From assembly GCF_004323735.1 (NCBI RefSeq), contig NZ_CP036455.1, positions 1,297,101-1,361,100 of the forward strand: 64,000 nt of DNA, written 5' to 3'. The stretch is from Streptomonospora litoralis. Its GTDB lineage: Bacteria > Actinomycetota > Actinomycetes > Streptosporangiales > Streptosporangiaceae. The notes under the pieces are model-generated. The model had not been told where the DNA came from. It made no database searches and worked only from the letters and a program-made list of their open reading frames with translations. The position numbers and the translations under genes were made by a program. Positions 1 through 64,000 of this stretch are shown here, one piece after another (within the stretch, counting starts at the first letter, position 1; each line of letters begins with the position of its first letter).

Positions 1-421
1 GCAGCACGAGCACGATGAGCGCGACGCCCAGGATCGCCACGCCGACTCCGCCCAGCAGGAGGACGACGCCGGGTGCGACGGCCTCGCCCGGAGCCAGCAG
101 GGTCCCCATCGTGAACACCAGCAGGGCCGCCGCCACGATCGCGCCGATCACGACGTGCACGTACCGGAAGGCGGCGGTGGAGAAAACGGTCGCCCGCCGC
201 ACCATCGTCACCAGCCGCCATACGCAGACCAGGACGACCTGGGCCGCCACGATCCCCAGGAGCGCGATCACGATCAGGGCGCTACGCAGGTGCGCGAGGT
301 CTCCGCCGGCCTCCCGCAGGTCGACCGCCAGCAGCGGGACCATCACCGCCTGGACGAACACCGAGCCGGCGAGCAGCATCGCGAGGACGGCGTGTAACGC
401 AAGCACCGTCAGTTTTCCCAT
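1..421 (-). CDS. DUF2975 family membrane protein, 3' end beyond the window
   Basis: Reading the minus strand from the ATG at 421 gives an open frame to the window edge, about 140 residues. The protein begins MGKLTVLALHAVLAML and has four hydrophobic segments, with the family-like stretch QVVLVCVWRLVTMVRR followed by FSTAAFRYV in the middle. This is the pattern of DUF2975 (YoaS-like) integral membrane proteins. Such genes are usually followed by a small Cro/CI-type helix-turn-helix gene, which would lie outside the window. The function of the family is not established. Translation by eye is clear; only the C-terminus is missing. Confidence 0.8.
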   Translation of the reverse strand, partial: MGKLTVLALHAVLAMLLAGSVFVQAVMVPLLAVDLREAGGDLAHLRSALIVIALLGIVAAQVVLVCVWRLVTMVRRATVFSTAAFRYVHVVIGAIVAAALLVFTMGTLLAPGEAVAPGVVLLLGGVGVAILGVALIVLVL

Positions 422-451
422 GGCTCCTCCATCATCCTCCAGCGTCGCCCT

Positions 452-490
452 TCGATCGAGCAACGATGGAAAACTATCGAGTTTCGATAG
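452..490. promoter_or_regulatory. Candidate operator upstream of the DUF2975 gene
   Basis: A perfect 7-bp inverted repeat CTATCGA-GTT-TCGATAG lies at 474-490, and a related palindrome TCGATCGA lies at 452-459. Both sit 30-70 nt upstream of the DUF2975 start, in its likely promoter. The two related sites suggest a dimeric repressor, possibly the small HTH protein that usually accompanies DUF2975 genes. That assignment is inference. Confidence 0.4.
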
Positions 491-621
491 GAATGGCAAG
501 AGTGGTACCCGCCCGCGGCCACGGGACCGACCGCCGGATCGGCGGGCACCACACTTCTGACCTGCACGGTCTTGGCTCGCCTTGACCTTTCGCGTGCCGA
601 CGTCCCCATAATGGAAGGAAA

Positions 622-711
622 CCGACAGGGGAGCGCTTTGGCGCTGAGAGTGCGGTCGGCGACCGCAGACCCTCACACACCTGATCTGGGTAATGCCAGC
701 GAAGGAAGTCG
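622..711 (+). promoter_or_regulatory. TPP (THI-box) riboswitch
   Basis: The segment carries the conserved thiamine pyrophosphate aptamer strings in order: ACAGGGGAGC, GCTGAGAGTGCGG, ACCGCAGACCCTC, ACCTGATCTGGGTAATGCC and AGCGAAGGAAGT. The aptamer ends about 110 nt before the GTG start of the ykoE-like gene, so TPP should control the three-gene transporter operon downstream. The expression platform, terminator or ribosome-site sequestration, was not resolved by eye. Confidence 0.95.
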
Positions 712-823
712 TGAACCCGTTTGCCGGTCCGCGGGTGCGCTCATCGTTGCAGCGCGCGCCTCTCGGTCTCGGCGGACGCTCTTGGCCTGGGCTCTCTCGC
801 TCCGACATGCGAAGGAATGTCAC

Positions 824-1489
824 GTGAGTGAGCAAGCATCGAGCAAGCGAGCCGCGAGCAAGCGGAGTGCGGCCGGCCGCGGCCCGAGCAACGTGTTCGC
901 CCGCCTCTGGAGGAAGGTGCTCGACGTGAGCGCCTCCTACCGCACCGTCGACATCGTCGTGCCCGCGGTGCTGGGTGTGGCCGTCGGGGTGATCTTCTGG
1001 GCCTGGGGCCTGCTGTGGCAGGTGACCGGCCCGCTGTTCGCCTTCTTCCCGCCCGCCCAAGCCCTCATCTACGGCATGTGGCTGCTGCCCGGAGTCCTCG
1101 GCGGGCTCGTCGTCCGCAAACCCGGCGCCGCCACGCTCACCTCCACCGCGGCCGCGTTCGTCTCGATGGTCCTGGGCACGCCGTGGGGCATCGAGGTCAT
1201 CGTCGCCGGGTTCCTGCAAGGGCTGCTGCCCGACCTGGTCTTCGCCGCGGCCCGGTACCGCCGCTGGGGCATGGTGATCTGCATGGCAGCCGCGGCCGCC
1301 GCCGGCATCGCGCCCGCCGTCTGGGACAACGTGCGCTACTACCCCACCTGGCCGCTGTCCTTCCAACTCACCTACGGCGTCCTCGTGGTGCTCAGCGCCG
1401 CGGTGATCGGCGGCGTCGGCGCGCGGCTGCTCACCTCCGCCCTGGCCCGGGCGGGCGCGCTCTCCGCCTTCCCCTCGGCCCGCGGATGA
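824..1489 (+). CDS. ykoE: YkoE-like substrate-binding (S) component of a thiamine/HMP ECF transporter
   Basis: This 221-residue membrane protein has about five to six hydrophobic segments after a basic N-terminus of roughly 45 residues. The family-like features are the stretch VPAVLGVAVGVIFWAWG at the first helix and GTPWGIEVIVAGFLQG in the middle. I start it at GTG 824, which has GAAGGAA six nt upstream; longer in-frame starts would run back through the riboswitch. It overlaps the next gene by ATGA. Known family role: recognition of thiamine or its hydroxymethylpyrimidine moiety. The upstream TPP riboswitch supports that substrate class. Confidence 0.88.
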   Translation: MSEQASSKRAASKRSAAGRGPSNVFARLWRKVLDVSASYRTVDIVVPAVLGVAVGVIFWAWGLLWQVTGPLFAFFPPAQALIYGMWLLPGVLGGLVVRKPGAATLTSTAAAFVSMVLGTPWGIEVIVAGFLQGLLPDLVFAAARYRRWGMVICMAAAAAAGIAPAVWDNVRYYPTWPLSFQLTYGVLVVLSAAVIGGVGARLLTSALARAGALSAFPSARG

Positions 1490-3255
1490 CATCCACCGGC
1501 GGCGGTGGCGCCCGCGTCGAACTGGCCGACTGGGGCTGGCGCCACTCGGGGCGGGACGCGTGGTCGCTGCGCGGGGTCGACCTCGTCGTCGAACCGGGGG
1601 AGCGCGTGCTGCTGCTCGGCGCCTCGGGCGCGGGCAAGAGCACGCTGCTCCATGCCCTGGCCGGGCTGACCGGCGCGTCCGGAGCGATCTCCGGCGACGA
1701 GGAGGGGCGGCTGCGCGTCGACGGCGAACCCGCCGGCGCCGCGCGCGGCGCCGCCGCCCTGGTCAGCCAGGACCCCGAGACCCAGCTCGTGATGGCCCGC
1801 TGCGGCGACGACGTCGCCTTCGGCCCGGAGAACCTCGGACTGGACCGCGACGAGATCTGGTCGCGGGTGCGCGGCGCGCTGGACGAGGTCGGTTTCGGCT
1901 ACGGGCCCGACCGCCCCACCGCGGCGCTCTCCGGCGGCGAGAAGCAGCGGCTCGTGCTGGCCGGTGCCCTCGCGATGCGCCCCCGCCTGCTGCTGCTGGA
2001 CGAGCCCACGGCCAACCTCGACCGCGGCGGTGCCGCGCGGGTGCGGCGCGTGCTCCAGCACCTGCTGCGCCGCAGTGAGGCGACCATGGTGCTGGTGGAG
2101 CACCGGGTGGCCGAGGTCGTCGGCGACAGCGCCCACGCCGACACAGAGACCGACACCGACACCGACACCGCCACCGGCGCCGCCGATGCGGGGGAGGCGG
2201 TGGCCGATCTGGTCGACCGGGTCGTCGTGGTCGAACCCGGAGGCGGCGTGGTCGCCGACGGGCCGCCTTCCGCCGTCTTCGCCGACAGCGGCCGGCGGCT
2301 GGCCGAGCAGGGCGTGTGGGTGCCGGGCCGCGAGCCGCGGCCGCAGGTACCCGCGGGCGCACCGGGCGCAGCGGTCGTCGAGGCCGCGGACTGCACGGCC
2401 CGGGCCCCCGGCACGCCCGGCCTGCTCGGCGATCGGGGGACGCCCGTCCTGCACGGCGTCGACGCCGTCGTCCGCGCCGGCTGCGCGACCGCCCTGACCG
2501 GGCCGAACGGCGCGGGAAAGTCGACCCTGCTGGGGCTGCTCGCCGGCTTGGACGCCCCCGACGGCGGAACCGTCGCACCGCGCGGCCCCCTGGCCGACGT
2601 CAGCCCCCGGCCGTTGGCGAAGTGGCCGGCACGGCGCCTGGCGCGCCACGTGGGCACGGTGTTCCAGCACGCCGAGGACCAGTTCGTCACCGCAAGCGTC
2701 CGCGAGGAGCTGGCTTTCGCGCCCCGCCGCGCCGGGCTGGGGCGGCGCGACACCAACCGCCGCGTCGACGAACTGCTGGAGCGCCTGCGGCTCACCGGGC
2801 TCGCCGACGTCCATCCCTTCACCCTGTCCGGCGGCGAGAAGCGTCGGCTTTCCGTGGCCACCGCGCTGAGCTCGGGGGCCTCGCACGCCCCCGGCGTGCT
2901 GCTGCTGGACGAGCCGACGTTCGGCCAGGACACCCGCACCTGGCGGGAGCTGGTGGAGCTGCTGGCCCAGCTGCGCGCCGACGGCCGCGCCGTGGTCGCC
3001 GCCACGCACGACACGGCGCTGCTGCGCAGCTTCGCCGACGTCGAAATCCCGTTGAGCGGCGGGTGCACCGGCACCCCGATCGCCCGGACGGCCGAGGGCG
3101 CGAAGGCCCTTGGTGCAACGCGACAAGACGCAGCCTCGGCCGGCGATGCGGGTAGCGGTCCGGTGGACGGCGGCGCGACCGGCACCGCCGCCGCGCGCGA
3201 GTACCGCAACGGACGGCGCGCGACCGGGGGAACCGGGAAAGGGGAGCGCGGATGA
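1486..3255 (+). CDS. ykoD: ECF transporter double ATP-binding protein, YkoD-like
   Basis: The 589-residue protein contains two fused ABC ATPase domains. Domain 1 has Walker A GASGAGKST near residue 46, signature LSGGEKQR and Walker B LLLLDEP. Domain 2 has Walker A GPNGAGKST near residue 339, signature LSGGEKRR and VLLLDEP. Between them is a short low-complexity acidic/Thr run (DTETDTDTDTAT, near residue 220). It would power uptake with the YkoE and YkoC partners. The start overlaps the stop of ykoE and the stop overlaps the start of ykoC, so all three are translationally coupled under one TPP riboswitch. Confidence 0.93.
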   Translation: MTSTGGGGARVELADWGWRHSGRDAWSLRGVDLVVEPGERVLLLGASGAGKSTLLHALAGLTGASGAISGDEEGRLRVDGEPAGAARGAAALVSQDPETQLVMARCGDDVAFGPENLGLDRDEIWSRVRGALDEVGFGYGPDRPTAALSGGEKQRLVLAGALAMRPRLLLLDEPTANLDRGGAARVRRVLQHLLRRSEATMVLVEHRVAEVVGDSAHADTETDTDTDTATGAADAGEAVADLVDRVVVVEPGGGVVADGPPSAVFADSGRRLAEQGVWVPGREPRPQVPAGAPGAAVVEAADCTARAPGTPGLLGDRGTPVLHGVDAVVRAGCATALTGPNGAGKSTLLGLLAGLDAPDGGTVAPRGPLADVSPRPLAKWPARRLARHVGTVFQHAEDQFVTASVREELAFAPRRAGLGRRDTNRRVDELLERLRLTGLADVHPFTLSGGEKRRLSVATALSSGASHAPGVLLLDEPTFGQDTRTWRELVELLAQLRADGRAVVAATHDTALLRSFADVEIPLSGGCTGTPIARTAEGAKALGATRQDAASAGDAGSGPVDGGATGTAAAREYRNGRRATGGTGKGERG

Positions 3256-4160
3256 CCGCCGACGACGCCCGGCGGGGTCGGACCGCAGCGGCGGCGCCGC
3301 ACCGCCCGGCATCAGCCGGTCGGCGCGGACGCGTCTTCTCCGGGGCGCGCCGCGTGCCCGCCCCGCCGCCGGCCGAACCGCCCCCGGCGGCGGCCGCCGA
3401 CCCGGACCCCCGCGAGCCGGCGTCCTCCGGCCGCGGTTCCCCGTGGGCGTGGCTGCCGCGGGCGGACCCGGCGGGCAAGCTGCTGGCCGCCGTGCTGGTC
3501 GCGGTCGGGCTGATTCCGGTGGTCGATCCGGTGACCTCCGGAATCGTGCTGGGCGCCGCATTGGCGCTGCTGCCCTTCTCCGGGCTCGACCGTGTCCGGC
3601 TGACGGCGGTCGGGGTGCCGCTGCTGCTCATGGGTGGGTCGATCGGGCTGGTCAACCTGCTCTTCGGGACCGAGGGGCCGATGGGCGCCCTCGGGGCGGC
3701 CGTGCGGCTGCTGGCGATCGCGCTGCCGAGCCTGCTCGCCGCCGTCACCAGTGATCCCACCGACATGGCCGACTCCCTGGTCCAACGCCTGCGCGTGCCC
3801 GAGCGGCCGGCCGTCGCGATCCTGGCCGCACTGCGGCTGGCGCCCCTGCTGGTGGACCAGTGGCGCACGCTGGGCCGTGCCCGCCGCGCCCGCGGCCTGG
3901 ACGCCGGCGGGAACCCGCTGCGGGCCGTTTCGATCTTCGCCGGCAAGGCGTTCGCCCTGCTCGCGCGTTCGATCCGCACGGGAACGCTGCTGGCCATGGC
4001 CATGGACGCGCGCGGGTTCGCCGGCGGTACGCGCAGCCACGCCCGGCTCAGCCGCTGGCGCACCGGCGACACCCTGCTCATCGCCGGCACCGCCACCGTC
4101 CTGGGCGCGGCCCACGCCGTATCGCTCGCCGTGGGAGCGTGGACGCCGCTGACGTTCTGA
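3252..4160 (+). CDS. ykoC: ECF transporter transmembrane (T) component, YkoC-like
   Basis: This 302-residue protein has a Pro/Ala-rich N-terminal extension of about 70 residues, then five or so membrane helices. The two EcfT coupling motifs are visible: RRARGLDAGG and MDARGFAGG, each with the Ala-Arg-Gly core that docks on the ATPases. It overlaps ykoD by ATGA and closes the riboswitch-controlled operon. The long N-terminal extension is unusual, and a start nearer residue 60 is possible. Confidence 0.9.
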   Translation: MTADDARRGRTAAAAPHRPASAGRRGRVFSGARRVPAPPPAEPPPAAAADPDPREPASSGRGSPWAWLPRADPAGKLLAAVLVAVGLIPVVDPVTSGIVLGAALALLPFSGLDRVRLTAVGVPLLLMGGSIGLVNLLFGTEGPMGALGAAVRLLAIALPSLLAAVTSDPTDMADSLVQRLRVPERPAVAILAALRLAPLLVDQWRTLGRARRARGLDAGGNPLRAVSIFAGKAFALLARSIRTGTLLAMAMDARGFAGGTRSHARLSRWRTGDTLLIAGTATVLGAAHAVSLAVGAWTPLTF

Positions 4161-4529
4161 CCCGCACGGGGCGGCCGGACACGCGGGCGCCTGACCGCGG
4201 CCCTAAGCCGTGTTTAAGAACGCCGGTCTGCTGTGCGGCCTTGTTGGTCTGTCGGGTGGATGGGTGGTCTTACGGAGAAGCGGCGCCGAGGGCGGTGGAC
4301 GGCTGGGCCCGCGGTCGTCGGGTCGGGTGCTCGCCGGTGGCGCACCCGACGGGGGCAGCGAGACGCCGGCGGGGCCGGGCCTGCGGTGGTCGGGGCGTCG
4401 GCGTGCGGGCACCCGCGACCGCGCCCCGCCGCGCGGCCTCCACCCTGTGCGGGCCCGGCAGGGGACACGGCGACACCCAGCCGGCCTACCGGCGCCGGTA
4501 GGTCCCCTATGCCGGTCCATCCGGCGATG

Positions 4530-4582
4530 ATCGCGAACTTATGGCCGCGGAATACGCCTTCCTGCGACCATAAGTTCGCGAT
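4530..4582. repeat. Hairpin of the dispersed repeat
   Basis: Arms ATCGCGAACTTATGG (4530-4544) and CCATAAGTTCGCGAT (4568-4582) are perfect 15-bp complements around a 23-nt loop. The position and size match the hairpins at 32524-32578 and 50227-50275 in the other repeat copies, although the arm sequence differs. Confidence 0.75.
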
Positions 4583-4600
4583 AGACGGGCCAAGCCGCGC

Positions 4601-4656
4601 CGAGTCTGTCTGTGGGGACGGATTCGGCGCCGAATCCGTCCCCACAGACAGACTCG
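4601..4656. repeat. 56-bp perfect palindrome of the dispersed repeat
   Basis: Two 28-nt arms meet without a spacer at 4628/4629; the centre reads GATTCGGC-GCCGAATC. A palindrome of exactly the same length, with about 20 of 27 pairs kept, occurs at 32421-32476. The structure is therefore conserved while the sequence drifts. Confidence 0.85.
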
Positions 4657-4986
4657 ATGGGACCGGTGCCGCCCAGCAGAGCCGAGCCGCCCCACGTCGG
4701 CCGCCGCCACCGGCGGGCACCCGTCCCGTTGGGCGCGGGCCCGGCCATCCGCCGTGCTCGCTGCTATGAAATGCATCTCAGGCGCAGGACATCAGCGGCG
4801 TGTGGCGATCCCGCGCTTGTGACGAACTTCAGTGGCGCAGGCGTGTGGGACGCCGGGTGGTGGAGGCAGGCGCGGGCAGTGGTAGGTATTGAGGCGCGAG
4901 CGCCGAGGGCCGGGCGCGGGCGCCGGGAAGGCCGGAGCCCGGCGGCCGGCCGGCGGCGAGGTTGCCGACGTTTGCGGAGGTGCCCG

Positions 4987-5763
4987 GTGACGAGTGTGGA
5001 CGAGGCCGCCGGAGAGTTCGTCCGGGTCGAGCGCGATGCCGACAACCCGGCCGTCGCCGTGATCCGGCTGGACCGGCCGAAGATGAACGCGCTCAACGGG
5101 CAGGTGCAGCGCGAGATCGGCGCGGCGGCGGAGCGGATCGGCGCCGACGACAGTGTGCGCGCCGCGGGCGCCGACGTCAAGGAGATGGCCGAGATGGGCT
5201 TCGCCGACATGGCGGCCCACTCGCGGGTGCTGCAGGACTCGCTGACCGCGGTGGCGCGCGTCCCCAAGCCGGTCATCGCCGCCATCACCGGTTTCGCACT
5301 CGGGGGCGGACTGGAGCTGGCGCTGTGCGCCGATTTCCGGGTGGCGGCGGAGGACGCCCGGCTCGGCCAGCCCGAGATCCGCCTCGGCGTCATCCCCGGC
5401 GCGGGCGGCACCCAGCGCCTTCCCCGGCTCATCGGTCCGGCCCGCGCCAAGGATCTGATCTTCACCGGGCGCCAGGTCGCCGCCGAGGAGGCCCTGGCCA
5501 TCGGCCTGGCCGACGCGGTGGTCCCCGCGGCGGAGGTCTACGACCACGCCGTGGCGATGGCGGCCAGCTACGCCAACGGGCCCGCGCTGGCGCTGAGCGC
5601 GGCCAAGCAGGCGATCGACGGCGGTCTGGAGACCGACATCGCCACCGGACTGGAGATGGAGCGCATGCACTTCGCCGGATTGTTCGCCACCGAGGACCAG
5701 AAGGCCGGCATGCGCAGCTTCGTCGAGGAGGGGCCGGGCAGGGCCCGCTTCTCGGGCCGCTAG
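4987..5763 (+). CDS. Enoyl-CoA hydratase/isomerase family protein with an internal deletion
   Basis: The 258-residue protein is a crotonase. It has IRLDRPKMNAL near the N-terminus, AGADVKEM for the first oxyanion-hole segment, and FALGGGLELALCADFRVA with GQPEIRLGVIPGAGGTQ for the second half of the active site (the Glu of the ECH type is present). Oddly, DDSVRA runs straight into AGADVKEM; family members normally have 11-12 more residues here, of the type VVVYGGERVFA, forming a core strand. The start is GTG 4987 with GGAGG six nt upstream. The protein may be impaired. It would act in fatty-acid beta-oxidation or a related CoA pathway. Confidence 0.85.
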   Translation: MTSVDEAAGEFVRVERDADNPAVAVIRLDRPKMNALNGQVQREIGAAAERIGADDSVRAAGADVKEMAEMGFADMAAHSRVLQDSLTAVARVPKPVIAAITGFALGGGLELALCADFRVAAEDARLGQPEIRLGVIPGAGGTQRLPRLIGPARAKDLIFTGRQVAAEEALAIGLADAVVPAAEVYDHAVAMAASYANGPALALSAAKQAIDGGLETDIATGLEMERMHFAGLFATEDQKAGMRSFVEEGPGRARFSGR

Positions 5764-5858
5764 CGGCGTGCGCGCCGATCCGTCCCGGCGCGGTCCGGCG
5801 CCGGCGTTCGGCACACGGACATGGCGAGAACGCCGACAACCCGAGCGGAGGAGACCCG

Positions 5859-6395
5859 ATGTGGGGACTGAAGACCGAACCGGTACAGGAGCGCCCCGAT
5901 CTGGTGGCCGCCCCTGTCGCCGCCGCACTCGACGGGTGGGGCCCCGCCGAGCGGGTGCTGGCCGCGCCCATCGACCCCGACCTGGCTGACACCGAGAACT
6001 GCGCCGCCGCCTACGGCATCCCGCTGGGCGCTTCGGCCAACTGCGTGGTGATCAGGGCCAAGCGGGCGGGCGAGGTCCGCATGGCGGCGTGCATGGTGTC
6101 GGCGACCACGCGGGCCGACGTCAACGGGACCGCGCGGCGCCACCTCGGGGCGCGCAAGGCGTCGTTCGCCGCCCAGGACGACGTCGTCGCCTCGACCGGC
6201 ATGGCCTACGGCGGCATCACGCCCATCGGCCTGCCCCAGGGGTGGGCGGTCCTGGTCGACGAGGCGGTGCTGCAGGCGGGCCACGTGGTCGTCGGCAGCG
6301 GTCTGCGCTCCTCCAAACTGGTGCTTCCGGGCGCCGACCTGGCCGAACTGCCCGGCGCGGAGGTCATCTCGGGTCTCGGGGTGCGCACGGACTGA
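5859..6395 (+). CDS. YbaK/EbsC family aminoacyl-tRNA deacylase-like protein
   Basis: The 178-residue protein has the YbaK/ProX fold features: ASANCVVIRAKR for the early strand, then RRHLGARKASFAAQDDVVASTGMAYGGITPIGLP, whose Lys and GGxxPxG region line the deacylation pocket of the family. The ATG at 5859 follows GCGGAGGAG. It lies 95 nt after the crotonase gene and may be co-transcribed. Family members hydrolyse mischarged tRNAs (for example Cys-tRNA-Pro); the exact substrate cannot be read from sequence. Confidence 0.85.
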   Translation: MWGLKTEPVQERPDLVAAPVAAALDGWGPAERVLAAPIDPDLADTENCAAAYGIPLGASANCVVIRAKRAGEVRMAACMVSATTRADVNGTARRHLGARKASFAAQDDVVASTGMAYGGITPIGLPQGWAVLVDEAVLQAGHVVVGSGLRSSKLVLPGADLAELPGAEVISGLGVRTD

Positions 6396-6828
6396 CGGGT
6401 CGGCGCCCGCCGGTCCGGCCGGGCCCGGTCCCGCCCGAGCCGGCGCCGGTGTGCGCTGCGCTCCCCCCCGGGAGTTCCGCGCCGCTGCCTGCCGGGCGCC
6501 CCTCCGCACGGCGGGCTTTCACGTTTCGGCGACCGCGGCGGAACCACACGCCGCGCAACGTGCGTCATACTCGTGTGGTCGCTTGGAAGGCGGGCCGTAT
6601 GCGGCCGGATCGCCGCCGCGGTCTTCCCGCGCTCGGGCGGCCCGGCTAGCTTTGCTCATAGGCGCCGCCGCGGAGCCGGGTTCTTCGCCGCGGCAGCCGA
6701 AGGACGTGATGCTGCGGAGTGTGCGATGGCGGATCGGCCCGCAGGCCGGGTTCCGGCTCCTGGCCCGGCCATCCCCAGCGGATAGGCTTGAAGTCGTGCT
6801 GTGCCAGGTTTGAGGGGATGAATTCGCA
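6396..6828. other. Intergenic region before the kinase gene
   Basis: No gene is supported in these 433 nt. An inverted repeat ACCACACG (6543-6550) and CGTGTGGT (6572-6579) is visible, and the last 50 nt include a GATAGGCTT stretch that may be a -10 element for the kinase gene. Nothing else was recognised. Confidence 0.5.
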
Positions 6829-8898
6829 ATGGCAATGTCGGCAGGTTTCCCCGAGGGTGAGGAGCTGCCGGAACGCGTCGGCCCATACATGATCCGCCGC
6901 CGGATCGGCCAAGGCGGAATGGGCGTCGTGTACCAAGCCGTCGACCCCCGGCAGGACCGGCTCGTCGCGATCAAGGTGCTGCGTCCGGAGGTGGCCGGCG
7001 ACCACATCGCCCGTGCGCGGCTGGCCCGCGAGGTGGCCACCATGCAGCGGGTGCACAGCCCCAACGTCGCCGAGGTCGTCGACGCCGACACCGACGCCGA
7101 ACTCCCCTGGGTCGTCACCGAGTACATCCCCGGCCCCACCCTCGACTCCACGGTCACCGACCACGGTCCCCTGCGCGGCCGCGCACTGACCCGGTTCGTC
7201 TCGGGCATGGCGCGCGCGATCGACGACATCCACGCCGCCGACGTCATCCACCGCGACCTCAAGCCGGGCAACGTCATCATCTCCAACGGCGAGCCGATCG
7301 TCATCGACTTCGGCATCGCCCACGCCGTCGACGGCGCCAAGCTCACCCAGACCGGCACGTTCGTCGGCACACCCAGCTACCTCTCCCCGGAGGTCATCGA
7401 GGGCACCGACCTCGGTCCGTCCACCGATATCCACGCCTGGGGCGCCACAGTCGCCTTCGCCGCCACCGGGCACCCGCCCTACGGCTCCGGGGCCTTCGAG
7501 GTCATCTTCTTCCGCATCCTCAACGGCGAGATCGCCCTGGACGGCATGCCCGACGAGCTGAAGCCGCTGGTCCAGGCCGCGGTGTCCCGCGACATGGCCG
7601 CGCGCCCGACGGCCGCCCAGCTCGTCGCCCAGACCGGCCGGCTCAACCTCGACCTGCCGCTGAGCGAGGACCTCGCCTCCTACGTGGGCAGCGGCGCGAC
7701 CGGCAACCACACCGTCAACGCGCCCACCCCCGAACCGGCGCAGGACCGGTCGGAGAGGTCCGGGGAGCGATCCGGGCGCGGACAGAGCGGCGGCTGGGGC
7801 TCGGCGGCCGCAGGGGCGGCCGCGGGAGCGGGGGCCGGCGCCCTGGCGGGCTCGGCCTGGGGCGGCGAGTACGCCGGGGGCGAGCGCGGCGCCGACGCCG
7901 GAAGCACCATGGCCGCGGGCTCCGGCGGAGCCGACCAGACCCGGGTCGGCGGCGGCGCGGACCAGACCCGGGTCGCCGGCGGTGCCGACGACACCCGGGT
8001 CGTCGGCGGCGCGGATCAGACGCGGGTAGGCGGCGCCGAAGACACCCGAGTGCCGCGGGACGGCATGCTGGGCAGCTACGAGGCCGACACCCCGAGCGCG
8101 GGACCCGGTACCCAGTACTTCAACTCCACGCTGCGCCCGGAGGACTTCCGGGACATCCTCACCCCCGTCGAGGAGAGCCGGTCGCCCTCGCGCCGCCACG
8201 ACGACGGCGAGGGCGGCGGCATGTTCGACCGTGTCCGCCGCTCCGGAAGCGACCGCCTCAGCGACTACATCGACTCCGGCGACGACCACTACGGCGGCGG
8301 CTACTACGAGGAGCGCGAGTCGCGCCCGCTGCCGTGGCTGCTGCTGATCCCGGTGCTGGTGTTCCTCGCCGGCCTCTGCCTGGCGGCGCCGGTGCTGGGC
8401 CTGGTCGTGGGCCTGCTTACGGCGAGCATCCTGGGGGCGCTGGACACGGTCAAGAGCGAGCACGCCCGCCGGCTGCAGACGCGGGGGCCGCGCAGCTCCG
8501 ACAACATGGTCGTCGCGCTGAGCATGCCCTGGGCCGTGCTGCGCACACTGGGCCGCAACCTGGTCTACGGATTGGGATACCTGCTGGCCGGGATCGTGGT
8601 CGGCATCGTCGTCACCATGCTGACCGGGGACGGCACCAACACGCCGAACTTCGTCGGTTCCTACGCCTTCACCCTCGTCGTCGTACTGAGCTTCCTCGGC
8701 CCCAACGGCCGTCCCGCCGTGCGCCAGGCCCGCGCCGCCCTCGACGGCATCACCGTCCGCAGCCCCTACGTCTACTGGGGTGTGATCGTGGTCGTGGTGC
8801 TGCTGGCGCTGCTGGTCGCCTCCTACGGGATCGGCGCCGCGCCGTCGTGGTGGGGGATGGGCAGCGGCCCCTCGGGTTGGCCGGTCTTCGGCGGCTGA
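6829..8898 (+). CDS. Membrane-anchored Ser/Thr protein kinase (Hanks type)
   Basis: The 689-residue protein starts with a complete bacterial Ser/Thr kinase domain: GQGGMGVVY (about residue 28), VAIKVL with the ATP-binding Lys near 49, HRDLKPGN near 141, DFGIA and the activation-segment end GTPSYLSPE. A disordered Gly/Ala-rich linker follows. It contains five tandem units of the type ADQTRVGGG (about residues 368-408), whose Thr residues are possible phosphosites. The last 190 residues hold about four to five membrane helices instead of PASTA repeats. ATG 6829 is chosen; ATG 6835 is also possible. Its signal and targets are unknown. Confidence 0.92.
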   Translation: MAMSAGFPEGEELPERVGPYMIRRRIGQGGMGVVYQAVDPRQDRLVAIKVLRPEVAGDHIARARLAREVATMQRVHSPNVAEVVDADTDAELPWVVTEYIPGPTLDSTVTDHGPLRGRALTRFVSGMARAIDDIHAADVIHRDLKPGNVIISNGEPIVIDFGIAHAVDGAKLTQTGTFVGTPSYLSPEVIEGTDLGPSTDIHAWGATVAFAATGHPPYGSGAFEVIFFRILNGEIALDGMPDELKPLVQAAVSRDMAARPTAAQLVAQTGRLNLDLPLSEDLASYVGSGATGNHTVNAPTPEPAQDRSERSGERSGRGQSGGWGSAAAGAAAGAGAGALAGSAWGGEYAGGERGADAGSTMAAGSGGADQTRVGGGADQTRVAGGADDTRVVGGADQTRVGGAEDTRVPRDGMLGSYEADTPSAGPGTQYFNSTLRPEDFRDILTPVEESRSPSRRHDDGEGGGMFDRVRRSGSDRLSDYIDSGDDHYGGGYYEERESRPLPWLLLIPVLVFLAGLCLAAPVLGLVVGLLTASILGALDTVKSEHARRLQTRGPRSSDNMVVALSMPWAVLRTLGRNLVYGLGYLLAGIVVGIVVTMLTGDGTNTPNFVGSYAFTLVVVLSFLGPNGRPAVRQARAALDGITVRSPYVYWGVIVVVVLLALLVASYGIGAAPSWWGMGSGPSGWPVFGG

Positions 8899-9155
8899 CG
8901 CGCGTCGGCGTCCGCGGCCGCTTGCCGCCCACTCCACTCCGGCCGGTGGGGCGGGGGCGCGTTCGCCACGTGTGCTACTAGCCAGTAACATCGGGGTGTA
9001 ACAGCAGAATCCGCAGGCGGGAGGCGTGACGGGAACGCCACCCGCCACCCGATGGCAACAGTGCATCTGGCACCCTCAGGGGCCACGGGCGCGCCAGGCG
9101 TCCGCGCCGTCCGAGTGGGCGACGCATGGGAGTGCAGGGAGGTCGGCCACCGGCC

Positions 9156-9935
9156 ATGAATATTGTCGTATTGGTCAAGCAGGTCCCCGACACGGCGACC
9201 GAGCGCAAACTCTCGTCCGACGACAACACGCTGGACCGCGCGGCGTCGGACGGCGTCATCAACGAACTCGACGAGTACGCCATCGAGGAGGCGCTGCTCC
9301 TCAAGGAGAAGCACGGCGGCGAGGTCACCGTCCTGACGATGGGACCCGACCAGGCCACCGACTCCATCCGCAAGGCGCTGTCCATGGGAGCCGACAAGGC
9401 GGTCCACCTCGCCGACGACGCGCTGCACGGCTCCGACGCCCTGCAGACCGCCTACGCGCTGTCCAAGGCGCTGGGCGCGGTCGAGTTCGACGTCGTCGTG
9501 CTCGGCTCGGAGTCCACCGACGCCCGCACCGGCGTCGTGGGCGCCGCGCTGGCGGAGTACCTGGGCCTGCCGCAGCTCACGCTCGCCGGCAAGGTCGACG
9601 TCGACGGTCAGACCGTCCGCATCCAGCGCGCCACCGACTACGGCTACGACGTCGTCGAGGCGCAGCTGCCCGCGGTGGTCTCGGTCGTCGAGAAGATCAA
9701 CGAGCCGCGCTACCCCTCGTTCAAACTGATCATGCAGGCGAAGAAGAAGCCGGTGGAGAAGCTGTCCGTCGCCGACGCCGGCATCGAAGCGGAGAAGGTC
9801 GGCCTGGCCAACGCCGGCACCGCCACCGACGACTTCGCGCCGGCTCCGCCGCGGGCCGCGGGCACCGTCGTCAAGGACGAGGGCGACGGCGGCGCGAAGG
9901 CCGCGGAGTTCCTCGCCGAGAAGAAGTTCGTGTAG
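9156..9935 (+). CDS. etfB: Electron transfer flavoprotein beta subunit
   Basis: The 259-residue protein begins MNIVVLVKQVPDT, a hallmark of EtfB/FixA. It continues with ELDEYAIEEALLLKE, VTVLTMGPDQA and VVLGSESTDARTGVVGAALAEYL, which bind AMP and the alpha subunit. ATG 9156 is used rather than ATG 9126, because family proteins begin at this methionine. With EtfA, encoded 30 nt downstream, it passes electrons from acyl-CoA dehydrogenases to the respiratory chain. Confidence 0.95.
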   Translation: MNIVVLVKQVPDTATERKLSSDDNTLDRAASDGVINELDEYAIEEALLLKEKHGGEVTVLTMGPDQATDSIRKALSMGADKAVHLADDALHGSDALQTAYALSKALGAVEFDVVVLGSESTDARTGVVGAALAEYLGLPQLTLAGKVDVDGQTVRIQRATDYGYDVVEAQLPAVVSVVEKINEPRYPSFKLIMQAKKKPVEKLSVADAGIEAEKVGLANAGTATDDFAPAPPRAAGTVVKDEGDGGAKAAEFLAEKKFV

Positions 9936-9965
9936 GTCCGGCGGAGACGAAGGAAGGATTGACAG

Positions 9966-10910
9966 ATGGCTGAGGTCCTCGTCCTCGTCGACCACGTCGA
10001 CGGAGAGGTCAAGAAGGTCACCACCGAGCTGCTGACCGCCGCCCGCCGCATCGGCGAGCCCGCGGCCGTGTGGGTCGGTGGAGGCGCCGACGCCGGCAAG
10101 GCCAAGCTGGCCGAGTTCGGCGCGCAGAAGGTCTACACGGCTCCGGCCGAGCTCGACGACTACGTCGTGGCGCCCAAGGCCGAGCTGCTCGCGAAGCTGG
10201 CCGGCGAGAAGTCGGCCGCGGCCGTGCTCGTCTCGGCGACTCCGGAGAACAAGGAGATCGCCGGGCGGACCGCGGTGAAGCTCGGTTCGGGTGTGCTGAC
10301 CGATGTGGTCGACGTCACCGGCGAGCTGGTCGCCGAGCACAGCATCTTCGGCGGAGCCGTCGTGACCCACGCCCGCGTGCAGTCGGGTGTGCCGGTCGTG
10401 GCGGTGCGCCCCAACTCCGTGCCGGCCGAGCCTGCCGAGGGCGCCGCCGAGCAGGAGGAGGTGTCGGTCGAGCTGTCCGCGGCCGCCACCGGCGCCAAGG
10501 TCGTCGAGCGCGTCGTGCAGGAGAAGGGCGCGCGCCCGGAGCTGACCGAGGCCGCGATCGTCGTCTCCGGTGGCCGGGGTGTGGGCTCCGACGACTTCTC
10601 CGTCGTCGAGGCGCTGGCCGACTCGCTGGACGCCGCCGTCGGCGCCTCCCGCGCGGCCGTGGACTCCGGCTGGTACCCCAACCAGTTCCAGGTCGGCCAG
10701 ACGGGCAAGACGGTCAGTCCCAACCTCTACGTCGCCCTGGGCATCTCCGGCGCGATCCAGCACCGGGCCGGTATGCAGACGTCGAAGAACATCCTCGCGG
10801 TCAACAAGGACCCCGAGGCGCCGATCTTCGAGCTGGCGGACTTCGGAGTCGTCGGCGACCTGCACACGGTTGCGCCGCAGCTGACCGAGGAGGTCACCAA
10901 GCGCAAGTAG
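9966..10910 (+). CDS. etfA: Electron transfer flavoprotein alpha subunit
   Basis: The 314-residue protein begins [17 protein letters not shown]. It carries the C-terminal FAD-binding domain with [43 protein letters not shown] and [20 protein letters not shown]. The FAD contacts typical of EtfA/FixB are all present. The RBS GAAGGA precedes ATG by a normal gap. It forms a two-gene operon with etfB. Confidence 0.95.
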
Positions 10911-10944
10911 GTGCGGGCCGGTCCCTGCAGGGGCGGTGTGCACC

Positions 10945-10969
10945 GGCCCCGGGCGCGGCGCCCGGGGCC
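10945..10969. terminator. Hairpin after etfA
   Basis: Arms GGCCCCGGGCG (10945-10955) and CGCCCGGGGCC (10959-10969) pair perfectly with a 3-nt loop, 35 nt past the etfA stop. There is no T-run, as is common for actinobacterial terminators. Confidence 0.55.
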
Positions 10970-11079
10970 GCCCGCGCCGGTCGCGCCGAGCGGTCCGCGC
11001 CCGTGCCGCGCCGCCCATGGTCGCACAGGCCGGGGCACGGGGCGGCGGCGTGCTGCGCCGCCGTATCCTTGAAGGCGCC

Positions 11080-12255
11080 ATGGTGTACCTGGATCACGCC
11101 GCCACGACCGCCGTCCGGCCCGAGGCCGTCGCGGACATGACCGAGGAGTTCGGCCTCCTCGGAAACGCCTCATCCCTGCACGGCGCCGGCCGCCGGTCCC
11201 GCCGCACCGTCGAGGAGGCGCGCGAGGAGATCGCGGCTGCGCTCGGCTGCACCCCCAACGAGGTCGTCTTCACCGGCGGGGGCACCGAGGCCGACAACCT
11301 CGCCCTCAAGGGCCTGTACTGGGCGCGCAACCAGGCCGATCCCGCGCGCAACCGGGTCCTCGTCAGCGCGGTCGAGCACCATGCCGTGCTCGACCCGGTT
11401 CGCTGGCTGGCCGACCACCAGGGCGCGGTGTGCGAGGAGCTGCCCGTCGACTCCGCGGGCCGGGTCTCGCCCGGCGACCTGCGGGCCGCCGTCGAGCGCG
11501 ACCCCGGCGACGTCGCCGTGATCTCGGTCATGTGGGCCAACAACGAGATCGGCACCCTGCAACCGGTGTCCGAGCTGGCCGCGGTGGCCCGCGAGTACGG
11601 CATCCCCTTCCACACCGACGCGGTGCAGGCGGTCGGCGTCGAGCCCGTCGATTTCGCCGCCAGCGGGGTGTCGGCGCTGACGCTGAGCGGACACAAACTC
11701 GGCGGACCGGTAGGCGCGGGGGCGCTGCTGCTGGCCCGCGGCACCGATCCCGTGCCGGTGCTGCACGGCGGCGGCCAGGAGCGCGACGTCCGCTCCGGCA
11801 CCCTGATGACGCCGCTGCTGCGCGGCTTCGCGACGGCCGTGCGCCTGGCCGTCGCGGAGCGCCCGGGGCACGCGGCCGAGCTCGCCGCACTGCGCGACGA
11901 CCTGGTCGCGGCGGTGCGCGAGCGCGTGCCCGATGCGGTGCTCAACGGCGATCCGCTGCGGCGGCTGCCCGGCAACGCCCACCTGTCCTTCCCCGGCTGC
12001 GAGGGCGATGCGCTGCTGATGCTGCTGGACGCACACGGCATCGAGTGCTCGACCGGGTCGGCCTGCTCCTCGGGGGTGTCCCAGGCCAGCCACGTGCTGC
12101 TGGCCATGGGCGCCGATGCCGAGACCGCGCGCAGCTCGCTGCGGTTCTCGCTGGGCCGCGGTTCCACCCGCGCCGACGTCGAGGCGCTCGCGGCCGCCAT
12201 CGGCCCCGCGGTCGAACGCGCCCGGGCCGCCCGCCGCAAGCGCCGCGCGGCTTGA
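11080..12255 (+). CDS. Cysteine desulfurase (IscS/NifS family)
   Basis: The 391-residue PLP enzyme starts [16 protein letters not shown], the normal family N-terminus. It has [31 protein letters not shown], the PLP-binding Lys in [13 protein letters not shown], and the catalytic Cys loop [12 protein letters not shown]. It removes sulfur from cysteine as a persulfide for thiolation or Fe-S assembly. mnmA follows on the same strand about 1.5 kb away, with one opposing gene between, which supports a role in tRNA 2-thiouridine formation. A -10-like TATCCT sits 10 nt before ATG 11080, suggesting a very short leader. Confidence 0.93.
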
Positions 12256-12473
12256 GGGCTGTTCGGCAAGGGTCGGGCGAAACCGCCCGCAGCCGCGCCC
12301 GTGCCCGCGCCGGATCGCGGGCGCCGGCGCTGCCGCCCGCGTGCGGCCCCGTCCGGTTTTTGCTCCGGCAGACTTACCAGGCCCGACGGCGCCCGACAAC
12401 GCCCGACAGCGCCGCACAGCCGATCCGGGCCGCCCTGCCCCGCGACCGGCGCCCGGCGGAGTCGTGAGCCGTC

Positions 12474-13664
12474 TCAGCCGCCCAGCTGGCGCCGGATCGG
12501 CCGCTTGAGCTGCTCGATGTACTGCCAGTCGGGGTCGAGCCGGGTCTGCACGGCGGGCTGCCCCTCGCTCCAGTCGCGCAGCGCCGCCTCGAAGTCGCCG
12601 AGCACACCGGAGTCGGGGTCGAGGTAAAAGTAGAACTGGCGCTGCCCGCCGACGGTCTGCTGGGCCAGCAGCGCGCCGTTGTCGCCGAGCAGGGTGCGCA
12701 GGCCCGCGGCGAACTCCTCCAGCGCGGTGGCGGAGGGCTCGGTCGGCAGCCGGTCGTCGTCGCTGTTGGAATAAGGCAGCGAGACGTGCACGTAGAGGGT
12801 CAGCGCGGGGAAGTCGCGGCGGTGCAGCGGGTGGCGCACGGTGATCTCGACGATTCCGCGCAGCGGCAAGCGGCCCTGCAGCGTCACCCAGCCGCCGCTG
12901 CCCATGGCTTGGGCGAGCTGCTCGACCACCGAGGGCATGGACGTGGGCGGCAGCGGGTCCAAGGGCTTCTCCACCAGCGGGTCGACCTTGGAGATCCAGC
13001 GAACGTAGTCGTCCTCACCCAGGGCGAGCATCACCACGTGCTCACAGACGCCGCTGCGGGTCTCCTCGGCCAGGAACATGAAGTCGGGGTGGTAGACACC
13101 GACCTCCATGCTGTTGTGCTGCTGGTCCACGCGCATGGCCACCGTGCAGTGGGAGAGGTCCAGTTCGTGGCCGTGCCACTCGACCGCTTTGCCCAGCCGG
13201 TCGTGGTCGCGGGGGATGGCCGGGTAGAACCGCCATCCGGACTCCGCAGGGGCCGCGCGCGCCCAGCGCTCGGTGAGGACCCGCGCCCGGTCGTCCGCTC
13301 CGGCGGTGAGGGTCAGCGCGTAGTCGCCGCCGCCTTCCAGCGAGGCCAGGGGGTCGTCGAGCGCGGCCATGCGCTCCAGCAGCCTGCCGGGATCGCTCTC
13401 CTCGTCGAGCCCGAGGTCGCCCGCGTCCCCGAGGCCGCCGCCGGTGCCCTGCGGCGCCGTACCGAGCTCCCAGGTCGCCTCCGGATGGATGCGCCGGACT
13501 GCTTCGGTCAGCCGCTCGGCGACGTCATCGGGCGGCGGCTCGCCGCTGTCGACGGAGGACGCCAGGGCCGTCCGGAACTCGGGCCACTGGTTCCAGAACC
13601 CCTCCACTGCGGCGGCGGAGTCGGACTGCTCGGATCGGCGGCGACGGAACAAAGCCATGCTCAT
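12474..13664 (-). CDS. DUF695-like protein of unknown function
   Basis: The 396-residue protein is encoded against its neighbours, between the cysteine desulfurase gene and mnmA. It begins [13 protein letters not shown]. The C-terminal part, near [15 protein letters not shown] and the following [10 protein letters not shown], resembles DUF695. The middle has duplicated beta-rich stretches. No catalytic motif or signal peptide is visible, so it is probably cytoplasmic. ATG 13664 and ATG 13658 are both possible starts; neither has a good RBS. The family name is my best reading and no function is claimed. Confidence 0.7.
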
Positions 13665-13794
13665 GATTTTCGCAGAACCCGGCGGTACACGCGCCACGCG
13701 GCGGCCGGGTTCGGGGCCCGCCGACCAGGCGCCCTGCGCCGGCACGGAACCGGGTCGAGACGGGGTCGCGCGGGCGCATACTCTGGGAGGCGCT

Positions 13795-14880
13795 ATGACT
13801 TTGCGTGTACTGGCCGCCATGTCCGGCGGCGTCGACTCCGCCGTCGCCGCGGCCAGGGCCGCCGAGGCCGGCCACGACGTCACCGGCGTGCACCTGGCCC
13901 TCTCGAAGAACCCGCAGTCCTACCGCACCGGCGCACGCGGCTGCTGCACGGCCGAGGACTCCCGCGACGCGCGGCGCGCGGCCGACGTGATCGGCCTCCC
14001 GTTCTACGTGTGGGACATGGCCGAGGAGTTCGACCGCGACGTGGTGCAGGACTTCGTCTCCGAATACGCCGCGGGCCGCACGCCCAACCCGTGCCTGCGC
14101 TGCAACGAGAAGATCAAGTTCGAGGCGGTGCTGGACCGCGCGATCGCGCTGGGCTTCGACGCCGTGTGCACCGGCCACCACGTGCGCAAGACCGACGGCC
14201 GGCTGCGGCGCAGCGTCGACGCGGACAAGGACCAGTCCTACGTGCTGGGGGTGCTCGACCGCGAGCAGGTGGCGCACGCCATGTTCCCGCTGGGCGACTG
14301 CACCAAGGACGAGGTCCGCGCCGAGGCCGACCGCCGCGGGCTGGCGGTGGCCGATAAGCCCGACAGCCACGACATCTGCTTCATCGCCGACGGCGATACC
14401 GCCGGCTTCCTGAACGGTCGGCTGGGCGACGAGCCGGGGCCCATCAAGGACGAGGCGGGTGAGGTCCTGGGCACGCACCAGGGCGCCCACTCCTTCACGG
14501 TCGGGCAGCGCAAGGGCCTCAACCTCGGGGGCGCGGCGAAGCGGCGCTACGTGCTTTCCATCGAGCCCGTGGAGAACACGGTCACCGTCGGCCCCCGCGA
14601 GTCGCTGCAGGTCGACGAGATCACCGCCGAGCGCCCGGTGTGGAGCGGCGGCGAGCCCTTCGCCGACCCCACGGCCTGCACGGTGCAGCTGCGCGCGCAC
14701 GGTGAGGTTTACGGCTGCACGGCGGTGCAGCGCGACGGCGAGCTGCTGATCCGGCTGGACGAGCCCGCGACGGGCGTCGCCGCCGGCCAGGCGGCGGTGC
14801 TCTACGACGGCGACATCGTCCTGGGGTCGGGCACCATCGGCGCCACCTCGCGCAGCGGCGAGCCGGCGCCGACCGGCTGA
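13795..14880 (+). CDS. mnmA: tRNA-specific 2-thiouridylase
   Basis: The 361-residue protein has the ATP-pyrophosphatase P-loop [13 protein letters not shown] at the N-terminus and the nucleophilic Cys in [17 protein letters not shown] 13795 follows GGGAGG. The second catalytic Cys lies in [12 protein letters not shown], and the KGL region [14 protein letters not shown] contacts tRNA. It makes s2U34 in tRNAs for Lys, Glu and Gln, taking sulfur from a cysteine desulfurase such as the one encoded at 11080-12255. Confidence 0.96.
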
Positions 14881-14945
14881 CCGGCGGCTCTGCCTGTGCG
14901 GCGGTCGCATCGACCACATTCGCATCGGCGGCCTGTCACAGGAAC

Positions 14946-14964
14946 TTAGGTTAGGCATAGCATA
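14946..14964 (+). promoter_or_regulatory. Candidate iron box (DmdR/IdeR type)
   Basis: The sequence TTAGGTTAGGCATAGCATA agrees with the IdeR/DmdR consensus TTAGGTTAGGCTAACCTAA at 14 of 19 positions, with the left 11 identical. It lies 36 nt before the VTT-domain gene, where a repressor could block transcription. The right half is poor, so binding is uncertain. Confidence 0.35.
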
Positions 14965-14999
14965 GTTCCGCGACGGCACGGCGAGTGCGGAGGAATGCG

Positions 15000-15536
15000 A
15001 TGGAGTACGGGTTCCTGGAGGGCCGGCCCTTCTGGATCGTCTACGCCGCGCTGTTCGCCATCGCCTTCGCCCGCACCCAGACCATCTACTGGATCGGCCG
15101 CGGTGTCGGCGCGGGTCTGCACCGCTCCCGGCTAGCCGAGCGCATCGGCGACCGGATCGCCCGCGCCGAGCGGCTGATCAACCGATTCGGCCCGCCCGTG
15201 GTCACCGTCTCGTACGCGACCGTGGGCGTGCAGTCGGCCATCCACCTCGCGGCGGGCGCCATGCGGATGGCCTTCTGGCGCTACCTGGTGGCGATGCTGC
15301 CCGGGTGCGCCGGGTGGGCTGCGATCTACAGCCTCGGCGGACTCGCGGTGATCTCCGTTTGGTGGGAGCTGTTCCTGCGCTCCCCCTACCTGGCCGCGGG
15401 TGCCGCCGTGCTCGTCCTGGCCGCGGCGGCGGGCGCCGCCGTCCTGATCCGGCGGCGCAGGCGAGCCGCCGCGGACACGTCGCCCGCGGTGGGCTCCGAC
15501 GAGCCCGAGCAGACCGAGGACTCCCGGACCCGCTGA
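15000..15536 (+). CDS. VTT-domain (DedA/SNARE-associated-like) membrane protein
   Basis: The 178-residue protein starts at ATG 15000 after GCGGAGGA. It contains the VTT-domain features: an amphipathic stretch IGDRIARAERLINRFGPPVVTVSYATVGVQSAIHLAAGAMRM, then FWRYLVAMLPGCAGWAAIYSLGG and a final helix followed by RRRRRA. DedA-like proteins flip or transport lipids, undecaprenyl phosphate being the best-known cargo. The protein is shorter than classical DedA. The possible iron box upstream hints at iron-dependent expression, unproven. Confidence 0.75.
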   Translation: MEYGFLEGRPFWIVYAALFAIAFARTQTIYWIGRGVGAGLHRSRLAERIGDRIARAERLINRFGPPVVTVSYATVGVQSAIHLAAGAMRMAFWRYLVAMLPGCAGWAAIYSLGGLAVISVWWELFLRSPYLAAGAAVLVLAAAAGAAVLIRRRRRAAADTSPAVGSDEPEQTEDSRTR

Positions 15537-15697
15537 GCCGTCCTGCCACCGGGCGGGTGACAGGTCTCTTGACCGAAAAGCGGCATCAACGGCGGGTGGA
15601 TCCTCCCGCCCGCGCCGTCCGCCGCTTCTCTTCCAGACCACCCGCCACCCGGCAGATCACAACGATCCGCGCCGTCGACTGCCCTAACCTTGGGGCT

Positions 15698-16717
15698 GTG
15701 AAGCAACAGCGATACCCCTGGCCAGAGGCGAGTTACACCGGAGTCGGCTCCTTTCCGGGCACCGATGCCGACGAGGCGGTGCGGACGGTGTTCGGGGAGC
15801 TTCCCGAGCTGCCGCACCTGCCTGAACTTCCCGAGCGCGGCGCCGGCGCCGACATGATCGGGCGTAGCGGCGGGCTGCTGGCGGACCTGCCGCTGGAGTT
15901 GCACGCGGGCGGGTGGCGCGCCGCCCGGCGGCCCGGCCGCGACGTCGAGCGGGCCCGCAGCTTCCTCGCCCGCGACCTGGACGCGCTGGAGGAGCATTCG
16001 CAGGGCTTCTCGGGCACGCTGAAGGTGCAGGTCGCGGGGCCGTGGACGCTGGCGGCCTCGGTCGAGTTGCGCTCCGGTGAGAAGCTGCTCGCCGACCCCG
16101 GGGCCGTGGCCGACCTGTCCGCCTCGCACATCGAGGGTGTGCTCGCCCACGCCGCCGAGGTCCGCAAGCGCGTGCCGGGAGCCCGGCTGCTCGTGCAGGT
16201 CGACGAACCGACGCTGCCCGCGGTGCTCGCCGGCGCCGTGCCCACCGCGAGCGGGTACGGGCGGCTGCCCGCGCCCGACCGCGTCACCGTCGAGGCGCGG
16301 CTGCGCGAGTTGTTCGGCGCGCTGGCCGACGCCTCCGCCGTGCCCATGGCGCACTGCTGCGCACCCGAACTCCCACTGGACCTGCTGCAGCGCTCGGGAG
16401 CCCGCGCGATCAGCCTGGACGCGACCCGCATCGGCCGCGCGCTGGACGAGCAGATCGGCACCGCCGTCGAGAGCGGAGTCGGCGTTTTCGCCGGTCTCGT
16501 GGCGAGTACAGGCGGTGTTCTGTCGGACCCTGCCGATAACGTCGGTCCTGTACGTGAACTGTGGCATCGCATCGGCTTCGCCCCCGAGCAGCTCGCCCGC
16601 ACCGTGGTCGTCACGCCCACGTGCGGGCTGGGGCGGGCCGCGCCCGACCACGCTCGCGCGGCGCTCAGCGCGTGCCGCCAGGCGGCGCGGGTGCTGCACG
16701 ACGAACCGCAGCGGTAG
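15698..16717 (+). CDS. MetE-like protein (vitamin B12-independent methionine synthase family)
   Basis: The 339-residue protein covers only a UROD/MetE-like barrel, about half the length of full MetE. Visible segments are GVGSFPGTDADEAVR, KVQVAGPWTLAASVELRSGEKLL, VQVDEPTLPAVLAG and the metal-site-like MAHCCAPELP. Actinobacteria commonly keep this short paralogue between mnmA and ligA; its substrate is not settled. GTG 15698 follows TAACCT by exactly 7 nt, the geometry of a leaderless transcript. The 18-nt gap to ligA suggests co-transcription. Confidence 0.82.
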   Translation: MKQQRYPWPEASYTGVGSFPGTDADEAVRTVFGELPELPHLPELPERGAGADMIGRSGGLLADLPLELHAGGWRAARRPGRDVERARSFLARDLDALEEHSQGFSGTLKVQVAGPWTLAASVELRSGEKLLADPGAVADLSASHIEGVLAHAAEVRKRVPGARLLVQVDEPTLPAVLAGAVPTASGYGRLPAPDRVTVEARLRELFGALADASAVPMAHCCAPELPLDLLQRSGARAISLDATRIGRALDEQIGTAVESGVGVFAGLVASTGGVLSDPADNVGPVRELWHRIGFAPEQLARTVVVTPTCGLGRAAPDHARAALSACRQAARVLHDEPQR

Positions 16718-18919
<2,202 letters not shown>

Positions 18920-19283
18920 GGGTGCTCAGCGCCTTCGGGTGATAGTCGCGACATCACCGCAGGACAGGGTCGTCCGCGCAGGCAGTGGCATCTACGATGT
19001 GCAGTCATTAGGCTACTTGTCGCAGCATTTCAGGTCGAATCGGGTGATCATCCCAGGCGTAGCCTGATTCACCGAAAGTTCCCGATCGGCGACAGCTGGT
19101 TATTCAGCGTCGTAAGCTGAAATCGGAACCGATCGGGTGTACCTGCTGATTGCAGACGCTGCGACCGTTCCGGTCATGGGGGGACCGGGCGGTGCACAAG
19201 GTGACAGGTTTTGTTCGAAAGCCCCGGCGCCGCGGGGGGAGTAAACACGGCGCCGGGCACCATGAATCCCCCAGAGGACGTCT
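18920..19283 (+). promoter_or_regulatory. Structured intergenic leader before the GGDEF-EAL gene
   Basis: The 364-nt gap has no gene. It contains the inverted repeat CCCGATCGG (19081-19089) and CCGATCGGG (19129-19137), with an inner CAGCT/AGCTG pair. It also has a GC-rich hairpin (CCCGGCGCC with GGCGCCGGG, about 19223-19258) shortly before the ribosome site GAGG. It looks like a folded 5' leader, but it does not match the c-di-GMP-I riboswitch strings I know. Confidence 0.4.
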
Positions 19284-21365
19284 ATGTTGGATCCCAACAG
19301 CACGAGGGACATCGGTCCCCGGGCCGGGACGCCGCTGTGGCTCTACCTCGCCGGCATCACGCTCGCCGGGGGAGTGCTCCTCGGCGCCGCGCTGTACTCC
19401 TACGGGCTCGGCCGCCTGGAGCAGCTCTCCACCATGCCGCTGGTGTGGCTGATGCTGTGCATGGCCGTCATCGGCGAGCTGCGTCCCATCGCCACGCCGC
19501 GCAGCGCACCCGACCAAGGCGCCCCCACCTCGCTGCCGTTCTCCTTTGCGCTGCTGATCTCGCTGGGGCTGCCGGTGGCAGTCCTGGTGCAGGCCGTGGC
19601 CTCGGTGATCGCCGGGACGGTGCGCGGCCACGCGCCGCATCGCGTGGCGTTCAACATAGCCCAATACGTACTCAGCTTCGGCGCGGCCGACGTCCTCCTG
19701 CGCCTGCTGCTGAGCCCGGTCGGCGAGCCGCCCCGCTCCGTCGGCGGTCCCGACCTCGCCGCGGTCGCCCTCGCCGGCGCCGCCTACTTCGTCTGCAACG
19801 TGGTGCTGGTCGACTCCGCCGCCGCCATCCACGAACGCGCGCCGCTGTCGGTCATGCTGCGCAAGGACATCGGCCAGCGCCTGTTCGTCCACGGCGTCCT
19901 GCTCAGCCTCGCCCCGCTGGTCTCGGTGGCCATGACCCAGGAGATCTGGCTGGTCCCGCTGTTCGTCTTCCCGCTGGCCGCCCTCTACACCAGCGCCACG
20001 CTGTCGGTGAAGCGCGAACACCAGGCCAATCACGACGAACTCACCGGTCTCGCCAACCGCAAGCTGCTCATCCTGCGCACCCAGGAGGCGCTGGCCGAAG
20101 CACAGCAGCGCAAACACCGGGTCGGCCTCCTCCTGCTCGACCTCGACCGCTTCAAGGAGGTCAACGACACCCTGGGCCACCCCACCGGCGACCGGCTGCT
20201 GCAGACCGTCGCGCGGCGCCTTATCCACAGCGTCCGCCCCGGCGACCTCGTCGCCCGGCTGGGCGGCGACGAGTTCGCGGTCCTGCTGCCGCAGGTGCGC
20301 GACGCCGCATCGGCGCGCGAGGTCGCCGCACGGCTGCGCGTCAGCCTGGCCGAGCCGATGCGGCTGGACGGCATGGACTTCGACCTGGAGGCCAGCGTCG
20401 GCATCGCGCTCTACCCCAACCACGCCCCCGACTTCGAACTGCTCATGCAGCGGGCCGACGTCGCGATGTACGTCGCCAAGGAGCGCCGCACCGGCGTGGA
20501 GCTCTACGAGCCCGACAAGGACCGCAACTCCACGGCGCGCCTCAGCCTCTTCGGCGAGCTGCGCCGGGCCCTGGTCGACGACGAGCTGCTGATGTACTAC
20601 CAGCCCAAGGTCGGCCTGGCCGACCACCGCGCCGTGGGACTGGAGGCGCTCGTGCGCTGGCGCCACCCGCAGCGCGGCGTCCTGCCTCCGGAGGAGTTCG
20701 TCCCGCTGGTCGAACAGTCCTACCTGATGCGCAGCTTCACCCACGAGGTGCTGGAGCGCACCCTGCCCCAGGTCGCGCGCTGGTGGGAGGAGGGTGTGCG
20801 GCTGCCCGTGGCCGTGAACCTCTCCGCTCGCGAGCTGCTCGATCCGACCCTGCCCGACATCGTCGCCGCGGCCCTGCGCCGCCACGGCGTCGCCCCGCAG
20901 GCGCTCCGGCTGGAGATCAGCGAACGGGTGATGGTCGCCGAGGCCGACGCCATCACGCCCACCATGCTCGCGCTGGCCGACCTGGGCGTCTCGCTGGCCC
21001 TGGACGACTTCGGCACCGGCTACTTCACCCTGGCGCGGCTCAACGGGCTGCCGGTCGAGGAGATCAAGCTCGACGAGTCCTTCGTCCGGCGCAGCCTGGC
21101 CGACCCCGACGGCCACCTCATCGTGCAGTCGGCCGTGGACCTCGTGGGCACGCTGGGGATGCGCGCCGTGGCCGAGGGCGTGGAGACCGAGGGGGTGGCC
21201 TCCGACATGCGCGCGATGGGCTGCTTCGCCGCACAGGGCCGCTACTTCGCCGCCCCGCTGCAGACCGTGGACGTGGTGCCCTGGCTCGTCGAGCACGGCG
21301 GACACCGGCCCCCCGCGAGCTACCGCGGCAGCGAGACCAGCGAGGAGCACAGCCGCTCGGCCTGA
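19284..21365 (+). CDS. Membrane GGDEF-EAL protein (cyclic-di-GMP turnover), RmdB-like
   Basis: The 693-residue protein has about six membrane helices in the first 240 residues, then a GGDEF domain with an intact LGGDEFAVLLPQ (about residue 327). An EAL domain follows with EALVRWRHP (about 454), VNLSAREL, RLEISERVM, LDDFGTGYFTL (about 573) and IKLDESFV. Both catalytic motifs look intact, so it could make or degrade c-di-GMP. In Streptomyces a GGDEF-EAL protein next to ligA (RmdB, from memory) is mainly a phosphodiesterase affecting development. ATG 19284 follows AGAGG. Confidence 0.92.
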   Translation: MLDPNSTRDIGPRAGTPLWLYLAGITLAGGVLLGAALYSYGLGRLEQLSTMPLVWLMLCMAVIGELRPIATPRSAPDQGAPTSLPFSFALLISLGLPVAVLVQAVASVIAGTVRGHAPHRVAFNIAQYVLSFGAADVLLRLLLSPVGEPPRSVGGPDLAAVALAGAAYFVCNVVLVDSAAAIHERAPLSVMLRKDIGQRLFVHGVLLSLAPLVSVAMTQEIWLVPLFVFPLAALYTSATLSVKREHQANHDELTGLANRKLLILRTQEALAEAQQRKHRVGLLLLDLDRFKEVNDTLGHPTGDRLLQTVARRLIHSVRPGDLVARLGGDEFAVLLPQVRDAASAREVAARLRVSLAEPMRLDGMDFDLEASVGIALYPNHAPDFELLMQRADVAMYVAKERRTGVELYEPDKDRNSTARLSLFGELRRALVDDELLMYYQPKVGLADHRAVGLEALVRWRHPQRGVLPPEEFVPLVEQSYLMRSFTHEVLERTLPQVARWWEEGVRLPVAVNLSARELLDPTLPDIVAAALRRHGVAPQALRLEISERVMVAEADAITPTMLALADLGVSLALDDFGTGYFTLARLNGLPVEEIKLDESFVRRSLADPDGHLIVQSAVDLVGTLGMRAVAEGVETEGVASDMRAMGCFAAQGRYFAAPLQTVDVVPWLVEHGGHRPPASYRGSETSEEHSRSA

Positions 21366-21541
21366 GCCTGCCGCGGCTGCCGGAGCGGTGCGCGAGCGGG
21401 CCCGCCGCGCGTGGACGGCAATAGGATTGAGCTGTCCGAATCCACCGAGCCGCCGCCCCGCAGCGAGCGTCCCGGCGCCGGCGCGCCGGCGGTTCAGCGG
21501 AGCGGGCACGTCCGATTCCGCCGAAGAAACGGTTTGCCTAC

Positions 21542-21837
21542 ATGTCCGCCATCACCCGCGATGAGGTCGCTCACCTCGCCCGGTTGTCGCGGCTGGCGCT
21601 GCACGAGGACGAGCTGGACCAGCTCGCCGCCCAGCTCGACGAGATCATCTCGGCTGTGGCCAAGGTGCAGGAGGTCGCCCAGGGCGACATCCCGCCGACC
21701 TCGCACGCCTTGCCGCTGACCAACGTCTACCGCCCCGACGAGTCTCTCCCCGGGCTGAGCCCCGACCAGGCGCTGGCGGGCGCGCCTGCGGTGGAGGAGC
21801 AGCGCTTCCGCGTCCCGCAGATCCTGGGGGAGGAGCA

Positions 21838-21841
<4 letters not shown>
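21542..21841 (+). CDS. gatC: Asp/Glu-tRNA amidotransferase subunit C
   Basis: The 99-residue protein begins [20 protein letters not shown] and continues with [14 protein letters not shown], the usual GatC pattern. It stabilises GatA and GatB. Its stop overlaps the GTG start of gatA (GTGA), so the two are coupled. No strong ribosome site precedes ATG 21542. Confidence 0.95.
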
Positions 21842-23340
<1,499 letters not shown>

Positions 23341-23404
23341 CGGTCGGCCGCGGCGTGCTGGGCCGCTGCCGCAGTACAGCGGCGGCGGACAGGCGAAGAC
23401 ATGC

Positions 23405-23440
23405 CAAGGGGCTCGGATCCCGCGGGGTCCGAGCCCCTTG
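23405..23440. terminator. Strong hairpin after gatA
   Basis: CAAGGGGCTCGGATCC pairs with GGGTCCGAGCCCCTTG (one T/G wobble) around a short CGC loop, 65 nt past the gatA stop. A TTG-rich tail follows. This is a convincing terminator. Confidence 0.8.
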
Positions 23441-23497
23441 CTGTTGTCTCGGCGTTGATCCTCTACCTGTGGTCACGCCGGGCAACCCGTAAGCGAA

Positions 23498-23531
23498 GCG
23501 CCCGCCGCCGCGTGCTCGCGGCGACGGGCGC
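23498..23531. terminator. Second hairpin between gatA and the convergent gene
   Basis: GCGCCCGCCGCCGCG pairs with CGCGGCGACGGGCGC (one mismatch) with a 4-nt loop. It lies in the convergent gap and could work in either direction. Confidence 0.65.
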
Positions 23532-23533
23532 TA

Positions 23534-23568
23534 CCCGCTGTCCGGACCCGTGGGTGCCGGACAGCGGG
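23534..23568. terminator. Third hairpin, next to the thioester-protein stop
   Basis: CCCGCTGTCCGG (23534-23545) and CCGGACAGCGGG (23557-23568) are perfect 12-bp arms with an 11-nt loop. It ends 17 nt before the stop codon side of the minus-strand gene, so it probably terminates that gene. Confidence 0.7.
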
Positions 23569-23584
23569 GCCGTCTCAGGCGGCC

Positions 23585-24751
23585 TTAGCTCACGGAGGAG
23601 CTGCGGCGCTTGCGGCTCAGGTACATGACACCCGCACCGGCGCCCAGAGCGGCGACCGCTGCGGCGACCAGGCCGCCGAGGGCGGCACCGGTGACCGGCA
23701 GGCCCTCGTCGTCGTCACCCGCGGACGGCGGGGTCGACGGGGTCTCGCTCGGGGTGGGCTTGGTGTCAGGGGTCTCGCTGGGCGAGGGGCTCGGGGTGTC
23801 GTCCGGGGTCTCGCTCGGCGTCGGGCTCGGGGTGTCGCTCGGCGAGGGGCTCGGGCTGGGCTTGGCGCCCTCGGTCCAGGTGACCTTGGCGGCGGCCTCC
23901 GAGGAGATGGTGCTGGTCTCGGCGGTGATGAGGGTCTGGGTCGGCGTCTTGCCCGTGCCCTTGAACAGGCGGCCCATGTGCAGCTCGGTGGAGGAGACGG
24001 AGGCGGAGATCTCAGCCTGGCCCGGGGCGGTGCCCTCGGGGATCATCACGCCGAACTCGGTGCCGCTGGCGACCTCGGAGAGCTCGTTGCCCTCGGAGTC
24101 GACGAGCTTGATGCCCTCGGGGCCGGAGAGCTTCACCGAGACGGTCTCGGAGCTGGACTCCAGCAGGAACGGGCCCACGGTCTTGCCCGCCTCGCCCTCG
24201 GCCTTGGCCGGGGTGATGCTGAGCGAGATCTCGGGCTCCTCGCTCTGCGGCTCCTCGACGGCGTTCTCGACGAGGTAGTCGTAAAGCGCCTTCACCTCGC
24301 TGTCGTTGCCGTGCTTCTTGAGCTTGATGCCGTTGCTGAAGTGCCAGATGGCGGCCTGGGTGCCGGCGACGGCGTCCTTCTTGTCCAGCCCGGAGACCTT
24401 GCTCTGCTCCGCGAGGCTGGCGATGTCGACCGAGGGGTAGCTGTGCTGGAGGACCCAGTGCACCTTGGCCGGTGCGGAGAACTCGCCCTTGCCGGGGTAG
24501 TTCGCCCAGTCGTCTTCCTGGTACTCGGCACCGCCGCGGATCGGGGTCTCGAAGTCGATGCAGTAGGTCTTGAGGACCGTGCCGTCTTCGAGCTCCAGGT
24601 TGAACAGCGTCGTGCCGACATCCTTGCCGACGGCCCCTTCAGCGGCGGCCGGGGCGGCGGAGAGCCCGACGGCGAGGGTGGCGGCCGCAGCGGTGGCAGC
24701 GAGCTTCGTGACCGCGCGACTGCGGCGCGTGTCGGGCAGGGGGTGACTCAT
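23585..24751 (-). CDS. Surface thioester-domain protein with LPVTG sorting signal
   Basis: The 388-residue protein has a signal peptide ending near PAAAEG (about residue 38). A thioester domain follows with Cys in TYCIDFETP (about 64) and Gln in GTQAAIWHFSNG (about 132), the Cys-Gln pair that forms the internal thioester in the TQXA family. Beta-rich domains come next, then a Pro/Ser/Thr stalk (PSPSPSDTPSPTPSETP) and a sorting signal LPVTG (about 351) with a hydrophobic helix and RKRR tail. It should be anchored to peptidoglycan by a sortase and may bind surfaces covalently. ATG 24751 is preferred to the upstream TTG. No sortase gene is in the window. Confidence 0.9.
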   Translation of the reverse strand: MSHPLPDTRRSRAVTKLAATAAAATLAVGLSAAPAAAEGAVGKDVGTTLFNLELEDGTVLKTYCIDFETPIRGGAEYQEDDWANYPGKGEFSAPAKVHWVLQHSYPSVDIASLAEQSKVSGLDKKDAVAGTQAAIWHFSNGIKLKKHGNDSEVKALYDYLVENAVEEPQSEEPEISLSITPAKAEGEAGKTVGPFLLESSSETVSVKLSGPEGIKLVDSEGNELSEVASGTEFGVMIPEGTAPGQAEISASVSSTELHMGRLFKGTGKTPTQTLITAETSTISSEAAAKVTWTEGAKPSPSPSPSDTPSPTPSETPDDTPSPSPSETPDTKPTPSETPSTPPSAGDDDEGLPVTGAALGGLVAAAVAALGAGAGVMYLSRKRRSSSVS

Positions 24752-25249
24752 TATGCTCAAATCGTGTCCCGGTGATGTTTAGGGGAAACCGGACAATGCT
24801 GTTCTCGCAGTTCAGGGTGCGAACAGCATTCGGCCGACCAGGGGCAGGGCGTCGCGGACGCCGGTTACTGGTGCGGTGCTCGGCCGAGGGTCGATCAGGC
24901 GCCCTGGGGGCGCAGTATGCCGATCGCCGAGGACGGTAGCGGGGGCCGCGACGGCGATTTCTCAACTACCGCACCGCCAGATACTAGCGACCCATTTCCG
25001 GCCTTCCAACCTGCTTCGCCAAAATATTCGGAATCTGTTCTGTGCTGTCCGTTATTCGAAACCCGCGGGAAGCCGGGGGTCCCGCCCGCCCCTGAGGCGC
25101 CCCAGAGGTGCGGATGCGCCGCTCCGTAGGGTGATCGGTCCTTTGCGACGCTCACCGCCCGCGTCCGGTGGTCATCCCTTCACCGCCCCGGTTTCTGGCC
25201 GCAACCGGCCACGGTGACATCCCGGCGCGGTCTGAAGCGTCGCGGCGGA
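24752..25249. other. Gap between the two thioester genes
   Basis: These 498 nt show no gene. The stretch 25015-25070 is clearly AT-richer than its surroundings (for example CCAAAATATTCGG) and may hold the promoter of the downstream minus-strand gene. No terminator was found after the upstream one. Confidence 0.45.
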
Positions 25250-26461
25250 TCACAGTGAGCGGCGGCGCCGGGCGAGGTACAGTACCGCCGCTCCCACAGC
25301 CACGAGGGCCAAGCCCAGAATGAGGAGTGTCCCCAACCAGGTTCCGGTCTGCGCCAGGTGCTCGTCGGGTCGGCGGTCCTCGGCGACGACGACCTCCTCG
25401 GGGGAGGGACTGGACGCCTCCGCGGTCGGTCGGGCGGACGGCGCTGCGGACGGCGCCTGGTCCCGCTCGTCGGGCTGCGCCGGCGGTCGGGCGGACTCGG
25501 GGGGTTCGGGCCGCGGGTCGGCCTCCGCCGCGGGGGCCTCGGGCACCCAGTCGACCTTCGCCACAGCGGTCGCCGAGGTGACCACGTGGTCGGCCGCGAC
25601 CAGCGGCTGGGTGCGCACGCCGTCCTTGCCCGCGTACAGCCGCCCGGGCCGCACTTCGGCGTCGGTCACGCGGGCGTAGACGGTGGCCACCCCGGCGGGT
25701 GTCTCCGGCGGCAGACGCAGGAAGAACTCCTCGCCGTCGCGGACCAGCTCGACGGCGCCGCCCTCGCCGTCGGTGATCCGGCCGTTCGGCGCGCCGCGCA
25801 CCCACACGGCCACCGGGCCCGAGGAAGTCGTCTCCACGGTTAGCGGGCCGATCGCCGCTGCGGGGTCGGCGCCCTCGACACGCGCCGGGGCCAGCGCCAG
25901 CGTGGCCCCCGGCTCGGCGCCGCCGTTCTCCTCGGCACCGGCCAGCAGATAGTCGTAGAGGTCCAGCGTGGACGCCGCGTTGCCGGCCTGCCGTCCGGTG
26001 CCCCGGGCCAGGTTCACGCCGTTGGTGTGGTGCCAGACCGCCGCCTGCGTCGCCGCGATCGCCTGCTCCCGATCGAGCGCGGTCGCGCCGCTGAGCGTGC
26101 GCAGCGTCTTGAGGCCGACCTCCGGGTAGGAGTGGCCGGTGATCCAGCTGACGGCGGCGGAGGCGGCGGGGGCGGACCGCGGCACACCGCTGCCGTCCCA
26201 CTCCGCCTCCGTGTAGGCGGCGCGCGGGTTGACGCTGGTGCTGATGTCCGCGCAGTAGGCGTCCACCGCGACGTCCTCGCCCGCCATCAGCCGGTACAGG
26301 GAGGTCTCGGCGGCGCTGCCGTCCGCCAGCCGGACGGTGGCGCCGGGTGCGGGGTCGGGGGCGACGCGGGTGATGCTCTCGGCGGACGCCGGCAGCGGCA
26401 CTCCGGCCGCGATGGCGAGCGCGGCCGCCGCCGCGAGGCACCGCCGTGCGAATCCGGACAT
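25250..26461 (-). CDS. Second surface thioester-domain protein, LAQTG sorting signal
   Basis: The 403-residue protein is a paralogue of the neighbour. It has a signal peptide ending PLPASAES, Cys in DAYCADIST (about residue 70), Gln in ATQAAVWHHTNG (about 139), beta-rich repeats, an acidic/Pro stalk, and the sorting signal LAQTG (about 369) with a hydrophobic segment and RRRRSL. LAXTG is the class E sortase pattern, unlike the LPVTG of its neighbour. ATG 26461 follows GGGGAGGGA on the minus strand. The pair is probably a duplication. Confidence 0.88.
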   Translation of the reverse strand: MSGFARRCLAAAAALAIAAGVPLPASAESITRVAPDPAPGATVRLADGSAAETSLYRLMAGEDVAVDAYCADISTSVNPRAAYTEAEWDGSGVPRSAPAASAAVSWITGHSYPEVGLKTLRTLSGATALDREQAIAATQAAVWHHTNGVNLARGTGRQAGNAASTLDLYDYLLAGAEENGGAEPGATLALAPARVEGADPAAAIGPLTVETTSSGPVAVWVRGAPNGRITDGEGGAVELVRDGEEFFLRLPPETPAGVATVYARVTDAEVRPGRLYAGKDGVRTQPLVAADHVVTSATAVAKVDWVPEAPAAEADPRPEPPESARPPAQPDERDQAPSAAPSARPTAEASSPSPEEVVVAEDRRPDEHLAQTGTWLGTLLILGLALVAVGAAVLYLARRRRSL

Positions 26462-26941
26462 CAGGCGATCCCTCCCCGAGGTGCGGGCCGGTGCGAGACC
26501 GGGGGCGGGCACGGGCGGGCAGGGCGAGGTAGGACCGGTCGACCTGCTTCGGCAAGCTCAGGTTAACCGGGCGCCACCCCTCTGACCGGGGCTCCGGCAC
26601 GAGCCGACGTCGAATCGTGCGCATGCTGTGACATAGCGCTCCTGCCGCGTAATCGCGCCACCACTGAGGGGCAAGGCCGATGTCCGGGCACCATCGGCCC
26701 GGCCGCCGGGGCCCGCTGCAGGCCCGCACCGCCGCGGACGTCTCCTTCGCGGGCCGGGCATCGAATAGGCTGCAAGGGGGCGGCCTGCCACCTGCTGCCG
26801 GGCGCGTTCGGCGCCGGGCGGGTGCGGCGGCCCGCCGCGATTCCGCCGGTGGGATGGCGGCGACGCTGAACGAGATTGGGACGGTCCCGCCCGGTTCGCC
26901 GGAGCGGGACCTCTTCGGATACGGAAACGGGTTGTGCGGCG
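26462..26941. other. Divergent intergenic region before gatB
   Basis: No gene is supported in these 480 nt. It must hold promoters for the thioester gene (left) and gatB (right). An AATAGGCT string near 26764 resembles an actinobacterial -10 element. No further structure was recognised. Confidence 0.45.
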
Positions 26942-28492
26942 ATGGTTGGCGCGGTAACGAGTAGCCCTGCCAAGAGCGGTGACGGTCCGGCCCCCGTGGC
27001 CTTCGACGACGCCATGCGCTCCTATGAGCCGGTGCTCGGGCTTGAGACCCATGTCGAGCTCGGCACGGCCTCGAAGATGTTCTGCTCCTGCGCCACGGCC
27101 TTCGGCGCCGACCCCAACACCCAGGTGTGCCCGGTGTGCCTGGCCCTGCCGGGCTCGCTGCCGGTGGTCAACGGGACGGCGGTGGAGAGCGCGATCCGGC
27201 TCGGGCTGGCGCTGAACTGCTCGGTGGCCTCGTGGTGCCGCTTCGCGCGGAAGAACTACTACTACCCCGACATGCCGAAGAACTACCAGATCTCGCAGTA
27301 CGACGAGCCGCTGTGCACCGACGGCTACCTGGACGTGACCGTCGACACCCCCGAGGGTGCACGCGTGGTCCGCGTGGAGATCGAGCGCGTGCACATGGAG
27401 GAGGACACCGGCAAGACCGCGCACATGGGCGGCGCCACCGGACGCATCCACGGTGCCGAGTACTCCATCGTCGACTACAACCGCGCCGGCATCCCGCTGC
27501 TGGAGATCGTGACCAAGCCGATCGAGCACACCGGCGACCTGGCGCCGCAGGTCGCCCGCGCATACGCCACCGAACTGCGCGACCTGGTGCGCTCGCTGGG
27601 GATCTCCGACGTGCGCATGGAGGAGGGGTCGCTGCGCTGCGACGTCAACGTCTCCTTGATGCCGCGCGGCGCCGCCGAGTGGGGCACCCGCAGCGAGACC
27701 AAGAACGTGAACTCGCTGCGCTCGGTGGAGCGCGCCGTCCGCTCGGAGATCGAGCGCCAGGCCGGCGTGCTCGGCGCCGGGGAGCGCGTGGTGCAGGAGA
27801 CCCGGCACTTCCAGGAGAACACCGGTTCCTCGGTCTCGGGCCGCAGCAAGGAGGAGGCCCAGGACTACCGGTACTTCCCCGACCCCGACCTGGTTCCGGT
27901 GGCGCCCGGCGCCGAGTGGGTCGAGGAGCTGCGGGCCGGGCTGCCCGAGCTGCCCGCGGCCAAGCGCGCCCGGGTCAAGGCCGAGTGGGGGCTCTCCGAC
28001 GAGGAGCTGCGCGATCTCGTCAACGCCGAGGCCATCGACCTGGTCGCCGCAACGGTCGAGGCGGGGGCCTCGCCGGACGACGCCCGCAAGTGGTGGCTCA
28101 ACGAGCTTTCGCGCCGCGCCACCGAGTCCGATGTCGAACTCGCGGCGCTGGCGATCACGCCTGAGCAGGTGGCCCGCGTGGCGGCGCTGGTGTCCGAAGG
28201 GACGCTCACCCACAAGCTGGCGCGCCAGGTCGTCGAGGGTGTGCTGGCCGGCGAGGGAGGCCCCGACGACGTCGTGGAGGCGCGCGGGCTGAAAGTCGTC
28301 AGCGACGACTCGGCGCTGGGTGCGGCCGTCGACCAGGCCATCGCCGACAACCCCGACGCGGCCGACAAGGTCCGCGGGGGCAAGGTGGCGGCGGCGGGCG
28401 CCCTGGTCGGCGCGGTGATGAAGGCCACCCGCGGACAGGCCGACGCCGGCCGCGCCCGCGAACTGATCCTGGAGCGCCTCGGCGCCCAGTGA
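26942..28492 (+). CDS. gatB: Asp/Glu-tRNA amidotransferase subunit B
   Basis: The 516-residue protein has the GatB signatures [74 protein letters not shown] and the C-terminal YqeY-like tail. It is the kinase/transamidase subunit that handles the tRNA. ATG 26942 is the best start, although its ribosome site is weak. Separation from gatCA means the complex must be built from two transcription units. Confidence 0.96.
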
Positions 28493-29528
28493 CCGTAGGG
28501 CCGACGAGCGCCGCTCGACGAGGGCCCGGACCGGGCAGGGCAGAGGTGGCCGCGGTCAGGTGCCGGCACACGTCCGCGCACGGCCCGGCATGGCCGGTGC
28601 GGTCGGTACCGTCCGCACGGGCGCGTGTCCCGAGGGAGGAACCGTGCCCCGACCCCGAAGCGCGCCGAGCGCCGCTTGCGCCGGTCGGGGCGCCGGTTCG
28701 GAAGGGGCGGCCCGTGGACACCGGGCCGTCATCCGAGGACGGGGACGAGACGCGCGGCGCGATAAGGGTGCCGTGCGATAGACGGGGGCGGTATGAATCG
28801 GGGGAGTCGTTGAACACGGGCGCTTCCGCGGCGGCGGGCGCCGGCAGCGGAAACGACAAGGAGAGATCACCCACGGTGATCATGTCGTCGCCGTGTCTCT
28901 GCTGCATCTCTATCTCAGCGTGACCTTGGGTGACTAGCCTTTTCATGCGGGATCCGAAAGACATGCGTCCAGGCGAGTCGGCAGACCGGCGGCGAACCCG
29001 AGCCGCTCCCCAATGCGGAGTGGTCGCCACCGAGCCGCACCCCGGGATCCGGTACCCGTCGTCGACGCCCCGGTGCCGAGGGGTCCGGCCCCGAAGCCGC
29101 GGCTGCGCCCCGCGGGCCCGATGCGGCCCTCGCGCGCCGACAGTGCGGGAGGAGGAGTCCTTCGTTGACCGCTTCGCCGACCGCACCGTCGAACGCGCGC
29201 CCTGTCCGTTCGGCGTGCCGGGCCTCCGGCGCGGACCGGCGGACCGACCGCGGCCGAGGCGTGCGGACACGGGCGCACCTTCGCACCCGCAAGCCGCGCG
29301 AGGAGCGGAGCGTGCCTGTCGGCCCCCTCGCTCCTCGACCATCCCCCAGATTCGCCCCGAAGGGCCCGACCGGCCCGCACGACCCGTACGGGGCACGCAT
29401 TCCGGAAGGAGGCGGGTGCCTTCGCTGCGGCCGCGACGCCGCAGCCGACGCGCCCTACCAGTGATGATCACGGTCGCCGCGGTGGGATCGGTCCACCCGG
29501 CCTTCAGCGCACGTCCGGGAGGGGCGCG
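28493..29528. other. 1-kb region without a convincing gene
   Basis: Open frames here lack family resemblance and normal codon use. A 7-bp inverted repeat GATCACC-CAC-GGTGATC lies at 28865-28881. A short Cys-containing frame ends at 28923 (separate entry). The rest, 28924-29528, holds only scattered GC-rich inverted repeats and the promoter region of the next gene. Confidence 0.45.
28810..28923 (+). CDS. Possible small Cys-rich peptide or leader ORF
   Basis: A frame ending at TGA 28923 has the C-terminus MSSPCLCCISISA, with three Cys in four residues. It could start at TTG 28810 (37 residues) or at GTG 28876/ATG 28882 after AAGGAGA at 28858. The inverted repeat GATCACC/GGTGATC overlaps the shorter start. 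Actinobacteria use short Cys-rich leader peptides to sense cysteine, but the next gene is a c-di-GMP enzyme. Existence and role are both uncertain. Confidence 0.25.
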   Translation: MNTGASAAAGAGSGNDKERSPTVIMSSPCLCCISISA

Positions 29529-32231
29529 ATGAAGGCCGACTCGCGCATCTGGCTGGGAGCCATCGTCGCCCTCGCGCTGGTCTACGCGCTCGGCGCGCTC
29601 GTCAGCGTCGGCGAGGTCAGCCTGACGGCCTGGCTCGGCTCCTGGCCGCCCGCCGTGGCCGCGGCCGCCGCGGCCGGGTCGCTGCTGTACGCCGCGCGCC
29701 GCCGGGCCGCCACGACCGCCGACAGCGAGGCCAACGCCGACGGCGCCGACGGCGCGGCCGCGCTGCGCTTCCTCGGCCTGGCGGCGCTCGCCTGGAGCGC
29801 CGGCGCCTTCGTCTACGCCGTCACCGGGCTGCTCAGCACCACTGCCGCGGTCTCGCTGAGCTTCGGCGACCTGTTCTCGCTCGTGGCGCTGCCGCTGTTC
29901 GTCCTCGGTTTCACCCGGTTCGCGCCGCTGCCGCGGGGGTTCCGGCCGGTGATCCGGCACATGACGGACAGCTACGTGTGCGCGGCCGCCCTTTTCTCGA
30001 TCGTGTGGCTGCTGCTGTTCGCGCCGCTCTACAGCGCACTGGGCGAGGACGGGGAGTTCCTCGCGTTCGCGCTGGTCTACCCGGTCGCCGACATCGTCGT
30101 GCTGTGCCTGCTGGCGCCTCTGGTGTTCACCTCGCCGCACAGCACGCGCCGCGCGGTGCTGCTGGCCATCGGCGCGTTCGTGATCATCTGCGGCGCCGAC
30201 CTGATCGGCGCGGTGACCCGGCTGACCGGGGTGCTGCCGGCGGGCGGAATCGAGTACCCGGTGCGCTTCCTCGGCTTCGCGCTGCTGGGCAGCCTGCCGT
30301 GGCTGATCCGCGACCGGGCGAGCGCCCGCCCGCGCCGGATCACCGGACGCGGCCTCTACCGTTTCGCCCCGGAGATCGCCGCCTGCGGCGCGCTGTTCGT
30401 CGCCGCGGTGGTGCTGACCATCGGGGCGCTGCGCGTCGACAATCTCGCGCCCGTCCTGCCGCTCGCGGCGGGCTCCGCGGTGATCGTGCTGCTGGTGCGG
30501 ATGAGCGGTCTGCTGGAGGAGAACGCGACCCTCTCCCGCATGGTGCACACGCGGGAGCAGCACTTCCACGAGCTGGCCAAGAACAGCGGCGACGTCATCC
30601 TCCTCCTCGACTTCGACGCCCGCATCTTCTATGTCAGCCCCGGCGCAGCAGAGGCGTTCGGCTACCGGCTCGACGACCTGCTCACCGAGCCGGTCACCGC
30701 CATCGTGCATCCCGAGGACCTGCCCCAGGTCTCCGCGGCCATGGCGGCGTTCGACCGCAGCGGCGGCGAGGGCATCCACCTGCGGCTGCGGGTGCGCGCC
30801 GGCGACGGCACCTGGCGCCACACGGAGTCCACCGCCTCGCTGTACGAGCAGCCCGGCGAGCCGGACCGGCTGCTGGTGACCACACGCGACATCAGTGCCC
30901 AGGTGGCGCTGGAGGACCAGGTCAACCACCTCACCTTCCACGACGGGATCACCGGTCTGCCCAACCGCGCCTACCTGGAGGAGCGGGCGCGCGAAGTGCT
31001 GGTGCGCCGCGAGCGCGGCCAGTACCGGGGCGAGATCGCCGCGATCTTTCTGGACCTGGACGGGTTCACGGCGGTCAACGACTCCGCAGGGCACACCTTC
31101 GGCGACTACCTGCTGGCCCAGGCGGGCCGTCGCCTGCGCGCCACCACCGACTCCGGCTTCACCCTGGCGCGGTGGGGCGGCGACGAGTTCGCCGTGCTGA
31201 TCGAGTACAGCGCCAACGCCCAGCAGGTGGTCGACTTCGCCGAGCGGCTGGTGCGGGCGGTCAGCGCCGAGCCGTTCCAGGTCGCCGACCGCGAGGTGGT
31301 GCTTTCCGCCAGCGCGGGCGTGGCGTTCGCCGAGTCGGGCATGGAAAGCGGCGAGCTGCTGCGCAACGCCGATATGGCCATGGCCCGCGCCAAGGAGAAC
31401 GGCGGAGGCGGGCGGCTGGAGATCTACGCGGCGCACATGCACGCCAAGGTCGTGGGCCGACTGGAGCTGCAGACCGAGCTGCGCCAGGCGCTGGCCAACG
31501 GTGACTTCGTGCTGGAGTACCAGCCGGTCGTGGATCTGGAGAGCTCGCAGGTGACCGCGGTCGAGGCGCTGGTGCGCTGGCAGCGCGGCGACGAGCGGGT
31601 GCTGCCGGAGGGCTTCATCGGCCCGGCAGAGGAGTCGGGTCTGATCACGCCGCTGGGGGAGTGGATCCTGCGCGAGGCGTGCGAGAAGGTCGCGCTGTGG
31701 CGCGCATCCGACTGGGACATCGCGCTGTCGGTGAACCTCTCGGTCAAGCAGATCCTGGCGCCGCGGTTCGTCGAGACGGTGGCGGGTGCGTTGGCCGACA
31801 GCGGGCTGCCCGCCGAGGTGCTGACCATGGAGGTCGACGAGGAGGTCCTGCTGGAGGACCAGGGCGAGGCCGTGGAACGGCTGGCCGAGCTGCGCCGATT
31901 GGGCGTGCGGCTGGCCATCGACGACTTCGGACTGGGCTACGCCTCGCTGGCCCACTTGCGCGAACTGCGCGTGGACACCATAAAGATCGATCCGTCGTTC
32001 ATCCGCGACCTCGGCACGGACGGCACCGTCACGCTGCTGACCCACACCATCATCCGGCTCGGCCAGGACCTGGGTGTGCAGGTGGTGGCCGAGGGCATCG
32101 AGCGCTCCGAGCAGCTCGAACAGCTGCGCTCGATGGGCTGCGGCTACGGCCAGGGCTTCCTGGTCGCCCGCCCGATGGTGGCCGAAGGCGTGGAGGCCCT
32201 GGTCGGCGGGGAGGCGGGGATTCCGCTGTAG
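29529..32231 (+). CDS. Membrane PAS-GGDEF-EAL protein (cyclic-di-GMP turnover)
   Basis: The 900-residue protein has about eight to ten membrane helices in the first 330 residues and a PAS domain (about 355-460: VILLLDFDARIFYVSPGAAEAFGY, DISAQVALED). A GGDEF domain follows with WGGDEFAVLIE (about 550), then an EAL domain with VEALVRWQ (about 679), VNLSVKQIL, IDDFGLGYASL and IKIDPSF. The ExxE segment reads MEVDEEVL, slightly off the usual form. In S. coelicolor a similar protein (CdgF, from memory) sits just before ilvB, as here. ATG 29529 follows GGGAGGGG. Confidence 0.92.
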   Translation: MKADSRIWLGAIVALALVYALGALVSVGEVSLTAWLGSWPPAVAAAAAAGSLLYAARRRAATTADSEANADGADGAAALRFLGLAALAWSAGAFVYAVTGLLSTTAAVSLSFGDLFSLVALPLFVLGFTRFAPLPRGFRPVIRHMTDSYVCAAALFSIVWLLLFAPLYSALGEDGEFLAFALVYPVADIVVLCLLAPLVFTSPHSTRRAVLLAIGAFVIICGADLIGAVTRLTGVLPAGGIEYPVRFLGFALLGSLPWLIRDRASARPRRITGRGLYRFAPEIAACGALFVAAVVLTIGALRVDNLAPVLPLAAGSAVIVLLVRMSGLLEENATLSRMVHTREQHFHELAKNSGDVILLLDFDARIFYVSPGAAEAFGYRLDDLLTEPVTAIVHPEDLPQVSAAMAAFDRSGGEGIHLRLRVRAGDGTWRHTESTASLYEQPGEPDRLLVTTRDISAQVALEDQVNHLTFHDGITGLPNRAYLEERAREVLVRRERGQYRGEIAAIFLDLDGFTAVNDSAGHTFGDYLLAQAGRRLRATTDSGFTLARWGGDEFAVLIEYSANAQQVVDFAERLVRAVSAEPFQVADREVVLSASAGVAFAESGMESGELLRNADMAMARAKENGGGGRLEIYAAHMHAKVVGRLELQTELRQALANGDFVLEYQPVVDLESSQVTAVEALVRWQRGDERVLPEGFIGPAEESGLITPLGEWILREACEKVALWRASDWDIALSVNLSVKQILAPRFVETVAGALADSGLPAEVLTMEVDEEVLLEDQGEAVERLAELRRLGVRLAIDDFGLGYASLAHLRELRVDTIKIDPSFIRDLGTDGTVTLLTHTIIRLGQDLGVQVVAEGIERSEQLEQLRSMGCGYGQGFLVARPMVAEGVEALVGGEAGIPL

Positions 32232-32289
32232 GCGGCGGCCGTGCCTGCCGCCGAGTCCGGCCGCCGACTGCCGTAGCAATGCGGCAACG

Positions 32290-32690
32290 GTCCACTGTGC
32301 GGCCTTGCGGTTTGCCGGGCGGCGGGTGGCCTGCACGGAGAAGCAGCGGCGAGGGCGGCGGTGGGCCGGGCCCGAGCCCAACGGGCCGGGTGCCCGCCGG
32401 TGGCGCGCCCGACGCCGCGCCGAGCCTGCCTCCAGGGACAGTCTCGACGCCGAAACCGTCCCTGAAGCAAGACTCGGCGGGAATCGGGTGCCGGTATGTC
32501 CGTTATGCCGGTTTGGGTGAGGGCTTCGTGAAGAAACGGTCGCCCACAGGCCCTGTGGGCGCCCGTTTCTTCACGAAGGATGGGCGGCGGGCCGCATCCG
32601 GGTCGCCTCCGCGCTGCGCGCCCCTCGCCCGGCCCAAGGAGCGGGATCGCACTGGCGCCGGCGGGCAGGGGCCGCCGCCGTCTGCCATCG
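32290..32690 (+). repeat. Dispersed intergenic repeat, most complete copy
   Basis: In order it holds: the shared block (GCGGCCTTG, ACGGAGAAGCAGCGG, GGGCCGGGCCCG, GCCCGCCGGTGGC; 32290-32410); an imperfect 56-bp palindrome (32421-32476); the string TATGCCGGTTT; and a near-perfect hairpin (32524-32578, arms CTTCGTGAAGAAACGG and CCGTTTCTTCACGAAG, with an inner GCCCACAGG/CCTGTGGGC). Last is a tail block (AGGAGCGGGA, GCCGCCGTCTGCCATC; to 32690). The tail and head blocks recur at 50080-50391 and the head and palindromes at 4229-4770. No gene is present. Confidence 0.7.
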
Positions 32691-32793
32691 GCCTCGCGGA
32701 AGCTTCGCGTCGGTTTGCGGTGATTGTCCGCTGGTTCGATGTGCTGCTGGGCTGGAATTGTGACCTGGGTCCCATTCGGATTCTGATCCAGTC

Positions 32794-32810
32794 GTCTCAA
32801 ATAATGAGAC
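32794..32810. promoter_or_regulatory. Candidate NdgR operator upstream of ilvB
   Basis: A perfect inverted repeat GTCTCA-AATAA-TGAGAC. The same motif with small changes precedes leuB, cimA and leuC. Its centre (32802) is 61 nt before the leader-peptide start/transcript start at 32863, a position suited to an activator. Confidence 0.6.
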
Positions 32811-32825
32811 AAAATCGCGTTTCAG

Positions 32826-32855
32826 TTGACGGGCTCGTATCCCCTCGGTCATTGT
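32826..32855 (+). promoter_or_regulatory. ilvBNC promoter
   Basis: TTGACG (-35, 32826-32831), an 18-nt spacer, and CATTGT (-10, 32850-32855) lie 7 nt before the leader GTG. This predicts a leaderless transcript that begins at or next to the leader-peptide start codon. Confidence 0.6.
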
Positions 32856-32862
32856 TGTTGAC

Positions 32863-32913
32863 GTGCAGAGCAACTTCCTCATTCTCGTACTTGGTCGGCG
32901 CGCAGCCAGCTGA
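32863..32913 (+). CDS. ilvB leader peptide (branched-chain attenuator)
   Basis: GTG 32863 to TGA 32911 encodes [16 protein letters not shown], 16 residues with Leu x3, Ile and Val in the run FLILVL. The end of the reading frame overlaps a hairpin (CTTGGTC near 32890 with GACCGAG near 32912), and a terminator with a T-run follows. Ribosome stalling at the Leu/Ile/Val codons when charged tRNA is scarce should favour the antiterminated form, as in known ilv attenuators. Confidence 0.8.
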
Positions 32914-32934
32914 CCGAGTCTTTCGCTGCGCGCT

Positions 32935-32968
32935 CCCTCCAACCGCACTCGCGGTGGGGGGTTTTTTG
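32935..32968 (+). terminator. ilvBNC attenuator terminator
   Basis: CCCTCCAACCGC pairs with GCGGTGGGGGG (one mismatch), followed at once by TTTTTTG. It lies between the leader peptide and ilvB, as required for transcription attenuation. Confidence 0.8.
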
Positions 32969-33017
32969 TTGCTCAAGCACTCTCCCGACGACGAGCCCTC
33001 TCCGAAGGATTCTTGCG

Positions 33018-34778
33018 ATGACCGAGCAGATGACCGGAGCCCAATCGCTCATCAGGTCACTGGAGCATGCCGGTGTCGACGTTGTTTTCGGGATCCCCGG
33101 CGGGGCGATCCTCCCCGCCTACGATCCCCTCTACGACTCGGCCAACGTGCGGCACATCCTGATGCGCCACGAGCAGGGGGCGGGGCACGCGGCCGAGGGC
33201 TACGCCTACGCCACCGGGCGCCCCGGCGTCTGCATGGCCACCAGCGGTCCCGGCGCCACCAACCTCGTCACCCCGCTCACCGACGCCCACATGGACTCGG
33301 TGCCGATGGTCGCCATCACCGGGCAGGTGGCCACCCCGCTGATCGGCACGGACGGCTTCCAGGAAGCCGACATCTGCGGCATCACGATGCCCATCACCAA
33401 GCACAACTACCTCGTCAAGGACGCCGACGACATCCCGGCCACCATCGCCGAGGCGTTCCACATCGCATCGTCGGGGCGCCCCGGCCCCGTGCTCGTCGAC
33501 ATCGCCAAGGACGCGCTGCAGGCGAGTACCGCCTTCAGCTGGCCCCAGCGCCTCGACATGCCCGGCTACCGCCCCGTGACCAAGCCGCACGGCAAGCAGA
33601 TCCGCGAGGCCGCGCGGATGATCTCCGAGGCGCGCCGGCCCGTGTTCTACGTCGGCGGCGGCGTGCTGCGCTCGGGCGCCGCCCAAGAGTTGCGGGTGCT
33701 GGCCGAGCTGACGGGGGTGCCGGTCACCACCACGCTGATGGCGCGGGGGGTCTTCCCCGACAGCCATCCGCAGAACCTGGGCATGCCGGGGATGCACGGC
33801 ACCGTCGCCGCGGTGGGCTCGCTGCAGAAGGCCGACCTGATCGTGGCCCTGGGCGCGCGCTTCGACGACCGGGTCACCGGCAGGCTCGACAGCTTCGCCC
33901 CCGGCGCCAAGGTCGTCCACGCCGACATCGACCCCGCCGAGATCTCCAAGAACCGCCACGCCGACGTGCCCATCGTCGGCGACTGCCGCGAGGTCATCGC
34001 CGACCTGGTCGTGGCCGTCCGCAACGACCAGGCGGCCGGCCGCCAGGGCGACTACGCCGCGTGGTGGGCCCAGCTGGACCGGTTGCGCGAGGTCTACCCG
34101 CTGGGCTACGAGGAGGCCGGCGACGGCTCCCTGTCGCCGCAGAAGGTCATCCAGCGCCTGGGCGAGATCGTCGGGTCCGACGCCACCTACGTCGCGGGCG
34201 TCGGCCAGCACCAGATGTGGGCCGCCCAGTTCATCGGCTACAAGAAGCCCGGCGGCTTCGTCAACTCCGGCGGCCTGGGCACCATGGGGTTCTCCGTGCC
34301 CGCCGCGCTGGGCGCGAAGGTCGGCGACCCCGACCGCACGGTGTGGGCCGTCGACGGCGACGGCTGCTTCCAGATGACCAACCAGGAGCTGGCGACGGCC
34401 GCCATCGAGGGAATTCCGATCAAGGTCGCCGTCGTCAACAACGGCAACCTCGGCATGGTGCGGCAGTGGCAGACCCTCTATTACGAGGGGCGCTACTCCA
34501 ACACCGACCTGCGGACCGCCCCGCGCGACCGCGAAGTCCGCGTTCCCGACTTCGTGCGCCTCGCCGAGGCCTACGGTTGTGTGGGGCTGCGCTGCGAACG
34601 GGCCGAGGACATCGACGCCACCGTCGAGAAGGCGATGGCGGTCGACGACGCGCCGGTGGTCGTGGACTTCTCCGTCAACCACGACGCGATGGTCTGGCCC
34701 ATGGTCGGACCCGGCACCAGCAACGACAACATCCAGTACGCGCGCGACATGGCGCCGGACTGGGAGGACGAGGACTAG
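33018..34778 (+). CDS. ilvB: Acetolactate synthase large subunit
   Basis: The 586-residue ThDP enzyme has [17 protein letters not shown], the catalytic Glu region [14 protein letters not shown], the quinone-site-like [23 protein letters not shown]-binding [15 protein letters not shown] and the ThDP motif [17 protein letters not shown] with [12 protein letters not shown]. It condenses pyruvate with pyruvate or 2-oxobutyrate, the first shared step to Val/Leu and Ile. It heads ilvBNC behind an attenuator and a probable NdgR site. Confidence 0.97.
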
Positions 34779-34817
34779 CGGACCGCACCGGTTCGCCAGA
34801 GAGGCGACGACGTCACC

Positions 34818-35342
34818 ATGAGCCAGCACACCCTTTCCGTCCTCGTGGAAGACACCCCCGGCATACTCGCCCGGACATCGGCGCTGTTCTCGCGGCGCGG
34901 GTTCAACATCCACTCGCTCAGCGTCAGCACCACCGAGTACGAGGGCCTTTCCCGCATGACGATCGTGGTCAACTGCGACCGCCACCCCTTGGAGCAGGTG
35001 ACCAAGCAGCTCAACAAGCTGGTCAACGTCATCAAGATCGTCGAGATGGACAACGACGCCTCGGTCCGCAGGGAGCTCCTGCTGGCCAAGGTCAAAGCCG
35101 ACACCGCCAACCGGGCCGCCGTCATCCAGACGGCCGAGCTCTTCCGGGCCGACATCGTCGACGTCGGCCCCGATGCCGTGGTGATCGAGGCCACCGGAAA
35201 GCCCGAGAAGCTCGACGCGCTGGTGCGCAACCTCGAACCGTTCGGCATCAAGGAACTGGTGAAGTCGGGCCTGGTCGCGCTGGGCCGCGGCCCCCGGTCC
35301 ATCACCGACCGCTCACTGCGCGCGGTAGAGCGCAGCGCGTGA
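34818..35342 (+). CDS. ilvN: Acetolactate synthase small (regulatory) subunit
   Basis: The 174-residue protein starts MSQHTLSVLVEDTPGILARTSALFSRRGFNI, the ACT domain that binds valine, followed by the C-terminal regulatory domain (RELLLAKVKA, EATGKPEKLDALVRNLEPFGIKELVKSG). It provides feedback inhibition by valine and stimulates IlvB. It lies 39 nt after ilvB. Confidence 0.97.
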   Translation: MSQHTLSVLVEDTPGILARTSALFSRRGFNIHSLSVSTTEYEGLSRMTIVVNCDRHPLEQVTKQLNKLVNVIKIVEMDNDASVRRELLLAKVKADTANRAAVIQTAELFRADIVDVGPDAVVIEATGKPEKLDALVRNLEPFGIKELVKSGLVALGRGPRSITDRSLRAVERSA

Positions 35343-35474
35343 GCGCCGCGGCGGGCCCGCGCCCACAAGGCGCGGTCCGCCGCGACGAGTGTCCGCCCTC
35401 CGCGCCCGAGCCGCGGCGCGGCCCCGCCCAGCACGAACCGCACACGTTCTGACACACGCAAGGAGTAAGCCGAA

Positions 35475-36470
<996 letters not shown>

Positions 36471-36485
36471 CCGGCACCGGCACCG

Positions 36486-36513
36486 CCCGGCGGCACCCGC
36501 GGGCGCCGCCGGG
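36486..36513 (+). terminator. Hairpin after ilvC
   Basis: CCCGGCGGC (36486-36494) and GCCGCCGGG (36505-36513) are perfect 9-bp arms, 16 nt past the stop. The rest of the 339-nt gap to serA shows a CACTAGACTTTT stretch near 36704-36717 that may be a -10 region for serA. Confidence 0.55.
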
Positions 36514-36809
36514 CCGGGTTCGAGCGCCCGCGTGCCGCGCCGCATCGCCCACCGGGCACGGCGCTGCGCGCGGGGGCGGCGCGCAGGTGGCCGCCCCGGT
36601 GCCGCCGATGCGGCGCCCGCCGCGGCCCGAGGCCGCATCGTCCCTGGTCGCGGCGCCCTCTTCCGGTTTTTCGGGACCCTTTCCGAGTGCGAATCCCACC
36701 GGCGCACTAGACTTTTCGTGGCCGTCACATCCGAACGAGCCCCACCGATGTGGGAAAGGACCAGCCGCGAACACGCGGCCACGCCGCAACCCGAATAAGG
36801 AAGCAAGCT

Positions 36810-38399
36810 GTGCCTAAGCCCTCCGTTCTCGTCGCGGAAGAACTCTCCCCCGCCGGTCTCGCGCTGCTGGAAGGCGACTTCGAAGTCCGCCACGCCAGCG
36901 GCGCCGACCGCTCCGAGCTGCTGCCGGCTCTCGCCGACGTCGACGCCCTGATCGTGCGCAGCGCGACCCAGGTCGACGCCGAGGCGCTGGCGGCCGCACC
37001 CCGGCTCAAGGTCGTGGCGCGCGCCGGAGTGGGGCTGGACAACGTCGACGTCGATGCGGCGACCAAGGCCGGCGTCCTCGTCGTCAACGCGCCCACATCC
37101 AACATCATCAGCGCCGCCGAGCAGGCCATCAACCTGCTGCTGGCCACCTCCCGCAACACCGCCCCCGCGCACAACGCCCTGATCAACGGTGAGTGGAAGC
37201 GCTCGAAGTACACCGGTGTCGAGGTCTACGACAAGACCGTCGGCGTCGTCGGGCTGGGCCGGATCGGCGCGCTGGTGGCGCAGCGGCTCGCGGCCTTCGG
37301 CACGCACATCATCGCCTACGACCCCTATGTGCAGCCCACTCGCGCGGCCCAGATCGGCGTCGAGATGGTGACGCTGGACGAACTGCTGCGGCGCAGCGAC
37401 TACATCACCATCCACCTGCCCAAGAACAAGGACACCCTCGGCCTCATCGGCGACGACGCGCTGTCGAAGGTGAAGCCGAGCGTACGCGTCATCAACGCCG
37501 CTCGCGGCGGCATCCTCGACGAGGACGCGCTCTACCGCGCGCTCAAGGACGGCCGCGTCGCCGGCGCGGGCATCGACGTGTGGGCCTCCGAGCCCAACAC
37601 CGACAGCCCGCTGTTCGAGTTCGAGAGCGTCGTGGTGGCCCCGCACCTGGGCGCCAGCACCGCCGAGGCCCAGGAGAAGGCCGGCACCCAGGTCGCCCGC
37701 TCGGTGAAGCTGGCGCTGTCGGGCGAGTTCGTCCCCGACGCGGTCAACGTGCAGGGCGGCGCGGTCGCCGAGGACGTCAAGCCGGGCCTGCCGCTGACCG
37801 AGAAGCTCGGGCGCATCTTCACCTCGCTGGCGCGGGGCGTGGCCGACCGCATCGACGTCGAGGTCCGCGGCGAGATCGCGGCCTACGACGTGAAGGTGCT
37901 GGAGCTGGCCGCGCTCAAGGGCGTCTTCGGCGACGTGGTCGAGGAGGCGGTGACCTTCGTCAACGCGCCGCTGCTGGCCAAGGAGCGCGGTGTCGAGGTG
38001 AACCTGGTCACCAGTGAGGACCACTCCGACTGGCGCAACCTCATCACGGTGCGCGGTCTGCTGCCGGACGGCCAGCGGGTGTCGGTCTCGGGCACGCTGT
38101 CGGGCCCGCGCCACCACGAGAAGCTGGTGGAGATCAACGGTTACACCATGGAGATCCCCGTCAACGAGCACATGGTGTTCCTCTCCTACGTCGACCGGCC
38201 CGGCATCGTGGGCAAGGTCGGCGCGCTGCTGGGCGAGGCGCGGATCAACATCGCGGGCATGCAGGTCAGCCGCGACACCGAGGGCGGCACGGCGCTGATC
38301 ACGCTGACCGTCGACTCCTCGATCCCCGACGCCACGCTGGAGTCGATCTCCACCGAGATCGAGGCCGAGAAGACCCGCCAGGTCGACCTCGGCGAGTAG
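36810..38399 (+). CDS. serA: D-3-phosphoglycerate dehydrogenase (long form with ACT domain)
   Basis: The 529-residue protein has the N-terminal NAD-dependent 2-hydroxyacid dehydrogenase part (VVARAGVGLDNVD, VGVVGLGRIGALVAQRLAAF, VINAARGGILDEDALYRAL). An intervening allosteric domain follows and then a C-terminal ACT domain (VDRPGIVGKVGALLGEARINIAGMQVSR). This is the usual actinobacterial length. It starts serine synthesis and is serine-inhibited in relatives. GTG 36810 follows AAGGAAG. Confidence 0.97.
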   Translation: MPKPSVLVAEELSPAGLALLEGDFEVRHASGADRSELLPALADVDALIVRSATQVDAEALAAAPRLKVVARAGVGLDNVDVDAATKAGVLVVNAPTSNIISAAEQAINLLLATSRNTAPAHNALINGEWKRSKYTGVEVYDKTVGVVGLGRIGALVAQRLAAFGTHIIAYDPYVQPTRAAQIGVEMVTLDELLRRSDYITIHLPKNKDTLGLIGDDALSKVKPSVRVINAARGGILDEDALYRALKDGRVAGAGIDVWASEPNTDSPLFEFESVVVAPHLGASTAEAQEKAGTQVARSVKLALSGEFVPDAVNVQGGAVAEDVKPGLPLTEKLGRIFTSLARGVADRIDVEVRGEIAAYDVKVLELAALKGVFGDVVEEAVTFVNAPLLAKERGVEVNLVTSEDHSDWRNLITVRGLLPDGQRVSVSGTLSGPRHHEKLVEINGYTMEIPVNEHMVFLSYVDRPGIVGKVGALLGEARINIAGMQVSRDTEGGTALITLTVDSSIPDATLESISTEIEAEKTRQVDLGE

Positions 38400-38465
38400 G
38401 CGACCGCCGCGGCCGCGGCGGTCGTTCTCCGAGCCGGGGGACCGGGAAAGCGGCCCGTTTCCGCA

Positions 38466-38505
38466 CGCTGAGGGCCGTCCGCCGCCGCGCGGACGGCCCT
38501 CAGCG
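38466..38505 (+). terminator. Strong terminator after serA
   Basis: CGCTGAGGGCCGTCCGC (38466-38482) pairs perfectly with GCGGACGGCCCTCAGCG (38489-38505), a 17-bp stem with a 6-nt loop. It lies about 65 nt past the serA stop. Confidence 0.85.
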
Positions 38506-38936
38506 GCTTCCTGCCCCGCGTGTGCACCGCACCACCGCGGCCTCCGAGCGAACGCGGCCGCAACATCTGGCGAATTGATCGGACGTCCGATAGTCTGTCG
38601 TCCTAGGAGATAGGCGTGCAGTGACAATCCTGCCGACGCCTCGCGCACGGCCCGCCCGGCACACCGGGGACCGCGGCCACCCGGCATCATCCTCGCCCGG
38701 GTCCGGTGCGCACGCCTGCCCGCTCCCGCCTGTCGTCCGGGCCGCGGTCGCAACCGCCCGGGCGGGCGATACTCCTGGCTGTTCCACGATCTGCCGCACA
38801 GTGCACGTGGCGTTCCGCCGGCCCGGCGGTGCGCTCGGCCCGGCGGCCGATCGGGCCCGGACCTCCGCAGTACGCCAGTAGGCATCGAGAATCCGCCGCG
38901 CGGCCCCGACGCCGCGCCGGCATCTGGAGGACCGCC
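38506..38936. other. Intergenic region with a 14-bp palindrome
   Basis: No sound gene is visible in these 431 nt. A perfect palindrome ATCGGACGTCCGAT lies at 38578-38591, followed by TAGTCT and an AGGAG at 38604, so a regulated promoter is plausible. The frame from the GTG near 38621 (86 codons) has weaker third-position GC (about 80%) than real genes here. Confidence 0.4.
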
Positions 38937-39062
38937 GTGTACGACACCGCACCCGCCCCTGCGCCCGCCCCCGCCCAGGACGAGTCCGAGGCCGCCGAGG
39001 CGACCCGCGCCGTCCAGGTCGCGCTGGACCGCCGCGACAACGGAGGCTCCGCGGGACGCTAG
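38937..39062 (+). CDS. Possible 41-residue protein upstream of leuB
   Basis: GTG 38937 follows CTGGAGGA at a normal distance and opens a frame to TAG 39062. The product begins VYDTAPAPAPAPAQDESEAA and continues ATRAVQVALDRRDNGG. It is Ala/Pro-rich, then acidic and helical, with no known family. Codon use is typical for the genome and the ribosome site is good, which favours a real gene, but there is no homology evidence. Confidence 0.35.
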   Translation: MYDTAPAPAPAPAQDESEAAEATRAVQVALDRRDNGGSAGR

Positions 39063-39087
39063 TCTTGTCTCACTGACCGTTTTTCTG

Positions 39088-39104
39088 GTCTCAGCATGTG
39101 AGAA
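39088..39104. promoter_or_regulatory. Candidate NdgR operator upstream of leuB
   Basis: GTCTCA-GCATG-TGAGAA matches the ilvB motif except for the last base. An extra half-site GTCTCA lies at 39067-39072. It sits 95 nt before the leuB ATG. Confidence 0.55.
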
Positions 39105-39198
39105 GCATCTTGGTCCCCGGTCCGCTGGGACACCGGGTGCGGCCGCCTCGCGCTGGGGCCGGTCCACGACGAAGAGCTGAGTAGAGGCTGGGCTGCTA

Positions 39199-40266
39199 AT
39201 GGCTGCGCGCACCGTGAAGTTGGCCGTCATCCCCGGTGACGGAATCGGCCCCGAGGTGGTCGCCGAAGGACTCAAGGTCCTCACCGCCGCCGCGTCGGAG
39301 CACGGCGTCGCCTTCGACACCACCGAGTACGAACTCGGCGCCCGCCGGTGGCACGCCACCGGCGAGACGCTGCCCGACTCGGTCGAGGCCGAGCTGCGCG
39401 GCCACGACGCCATCCTGCTCGGCGCGGTGGGCGACCCCGGCGTGCCCAGCGGCGTGCTGGAGCGCGGCCTGCTGCTGCGGCTGCGCTTCGCCTTCTCGCA
39501 CTACGTCAACCTGCGCCCGGTGCGGCTGTACCCCGGGGTCGGCACGCCGCTGGCCGGCGTGCAGCCCGAGGACATGGACATTCTCGTGGTGCGCGAGGGG
39601 ACCGAGGGCCCCTACGCCGGCATGGGGGGCGTGCTGCGCAAGGGGACCCCCGGCGAGATCGCCACCCAGGACAGCGTCAACACCCGCCTGGGTGTCGAGC
39701 GCGTGGTGCGCTACGCCTTCGCCAAGGCCGCTGAGCGTCCGCGCAAGAAGCTCACCCTGGTCCACAAGGACAACGTGCTGACCTTCGCCGGCGAGCTGTG
39801 GCAGCGCGTGGTGCGCGAGGTCGGCGCGGAGTTCCCCGACGTCTCCGTCGACTACTCGCACGTCGACGCCGCGGCCATGTTCTTCGTCTCCCAGCCGCAG
39901 CGGTTCGACGTCGTGGTCACCGACAACCTTTTCGGCGACATCATCACCGACCTCGGTGCGGCCGTGGCCGGCGGCATCGGCCTGGCCGCCAGCGGCAACA
40001 TCAACCCGGAGAACGACTTCCCGAGCATGTTCGAGCCCGTGCACGGATCGGCGCCCGACATCGCCGGCCAGGGCAAGGCCGACCCCACTGCCACCGTCCT
40101 GTCGACCGTGATCATGCTGAACCACCTGGGCCTGCACGACGCGGCGCGCAGGGTCGAGCGCGCGGTCGCCGAGGACCTCCAGGCCCGCGCCAAGAACGGC
40201 GTCGACGAGCGCTCCACGTCGGCCATCGGCGACGGCATCGCCGAGCGAGTAGCCGGGCAGGGCTGA
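39199..40266 (+). CDS. leuB: 3-isopropylmalate dehydrogenase
   Basis: The 355-residue protein has [17 protein letters not shown], the substrate-site Arg region [37 protein letters not shown], the metal/NAD region [24 protein letters not shown] and [19 protein letters not shown]. It catalyses the third leucine step, and can serve isoleucine synthesis after citramalate. The length and motifs fit the actinobacterial type. An NdgR-like site lies upstream. Confidence 0.96.
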
Positions 40267-40545
40267 GCGCGCTTCGCCTCGGCCCTGCTGGTTTCGGATC
40301 GGCGCGGCCGGGGCGCGAGGCACTGCTGGACATCCACCCCGCAGCGGGCGTGCCGATCCACGGCGCGCCCGCTGCGCTCGCGCGGCCGGGGCCCGCCCGC
40401 GGCCGCCTCTTCGCGCCTTGGCGTGCGAATCCGGCCGGGTCCGCGGCCTGTGGAGCCCTATGGCAGGGGGTGCGTCGTTTCCGTCACACTGGAATCCGGG
40501 GCGGCAGTGCTGCCGCCTCGCTGTACGGAGAGGACCTGACCACCC

Positions 40546-41664
40546 ATGAACAGCAGCACCACCACAAGCGGGTTGACGTTCGACGTCCGGCTGTCGGCCC
40601 AGCGGAAGACCCCGCAGGAGCGCGCACAACTGCTGGACAATCCCGGGTTCGGAACCGTGTTCACCGATCACATGGTCGCCATCGACTACACCGAGGGCGA
40701 AGGCTGGTACGACGCCAGGCTGGAGCCCTACGGGCCGCTGACCCTGGACCCGGCCACAGCGGCCCTGCACTACGCCCAGGAGATCTTCGAAGGGCTCAAG
40801 GCGTACCGGCATCCCACCGGCGAGGCCGCCTGCTTCCGGCCCGACGCCAACGCGGCGCGGCTCAACCGCAGCGCACGCCGCATGGCCATGCCGGAGCTGC
40901 CCGAGGAGCTGTTCCTCGGTGCCATCGAGACCCTGCTCCAGCACGACTCCGAGTGGATCCCCACGCAGCCCAACAGCAGCCTGTACCTGCGGCCCTTCAT
41001 GTTCGCCACCGATGTCGGGCTGGGGGTGAACCACCCCTCGCGCAGCTACCGGTTCGTGCTCATCGCCTCGCCGTCGGGCCCGTACTTCTCCGGCGGGATC
41101 AAGCCGGTCACCGTGTGGCTGAGCGAGGACTACACGCGCGCGGCGCCGGGCGGCACCGGTCAGGCCAAATTCGCCGGAAACTACGCCGCCAGCTTCGTCG
41201 CCCAGTCCCAGGCGGTGGAACAGGGCTGCGACCAGGTGGTCTGGCTGGACGCGAAGGAGCACCGCTGGGTCGAGGAGATGGGCGGGATGAACCTGTTCTT
41301 CGTCTTCGGCTCCGGCGACGACGCGCGGCTGCTCACGCCTCCGCTGACCGGAACCCTCCTTCCGGGCATCACCCGCGATTCGCTGCTGAGTCTCGGCCCC
41401 GAGCTCGGCTTCCCGACCGAGGAGTCCCCGATCTCCACCGAGGAGTGGCGCCGCGCCGCGCGCAGCGGCGAGCTGACCGAGGTTTTCGCGTGCGGCACCG
41501 CCGCGGTGATCACCCCCGTCGGCCACGTCAAGAGCAAGGACGGGGAGTTCACCATCGGCGACGGCGGAGCCGGCCCGGTCACGATGGGACTGCGCGAGGA
41601 GCTCGTCGCCCTGCAGTACGGCACCCGCCCCGACACCCACGGCTGGGTGCGCATCTTCGACTGA
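40546..41664 (+). CDS. ilvE: Branched-chain amino acid aminotransferase
   Basis: The 372-residue class IV PLP enzyme has [32 protein letters not shown], the PLP Lys in [26 protein letters not shown] and [13 protein letters not shown]. It performs the last step to Ile, Val and Leu. ATG 40546 follows GGAGAGG. The 279-nt gap after leuB suggests a separate promoter. Confidence 0.96.
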
Positions 41665-41809
41665 GGCGTTCCGGACGGCACCGGTCCGCCCGCCTTCTCC
41701 GGCGCCGCCGCGGGGTGCGGTCGGCGGCCGAGCGGGCGGGCGGCCGGGCCGGTCCACCCCGGTTTCCCCGGTGCCAATCGAGTCCGAGACCAGGAAGAAC
41801 ACCGAAATC

Positions 41810-41826
41810 GTCTCGCTATGTGAGAT
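41810..41826. promoter_or_regulatory. Candidate NdgR operator upstream of cimA
   Basis: GTCTCG-CTATG-TGAGAT, nearly identical to the leuC/ndgR site (GTCTCG-CTATT-TGGGAT). The centre (41818) is again exactly 61 nt before the leaderless leader start at 41879, as in ilvB. Confidence 0.6.
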
Positions 41827-41878
41827 GAGTGTGTCGACTATGCGAACTCCGGCACGCACGTGTGGCACACTGATGAAC

Positions 41879-41920
41879 GTGCCGTCTCAGGTGATCATTA
41901 TCGTGAGGCGCGCTGGCTGA
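41879..41920 (+). CDS. cimA leader peptide (Ile/Val attenuator)
   Basis: GTG 41879 to TGA 41918 encodes VPSQVIIIVRRAG, 13 residues with three Ile and three Val codons, including the run VIIIV. CACACT lies 7 nt before the GTG, so the transcript is probably leaderless; an in-frame ATG at 41873 is the alternative. The stop lies inside a perfect hairpin (41908-41941, GCGCGCTGGC/GCCAGCGCGC), followed by a terminator. This is a classical attenuator layout that would sense isoleucine and valine. Confidence 0.78.
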   Translation: MPSQVIIIVRRAG

Positions 41921-41942
41921 AAACGGACCTCGCCAGCGCGCA

Positions 41943-41976
41943 GACCTCTCGTGTCCACGAGGGGTCTTTTTTATTT
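41943..41976 (+). terminator. cimA attenuator terminator
   Basis: GACCTCTCGTG (41943-41953) pairs with CACGAGGGGTC (41956-41966) with one wobble, followed directly by TTTTTTATTT. It lies between the leader peptide and cimA. Confidence 0.85.
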
Positions 41977-42027
41977 GCCGGCGGGGCCGCGACCACGACA
42001 GCACACCACATCCGGGAGCTCGCACCC

Positions 42028-43626
42028 ATGCCTGACGACCGTTTCCACGTCTTCGACACGACGCTGCGCGACGGCGCCCAGCGCGAAGGCATCAACCTCA
42101 CCGTCGCCGACAAGCTCGCCATCGCCAAGCTCCTCGACGAGTTCGGCGTGCGCTTCATCGAGGGCGGCTGGCCGGGAGCGAACCCGCGCGACACCGAGTT
42201 CTTCGAGCGCGCTTCGAACGAGCTGACGCTGCAGCACGCGCAACTCTGCGCGTTCGGCGCGACCCGCCGGTCCGGGGTGCGGGCGGCCGACGACCCCCAG
42301 GTCGCCGCATTGCGCGAATCCGGTGCGCCGGTGGTCACCCTGGTCGCCAAGAGCGACACCCGCCACGTCGAGCGCGCCCTGCGCACCAGCGGCGAGGAGA
42401 ACCTGGCGATGATCGCCGACACGGTCTCCCACCTGCGCGAGCACGGTCGGCGCGTCTTCCTCGACTGCGAGCACTTCTTCGACGGCTACGTCCACGACTC
42501 CGCCTACGCCACCAACGTCGTGCGCACCGCCGCCGAAGCCGGCGCCGACGTCGTCGTGCTCTGCGACACCAACGGCGGGATGCTGCCGGCCGACATCACC
42601 CGCATCGTCGGCGAGGTCGCCGAGGCCACCGGCGTGCGGCTGGGCATCCACGCCCAGGACGACAGCGGGTGCGCCGTCGCCAACACGCTCGCCGCGGTCG
42701 ACGCCGGTGCCACCCACGTGCAGTGCACCGCCAACGGCTACGGGGAACGGGTGGGCAACGCCAACCTCTTCTCGGTGGCGGGCGCGCTCGCGCTCAAGCA
42801 GGGGCGCGACGTGCTGCCGGAGGGCTGCCTGGAGCAGATGACCCGGGTCTCCCAGGCCATCGCCGAGATCGTGAACATCTCGCCCGCCACCCACCAGCCC
42901 TACGTCGGCGTGTCGGCGTTCGCGCACAAGGCCGGACTGCACGCCTCGGCGATCAAGGTCGACCCCGACCTCTACCAGCACATCGACCCCGCGCTGGTGG
43001 GCAACGACATGCGGATGCTGGTCTCCGACATGGCCGGGCGCGCCTCCATCGAGCTGAAAGCCAAGGAGCTGGGCTTCGACCTCTCGGGCGACCGCGAGCT
43101 GCTGGGCCGCGTCGTCGACCGCGTCAAGGAGCTGGAACTGAGCGGCTACAGCTTCGAGGCCGCCGACGCCTCGCTGGAGCTGCTGCTGCGCGAGGAGCTG
43201 GGGCGTGCGGTGCGCTACTTCGACACCGAGTCCTGGCGGGTGATCGCCGAGCGCCGCGGCAAGGGCGAGACACCCCAGGACGCCGCAGCCAGCGAGGCCA
43301 CCGTCAAGCTGCACGTCAAGGGCGAGCGGGTGATCGCCACGGCCGAGGGCAACGGCCCCGTCAACGCGCTGGACCGGGCGCTGCGCAGCGCCATGGAGGG
43401 CGTCTACACCGCGCTGGCCGGGCTGGAGCTGACCGACTACAAGGTCCGCATCCTGGAGGGCAACTCGGGCACCGGCGCCGTGACCCGCATCCTGGTGACC
43501 TTCGGCGACGGCCGCGGCGAGTGGACCACCGTCGGGGTCGGCGAGAACGTCATCGACGCCTCCTGGATCGCGCTGGAGGACGCGCTGACCTACGGTCTGC
43601 TGCGCCAGGGCTACCCGCAGGACTGA
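42028..43626 (+). CDS. cimA: Citramalate synthase
   Basis: The 532-residue protein has the DRE-TIM barrel start FHVFDTTLRDGAQREG, GGWPGANPRDTEFF, CDTNGGMLP, the metal-site GIHAQDDSGCAVANTLAAVDAGATHVQCTANGYGERVGNANL, and a C-terminal LeuA-like regulatory domain. The length and the GGWPGANPxD signature fit the citramalate synthase group rather than LeuA. It joins pyruvate and acetyl-CoA, giving a threonine-independent route to 2-oxobutyrate and isoleucine. The Ile/Val-rich leader upstream agrees with that role. ATG 42028 follows CGGGAG. Confidence 0.93.
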   Translation: MPDDRFHVFDTTLRDGAQREGINLTVADKLAIAKLLDEFGVRFIEGGWPGANPRDTEFFERASNELTLQHAQLCAFGATRRSGVRAADDPQVAALRESGAPVVTLVAKSDTRHVERALRTSGEENLAMIADTVSHLREHGRRVFLDCEHFFDGYVHDSAYATNVVRTAAEAGADVVVLCDTNGGMLPADITRIVGEVAEATGVRLGIHAQDDSGCAVANTLAAVDAGATHVQCTANGYGERVGNANLFSVAGALALKQGRDVLPEGCLEQMTRVSQAIAEIVNISPATHQPYVGVSAFAHKAGLHASAIKVDPDLYQHIDPALVGNDMRMLVSDMAGRASIELKAKELGFDLSGDRELLGRVVDRVKELELSGYSFEAADASLELLLREELGRAVRYFDTESWRVIAERRGKGETPQDAAASEATVKLHVKGERVIATAEGNGPVNALDRALRSAMEGVYTALAGLELTDYKVRILEGNSGTGAVTRILVTFGDGRGEWTTVGVGENVIDASWIALEDALTYGLLRQGYPQD

Positions 43627-43640
43627 GCACCGCACCGGCG

Positions 43641-43663
43641 GCCGCGCCCCCGGCGGGCGCGGC
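43641..43663. terminator. Hairpin between convergent cimA and DUF3152 genes
   Basis: GCCGCGCCC (43641-43649) and GGGCGCGGC (43655-43663) pair perfectly with a 5-nt loop in the 67-nt convergent gap, so it may serve both genes. Confidence 0.55.
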
Positions 43664-43693
43664 GGTGTCCCGGTCGGCGCGGTCAGACAGGAA

Positions 43694-44632
43694 TCAGTCC
43701 TGCACCCACCCGTTGGCCTCGCAGCCCTGCAGCCCGAACGTCTGCTGCTGCATGACCGGGGCGGGCTCGCCCTTTGCGGGGCAGTCGACGTGGCCGTGGC
43801 CCAGCGCGTGGCCGACCTCGTGGTTGACCACGTAGATGCGGTAGGTGCGCAGGTCGCCGTCGAAGTGCGGCACTCCGGAGACCCACCGGTTCTGGTTGAT
43901 GACGGCCCGGCCGCCGTTGGTGCAGGAGACGCGGCCCATCGTCTGCAGCGGAGCGCACAGCCGGTCGACGGTCTCGGGCGCGGCGAGGGCCACCCGGAAG
44001 TCCACCGGGCCCTCGTCGACGCGCTGCATGGACAGGTTCTCCGCGCCGCGCCAACCGCGCTTGTCCGCGAGGATCTGCTCGACGGCCGCCGCGAAGTCGG
44101 CGGCCTCGCCCGGCAGGCCCTCCTCGACCTCCACGAGGTAGCGCCGCCGCGAACCCTCGCCCGCCGGCTCGGTCTCGCCCGGAACGACCTGGAGGTCGCC
44201 GCTCGCCTCCTTGACCTCGTCCTCCACGGAGCGCATGACCGCGGGCAGTTCGTCGCCTTCGCCGCCGCGGGCGCCGGGCGAGGCGGGGCTCTGCGAGGGC
44301 TCGCCGGAGGCCGATCCCTCCGCGGAGCCCGAGGGCGTCTCCGTGTCCTCGCCGCCGCGGCCGCCGTCTCCGCCCTCGGCGCGCTGCCCGTCCTCGGCGG
44401 CCTGCGGGGCCGTCGCGGTGGCCGAGGCGGAGGCGTCGCCGGCGCCCTCGCCCAGCGGTGCGGAGGAGGAGCTGCCGGCCTCCTCGGTCAGCTGCGGCGC
44501 CTGCTGGTCCAGGACCAGCAGACCGCTTCCGGCGGCGATGACGGCCAGGCCCAGCAGCAGTTCCAGGCCGAAGAGGCGTCGACGGCGCGGTCCGCGGCGG
44601 TCGCGGAGCGGGTTCGACGAAGGATGGGACAA
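43694..44632 (-). CDS. DUF3152 protein with a metzincin-like zinc motif
   Basis: The 312-residue protein has a basic N-terminus, one membrane helix (FGLELLLGLAVIAAGSGLLVL, about residues 21-41), a disordered Ser/Gly/Glu stalk of about 100 residues, and an extracellular DUF3152 domain. That domain contains VVNHEVGHALGHGHVDCP, i.e. HExxHxxGHxH, which suggests a zinc metalloprotease. Two Cys pairs may form disulfides. The start is TTG 44632, supported by GGAGAAAGG seven nt upstream on the minus strand. Substrate unknown. Confidence 0.85.
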   Translation of the reverse strand: MSHPSSNPLRDRRGPRRRRLFGLELLLGLAVIAAGSGLLVLDQQAPQLTEEAGSSSSAPLGEGAGDASASATATAPQAAEDGQRAEGGDGGRGGEDTETPSGSAEGSASGEPSQSPASPGARGGEGDELPAVMRSVEDEVKEASGDLQVVPGETEPAGEGSRRRYLVEVEEGLPGEAADFAAAVEQILADKRGWRGAENLSMQRVDEGPVDFRVALAAPETVDRLCAPLQTMGRVSCTNGGRAVINQNRWVSGVPHFDGDLRTYRIYVVNHEVGHALGHGHVDCPAKGEPAPVMQQQTFGLQGCEANGWVQD

Positions 44633-44906
44633 GCGGTGGCCTTTCTCCGGCTCGGTGCTTCGGCGCCGTAGGAGTCCCGGCGGCCGACGGCGCGTGGCGC
44701 CGCAGCGGGAAAGCGTCCGGAACCCGTACTAGCATCGCAGAAACGGCAAGGAAATCGCGCGTCTTCCTTTGTGTCCGAAACGTCCGTGCCGTCCCCGTAT
44801 TCGGTATACCCGCGAACTACCGGGCGCGCCCGTGCCCGCGTCGCCTGGGTACGCTGGTCGGCGGACGAACCCGGTTGACCCAGGCAAGGACAGGCAGGCA
44901 GCAGAC

Positions 44907-45707
44907 GTGCGCATCGCAAGATTCTCCGTGGGCGACGATGTCGGATACGGCTTGATCGACACCGACGAAGGCGGAACTCAGCAGTACGTGTCGCGGATCA
45001 GCGGGCACCCGCTGATGGGCCAGATCCAGCTCACCGGCGAACGCGCCAAGATCGAGGACCTGCGCCTGCTGTCGCCGGTGCTGCCGAGCAAGGTGGTGTG
45101 CATCGGCAAGAACTACGCCGACCACGTCGCCGAGATGAGCGACATCACCGGCGAGACCACGGAGGAGCCGGTGGTCTTCCTCAAGCCCTCCACCGCGGTC
45201 ACCGGCCCCGGCGACCCGGTGTTCTACCCGCCGATCTCCCAGCGCGTCGACTTCGAGGGCGAACTGGCGGTGGTGATCGCCCGCCCCTGCCGCGAGGTCC
45301 CGCCCGAGCGCGCCAAAGAGGTGATCTTCGGCTACACCGTCGCCAACGACGTCACAGCGCGCGACCTGCAGAAGTCGGACAAGCAGTGGACGCGCGGCAA
45401 GGGCTTCGACTCCTTCTGCCCCATCGGCCCGTGGATCGAGACCGGCCTGACCCTGGAGGAGGCCGGCGACCTGCGCGTCACGACCACCGTCGACGGCGAG
45501 CTCCGCCAGGACGGCCGCACCTCCCAGTTCATCCACGACATCCCCGCGGTCATCTCCTACGTCAGCTCGTTCATGACCCTCCTCCCGGGCGACGTACTAC
45601 TCACCGGAACGCCGGCGGGCGTCGGCCCGGTCGAAGTCGGCTCCGAAATGACGGTCTCCGTCGAGCGAGTGGGCGAACTGAGCAACCGCGTCATCACCCG
45701 CGACTGA
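44907..45707 (+). CDS. Fumarylacetoacetate hydrolase family protein
   Basis: The 266-residue protein has KVVCIGKNYADHVAEM, FLKPSTAVTGPGDPV, the metal-binding FEGELAVVIAR, GYTVANDVTARDLQ and GDVLLTGTPAGVGPVEVG, the complete FAH C-terminal domain pattern. Such enzymes cleave or decarboxylate beta-dicarbonyl acids; the substrate cannot be read here. GTG 44907 is used because family proteins begin at this point (VRIARF). In Streptomyces an FAH gene also precedes gltX. Confidence 0.9.
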   Translation: MRIARFSVGDDVGYGLIDTDEGGTQQYVSRISGHPLMGQIQLTGERAKIEDLRLLSPVLPSKVVCIGKNYADHVAEMSDITGETTEEPVVFLKPSTAVTGPGDPVFYPPISQRVDFEGELAVVIARPCREVPPERAKEVIFGYTVANDVTARDLQKSDKQWTRGKGFDSFCPIGPWIETGLTLEEAGDLRVTTTVDGELRQDGRTSQFIHDIPAVISYVSSFMTLLPGDVLLTGTPAGVGPVEVGSEMTVSVERVGELSNRVITRD

Positions 45708-46003
45708 GTTCCGGCGGCACCTCCGCGCGCCGCCCCTTCCGCGGACTCCGCGGACTGCGCCAAGGGCCCCGGTAACCGTTCCGCCCGTCCCGGATCGCGA
45801 GACACCTGACCGGGATGATCGAACGGTATTGGATGGGTTTGCCGAGCCCCCGGAGTCACAGCCGAAGGGGTGGCGCTGCGTCAGGTCCGCTTTGTTGACC
45901 TTTGTCCTTTTTGTGAGTTTGTTGAGAATATGACGCTTATATAGCGTCCCGGACGCCAGCAACGAACGGCGTTCCGGAGCCGCGGCCTCATGGGGAGAGG
46001 CCG

Positions 46004-46534
46004 GTGTCGAGGGACGGCAGGACAGGGGAACCGTCTCCGCACCGGGTGCCCTTATCCCTTTCGGAGGACCTGGTCGTGCCGACCGCTGTGCGCGGCTCCG
46101 CCCGCAGCCGCCCCCTGTCCGTTGCCGCCAAGCGCCTCGCCGCTCACACCCTGATCGTGTTCACCGCCCTGGCGGTGATGGCCCCACTGGCACTGAGACC
46201 GCTGCCGGAAGGCGGCACATACATGCCGCTGCTCTCACCGGTCTCCGCGGCCGACGTGGAAACCCCCGAGCAGCGCCGCGATCCGGCCGACGGCCGCTCC
46301 CACGCCGCCGCGACCGAGCAGACCGCGGCCGAGACGGGGAAGGCTGGGGATGACACAGCCGCGATCGAGGTCCCCGACGCCGCCCTCCCGCGCTCGCGGC
46401 CTGACGCCCCCGAGGAGGCCGTCGAACCGCCGCCGGATGCCGAGCCTCAGGCGATGCCCGAGCCTCAAGCCCCCGAGGCCGCCGGCTTCGACGAGGAGAC
46501 CAGTGAGGAACTCGTCGAAGAGCGCGATGAGTAA
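46004..46534 (+). CDS. N-terminal fragment of an RHS-type secreted protein
   Basis: The 176-residue product has a membrane/secretion segment (LIVFTALAVMAPLALRPLP, about 50-68), then an acidic, Pro/Glu-rich linker ending EETSEELVEERDE. From memory, RHS proteins of actinobacteria carry such a linker just before a long extracellular beta-rich part. Here the frame stops at 46534, while an RHS core frame starts at ATG 46527 in another frame. I read it as the front end of a large RHS gene whose middle was lost. The region upstream (45893-45945) is AT-rich and may hold the promoter. GTG 46004 follows GGGAGAGG. Confidence 0.6.
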   Translation: MSRDGRTGEPSPHRVPLSLSEDLVVPTAVRGSARSRPLSVAAKRLAAHTLIVFTALAVMAPLALRPLPEGGTYMPLLSPVSAADVETPEQRRDPADGRSHAAATEQTAAETGKAGDDTAAIEVPDAALPRSRPDAPEEAVEPPPDAEPQAMPEPQAPEAAGFDEETSEELVEERDE

Positions 46535-47894
46535 GGGCACGCACACCTACGGCTATGACGACGCGGGCCGGTTGACGTCGTGGACCGCTCCCGGCGGGGA
46601 GACCACCGACTACGAGTGGGACGCCTCGGGCAACCGCGTCCGCGCGGGTGAGGAAACCTTCAGCTACGACGCGCGCAACCGGCTGACCGGATCCGGTGAC
46701 GGCGACACCTGGAGCTACACCCCGCGCGGAACGCTCGCGCAGTCGGTGGTCGACGGCGTAGAGCGGACTCCGGAGTTCGACGCGTTCGAGCGGATGGTCG
46801 CCTCGGGCGACGGCACGGTGGAGTACGGATACGACGCCCTGGGCCGCGTGGCCACACGCACCGAGGACGAGGGACTGATGGCGGCCGCCGAGACATCGGA
46901 GTTCCTCTACGGCGGTCTGGAGAAGAACAACCCCCTCGCCGTGCTGGACAGTGAAGGTGATGCGCTCTCGTCCTACGGCCGCGACGAGGCGGGTGAACTG
47001 GTCAGCATCGCCGACGCCGACCAGCAGCCGGCGCTGGCGTACCTGAACAACCACACCGATCTCGCCGCGACGTACACACCGCAGGGCACCACGACGAGTT
47101 CGACGGCGTTCAGCCCCTTCGGCGAGACCGTCGCCTCCGAGGGCGCCGCGGATTCGCTGGGGTTCCAGAGCGAGTGGACGGATCCCGTCACGGGCGACGT
47201 GAACATGCACGCCCGCTGGTACCAGCCGGGAACGGGAAGGTTCGCCTCACGCGACACCATGACCTTGGAGCCGGACCCCTCGGTGCAGCTCAATCGATAT
47301 ACGTACGGCAATGGTGCGCCGATGCGCTATAGGGACCCCTCGGGGCACTTCCTCGTTGGTTCGACGGGAGCGGCCGTCGGCGCCGGGGCCGCCACTTCGA
47401 TCGGTCTTGGAACCACTATGGCCATCGGGCTCGGGCTACTGGGGGGCGTCGGCGTGGCATTGGCCATCGGGTTCGTCGCCTACACGGCCTACAACTACTA
47501 CACCAGTTCGAGTTCATCGGGGTTCTCGAATAGACCCGCTTATCGACCTGGCATGTACAGCATGTACAGCGGGGGCGGAAGCAGCGGCGGTGCGGGAAGT
47601 GGATCCGGGGGTGGATCGGGAGCGACTGCGACCGGTAGTTTTACCACGACTCCTTACGCGACTCCCGGTTACACCGGTGGGCGATCCTGGTCCCCCCGGA
47701 CATCGGTGCGCCCCGAGCCTCGTCGCCCCGTGGTTCCGAAGGTGGATCCGCGGAAGAAGATCCTGCGGAAAATCCTCAACACGCCCCAGCCTCGGCCTCC
47801 CATCCACAATACAGTCGATCAATCCGATGTTGACAAGGCACGGAAAAAGGCAGAGGAAACCGTGAGGAATTTCCGGATCTCTATGAAGACATGA
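46527..47894 (+). CDS. Truncated RHS repeat protein, C-terminal core
   Basis: The 455-residue frame starts at an ATG that overlaps the previous stop (ATGAGTAA). It has a few YD repeats (YGYDDAGRLTSW, YEWDASGNRV, FSYDARNRLTG, VEYGYDALGRV) and the RHS core end HARWYQPGTGRFASRD with NRYTYGNGAPMRYRDPSGH. After the core come hydrophobic helices (TTMAIGLGLLGGVGVALAIG), a Gly/Ser-rich stretch and a basic tail. No known toxin domain is recognised after the core. Intact RHS proteins are commonly 1500-2500 residues, so most of the shell is missing. Translation may be coupled, or the locus may be decaying. Confidence 0.75.
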   Translation: MSKGTHTYGYDDAGRLTSWTAPGGETTDYEWDASGNRVRAGEETFSYDARNRLTGSGDGDTWSYTPRGTLAQSVVDGVERTPEFDAFERMVASGDGTVEYGYDALGRVATRTEDEGLMAAAETSEFLYGGLEKNNPLAVLDSEGDALSSYGRDEAGELVSIADADQQPALAYLNNHTDLAATYTPQGTTTSSTAFSPFGETVASEGAADSLGFQSEWTDPVTGDVNMHARWYQPGTGRFASRDTMTLEPDPSVQLNRYTYGNGAPMRYRDPSGHFLVGSTGAAVGAGAATSIGLGTTMAIGLGLLGGVGVALAIGFVAYTAYNYYTSSSSSGFSNRPAYRPGMYSMYSGGGSSGGAGSGSGGGSGATATGSFTTTPYATPGYTGGRSWSPRTSVRPEPRRPVVPKVDPRKKILRKILNTPQPRPPIHNTVDQSDVDKARKKAEETVRNFRISMKT

Positions 47895-48187
47895 TCTCTC
47901 GATCCCTGCTGCTGGCCGATCAGGGAGGTGCATACCCCTTCTTTCCATCCGAAGGCGGGCTGCTTAAATGGGGAAAGGATCCGGGGGCATCGTTCTATTG
48001 GCTGACTCGTGGCGAGCCGGAAGAGTGGCCGGTGGTTGTGGACTATCGCGATGAGGTGTGGGAGCTGCATAATATGCCCACGAGCCGGTTTCTTTGTGAG
48101 GTCCTGTCCGGACAATTGGACACCTCCATCGTCTACGGTCCGCTTTTCACTCAGCGTCCAGTACAGGTGAGCGAGGTCGACGGGTAA
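47891..48187 (+). CDS. Truncated SMI1/KNR4 (SUKH)-like immunity protein
   Basis: The 98-residue product contains AYPFFPSEGGLLKWGKD, FYWLTRGEPEEWPVVVDYRDEVWEL and MPTSRFLCEVLSGQL, the pattern of the C-terminal two-thirds of SUKH immunity proteins. The usual N-terminal 60-80 residues are absent. Its ATG overlaps the RHS stop (ATGA), the usual toxin-immunity order. The DNA here is AT-richer than the genome, as expected for acquired toxin/immunity cargo. It may be non-functional. Confidence 0.6.
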   Translation: MISRSLLLADQGGAYPFFPSEGGLLKWGKDPGASFYWLTRGEPEEWPVVVDYRDEVWELHNMPTSRFLCEVLSGQLDTSIVYGPLFTQRPVQVSEVDG

Positions 48188-48427
48188 GAAAATCTGCTCT
48201 CCGTTCCGGATGATCGGCTTGCGGCGCCCAATTTTTCGGGTTCTGATTGTTTGTTCGATGCAATCTTATATTGGTAGTTCAGAAGCAATGGGAGTACCTT
48301 GCCCGGAATTTCGGGAATATGGAAAAATGGCACCATCGGATATGTTGACATCGGCGTATGTTGTGGACCTCTGGTGGAGCCGAGTGACGCCGCCCCGCCC
48401 GCCTGCGCCGCCGATAGGCTTGCCACT

Positions 48428-49927
48428 GTGACTGACAAGCCGATTCGCGTGCGCTTCGCGCCCTCTCCGACCGGGATGTTCCATGTCGGCGGGGCGCGCT
48501 CCGCGCTCTTCAACTGGGCACTGGCCCGACAGCAGGACGAGGGCAGGTTCGTGCTGCGCATCGAGGACACCGATGCCGCGCGCAACAAGCCGGAGTGGAC
48601 CGAAGGGATCGTCCAGGCGCTGGCCTGGCTGGGCATCAGCGAGTCCGACCCGCACTTCGAGGGGCCCCATTTCCAGTCCTCCTACGCCGAGAAGCACCGC
48701 GAGACCGCCGAGCGGCTCTACAGCCAGGGGCGCGCCTACTACTGCGACTGCACCCGGGAGCAGGTGCAGGAGCGGCGCGACAACCCCAACCTCGGCTACG
48801 ACGGCTTCTGCCGCGACCGCGGCCTGGAGCCCGGCCCCGGGCGGGCGCTGCGGTTCCAGGTGCCCGACGGCGGGCCGACCGTGGTGGACGATGCGATCCG
48901 CGGGCGGGTGGAGTTCGAGCACACCTCCATCGAGGACTTCGTGATCGCGCGCGCCGACGGCTCGCCGCTGTTCGTGCTGGCCAACGTGGTCGACGACGTC
49001 GAGATGGGCGTCAACCAGGTCATCCGCGGTGAGGAGCACCTGTCCAACACCCCCAAGCAGCAACTGCTGTGGGAGGCGCTGGGGCATACGGCACCGGGTT
49101 GGGCGCATTTGCCGGTGATCGTGAACGAGAAGCGGCAGAAGCTGTCCAAGCGCCGCGACAAGGTCGCCCTGGAGTCCTTCCAGGAGGAGGGCTACCTGCC
49201 CGAGGCGATGGTGAACTACCTGATGCTGCTGGGCTGGGCCCCCGGGGACGACCGCGAGATCATGCCGTGGGCCGAGATGGAGCCGCTGTTCCGGATCTCG
49301 GATGTGAACAGCTCCAGCGCGTTCTTCGACGAGAAGAAGCTGCGCGCCTTCAACGGCGAGTACATCCGCGCGCTCGACGTCGAGGACTTCGTGCAGCGCT
49401 GCCGGCCGTGGCTCGATCCGGAGGTCGCGCCCTGGCCCGAGGAGGGCTTCGACGAGGACGCCTTCCGCGCCATCGCGCCGCTGGCCCAGAGCCGGGTCGC
49501 GGTGCTCAGCGAGATCGTGCCCAACGTCGACTTCCTGTTCCTCGACCAGCCCGTCGACGACCCCAAGAGCTGGTCCAAGGCGATGAAGCCCGACACCGCC
49601 GCCCCGATGCTGGCCGCCGCCCGCGAGCGCCTGGCCGATCCCGCGCTGGCGTGGGAGCCGGAGGCGCTGCGGGCCGAGCTGGAGGCGGCGGGCGGCGAGC
49701 TCGGGCTGAAGCTCGGCAAGGCGCAGGCGCCGGTGCGGGTCGCCGTCACCGGGCGCACGGTGGGCCTGCCGCTGTTCGAGTCCCTGGAGGTGCTGGGCCG
49801 CGAGCGGACCCTGCTGCGCATCGACGCGGCCCGGGAGCGGCTGCGGGAGGAGCAGGAGGGCGTCGCCCCCGCGGGCGCCGACGCCGTGCCCGACAGCGGT
49901 CCCGAGGGCTCCGCCACCGCCGAATAG
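48428..49927 (+). CDS. gltX: Glutamyl-tRNA synthetase
   Basis: The 499-residue class I synthetase has [23 protein letters not shown] (HIGH-type motif), [30 protein letters not shown] and the KLSKR loop. With GatCAB encoded in the same window, it probably charges tRNA-Glu and also tRNA-Gln. GTG 48428 lies exactly 7 nt after a TAGGCT -10 element, so translation is probably leaderless. The 240 nt upstream are AT-rich. Confidence 0.96.
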
Positions 49928-49987
49928 GCAGGCAGGGGCGAACACTGGGGTACGGGGACGCCCGCACGCGGACGCACGCGGTCACCC

Positions 49988-50025
49988 GGGCCCGCGCGGA
50001 TCACCGTCGTGGTCGGCGCGGGCCC
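49988..50025 (+). terminator. Hairpin after gltX
   Basis: GGGCCCGCGC (49988-49997) and GCGCGGGCCC (50016-50025) are perfect 10-bp arms with an 18-nt loop, about 60 nt after the gltX stop and just before the repeat copy. Confidence 0.6.
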
Positions 50026-50033
50026 GCGCCTAT

Positions 50034-50505
50034 ATGAGTGAGTCCGATGTCTTCGGTCGTCGGTGAGACGGCTCGGGTCCGCTGGGCGGCCTTGTGGCCT
50101 GCCGAGCGGCGGGTGGCCTAGGAGAAGCGGCGGTGAGGACGGCAGTGGGCCGGGCCCGCGCCCACCGGAACCGGTGCCCGCCGGTGGCAGCGGAATGTCG
50201 GCTATGCCGGTTTCCGCGCGAACCTCCGTGAAGAAATGACGAAGAACAGGCCCGTGGTTTGGGATTTTCTTCACGAAGGCTGCGGGCGGACCGGGCCGGA
50301 TCGCCGCGCGCCGTCCCCGCCCGGCGCCAGGAGCGGGACGGCGTGGGCGCGGGCGGGAGGGACCGGCGCCGTTGCCGCCGTCTTTCCATCAGGACGCCCG
50401 ATCCCCGCCCGGTGCCAAGGCCGCACAGCAGACCCGAGGCGCCCCCGGCCGGCACCGAGCCGACCGGCCGGCTGGGCAACCTGCTCAGACACCGGACTCA
50501 CTCAT
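50034..50505. repeat. Dispersed intergenic repeat copy flanked by inverted ends
   Basis: Blocks GGGCGGCCTTG, AGGAGAAGCGGCGG, GGGCCGGGCCCG and TGCCCGCCGGTGGC (50080-50200), TATGCCGGTTT, a hairpin (50227-50275, arms CGTGAAGAAA/TTTCTTCACG) and the tail block AGGAGCGGGA ... GCCGCCGTCT (to about 50391) match the copy at 32290-32690. The 56-bp palindrome is missing. The unit is bracketed by ATGAGTGAGTCCGATGTC (50034-50051) and GACACCGGACTCACTCAT (50488-50505), complementary at 17 of 18 positions. No gene is seen. Confidence 0.65.
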
Positions 50506-50583
50506 CTATTCGCGGGCCGGCCCTCGCGAGAGCTGCCGCTCGGCCCCGCGTACCCGGACGGTAAACCCCCGCCTGGCAACCGG

Positions 50584-50613
50584 TTCGCGAGTACTCCGGA
50601 TGTCCGCTAGAGT
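50584..50613 (+). promoter_or_regulatory. Probable promoter of the tRNA genes
   Basis: TTCGCG (-35), an 18-nt spacer and TAGAGT (-10) end 56 nt before tRNA-Gln. The -10 is good and the -35 weak. Confidence 0.4.
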
Positions 50614-50669
50614 ATTGCCTGCGCCGAGGGGGAGCGGGACCGGCGAACGGAACCGCCCACCGGAAGCAC

Positions 50670-50744
50670 TGGGGTATGGTGTAATCGGCAGCACGACTGA
50701 TTCTGGTTCAGTTAGTCTAGGTTCGAGTCCTGGTACCCCAGCCA
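50670..50744 (+). tRNA. tRNA-Gln (CUG)
   Basis: Acceptor arms TGGGGTA and TACCCCA close the cloverleaf. The anticodon loop TTCTGGT gives CUG, the T arm contains GGTTCGAGTCC, and the discriminator G is followed by an encoded CCA (50742-50744). Confidence 0.95.
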
Positions 50745-50809
50745 TGGCCTCCGTTCAGCGGAAGCCGTGACGGACCGGAGTCCGGTCCGATCGCCAAAGC
50801 GCGATCCAG

Positions 50810-50882
50810 GCCCCCGTCGTCTAGTGGCCTAGGACGCCGCCCTCTCAAGGCGGTAACGGCGGTTCGAATCCGCTCGGGGGTA
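50810..50882 (+). tRNA. tRNA-Glu (CUC), copy 1
   Basis: Acceptor arms GCCCCCG and CGGGGGT, anticodon stem CCGCC/GGCGG with loop CTCTCAA (anticodon CUC), and T loop GGTTCGAATCC. CCA is not encoded. A T-run terminator follows directly. Confidence 0.95.
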
Positions 50883-50894
50883 CGCACAGGGAGA

Positions 50895-50923
50895 GACTCC
50901 CGCCCAATGCGGGGGTCTTTTTA
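50895..50923 (+). terminator. Terminator after tRNA-Glu copy 1
   Basis: GACTCCCGC pairs with GCGGGGGTC (one wobble) and is followed by a five-T run. Confidence 0.8.
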
Positions 50924-50958
50924 CTGTGGCCGGCGGCTCTTCGCCGCCCGTATTCGGC

Positions 50959-51031
50959 GCCCCTGTCGTCTAGTGGCCTAGGACGCCGCCCTCTCAAGGC
51001 GGTAACGGCGGTTCGAATCCGCTCAGGGGTA
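50959..51031 (+). tRNA. tRNA-Glu (CUC), copy 2
   Basis: The sequence matches copy 1 except in the acceptor stem, where the sixth base pair is T-A (GCCCCTG/CAGGGGT) instead of C-G. Both strands of the stem change together, so pairing is kept. The anticodon is CUC. Confidence 0.95.
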
Positions 51032-51040
51032 CAGCGCAAT

Positions 51041-51078
51041 CGCAGTCGGCCTCCGCCCGCGGGCGGAGGCCGACTGCG
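51041..51078. terminator. 38-bp perfect palindrome, bidirectional terminator
   Basis: Nineteen-base arms meet without a spacer at 51059/51060 (left arm begins CGCAGTCGGCCTCC). It separates tRNA-Glu copy 2 from the convergent MerR gene and probably ends both. Confidence 0.75.
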
Positions 51079-51114
51079 TTCGGGAGCCCGTTGGCGGGAG
51101 CCACCGGTCCGGCG

Positions 51115-51816
51115 TCACCCGTCCGCCGCGCCGCCGTCTCCGTTTCCGGCGCCGGCCCCGCGGTCGCTCGGCCCGTCCGCGTGCCCGCCGTGGCCGAACC
51201 GGCGCGCGGACTCGTCCTCCTGAGCGAGCCGGCGCAGTGACGTCAGCGTCTGCTCCATGAACGCCGAAAGCGCGACCGCGCACATCAGCGCCTCCTCGCG
51301 CGCAGCTTGGGGGTCGATGTAGTCGAGGTCGGACTCCGCCACCCGGTGCGCGGCGGCCGCATAGGCGCGCAGCATCTCCTCCGACGCCGGATAGCCCAGG
51401 CGTTCCATGGCGGTCAGCGCTTGGGTGAGTCGGACACGGGCAGGGGAGGCCGGTGTGACCCGCCATCCCAGCTTGGCCAGCAGTTCGGAACTCTGCCGCT
51501 GCGCCCGGTCCCACTGCGGGTCGTCCTCGGGTTCCTCCGGCGCGCTGCTGAGGGTGTAGATAGCGGTGCCCAGCAGTGTGTGCAGGTCGGTCTGCGGGTC
51601 GTCCAGAGTGTCGAGCACCGGGCGGATGCGCGCCAGCGGCACTTCCGCGACCTCCACCAGCGCCCGCACCAGCCGCAGCCGCCGCAGGTGGTCCTCGGTG
51701 TAGCGCGCCTGGGTCGCCGAGACCGCCTCGCCCTTGGGCAGCAGGTTCTCGCGCAGGTAGTACTTGATCGTCGCCACCGGGACGCCGCTGCGCCGGCTCA
51801 GTTCCGAGATCTGCAT
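51115..51816 (-). CDS. MerR family transcriptional regulator
   Basis: The 233-residue protein starts MQISELSRRSGVPVATIKYYLRENLL, a MerR helix-turn-helix with its first wing, followed by ARYTEDHLRRLRLVRALVEVAEVPL. The C-terminal 130 residues are an all-helical effector part, and a Gly/Asp-rich tail follows. It is divergent from a DUF4188 gene with a nested palindrome between them, which suggests direct control of both. A GGGAGA precedes the ATG. Confidence 0.9.
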   Translation of the reverse strand: MQISELSRRSGVPVATIKYYLRENLLPKGEAVSATQARYTEDHLRRLRLVRALVEVAEVPLARIRPVLDTLDDPQTDLHTLLGTAIYTLSSAPEEPEDDPQWDRAQRQSSELLAKLGWRVTPASPARVRLTQALTAMERLGYPASEEMLRAYAAAAHRVAESDLDYIDPQAAREEALMCAVALSAFMEQTLTSLRRLAQEDESARRFGHGGHADGPSDRGAGAGNGDGGAADG

Positions 51817-51843
51817 CGGTAGTCGTTCTCCCTTGCCGTCCCT

Positions 51844-51889
51844 ATTGGATAGTACTACTCTCCAGAATTAGAGAGTTTCACTATCCAAT
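51844..51889. promoter_or_regulatory. Nested palindromic operator between the MerR and DUF4188 genes
   Basis: Outer arms ATTGGATAGT (51844-51853) and ACTATCCAAT (51880-51889) are perfect. Inner arms ACTCTC (51857-51862) and GAGAGT (51871-51876) form a second dyad around AATT. The region is AT-rich and centred between the divergent starts. Confidence 0.7.
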
Positions 51890-51921
51890 GCGGACCCAAC
51901 GGAAGCAGAGGTGTGCGCACC

Positions 51922-52563
51922 ATGTCCGACACGACCATCCCGCGCCTGACCACCGAGCCGCGCGAGAGCCTGACCGTCTTTCTGCTCGGCGCGCGCGTCA
52001 ACGCGCTACTGAAGCCGCACAGCTGGGTCTGGGTCGTCCGCGCGTTCAGCCGCATGGCCGCCGAACTGCAGTCCGACCCGTCCCGCGGGCTCCTGCACTC
52101 ACGCACACTGCCGAGCATGTTCGGCGTCACCGTGGTCCAGTACTGGGAGTCCACCGAGGCCCTGCTGCGCTACGCCCACGACGAGACGCACAGCGCCGCT
52201 TGGCGGCGTTACTACCGGCAGGGCGGCGACGCGGTCGGACTCTGGCACGAGACCTACGAGGTCGGGCTCCCGCAGTCGGGGCCGCCGGATCCCGCCGGAG
52301 CGGAGCGTCCGGAGGAACCGCCGACGCAGACCGGCCGCGGCTACGAGGCCATCTACGCCAATATGCCGACCACGGGCCTGGGCAGGGCGCTGGGCACCCG
52401 ACCGATCGACCGCGGCACCCGGCGCGCCCTGGACCGCATGGCCCTGCGCCGCGCCCGCAACCGCCCCCGAACCGAGCCGGGGACCGACGACCACGCCCAC
52501 GCGAGCCCGAGCCCCGGCATGCCACCAGGCCGACGTTCCACACCGGCGCCCGGCGGGCAGTAA
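51922..52563 (+). CDS. DUF4188 domain protein
   Basis: The 213-residue protein has the DUF4188 pattern: ESLTVFLLGARVNALLKPHSWVWVVRAFSRM, FGVTVVQYWESTEALLRYAHD, AAWRRYYRQGGDAVGLWHETYEV and YEAIYANMPTTGLGRALG. The fold resembles dimeric ferredoxin-like monooxygenases, but function is unknown. ATG 51922 is preferred to GTG 51913. It is divergent from the MerR gene and probably its target; a sugar-dehydrogenase gene begins 8 nt after its stop. Confidence 0.85.
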   Translation: MSDTTIPRLTTEPRESLTVFLLGARVNALLKPHSWVWVVRAFSRMAAELQSDPSRGLLHSRTLPSMFGVTVVQYWESTEALLRYAHDETHSAAWRRYYRQGGDAVGLWHETYEVGLPQSGPPDPAGAERPEEPPTQTGRGYEAIYANMPTTGLGRALGTRPIDRGTRRALDRMALRRARNRPRTEPGTDDHAHASPSPGMPPGRRSTPAPGGQ

Positions 52564-52570
52564 CGCCTGC

Positions 52571-53761
52571 ATGGAGCACTCCCAGCATCGCCTGCGCCGC
52601 GCGCCGCAGCCGCGCGTGCCCCGGTGGCGTGCCGGGGCCTGTGCCGCGGCGGCCCTCCTCGCCGCTTCGGCCTGTACCGGCGGCGCCGGAGGCGGCGAGG
52701 ACTCCGGGCAGAGCCCCTCGCCCGGCACTCCCGCCGAAGATACCGCGACCGGCCTGGCCCCGCCGGGTGAACCCGAGACCGTGGCCACCGGGCTGGAGGT
52801 CCCCTGGGGCGTCGTCCCGCTGCCGGGCGGCGGCGCGCTGATCTCCGAACGCGACTCCGCCCGCATCCTGCACATGGCGCCCGGCGGCGAGGTGAGCGAG
52901 GTCGGCACGGTCGAGGACGCCCGCGCCCAGGGTGAGGGCGGGCTGCTCGGCATCACCGTGCCGCCGGGGCAGGAGCGGCCCGGCGAGCTGTTCGCCTACT
53001 TCACCACCGGCGCAGGCAACCGCATCGCCCGCTTCGCGCTGGACTACTCCGGCGGGGGCCTGCCGTCGCTCGGCGACTCCGAGGTGCTGGTCGAGGGCAT
53101 CCCCAGCGCCGCCTTCCACAACGGCGGCAGGCTCGCCTTCGGGCCGGACGGCATGCTCTACACCACCACCGGCGACGCCGGCGACGCCACGCGCTCCCAG
53201 GACACCGACAGCCTGGGCGGCAAGATCCTGCGGATGACCCCCGAGGGCGAGCCCGCGGAGGGCAACCCGTTCGGCAACCTCGTCTACAGCTACGGGCACC
53301 GCAACGTCCAGGGACTCGCCTGGGACTCCGACGGCACCCTCTTCGCCACCGAGTTCGGGCAGAACCGCTACGACGAGATCAACGTCATCGAGCCCGGCGG
53401 GAACTACGGCTGGCCCCAGGTCGAGGGCGTCGGCGGCGACGACGCGCCCGAGGAGTTCATCGACCCGGTCATCACCTGGAGCACCGATGAGGCGTCGCCC
53501 AGCGGGGCGGCGATCGCGGCCGACTCGATCTGGGTGGCGGCGCTGCGCGGCGAGCGCATCTGGCGGGTGCCGCTCACCGGAGACGGGGTCGACCCCGTCG
53601 GCGAACCGCAGGCCCTGTTCACCGGCGACTACGGCCGCCTGCGCACCATAACCGAGGTGCCCGGCGGTGGCGACCTGCTGGTGAGCACGAGCAACCGCGA
53701 CTCCCGCGGCGACCCGGTGGAGGAGGACGACCGCATCCTGCGCATCCCGCTGGAGGGGTGA
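52571..53761 (+). CDS. PQQ-dependent sugar dehydrogenase-like lipoprotein
   Basis: The 396-residue protein has a lipoprotein signal (LLAASAC lipobox, Cys about residue 35), then a six-bladed beta-propeller of the soluble glucose/aldose dehydrogenase family: GLEVPWGVVPLPGG, GEGGLLGITVPPG, the catalytic His in AAFHNGGRLAFGPDGMLYTTTGDAG, YGHRNVQGLAWD and EFGQNRYDEINVI. It would oxidise sugars outside the membrane if PQQ is available. It is 8 nt after the DUF4188 gene and convergent with ndgR. Confidence 0.9.
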   Translation: MEHSQHRLRRAPQPRVPRWRAGACAAAALLAASACTGGAGGGEDSGQSPSPGTPAEDTATGLAPPGEPETVATGLEVPWGVVPLPGGGALISERDSARILHMAPGGEVSEVGTVEDARAQGEGGLLGITVPPGQERPGELFAYFTTGAGNRIARFALDYSGGGLPSLGDSEVLVEGIPSAAFHNGGRLAFGPDGMLYTTTGDAGDATRSQDTDSLGGKILRMTPEGEPAEGNPFGNLVYSYGHRNVQGLAWDSDGTLFATEFGQNRYDEINVIEPGGNYGWPQVEGVGGDDAPEEFIDPVITWSTDEASPSGAAIAADSIWVAALRGERIWRVPLTGDGVDPVGEPQALFTGDYGRLRTITEVPGGGDLLVSTSNRDSRGDPVEEDDRILRIPLEG

Positions 53762-53777
53762 GCCCGCCGGGGCTCTG

Positions 53778-54521
53778 CTACGCCGGTGCGGGCGCGGCGT
53801 CCTGGGCGTGCAGGGCCTCGTTGATCTTCTCCGCCGCCGAGGTGACGGCCTGGGCGTGCAGGCGGCCGGGGGCACGGGTGAGGCGCTCCAGCGGGCCCGA
53901 GACCGACACCGCGGCGATGACGCGGCCGCCGGGCCCCGAGATCGGCGCCGACACCGAGGCGACGCCCTGCTCGCGCTCGCCGACGCTCTGCGCCCAGCGG
54001 CGGCGGCGCACCTGGGCCAGCGCGGTGCCGGAGAACTGCGCGTGGACCAGAGCGCGGCGGATGCGCTCGCTGTCCTCCCAGGCCAACAGCACTTGGGCGG
54101 CCGAGCCGGCGGTCATCGGGAGTTCGCTGCCGACCGGGACGGTGTCGCGAAGTCCGCTGGTGCGTTCCGCGGCGGCCACGCAGACGCGCACGTCGCCCTG
54201 GCGGCGGTAGAGCTGGGCGCTCTCGCCGGTGAGGTCGCGCAGTTGCACCAGTACCGGCGAGGCGACGGCCAGCAGCCGGTCCTCACCGGTGGCGATGGAC
54301 AACTCGCCCAGCCGCGGCCCCAGCACGAAGCGGCCCTGGCTGTCGCGGGTGACCATGCGGTGGCGCTCCAGAGCGACGGCGAGGCGGTGGGCGGTGGGGC
54401 GGGCCAGGCCGGTGATCCGCACGAGCTGGGCCAGGGATGCGGGGCCCGATTCCAAGGCGTCGAGCACCGACATCGTCTTGTCGAGCACACCGACCCCGCT
54501 GGATGAGCTAGAGTTGTCCAT
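53778..54521 (-). CDS. ndgR: IclR family regulator of branched-chain amino acid genes, NdgR-like
   Basis: The 247-residue protein has an IclR winged-helix N-terminus ([46 protein letters not shown]) and the effector domain ([59 protein letters not shown]). It is divergent from leuC, the fixed place of NdgR/LtbR, which control leu and ilv genes in Streptomyces and Corynebacterium. A shared motif occurs before leuC, leuB, ilvB and cimA here. ATG 54521 is the start of the homologous part. Confidence 0.92.
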
Positions 54522-54535
54522 GGCTTGATATTGCC

Positions 54536-54552
54536 GTCTCGCTATTTGGGAT
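54536..54552. promoter_or_regulatory. Candidate NdgR operator between ndgR and leuC
   Basis: GTCTCG-CTATT-TGGGAT lies 15 nt from the ndgR ATG, so it could mediate autoregulation as well as leuCD control. A further half-site-like TGAGATGACGAGAC occurs at 54647-54660, next to the leuC ribosome site. Confidence 0.55.
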
Positions 54553-54677
54553 GCAAATCGTTCGACGTGCTGCGTTCCACCGCGCGCTCCGGCGCGCACC
54601 GCCGCCGGCGCCGCAACGGCCCGCGGCGGCGAGAAGACCCTCCATCTGAGATGACGAGACGCGAGGAGGCGTCGCAC

Positions 54678-56075
54678 ATGGCTCGCACGATGGCCGAGAA
54701 GGTCTGGCAGGAGCACGTCGTCCGGCGTGCCGACGGAGAGCCCGACCTGCTCTACATCGACCTGCACCTCGTGCACGAGGTCACCAGCCCGCAGGCCTTC
54801 GAGGGGCTCCGGCTGGCCGGCCGGCCTGTGCGGCGGCCGGACCTGACCATCGCCACCGAGGACCACAACGTCCCCACCGAGAACATCCTCGGGCCGATCG
54901 CCGACAAGGTGTCGCGCACCCAGATCGAAACACTGCGCAAGAACGCCTCCGACTTCGGGGTGCGCCTGTTCCCGATGGGCGACCTCGACCAGGGCATCGT
55001 GCACGTGGTCGGCCCGCAGCTCGGCTTGACCCAGCCCGGCATGACCGTGGTCTGCGGCGACAGCCACACCAGCACGCACGGCGCGTTCGGCGCGCTGGCG
55101 TTCGGCATCGGTACGAGCCAGGTCGAGCACGTGCTGGCCACCCAGACCCTGCCGATGGCCCCGTTCAAGACGATGGCCGTCACCGTCGACGGGTCGCTGC
55201 CGCCCGGTGTCACCGCCAAGGACATCATCCTGGCCGTCATCGCCGAGATCGGCACCGGCGGCGGCCAAGGCTACGTCATCGAGTACCGCGGCCAGGCCAT
55301 CCGGGAGCTGTCCATGGAGGCCCGGATGACCATCTGCAACATGTCGATCGAGGCGGGCGCCCGCGCCGGGATGATCGCCCCCGACGAGACCACCTTCGAC
55401 TACGTCCAGGGGCGGCCGCACGCGCCCGAGGGGCCTGCGTGGGACGCGGCCGTCGAGCACTGGAAGAGCCTGCGCACCGACGACGACGCGGTCTTCGACA
55501 GGGAGGTCGTGCTCGACGCCGCCGCGCTGAGCCCGTTCGTCACCTGGGGGACCAATCCCGGCCAAGGCGCTCCGCTGGACGCCGCCGTGCCCGACCCCGC
55601 GGACTTCGCCGACGCCGGTGAGCGCGCCGCCGCGGAGAAGGCGCTGGCCTACATGGACCTCGCCGCCGGAACACCGCTGCGCGACGTGCGGGTGGACACC
55701 GTCTTCGTGGGTTCGTGCACCAACGGCCGCATCGAGGACCTCCGCGCCGCGGCCGAGATCATCCGCGGCCGCACCGTGGCCGACGGCGTCCGGATGCTGG
55801 TCGTGCCCGGTTCGATGCGGGTCAAGGAGCAGGCGAACGCCGAGGGCCTGGGCGAGGTCTTCACCGCCGCCGGAGCCGAGTGGCGCGAGGCCGGCTGCTC
55901 GATGTGCCTGGGGATGAACCCCGACCAGCTCCAGCCGGGCGAGCGCAGCGCCTCGACCTCCAACCGCAACTTCGAGGGCCGCCAGGGCAAGGGCGGGCGC
56001 ACCCACCTCGTGTCGCCGCTCGTCGCCGCCGCGACCGCCGTGCGCGGCACCCTCTCCTCGCCCGCCGACCTGTAG
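54678..56075 (+). CDS. leuC: 3-isopropylmalate dehydratase large subunit
   Basis: The 465-residue aconitase-family protein starts [15 protein letters not shown]. It has [32 protein letters not shown] and the three Fe-S Cys in VGSCTNGR and [11 protein letters not shown]. With LeuD it isomerises 2- and 3-isopropylmalate, and the homologous citramalate step. ATG 54678 follows GAGGAGGC; an in-frame ATG at 54651 is less likely. Confidence 0.96.
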
Positions 56076-56108
56076 ACCGCCCGCCCCTGGAAGGACGAAA
56101 GCGCCGAC

Positions 56109-56699
56109 ATGGAGAAGTTCACCGTCCACACCGGCAGCGCCGTGCCGCTGCGCTACAGCAACGTGGACACCGACCAGATCATCCCGGCGGTCTACCTCAA
56201 GCGGGTCGCCCGCACCGGGTTCGAGGACGGCCTGTTCGCCGCGTGGCGGGCCAACGACCCCGAGTTCGTGCTGAACAAGCAGGAGTTCGCCGGCGGGAGC
56301 GTGCTGATCGCGGGCACCGACTTCGGCACCGGCTCCTCCCGCGAGCACGCGGTCTGGGCACTGCAGGACTACGGGTTCAAGGCCGTGCTGGCGCCGCGGT
56401 TCGGCGACATCTTCCGCGGCAACGCGCTCAAGGGCGGACTGCTGGCCGTCGTGCTGCCCTACGAGGCGATCGAGCGGCTGTGGGAGGCCGTGGAGGCCGA
56501 CCCGGCCACGCAGGTGACCGTCGACCTCCAGGAGCGCGAGGTGCGCGCCGCCGGCGTCGTCGAGGCGTTCGAGCTCGACGACTACACCCGCTGGCGGCTG
56601 ATGGAGGGGCTGGACGACATCGCGCTCACTCTGCGTCACACCGAGGATGTCGACGCGTTCGAGAAGCAGCGCCACGCATGGCTTCCGGTCACCCAGTAG
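56109..56699 (+). CDS. leuD: 3-isopropylmalate dehydratase small subunit
   Basis: The 196-residue swivelling-domain protein has [58 protein letters not shown] and [16 protein letters not shown], all typical LeuD. It lies 33 nt after leuC and forms the active heterodimer with it. Confidence 0.96.
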
Positions 56700-56936
56700 T
56701 CGGCGAATCCCGAGAATTTTACCTTGTTTCGGCGTGGCGGCCGTGCGACGCGCTGCCGCCGCGCCGACGCGCTGCCGCCGAACGTCCGGATTCCCGCCAT
56801 ACGTAGGCTTTTGGGCGTCACAGAAGGGGTCAAAAGGGATCCACTGCGCGCCTCCGTACGGGTCGAGAAGGTGCTCGAAGAGCTCCCTCCGCAGGTCGAA
56901 CACCCTCCGACACGCTGAATTCAGGGGCGTTTGTGT

Positions 56937-56966
56937 TTGTGTCCAGGGCATGGTGTCCCCTAATTT
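56937..56966 (+). promoter_or_regulatory. Probable hup promoter
   Basis: TTGTGT (56937-56942) and CTAATT/TAATTT (56960-56966), spaced by 17-18 nt, precede the HU gene by about 30 nt. The remaining gap after leuD (56700-56936) has no recognised feature. Confidence 0.5.
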
Positions 56967-56996
56967 CGTGCGAGCAAGGGGGAACCGGAGGAACCA

Positions 56997-57275
56997 ATGA
57001 ACAAGCGTGACCTGATCGACGCGATCTCTGACCGTATGGGCGACAAGAAGACGGCCACCGAGGCCGTCAACGCTGTGCTCGACACCATCCAGTCGACCGT
57101 CGCCTCTGGCGAGAAGGTGGCCGTCACCGGATTCGGCGTCTTCGAAAGGGGCGAGCGGGCCGCTCGCGAGGCCCGCAACCCCGCCACCGGGGCGACCATC
57201 AACGTTCCGGCGAGCTACGTGCCGAAGTTCCGCCCGGGGTCCGACTTCAAGGCCCTGGTGAACGGCGAGCAGTGA
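56997..57275 (+). CDS. hup: HU family DNA-binding protein
   Basis: The 92-residue protein begins MNKRDLIDAISDRMGDKKTATEAV. It has VTGFGVFERGERAAREARNPATGATINVPASYVPKFRPG, with the Pro-tipped beta arm that intercalates DNA. It lacks the long Lys/Ala tail of mycobacterial HU or HupS, so it is the short HupA-like form. GGAGGAACC precedes the ATG. Confidence 0.96.
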   Translation: MNKRDLIDAISDRMGDKKTATEAVNAVLDTIQSTVASGEKVAVTGFGVFERGERAAREARNPATGATINVPASYVPKFRPGSDFKALVNGEQ

Positions 57276-57306
57276 CCACCGGCACAGCCCAGTGCTGACG
57301 CCCATG

Positions 57307-57337
57307 GCGCCCGGGTCCCCCGAGAGGGCCCGGGCGC
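57307..57337. terminator. Hairpin after hup
   Basis: GCGCCCGGG (57307-57315) pairs with CCCGGGCGC (57329-57337), 32 nt after the HU stop and in the convergent gap with cofC. Confidence 0.6.
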
Positions 57338-57396
57338 TTCGCGTGTGCGGCGCTGCGGACCCGAGCCGCCGCGGCGCCGCGCAAGCCGACCGTGCG

Positions 57397-58044
57397 TCAC
57401 CAACCGACGCGGGCGAGCAGCTTGGCCGTATGCGGCCCCACACCCAGCCGGGCCGCCTCGCGCAGGTCGGCCGCGGTGTCCACGTCGCGCCGCACGCTCG
57501 GCGCGTCCGCGCCGTCCAGTGCGGCGGCGCCTCCCGCCAGGTGCCGGCGGCGGGAGCCGCCTTCGAACGCCGGCGCGAAGCGCGCACCCGCCCGCGCCGC
57601 GTACAGGGTGGTGCCGACTCCCGGCGCGTCTGCCAGGAAGGCGGTGGGGGCGCTGTGCGCCTGGGCGAGGACGCCGTCGAGCTCGCCGGAGCGCAACGCG
57701 GGCAGGTCCGCCGAAAGCGCGCAGCGGCCCCATTCGGGGTGCGCGTCCCGCGCCACGGCCGCACCGTGCGCCAGGGCCGGGTTCAGCCCCGTCCCCGGCT
57801 CGCCGCCGACGACGCGGGCCCCCAGCTCGGCCAGCGCTTCCGCGGCTTGCTCGTCCTCGGTCACGACGAACACCGCACCCACCCGCTCGGCGGTCACCGC
57901 CGCCATCACCGTGTCGCAGGCGACGGCCAGCGCAAGATCCGTGCGGGCCGCTCCGAGAGCACCGGAAATCCGGGACTTGGCCCGCTCCAACCGTTTCACC
58001 GGGACGACCAGCGACCAGGGCCGGTCCTGCTCCACAGGCGGCAT
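57397..58044 (-). CDS. cofC: 2-phospho-L-lactate/phosphoenolpyruvate guanylyltransferase (coenzyme F420)
   Basis: The 215-residue nucleotidyltransferase-like protein has SLVVPVKRLERAKSRIS at the N-terminus, GTGLNPALAHGAAVARD and CALSADLPALRSGELDGVL, and PGVGTTLYAA toward the C-terminus, the CofC/FbiD pattern. It activates phosphoenolpyruvate or phospholactate with GTP for F420 synthesis. It is encoded opposite to hup and plsC. ATG 58044 is the only good start. Confidence 0.88.
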   Translation of the reverse strand: MPPVEQDRPWSLVVPVKRLERAKSRISGALGAARTDLALAVACDTVMAAVTAERVGAVFVVTEDEQAAEALAELGARVVGGEPGTGLNPALAHGAAVARDAHPEWGRCALSADLPALRSGELDGVLAQAHSAPTAFLADAPGVGTTLYAARAGARFAPAFEGGSRRRHLAGGAAALDGADAPSVRRDVDTAADLREAARLGVGPHTAKLLARVGW

Positions 58045-58368
58045 CGTCCGCGTCCCTCCTCGACTCGGTGATCCGCACGGCGCACGAGGCGCCGTGACGG
58101 CAGGCTATGCCGCTACCCCCGGCGCCGCCCGTGGCACCGCCGCCTGCGCGGGCGACGGCAGCGCGCCGACTGCGCCAGACTGGGAGCGCGCGACCCGGCG
58201 CCGGCCGCACCGGCGATCCGCCGTTTGCAACGGGCGCGACGTGGGCGATCTTCCCGGGCGCCTAAACTGGATCGGCCGAGCGGGCGCCGGTCCTCGCGAC
58301 CAGGGGGGAACGCGTCCGACGAGCGGGGACGGCGCGCAGCGGCGACGCAGGTCGAATCGGAGGAGTCC
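58045..58368. other. Divergent region between cofC and plsC
   Basis: No gene is seen in 324 nt. A TAAACT string at 58263-58268 is a possible -10 element for the plsC operon. GGAGGAG at 58359-58365 is its ribosome site. Confidence 0.45.
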
Positions 58369-59265
58369 GTGGCACAGCAACGCGAATCGCGGTGGGTCAA
58401 GACGGTGGTGGCCTCCATCGTGCGCCCCGTCCTGGGAGCCGTCACCAAGCGGGAGTGGCAGGGCCAGGAGAACATCCCGCGCGAAGGCGGCGTGATCATC
58501 GCCGCCAACCACCTGTCGATGGCCGACCCGCTGACCATCTCGCACTTCCTCTACGTCGCCGGGCGCCGCTGGCCGACCTTCACCGCCAAAGACGCCGTCT
58601 TCCGCATCCCCGTCGTGGGCGCCGTGGCACGCAGCACCGGCCAGATCCCCGTCAAGCGCGGCAGCACCGACGCCATCAAGGCGCTGCACGAAGCCGAGAA
58701 CGCCCTCACCCGCGACGGCTCCTCGGTGATCTTCTACCCCGAGGGCACCTGCACCCGCGACCCCGACCTGTGGCCGATGACCGCGCGCACCGGCGTCGCC
58801 CGGCTCGCGCTGAGCACCGGCGTGCCCGTCGTCCCCCTCGCGCACTGGGGCGAACAGCACTTGTTGCGCTACGGCACGGCGAAACTGCGGCCTTTCCCGC
58901 GCAAGCGCGTGCAGATGGTGACCGGCCCGCCGGTGGATCTGTCGGCCTACCGCGACCGGCCGCTGACCTCCAGCGTGCTCACGGAGGCCACCGCCGAGAT
59001 CATGCGCGCCATCACCGACCTGCAGGCCGGGCTGCGCGGCGAGGTGCCGCCCGCCGAGCCCTACGACATGAAGAAGGCCCGCCGAGGCGACGGTTCCGGC
59101 CCGCCGGAGGTCGCAGCGGCCGACGAGACTCCGCTGCCGGGCCCCGCCGAGACCGGTGCCGCAGGCGAATCGGAAGCGCGGCAGGCGGGCGGCGGGCAGA
59201 CCGGGCCCGCGGCCGACGGCGCGGGCGAGAACCGCCCCGGCGGCGAGGGGACGACCCGGAGTTGA
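58369..59265 (+). CDS. plsC: 1-acylglycerol-3-phosphate acyltransferase family protein
   Basis: The 298-residue protein has the acyltransferase motifs: IIAANHLSMADPLTIS (the HX4D box as NHLSMAD), the GQIPVKRGS region, FYPEGTCTRDPDLWPM and VPVVPLAHWGEQ. It adds an acyl chain to lysophosphatidic acid at the membrane. The C-terminal 60 residues are a Gly/Ala/Glu-rich disordered tail. GTG 58369 follows GGAGGAG. It is 44 nt before gpsA, forming a phospholipid-precursor operon. Confidence 0.9.
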   Translation: MAQQRESRWVKTVVASIVRPVLGAVTKREWQGQENIPREGGVIIAANHLSMADPLTISHFLYVAGRRWPTFTAKDAVFRIPVVGAVARSTGQIPVKRGSTDAIKALHEAENALTRDGSSVIFYPEGTCTRDPDLWPMTARTGVARLALSTGVPVVPLAHWGEQHLLRYGTAKLRPFPRKRVQMVTGPPVDLSAYRDRPLTSSVLTEATAEIMRAITDLQAGLRGEVPPAEPYDMKKARRGDGSGPPEVAAADETPLPGPAETGAAGESEARQAGGGQTGPAADGAGENRPGGEGTTRS

Positions 59266-59309
59266 GCGCAGGCGCGAGCGAGACGGCGAGCGGAACGGGG
59301 GAGCAGCCG

Positions 59310-60320
59310 ATGGCCAAGGTCGCGGTGATGGGCAGCGGTTCGTGGGGGACCGCGTTCGCCAACGTGGTCGCCGACGCCGGCGTCGCCGACGTGGTGGTCT
59401 ACGGGCGGCGCGCCGAGGTGGTCGACGCGATCAACCAGCGCCACGAGAACCCCGACTACTTTCCGGGCATCCCGCTGAACCCCGCCGTCTCCGCCACCGC
59501 CGATCCCGCCAAGGCCCTGCACGCCGCCGACTTCGTGGTCCTGGCCGTGCCCTCGCAGACGCTGCGCGACAACCTCGCCGCCTGGCGCGAGCACATCGGC
59601 GCCGAGGCGGTCACCGTCAGCCTGATGAAGGGCGTCGAACTGGGCACCTCGCTGCGGATGAGCGAGGTCGTCACCGAGGTCCTCGGTGTGTCCGCCGACC
59701 GGGTGGCGGTCGTCTCGGGGCCCAATCTCGCCCGCGAGATCGCCGAACGCCAGCCCGCCACCGCGGTGATGGCCTGTCCGCACGAGCCCGCGGCCGTGCG
59801 GCTCCAACACATCTGCAAGTCCGCCTACTTCCGGCCCTACACCACCACCGACCTGGTCGGGGTCGAACTGGGCGGCGCGGTGAAGAACATCATCGCGCTG
59901 GCGGTGGGCGTCGCCGTCGGCATGGGCTTCGGCGACAACGCCAAGGCGTCGCTGATCACCCGCGGCCTGGCCGAAACCGTGCGCCTGGCCGTCTCACTGG
60001 GGGCCGACGAGCACACGCTGGCCGGGCTCGCCGGGCTCGGCGACCTCGTCGCCACCTGCAGTTCTCCGCTGTCGCGCAACCGCACCTTCGGGGAGCGGCT
60101 CGGTGCGGGCAGGACACTGGACGAGGTCATCGCCGAGACCAAGCAGACCGCCGAAGGCGTGAAGTCCTCGGAATCGGTGCTGGCGCTGGCCCGCCGAGCG
60201 GATGTGGAGATGCCCATCACCGAGGCCGTCGTCGCCATGATGCACCACGACCTCTCGCCCGCCGAAGCGCTTGCGGCGTTCATGTCGCGCACCGCCAAGC
60301 CCGAGCGCTACGGCATGTGA
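59310..60320 (+). CDS. gpsA: Glycerol-3-phosphate dehydrogenase [NAD(P)+]
   Basis: The 336-residue protein has VMGSGSWGTAFANVVADAG (nucleotide binding), PDYFPGIPLNP, VSGPNLAREIAERQPAT, GGAVKNIIALAVGVAVGMGFGDNAKASLITRGLAE and LAGLGDLVATCSSPLSRNRTFG. It supplies sn-glycerol 3-phosphate for phospholipids, matching its neighbour plsC. ATG 59310 is the conserved start. Confidence 0.96.
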   Translation: MAKVAVMGSGSWGTAFANVVADAGVADVVVYGRRAEVVDAINQRHENPDYFPGIPLNPAVSATADPAKALHAADFVVLAVPSQTLRDNLAAWREHIGAEAVTVSLMKGVELGTSLRMSEVVTEVLGVSADRVAVVSGPNLAREIAERQPATAVMACPHEPAAVRLQHICKSAYFRPYTTTDLVGVELGGAVKNIIALAVGVAVGMGFGDNAKASLITRGLAETVRLAVSLGADEHTLAGLAGLGDLVATCSSPLSRNRTFGERLGAGRTLDEVIAETKQTAEGVKSSESVLALARRADVEMPITEAVVAMMHHDLSPAEALAAFMSRTAKPERYGM

Positions 60321-60479
60321 AGCCGCTGCACGCGCGCAGGCATCCGAGGCGCTGAGCTCCCGCGCACCCCGCGCACCCGCCGCCGCGCGGCGACGGGCCC
60401 GCTCGGATGCCGGACGCCGCGCCCGCGCGCCCGCCGCAGCGCACCAGTCCGCGACGACACGGAACGGAAACCGCCGCCG

Positions 60480-61685
60480 ATGCACCAGCACGGGGAGAAC
60501 ACCCGCGCCCTCGGCCTGCCCGCCGAGCCCGCCCCTCCGCAGCGCCCGCTGCGCGCGCCCGTCCACCGCAGCACCACCTACGAGTTCGCGACCTCGCAGG
60601 ACTACGCCGACGTCCTGGCCGGCGAAAAGCCCGGCTACTCCTACGCGCGCATCGACAACCCGACCGCGACCGGCTTCGCCGCGGCGATGGCGGCCATGGA
60701 AGGGGCCGACTGCGGCCGCGAGGTGCGCGGCGAGGCGTTCTCCTCGGGGATGGGCGCCATCAGCGCCACCCTGCTCGCCCTCACTCGCGCCGGCGCCCAC
60801 GTCGTCGCGTCCCACTCCATCTACGGCAACACCTACTCGCTGCTGGACGGCCTGCTGCGCCGGTTCGGAGTCGACACCGACTTCGTCGACATCACCGACA
60901 CCGCCGCCGTGCGCGCCGCAGTGCGGCCCGAAACCGCGGTGGTGTTCACCGAGACCCTGTCCAACCCGACGATGACGGTCTCCGACCTGCCCGCGCTCGC
61001 CGCCGTCGCCGCCGAGGCCGGTGCGGTGCTGGTGGTCGACTCCACCTTCGCCACCCCCGCCGTCTGCCGACCGCTGGAGCACGGCGCCGCGGTCGTGCTG
61101 CACTCGGCCACCAAGTACATCGGCGGGCACAGCGACGCGACGGGCGGTGTCGCCGTCGGCGACGCCGAACCCATGTCGGCCGTACGCGCGGCACGCATCG
61201 ACCTGGGGCCCTGCCTCGCACCCGACGAGGCGTTCCTGCTGCACCGCGGCCTGGAGACGCTGCCGCTGCGCGTCTCGCGCCAGTGTGAGAGCGCCGCCGC
61301 CTTCGCCGCGGCGGTGGCCGAGCATCCCGCGGTGGAGCGGGTGGACTACCCGGGACTGCCCGGTCACCCCGGGCGCGAAGTCGCCGACAGGCTCTTCGCC
61401 GCGGGCCGCCGCGGGGCGGTGGTGACCGTGACTCCGCGCGGCGGCCGGGATGCGGGCATGGCGCTCGCCGACGCGCTGCGGACGGCGACGATCGCGGCCT
61501 CGCTCGGCGGCACGCACACGCTGGCCGGCCACGTCGGCTCGACGACGCACCGCCAGATGAGCGACGCGGCGCTGCGCGCGGCCGACATCGGCCCCGGGGC
61601 GGTACGGTTCTCCATCGGACTGGAGGACCCCGACGACCTCGTCGCCGACGCACTGGCCGCCCTGGACGCCTGCTCCGGGCGCTGA
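60480..61685 (+). CDS. Cystathionine gamma-synthase/methionine gamma-lyase family PLP enzyme
   Basis: The 401-residue protein has the Cys/Met-metabolism PLP fold: PVHRSTTYEF, YSYARIDNPTATGFAAAMAAMEGAD, SSGMGAISATLLAL, VFTETLSNPTM, VDSTFATPAVCRPLEHGA, the PLP Lys in HSATKYIGGHSDATGG, and PDDLVADALAALD at the C-terminus. Members synthesise cystathionine or release methanethiol/H2S; the sequence alone does not decide. It lies between gpsA and ddl in a typical actinobacterial order. Confidence 0.9.
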   Translation: MHQHGENTRALGLPAEPAPPQRPLRAPVHRSTTYEFATSQDYADVLAGEKPGYSYARIDNPTATGFAAAMAAMEGADCGREVRGEAFSSGMGAISATLLALTRAGAHVVASHSIYGNTYSLLDGLLRRFGVDTDFVDITDTAAVRAAVRPETAVVFTETLSNPTMTVSDLPALAAVAAEAGAVLVVDSTFATPAVCRPLEHGAAVVLHSATKYIGGHSDATGGVAVGDAEPMSAVRAARIDLGPCLAPDEAFLLHRGLETLPLRVSRQCESAAAFAAAVAEHPAVERVDYPGLPGHPGREVADRLFAAGRRGAVVTVTPRGGRDAGMALADALRTATIAASLGGTHTLAGHVGSTTHRQMSDAALRAADIGPGAVRFSIGLEDPDDLVADALAALDACSGR

Positions 61686-61819
61686 GCGGTGGACTCGGCG
61701 CCGAGCCGGGCCGTTTCGGACGGCGATAGGGGACGCCGGGACACGACCGGGGAACGAATGGGTGCAACCGGGATCGATCGGTTCCGGACCGCAACGAGCG
61801 CGAGATAGGGTCGGGCAGC

Positions 61820-62932
61820 ATGGCCGAGCAGCGTAAAATCCGGGTCGCCGTGGTATTCGGCGGGCGCAGCCCCGAGCACGAGATCTCCTGTGTCACCGCG
61901 GGGGGCGTGATCTCGGCGATCGACACCGAGCAGTACGACGTCGTCCCCATCGGGATCGCCCGCGACGGCTCCTGGGTACTGTACTCGGCCGACCCCGGCG
62001 CACTCGCGATCGTCGACGGCAAGCTCCCCGAGGTCGACTCCTCCGGTCCCCGGCTGGCCGTGCCCTTCAGCGGCGCGACCGACCTGATCGTGCTGGACGG
62101 CGCCGCCCCGCGGCGGCTGGGCGGCTTCGACGTGGTGCTGCCGCTCCTGCACGGCCCCCTCGGCGAGGACGGCACCATCCAGGGGCTGTTCGAGATGATG
62201 GACGCCCGCTACGCCGGCGCCGGGGTGTTCGCCAGCGCCGCGTCGATGGACAAGGTCTTCATGAAAGCCCTGTTCACCGGGCACGGTATCCCCACCGGCG
62301 GCTACGTGGCCGTGCCCGACCGCGCCTGGCGCGGCGAGCGCAAGCGCGTCTTGGACGACATCGCCGATCTGGGCGGCACCGTGTTCGTCAAGCCCGCGCG
62401 CGGCGGCAGCAGCGTGGGTATCAGCAAGGTCGCCGACGCGGCCGACTCGGACGCGGTGACCGCCGCCGTCGAGCAGGCGCGCCGCCACGACCCCAAGGTC
62501 ATCGTCGAGGCAGCCGTGGTCGGCCGCGAAATCGAGTGCGGCGTGCTGGAGTCGGTGGACGGAGGGGCGCCCGACGTATCGCTGCCCGCCGAGATCCACG
62601 TCGCCGACGGGTTCGACTTCTACGACTTCGACGCTAAGTACCTGTCGACGAGCAGCCTGACCATCCCGGCGGAGCTGCCCGAGGAGGTCGTCGCCGAGAT
62701 CCGCCGCGAGGCCGCTCGCACCTTCGAGGCGCTGGGCTGCGAGGGGCTGGCCCGGGTGGACTTCTTCTACGGCGACGACGGGCGGATCTACGTCAACGAG
62801 ATCAACACCCTGCCCGGCTTCACGCCCTCCTCGGCGTTCCCGCAGATGTGGGCGGCCGCGGGGATCGAGTATCCGGCCCTGGTCGACCGGATGATCCAGA
62901 CGGCGCTGCGCCGGGCGCCTGGCCTGCGCTGA
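61820..62932 (+). CDS. ddl: D-alanine--D-alanine ligase
   Basis: The 370-residue ATP-grasp enzyme has VVFGGRSPEHEISCVTA, LPLLHGPLGEDGTIQGLFEM, FVKPARGGSSVGISKV, the omega-loop FYDFDAKYL, and RVDFFYGDDGRIYVNEINTLPGFTPSSAFP with the Mg ligands. It joins two D-Ala for peptidoglycan. The ATG lies 8 nt after TAGGGT, so a leaderless transcript is possible. Confidence 0.95.
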   Translation: MAEQRKIRVAVVFGGRSPEHEISCVTAGGVISAIDTEQYDVVPIGIARDGSWVLYSADPGALAIVDGKLPEVDSSGPRLAVPFSGATDLIVLDGAAPRRLGGFDVVLPLLHGPLGEDGTIQGLFEMMDARYAGAGVFASAASMDKVFMKALFTGHGIPTGGYVAVPDRAWRGERKRVLDDIADLGGTVFVKPARGGSSVGISKVADAADSDAVTAAVEQARRHDPKVIVEAAVVGREIECGVLESVDGGAPDVSLPAEIHVADGFDFYDFDAKYLSTSSLTIPAELPEEVVAEIRREAARTFEALGCEGLARVDFFYGDDGRIYVNEINTLPGFTPSSAFPQMWAAAGIEYPALVDRMIQTALRRAPGLR

Positions 62933-63268
62933 GCACGGCGGGGAGCACGCGGGGCCGCTGCCCGCCGGGCGAGCGCGGCGGCACCGTCATTCGATCCGGG
63001 CGTCCGCCTGGCGCTGCGTGCCGCGCCGACGGGCCCGCGGCGGCCGCGGCGCATCCATGATCGCCGGCTCTGGCCGGGAGCCTGGCGCAAGTATGAAGGG
63101 CGGGAAGGCGCTCCCGTGTCCGGGTTTGCGCCTCCCGCCCTTCATGAGGAGGAGGAAGAGGGCGGGAAGGCGGTGCCCCGACGCACGTCCGCCTTCCCGC
63201 CCGGGGAAATCCCGCGACCGGGCCCTGCCGCCCCCGGTCGTGGGATTATCGGGGTTGGTTCATAGCGG
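62933..63268. repeat. Convergent gap with two GC-rich hairpins
   Basis: Hairpin 1 (63093-63145) starts ATGAAGGGCGGGA and ends GCCTCCCGCCCTTCAT. Hairpin 2 (63160-63202) has perfect 14-bp arms GGGCGGGAAGGCGG/CCGCCTTCCCGCCC. Both use the same core GGGCGGGAAGGCG, so they form a tandem family between ddl and the convergent LPMO gene. They may act as bidirectional terminators. No gene is present. Confidence 0.6.
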
Positions 63269-64000
63269 TCAGGCAGTCGAGCAGGGCGAGCCGTCGAGGT
63301 GGAACTCCTCGGGCGCGGCGGCGGACCCGGTGGTCTCGGCGTTGAAGCCGAAGGACACCGACCCGCCCGCCGGGACGCTGCCGTTCCAGCCGGCGTTGGA
63401 GGCCATCACGTGCGCCTCGTGCTGTTCGACGTCGGCCGACCAGGCGTTGGTGACGGTGGCTCCGTCGGAGAACTCCCAGTCCACGGTCCAGCTGCTCAGC
63501 GCCGAATCGCTGTCGTTGGTCAGCTCGACGTTGGCGGAGTAGCCGCCGGACCATTCGTTGGCGATGGTGAAGTCCACCGTGCAGGCGCCGCTGGTGTTGT
63601 CGGCGCTGTCGGTGGTCACCGACACTGCGGGCGAGGCATCGGAGGCGTTGCCCGCCGCGTCCAGCGCGACCACGTTGAAGCTGTAGTCGGTCTCGGGGTC
63701 GAGACTGCCCACTGTGGCGGAGGTGGCTCCGGAAGTGGTCGCCACGGTCTCGCCGGTGGCGGCGTCGCGCACCTCGTAGCGGGTTACGCCCTCGTTGTCG
63801 GAGGAGGCGGCCCAGCTCAGGTCGACGGCGTCGCCGCTGACGGAGTCGGCGGTCGGCGCGCCGGGCGCGGTGGGCGCCTGCGTGTCGTCCTCGTTGCCGT
63901 TGTCGCCGCCGTCGCCGCCGAAGATCACGTCGGAGCAGTTGTAGAACGCCTCAGGGCTGTCGGAGCGCTGCCAGATGGAGTAGATGACGTGGCGGCCGCT
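63269..64000 (-). CDS. Secreted AA10 LPMO-like protein with FN3 and CBM2 domains, 5' part beyond the window
   Basis: The visible 243 residues begin SGRHVIYSIWQRSDSPEAFYNCSDV, the C-terminal end of an AA10 (CBM33) polysaccharide monooxygenase. A short Gly/Asp/Asn linker is followed by a fibronectin type III domain (APTAPGAPTADSVSGDAVDLSW) and a C-terminal CBM2 (CTVDFTIANEWSGGYSANVEL ... SPCSTA) with the usual terminal Cys pair and conserved Trp residues. It should oxidatively cleave chitin or cellulose outside the cell. The catalytic His brace lies outside the window. Confidence 0.9.
   Translation of the reverse strand, partial: SGRHVIYSIWQRSDSPEAFYNCSDVIFGGDGGDNGNEDDTQAPTAPGAPTADSVSGDAVDLSWAASSDNEGVTRYEVRDAATGETVATTSGATSATVGSLDPETDYSFNVVALDAAGNASDASPAVSVTTDSADNTSGACTVDFTIANEWSGGYSANVELTNDSDSALSSWTVDWEFSDGATVTNAWSADVEQHEAHVMASNAGWNGSVPAGGSVSFGFNAETTGSAAAPEEFHLDGSPCSTA

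Follow-up and report, generated by a model that had tools for sequence, protein, structure and literature searches.

The question raised by this locus is how cimA, the gene for citramalate synthase, is controlled from the sequence that precedes it. CimA carries out the opening step of the threonine-independent route to isoleucine. In the window, by which we mean the whole stretch of 64,000 nucleotides that was analysed, the gene shares one strand with ilvB (33018), ilvN, ilvC, serA, leuB and ilvE (40546-41664), where ilvB and cimA were named by model and the remaining genes by eye and position. When the window's genome was searched for threonine deaminase, the best match reached 245 bits against a cut-off of 379. 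The gap between ilvE and cimA is 363 bp long and holds a -10-like hexamer, a leader ORF, a hairpin (hairpin 2) and a terminator (Table 1). A preliminary description had placed a 13-residue leader, a hairpin and a T-run terminator here, and reading and folding of the DNA recovered all three at their coordinates; it had also named the downstream gene as cimA, an identification borne out by the score against model TIGR00977. We consider the element to be, with high probability, an isoleucine-specific, ribosome-mediated transcription attenuator of cimA; regulation of the gene by the element is inferred. Elsewhere in the window, a TPP riboswitch was detected at 617-724 at the Rfam gathering level, and an ORF at 46350-47894 resembles, by eye, a fragment of an RHS/YD-repeat protein.

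Table 1. Coordinates of cimA, of the parts of the element that precedes it and of the ilvB leader, as positions in the window.
Feature	Position	Strand	Basis
ilvB leader (16 protein letters) with hairpin 2 and terminator	32863-32971	+	R1 match, E 2.2e-5, 28.3 bits
-10-like hexamer CACACT, presumed leader promoter	41866-41871	+	CANACT recurrent across loci
Leader ORF MPSQVIIIVRRAG and stop	41879-41920	+	Direct reading; leader or variant in 168/176 cimA loci
Hairpin 1, around Ile codons	41886-41907	+	Folding; arm-swap comparison
Control codons ATC ATT ATC (Ile-Ile-Ile)	41894-41902	+	II in 163/168 leaders
Hairpin 2, over stop codon, candidate antiterminator	41908-41941	+	Folding, covariation; abuts terminator
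Intrinsic terminator, 11-bp stem and T tract	41942-41976	+	Folding, terminator scan, covariation
cimA, citramalate synthase	42028-43626	+	TIGR00977, 624 bits (cut-off 450); HMGL-like and LeuA_dimer

The 13 residues of the leader and its stop are encoded by GTG CCG TCT CAG GTG ATC ATT ATC GTG AGG CGC GCT GGC TGA, and direct reading offers an in-frame ATG at 41873 as an alternative start. The hexamer CACACT ends 7 nt upstream of the GTG; if it is the promoter, no space would remain for a Shine-Dalgarno site. A promoter scan gave no full sigma-70 consensus, and the leader transcript is predicted to be leaderless. Of the 168 cimA loci that carry the element, 133 have CANACT ending 4-13 nt upstream of the leader start, compared with 0 of 167 when the same test was applied 60 nt further upstream, while a looser -10 pattern was present in 159/168 and in 30/167 of the upstream controls. 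This recurrence is only consistent with a leaderless transcript. The arms of hairpin 2 (41908-41917 and 41932-41941) form 10 perfect pairs around a loop that contains the stop codon; the T tract follows the terminator stem (arms 41942-41952 and 41957-41967). Both hairpins were present in the minimum-energy structure of 41879-41980, which folded at -45.6 kcal/mol versus -32.2 +/- 3.3 for shuffled sequences (z = -4.1; 0 of 200 as low). This was the only terminator-like site within 41600-42100 (shuffle mean 0.2), and it ends 51 bp before the cimA start.

Conservation was analyzed in 176 cimA upstream regions, comprising 6 from the genus, 80 from named records, chiefly Streptomycetaceae, and another 90 from genomes of the family. 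Family genomes were picked from a list, with 96 of 150 examined (6 of the 150 being those of the genus) and 54 left out; the 176 loci include strain duplicates across the collections and yield 158 distinct element sequences. The first terminator pattern used missed 30 loci and a looser one missed 21; these were read by eye and the pattern was then widened, so that the patterns are fitted to sequences already viewed. A leader together with a terminator was found in 168/176 regions, in line with the conservation of leader codons and hairpins that the preliminary description had called for in relatives, and the T tract had 5-8 T of 9 in all 168. In the remaining 8 regions the sequence preceding cimA reads, by eye, as the end of leuB. 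Three of these were read further and gave the order ilvB-ilvN-ilvC-leuB-cimA by tblastn, the third contig holding only part of ilvB. The ilvB upstream region was readable in two of these loci, and both carried a Val/Leu/Ile leader, a hairpin at a TAG stop and a T tract (by eye); one of the two was matched at E 0.0016 by R1, a covariance model built from 71 copies of the cimA element. The 8 genomes with cimA behind leuB gave 16 R1 matches, none of them on the cimA contig, the 4 best being leuS leaders. In these samples, cimA has its own leader when it follows a gap and lacks one when it lies behind leuB.

Mean pairwise identity, measured on 74 distinct sequences with 382-400 pairs per comparison, was 0.84 across hairpin 2 and the terminator, 0.78 in the leader (0.59 when shuffled) and 0.71 in the 20 nt holding the -10, and fell to 0.61 both in the distal upstream sequence and in the spacer behind the element (0.60 and 0.58 when shuffled). 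The element is thus a conserved island between near-shuffled flanks. In one record, named Glycomyces fuscus (L020), both the cimA leader and the gene resemble those of Nocardiopsis, and the name may be wrong.

Typical leader peptides are MPSQVIIIVRRAG, MFYGLLIIGRRAG and MTSGRIIIGRRVGT, and in Streptomyces MLSFAMIIGSRRAGPQ. An Ile-Ile pair (II) was present in 163 of 168 leaders, while the flanking Val codons were not conserved; since the neighbours of the pair vary, valine lies outside the signal. The earlier proposal of joint control by isoleucine and valine therefore stands for isoleucine and falls for valine. The first codon of the pair was ATT in all 163 leaders (for III the middle codon was counted as the first of the pair), and ATTAT was invariant in 71/71 aligned copies (alignment A1). 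ATT accounted for 244 of 389 Ile codons in the leaders, as against 8 of 1359 in the cimA coding sequences of the 80 named loci, which are mostly Streptomyces; the share was 12/234 in 33 class-wide cimA fragments and 2/127 in seven genes of the window. The leader finder was anchored on an AT[TG]-A-like motif and the AUU counts consequently lean in its favour, although it dropped no terminator-bearing locus. The window's ilvB leader carries ATT, GTA and CTT, of which GTA (4/279 Val codons) and CTT (4/258 Leu codons) are rare in the window genes, and CUU and GUA are among the control codons named for ilvB of C. glutamicum (extract of PMC11857589). In 9 leaders the C-terminal half is in another frame (for example MLATTMIIGSSAPVRSGH) and the RNA arms look alike by eye, which suggests that the RRAG tail is shaped by RNA structure rather than by what the peptide does. 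These same nine leaders make the peptide itself unlikely as the effector.

Alignment A1 comprises the 71 compact copies, longer copies and Streptomycetaceae being left out. Its 21 pairs were 99.7% paired, with slid controls at 35-57%, and 5 pairs had changes on both sides; further pair types numbered 11 versus 13.3 in shuffles, a measure which does not favour structure. In the class alignment (A2, 60 model matches), which is fitted to R1 and includes some leaders of ilvB and leuS together with 3 partial matches that are spurious, 19/21 pairs covaried and 94.5% of cells were paired, compared with 27-61% for slid and 83.9% for shuffled controls. In the family alignment, changes on both sides affected 3/10 pairs of hairpin 2 and 2/11 of the terminator; in the class alignment the counts were 10/10 and 9/11. 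Covariation of the hairpins was among the checks suggested in the preliminary description. Hairpin 1 has a shifting register around the Ile codons. In 85 Streptosporangiaceae its own arms paired at -7.07 kcal/mol versus -6.24 kcal/mol when swapped (0/300 shuffles as good), and in 68 others own arms were hardly better than swapped ones (3/300 shuffles as good); counted per distinct 3' arm, 16 of 24 and 6 of 13, respectively, beat their swaps.

Spacing was read from the 60 A2 rows, 10 of which lacked an ORF and 2 an Ile codon. Among the 48 readable leaders with an Ile codon, 47 had the start of the last such codon 5-11 nt upstream of the hairpin 2 foot, most commonly at 8 nt (21/48). Between hairpin 2 and the terminator, the gap was one base in 53 of the 60 rows, which include the ilvB, leuS and 3 spurious ones. 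With this near-fixed spacing, a ribosome on the Ile codons would be placed close to the foot of hairpin 2, and one that had reached the stop codon would lie over the 5' arm of the hairpin.

The class genomes were searched with R1 under strict filters: of 296 Actinomycetes genomes, 160 gave a match at E <= 0.1. In a list not paired with these matches, 234 of the 296 had cimA at E <= 1e-120. Forty-two matches were chosen and checked, of which 35 lay before cimA, 4 before leuS, 2 before ilvB (L226, L257) and 1 before an unknown gene; they were picked for family spread, with second matches included, and 35/42 is no estimate of a rate. The cimA cases carried 25 family labels besides the window's own. 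Among 20 cimA upstream regions from genomes with no R1 match, 3 carried the element, 6 another conserved stretch and 11 no visible leader, all read by eye; the cimA element is not universal in Actinomycetes. In the window's own genome the cimA leader was the single match at E <= 10. A smaller search, of the window alone, also found the window's ilvB leader (Table 1), a match that agrees with the earlier view of the cimA element as built like the ilvB attenuator. A weak GC-rich match at 49950-50053 on the minus strand (E 0.0055) lacks a T tract and is probably due to chance.

Several other upstream sequences were noted in these searches. Six cimA genes of family label f17 (L282-L286 and L297) lack an Ile leader and share, by eye, a stretch reading GGCGGYGAACC.. 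and then CGTCGCGCG..CCGG; Rfam gave no relevant match to it, and it is perhaps a different RNA control of cimA. An Ile-type leader, MFALVIIM and stop, with the same two hairpins precedes a 107-residue protein in one genome (G318; L251/L276); this protein had no Pfam match and looks ACT-like by eye. Side matches of R1 at L235, L242, L256, L258 and L260-L263 were leuS leaders with the same layout and Leu codons. It is conceivable, though we hold it only tentatively and with some doubt, that the cimA, ilvB and leuS leaders form one ancient family, built on a fixed plan in which a rare synonymous control codon (AUU for Ile in cimA; AUU, GUA and CUU in the ilvB leader) stands at a near-constant distance of about 8 nt from a downstream hairpin, itself one base from the terminator that it abuts. 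With no long shared strand, the abutment would act as the switch and the rare codon would set its sensitivity.

The attenuator that we propose would work as follows. A promoter in the ilvE-cimA gap would start the transcript, of which the leader would be the first codons. With ample Ile-tRNA, the ribosome would reach the stop codon at or inside hairpin 2 with its footprint over the 5' arm and, with this arm covered, the terminator would halt transcription before cimA. Under a shortage of Ile-tRNA, the ribosome would wait on the Ile codons, mostly 6-11 nt upstream of hairpin 2. The hairpin would then form on the emerging RNA and extend into the base of the terminator that it abuts; in the window, GAG at 41905-41907 would contact CUC at 41946-41948. 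Invasion of the terminator foot by hairpin 2 would block termination, and the polymerase would continue into cimA on isoleucine starvation. It may be the conserved one-base abutment itself that matters.

Folding of the full-length RNA gave the terminator at every ribosome position in 152/152 sequences; the E. coli trp control likewise gave 0.96 throughout, and this form of the test is therefore without power. In nascent folding of the window's cimA leader, upstream pairing of the terminator 5' arm was 0.55 when the ribosome stood at the first Ile codon versus 0.06 at the stop, the corresponding values for the E. coli trp control being 0.62 when stalled and 0.01 at the stop. This nascent test is fragile: with the footprint set 6 nt further on, the value for cimA fell from 0.55 to 0.04, while that for trp stayed at 0.62. 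The window's ilvB leader gave 0.37 stalled versus 0.00 at the stop, and two leuS leaders (0.28 vs 0.14 and 0.37) gave no clear contrast. Within the window's family, the stalled state was ahead by more than 0.2 in 51 of 84 sequences and the opposite held in 1; in the Streptomycetaceae-dominated set the counts were 5 of 68 in favour and 30 the other way. These opposite outcomes imply that the sequences as a whole have no single conserved antiterminator. The nascent model thus appears to fit the window's own leader and those of its family, for one of two ribosome placements, and not those of the Streptomycetaceae. A classical antiterminator with a long shared strand was sought by full folding and by inspection of the alignment and was not found. 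Base-pairing across the boundary between hairpin 2 and the terminator foot was absent, by eye, where the leader ends TAGCGCG, as it does in other families.

Other explanations of the same sequence were weighed against the attenuator. The terminator might be constitutive and serve to end the ilvE transcript, the ORF being incidental and cimA not regulated by it. The terminator is indeed strong and forms in every scenario folded, and ilvE ends 277 bp upstream of it on the same strand; we nevertheless regard this as unlikely, given that the conserved block also contains the -10-like site, the leader and hairpin 2, that II is kept in 163/168 leaders, that the spacing from the Ile codons to hairpin 2 is nearly fixed and that a promoter and ORF before a dead-end terminator would be of no use to ilvE. 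The leader might instead act mainly on translation, or respond through the rare AUU to a general slow-down of translation rather than to isoleucine itself. Although AUC would be read by the same tRNA, it is AUU, rare in the seven window genes (2/127 Ile codons), that is kept. Leader ORFs with no obvious terminator precede cys operons in Mycobacterium (extract of PMC1262725), which would also suit such an explanation. The T tract in 168/168 loci, however, points to transcription, while the presence of the element before an Ile-committed gene, and of Leu codons before leuS, points to amino-acid specificity, and we find control through translation or slow-down quite unlikely.

A riboswitch of the T-box or a similar type, binding a metabolite or tRNA and containing an ORF by chance, would account for covarying hairpins upstream of a biosynthetic gene. 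It would not account for the invariant run that A1 shows outside its two stems, which coincides with ATTAT in the Ile codons, or for a hairpin 2 loop which varies in both length and sequence; moreover, the window contains only TPP and tRNA families at the Rfam gathering level, and three representatives of the element had no relevant Rfam family at E <= 1. This we consider very improbable.

The proposed attenuator of cimA shares with the E. coli trp attenuator the common logic of ribosome position, antiterminator and terminator; trp has a long strand shared between antiterminator and terminator, and a leader with a Shine-Dalgarno site. Actinobacterial ilvBNC attenuators of Corynebacterium, Mycobacterium and Streptomyces likewise have a short BCAA leader ORF, 2-3 hairpins and a U-tract terminator (extracts of PMC11857589, PMC10272879, PMC13236596 and PMC1262725). 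The cimA element differs from these in lying before cimA, with its own presumed promoter inside the ilv-leu cluster, and in having conserved codons for Ile only where theirs are mixed Ile/Val/Leu; it would thus work like the ilvB type without being an ilvB attenuator. In C. glutamicum ilvB, the antiterminator lies beside the terminator and overlaps it by three boundary bases, much like the GAG/CUC contact proposed for cimA (extract of PMC11857589). The M. tuberculosis ilvB model has a ribosome at the stop masking the antiterminator, which a stall at LVVI allows to form (extract of PMC13236596). The leuS attenuators of Streptomyces have the same layout as the cimA element, with Leu codons and an aminoacyl-tRNA synthetase gene (extracts of PMC1262725 and PMC8079986). 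The LEU element before actinobacterial leuA also consists of a leader peptide before a related synthase gene, but it is described with a pseudoknot and a base stem on the Shine-Dalgarno box, and the extract mentions no abutting terminator (PMC1262725).

A 2005 survey which included Thermobifida fusca and Streptomyces coelicolor listed elements before trp, trpS, cys, cbs, ilvB, leuS, leuA and ileS, and reported other amino acid pathways to be without conserved structures before their genes (extract of PMC1262725). Its statement that regulation of S. coelicolor ilvB did not respond to alteration of the candidate control codons speaks against ready acceptance of the cimA proposal. The extract of a reannotation and start-site study of S. 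lividans TK24 gives 8 leader peptides, none of them before cimA (PMC8079986), which likewise counts against it. By word count, citramalate is not mentioned in PMC2965389, PMC4833913, PMC10272879, PMC13236596, PMC11109978, PMC6429828 or PMC3766115. Searches combining citramalate synthase with attenuation terms returned PMC13158618, PMC12452182 and PMC10411014, the extracts of which describe no cimA attenuator; PMC6561320, on E. coli fermentation, was also among the matches listed. Among the matches listed from the open-access literature, taken in extract, no attenuator before cimA is described, in agreement with the preliminary description, which knew of none for citramalate synthase. The proposed attenuator before cimA would be new, while ilvB, leuS and trp attenuators of such a kind are known.

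If the proposal is true, the element would constitute a product-specific feedback switch on the threonine-independent isoleucine route in a class with many antibiotic producers. It is very compact, is kept in both Streptomyces and Thermobifida, which are easy to grow, and follows an unexplained rule (a rare AUU and a one-base abutment) that makes it a clean test case. Since regulation of S. coelicolor ilvB reportedly remained unchanged after candidate control codons were altered (extract of PMC1262725), the cimA element could help to settle whether attenuation by actinobacterial BCAA leaders is codon-dependent.
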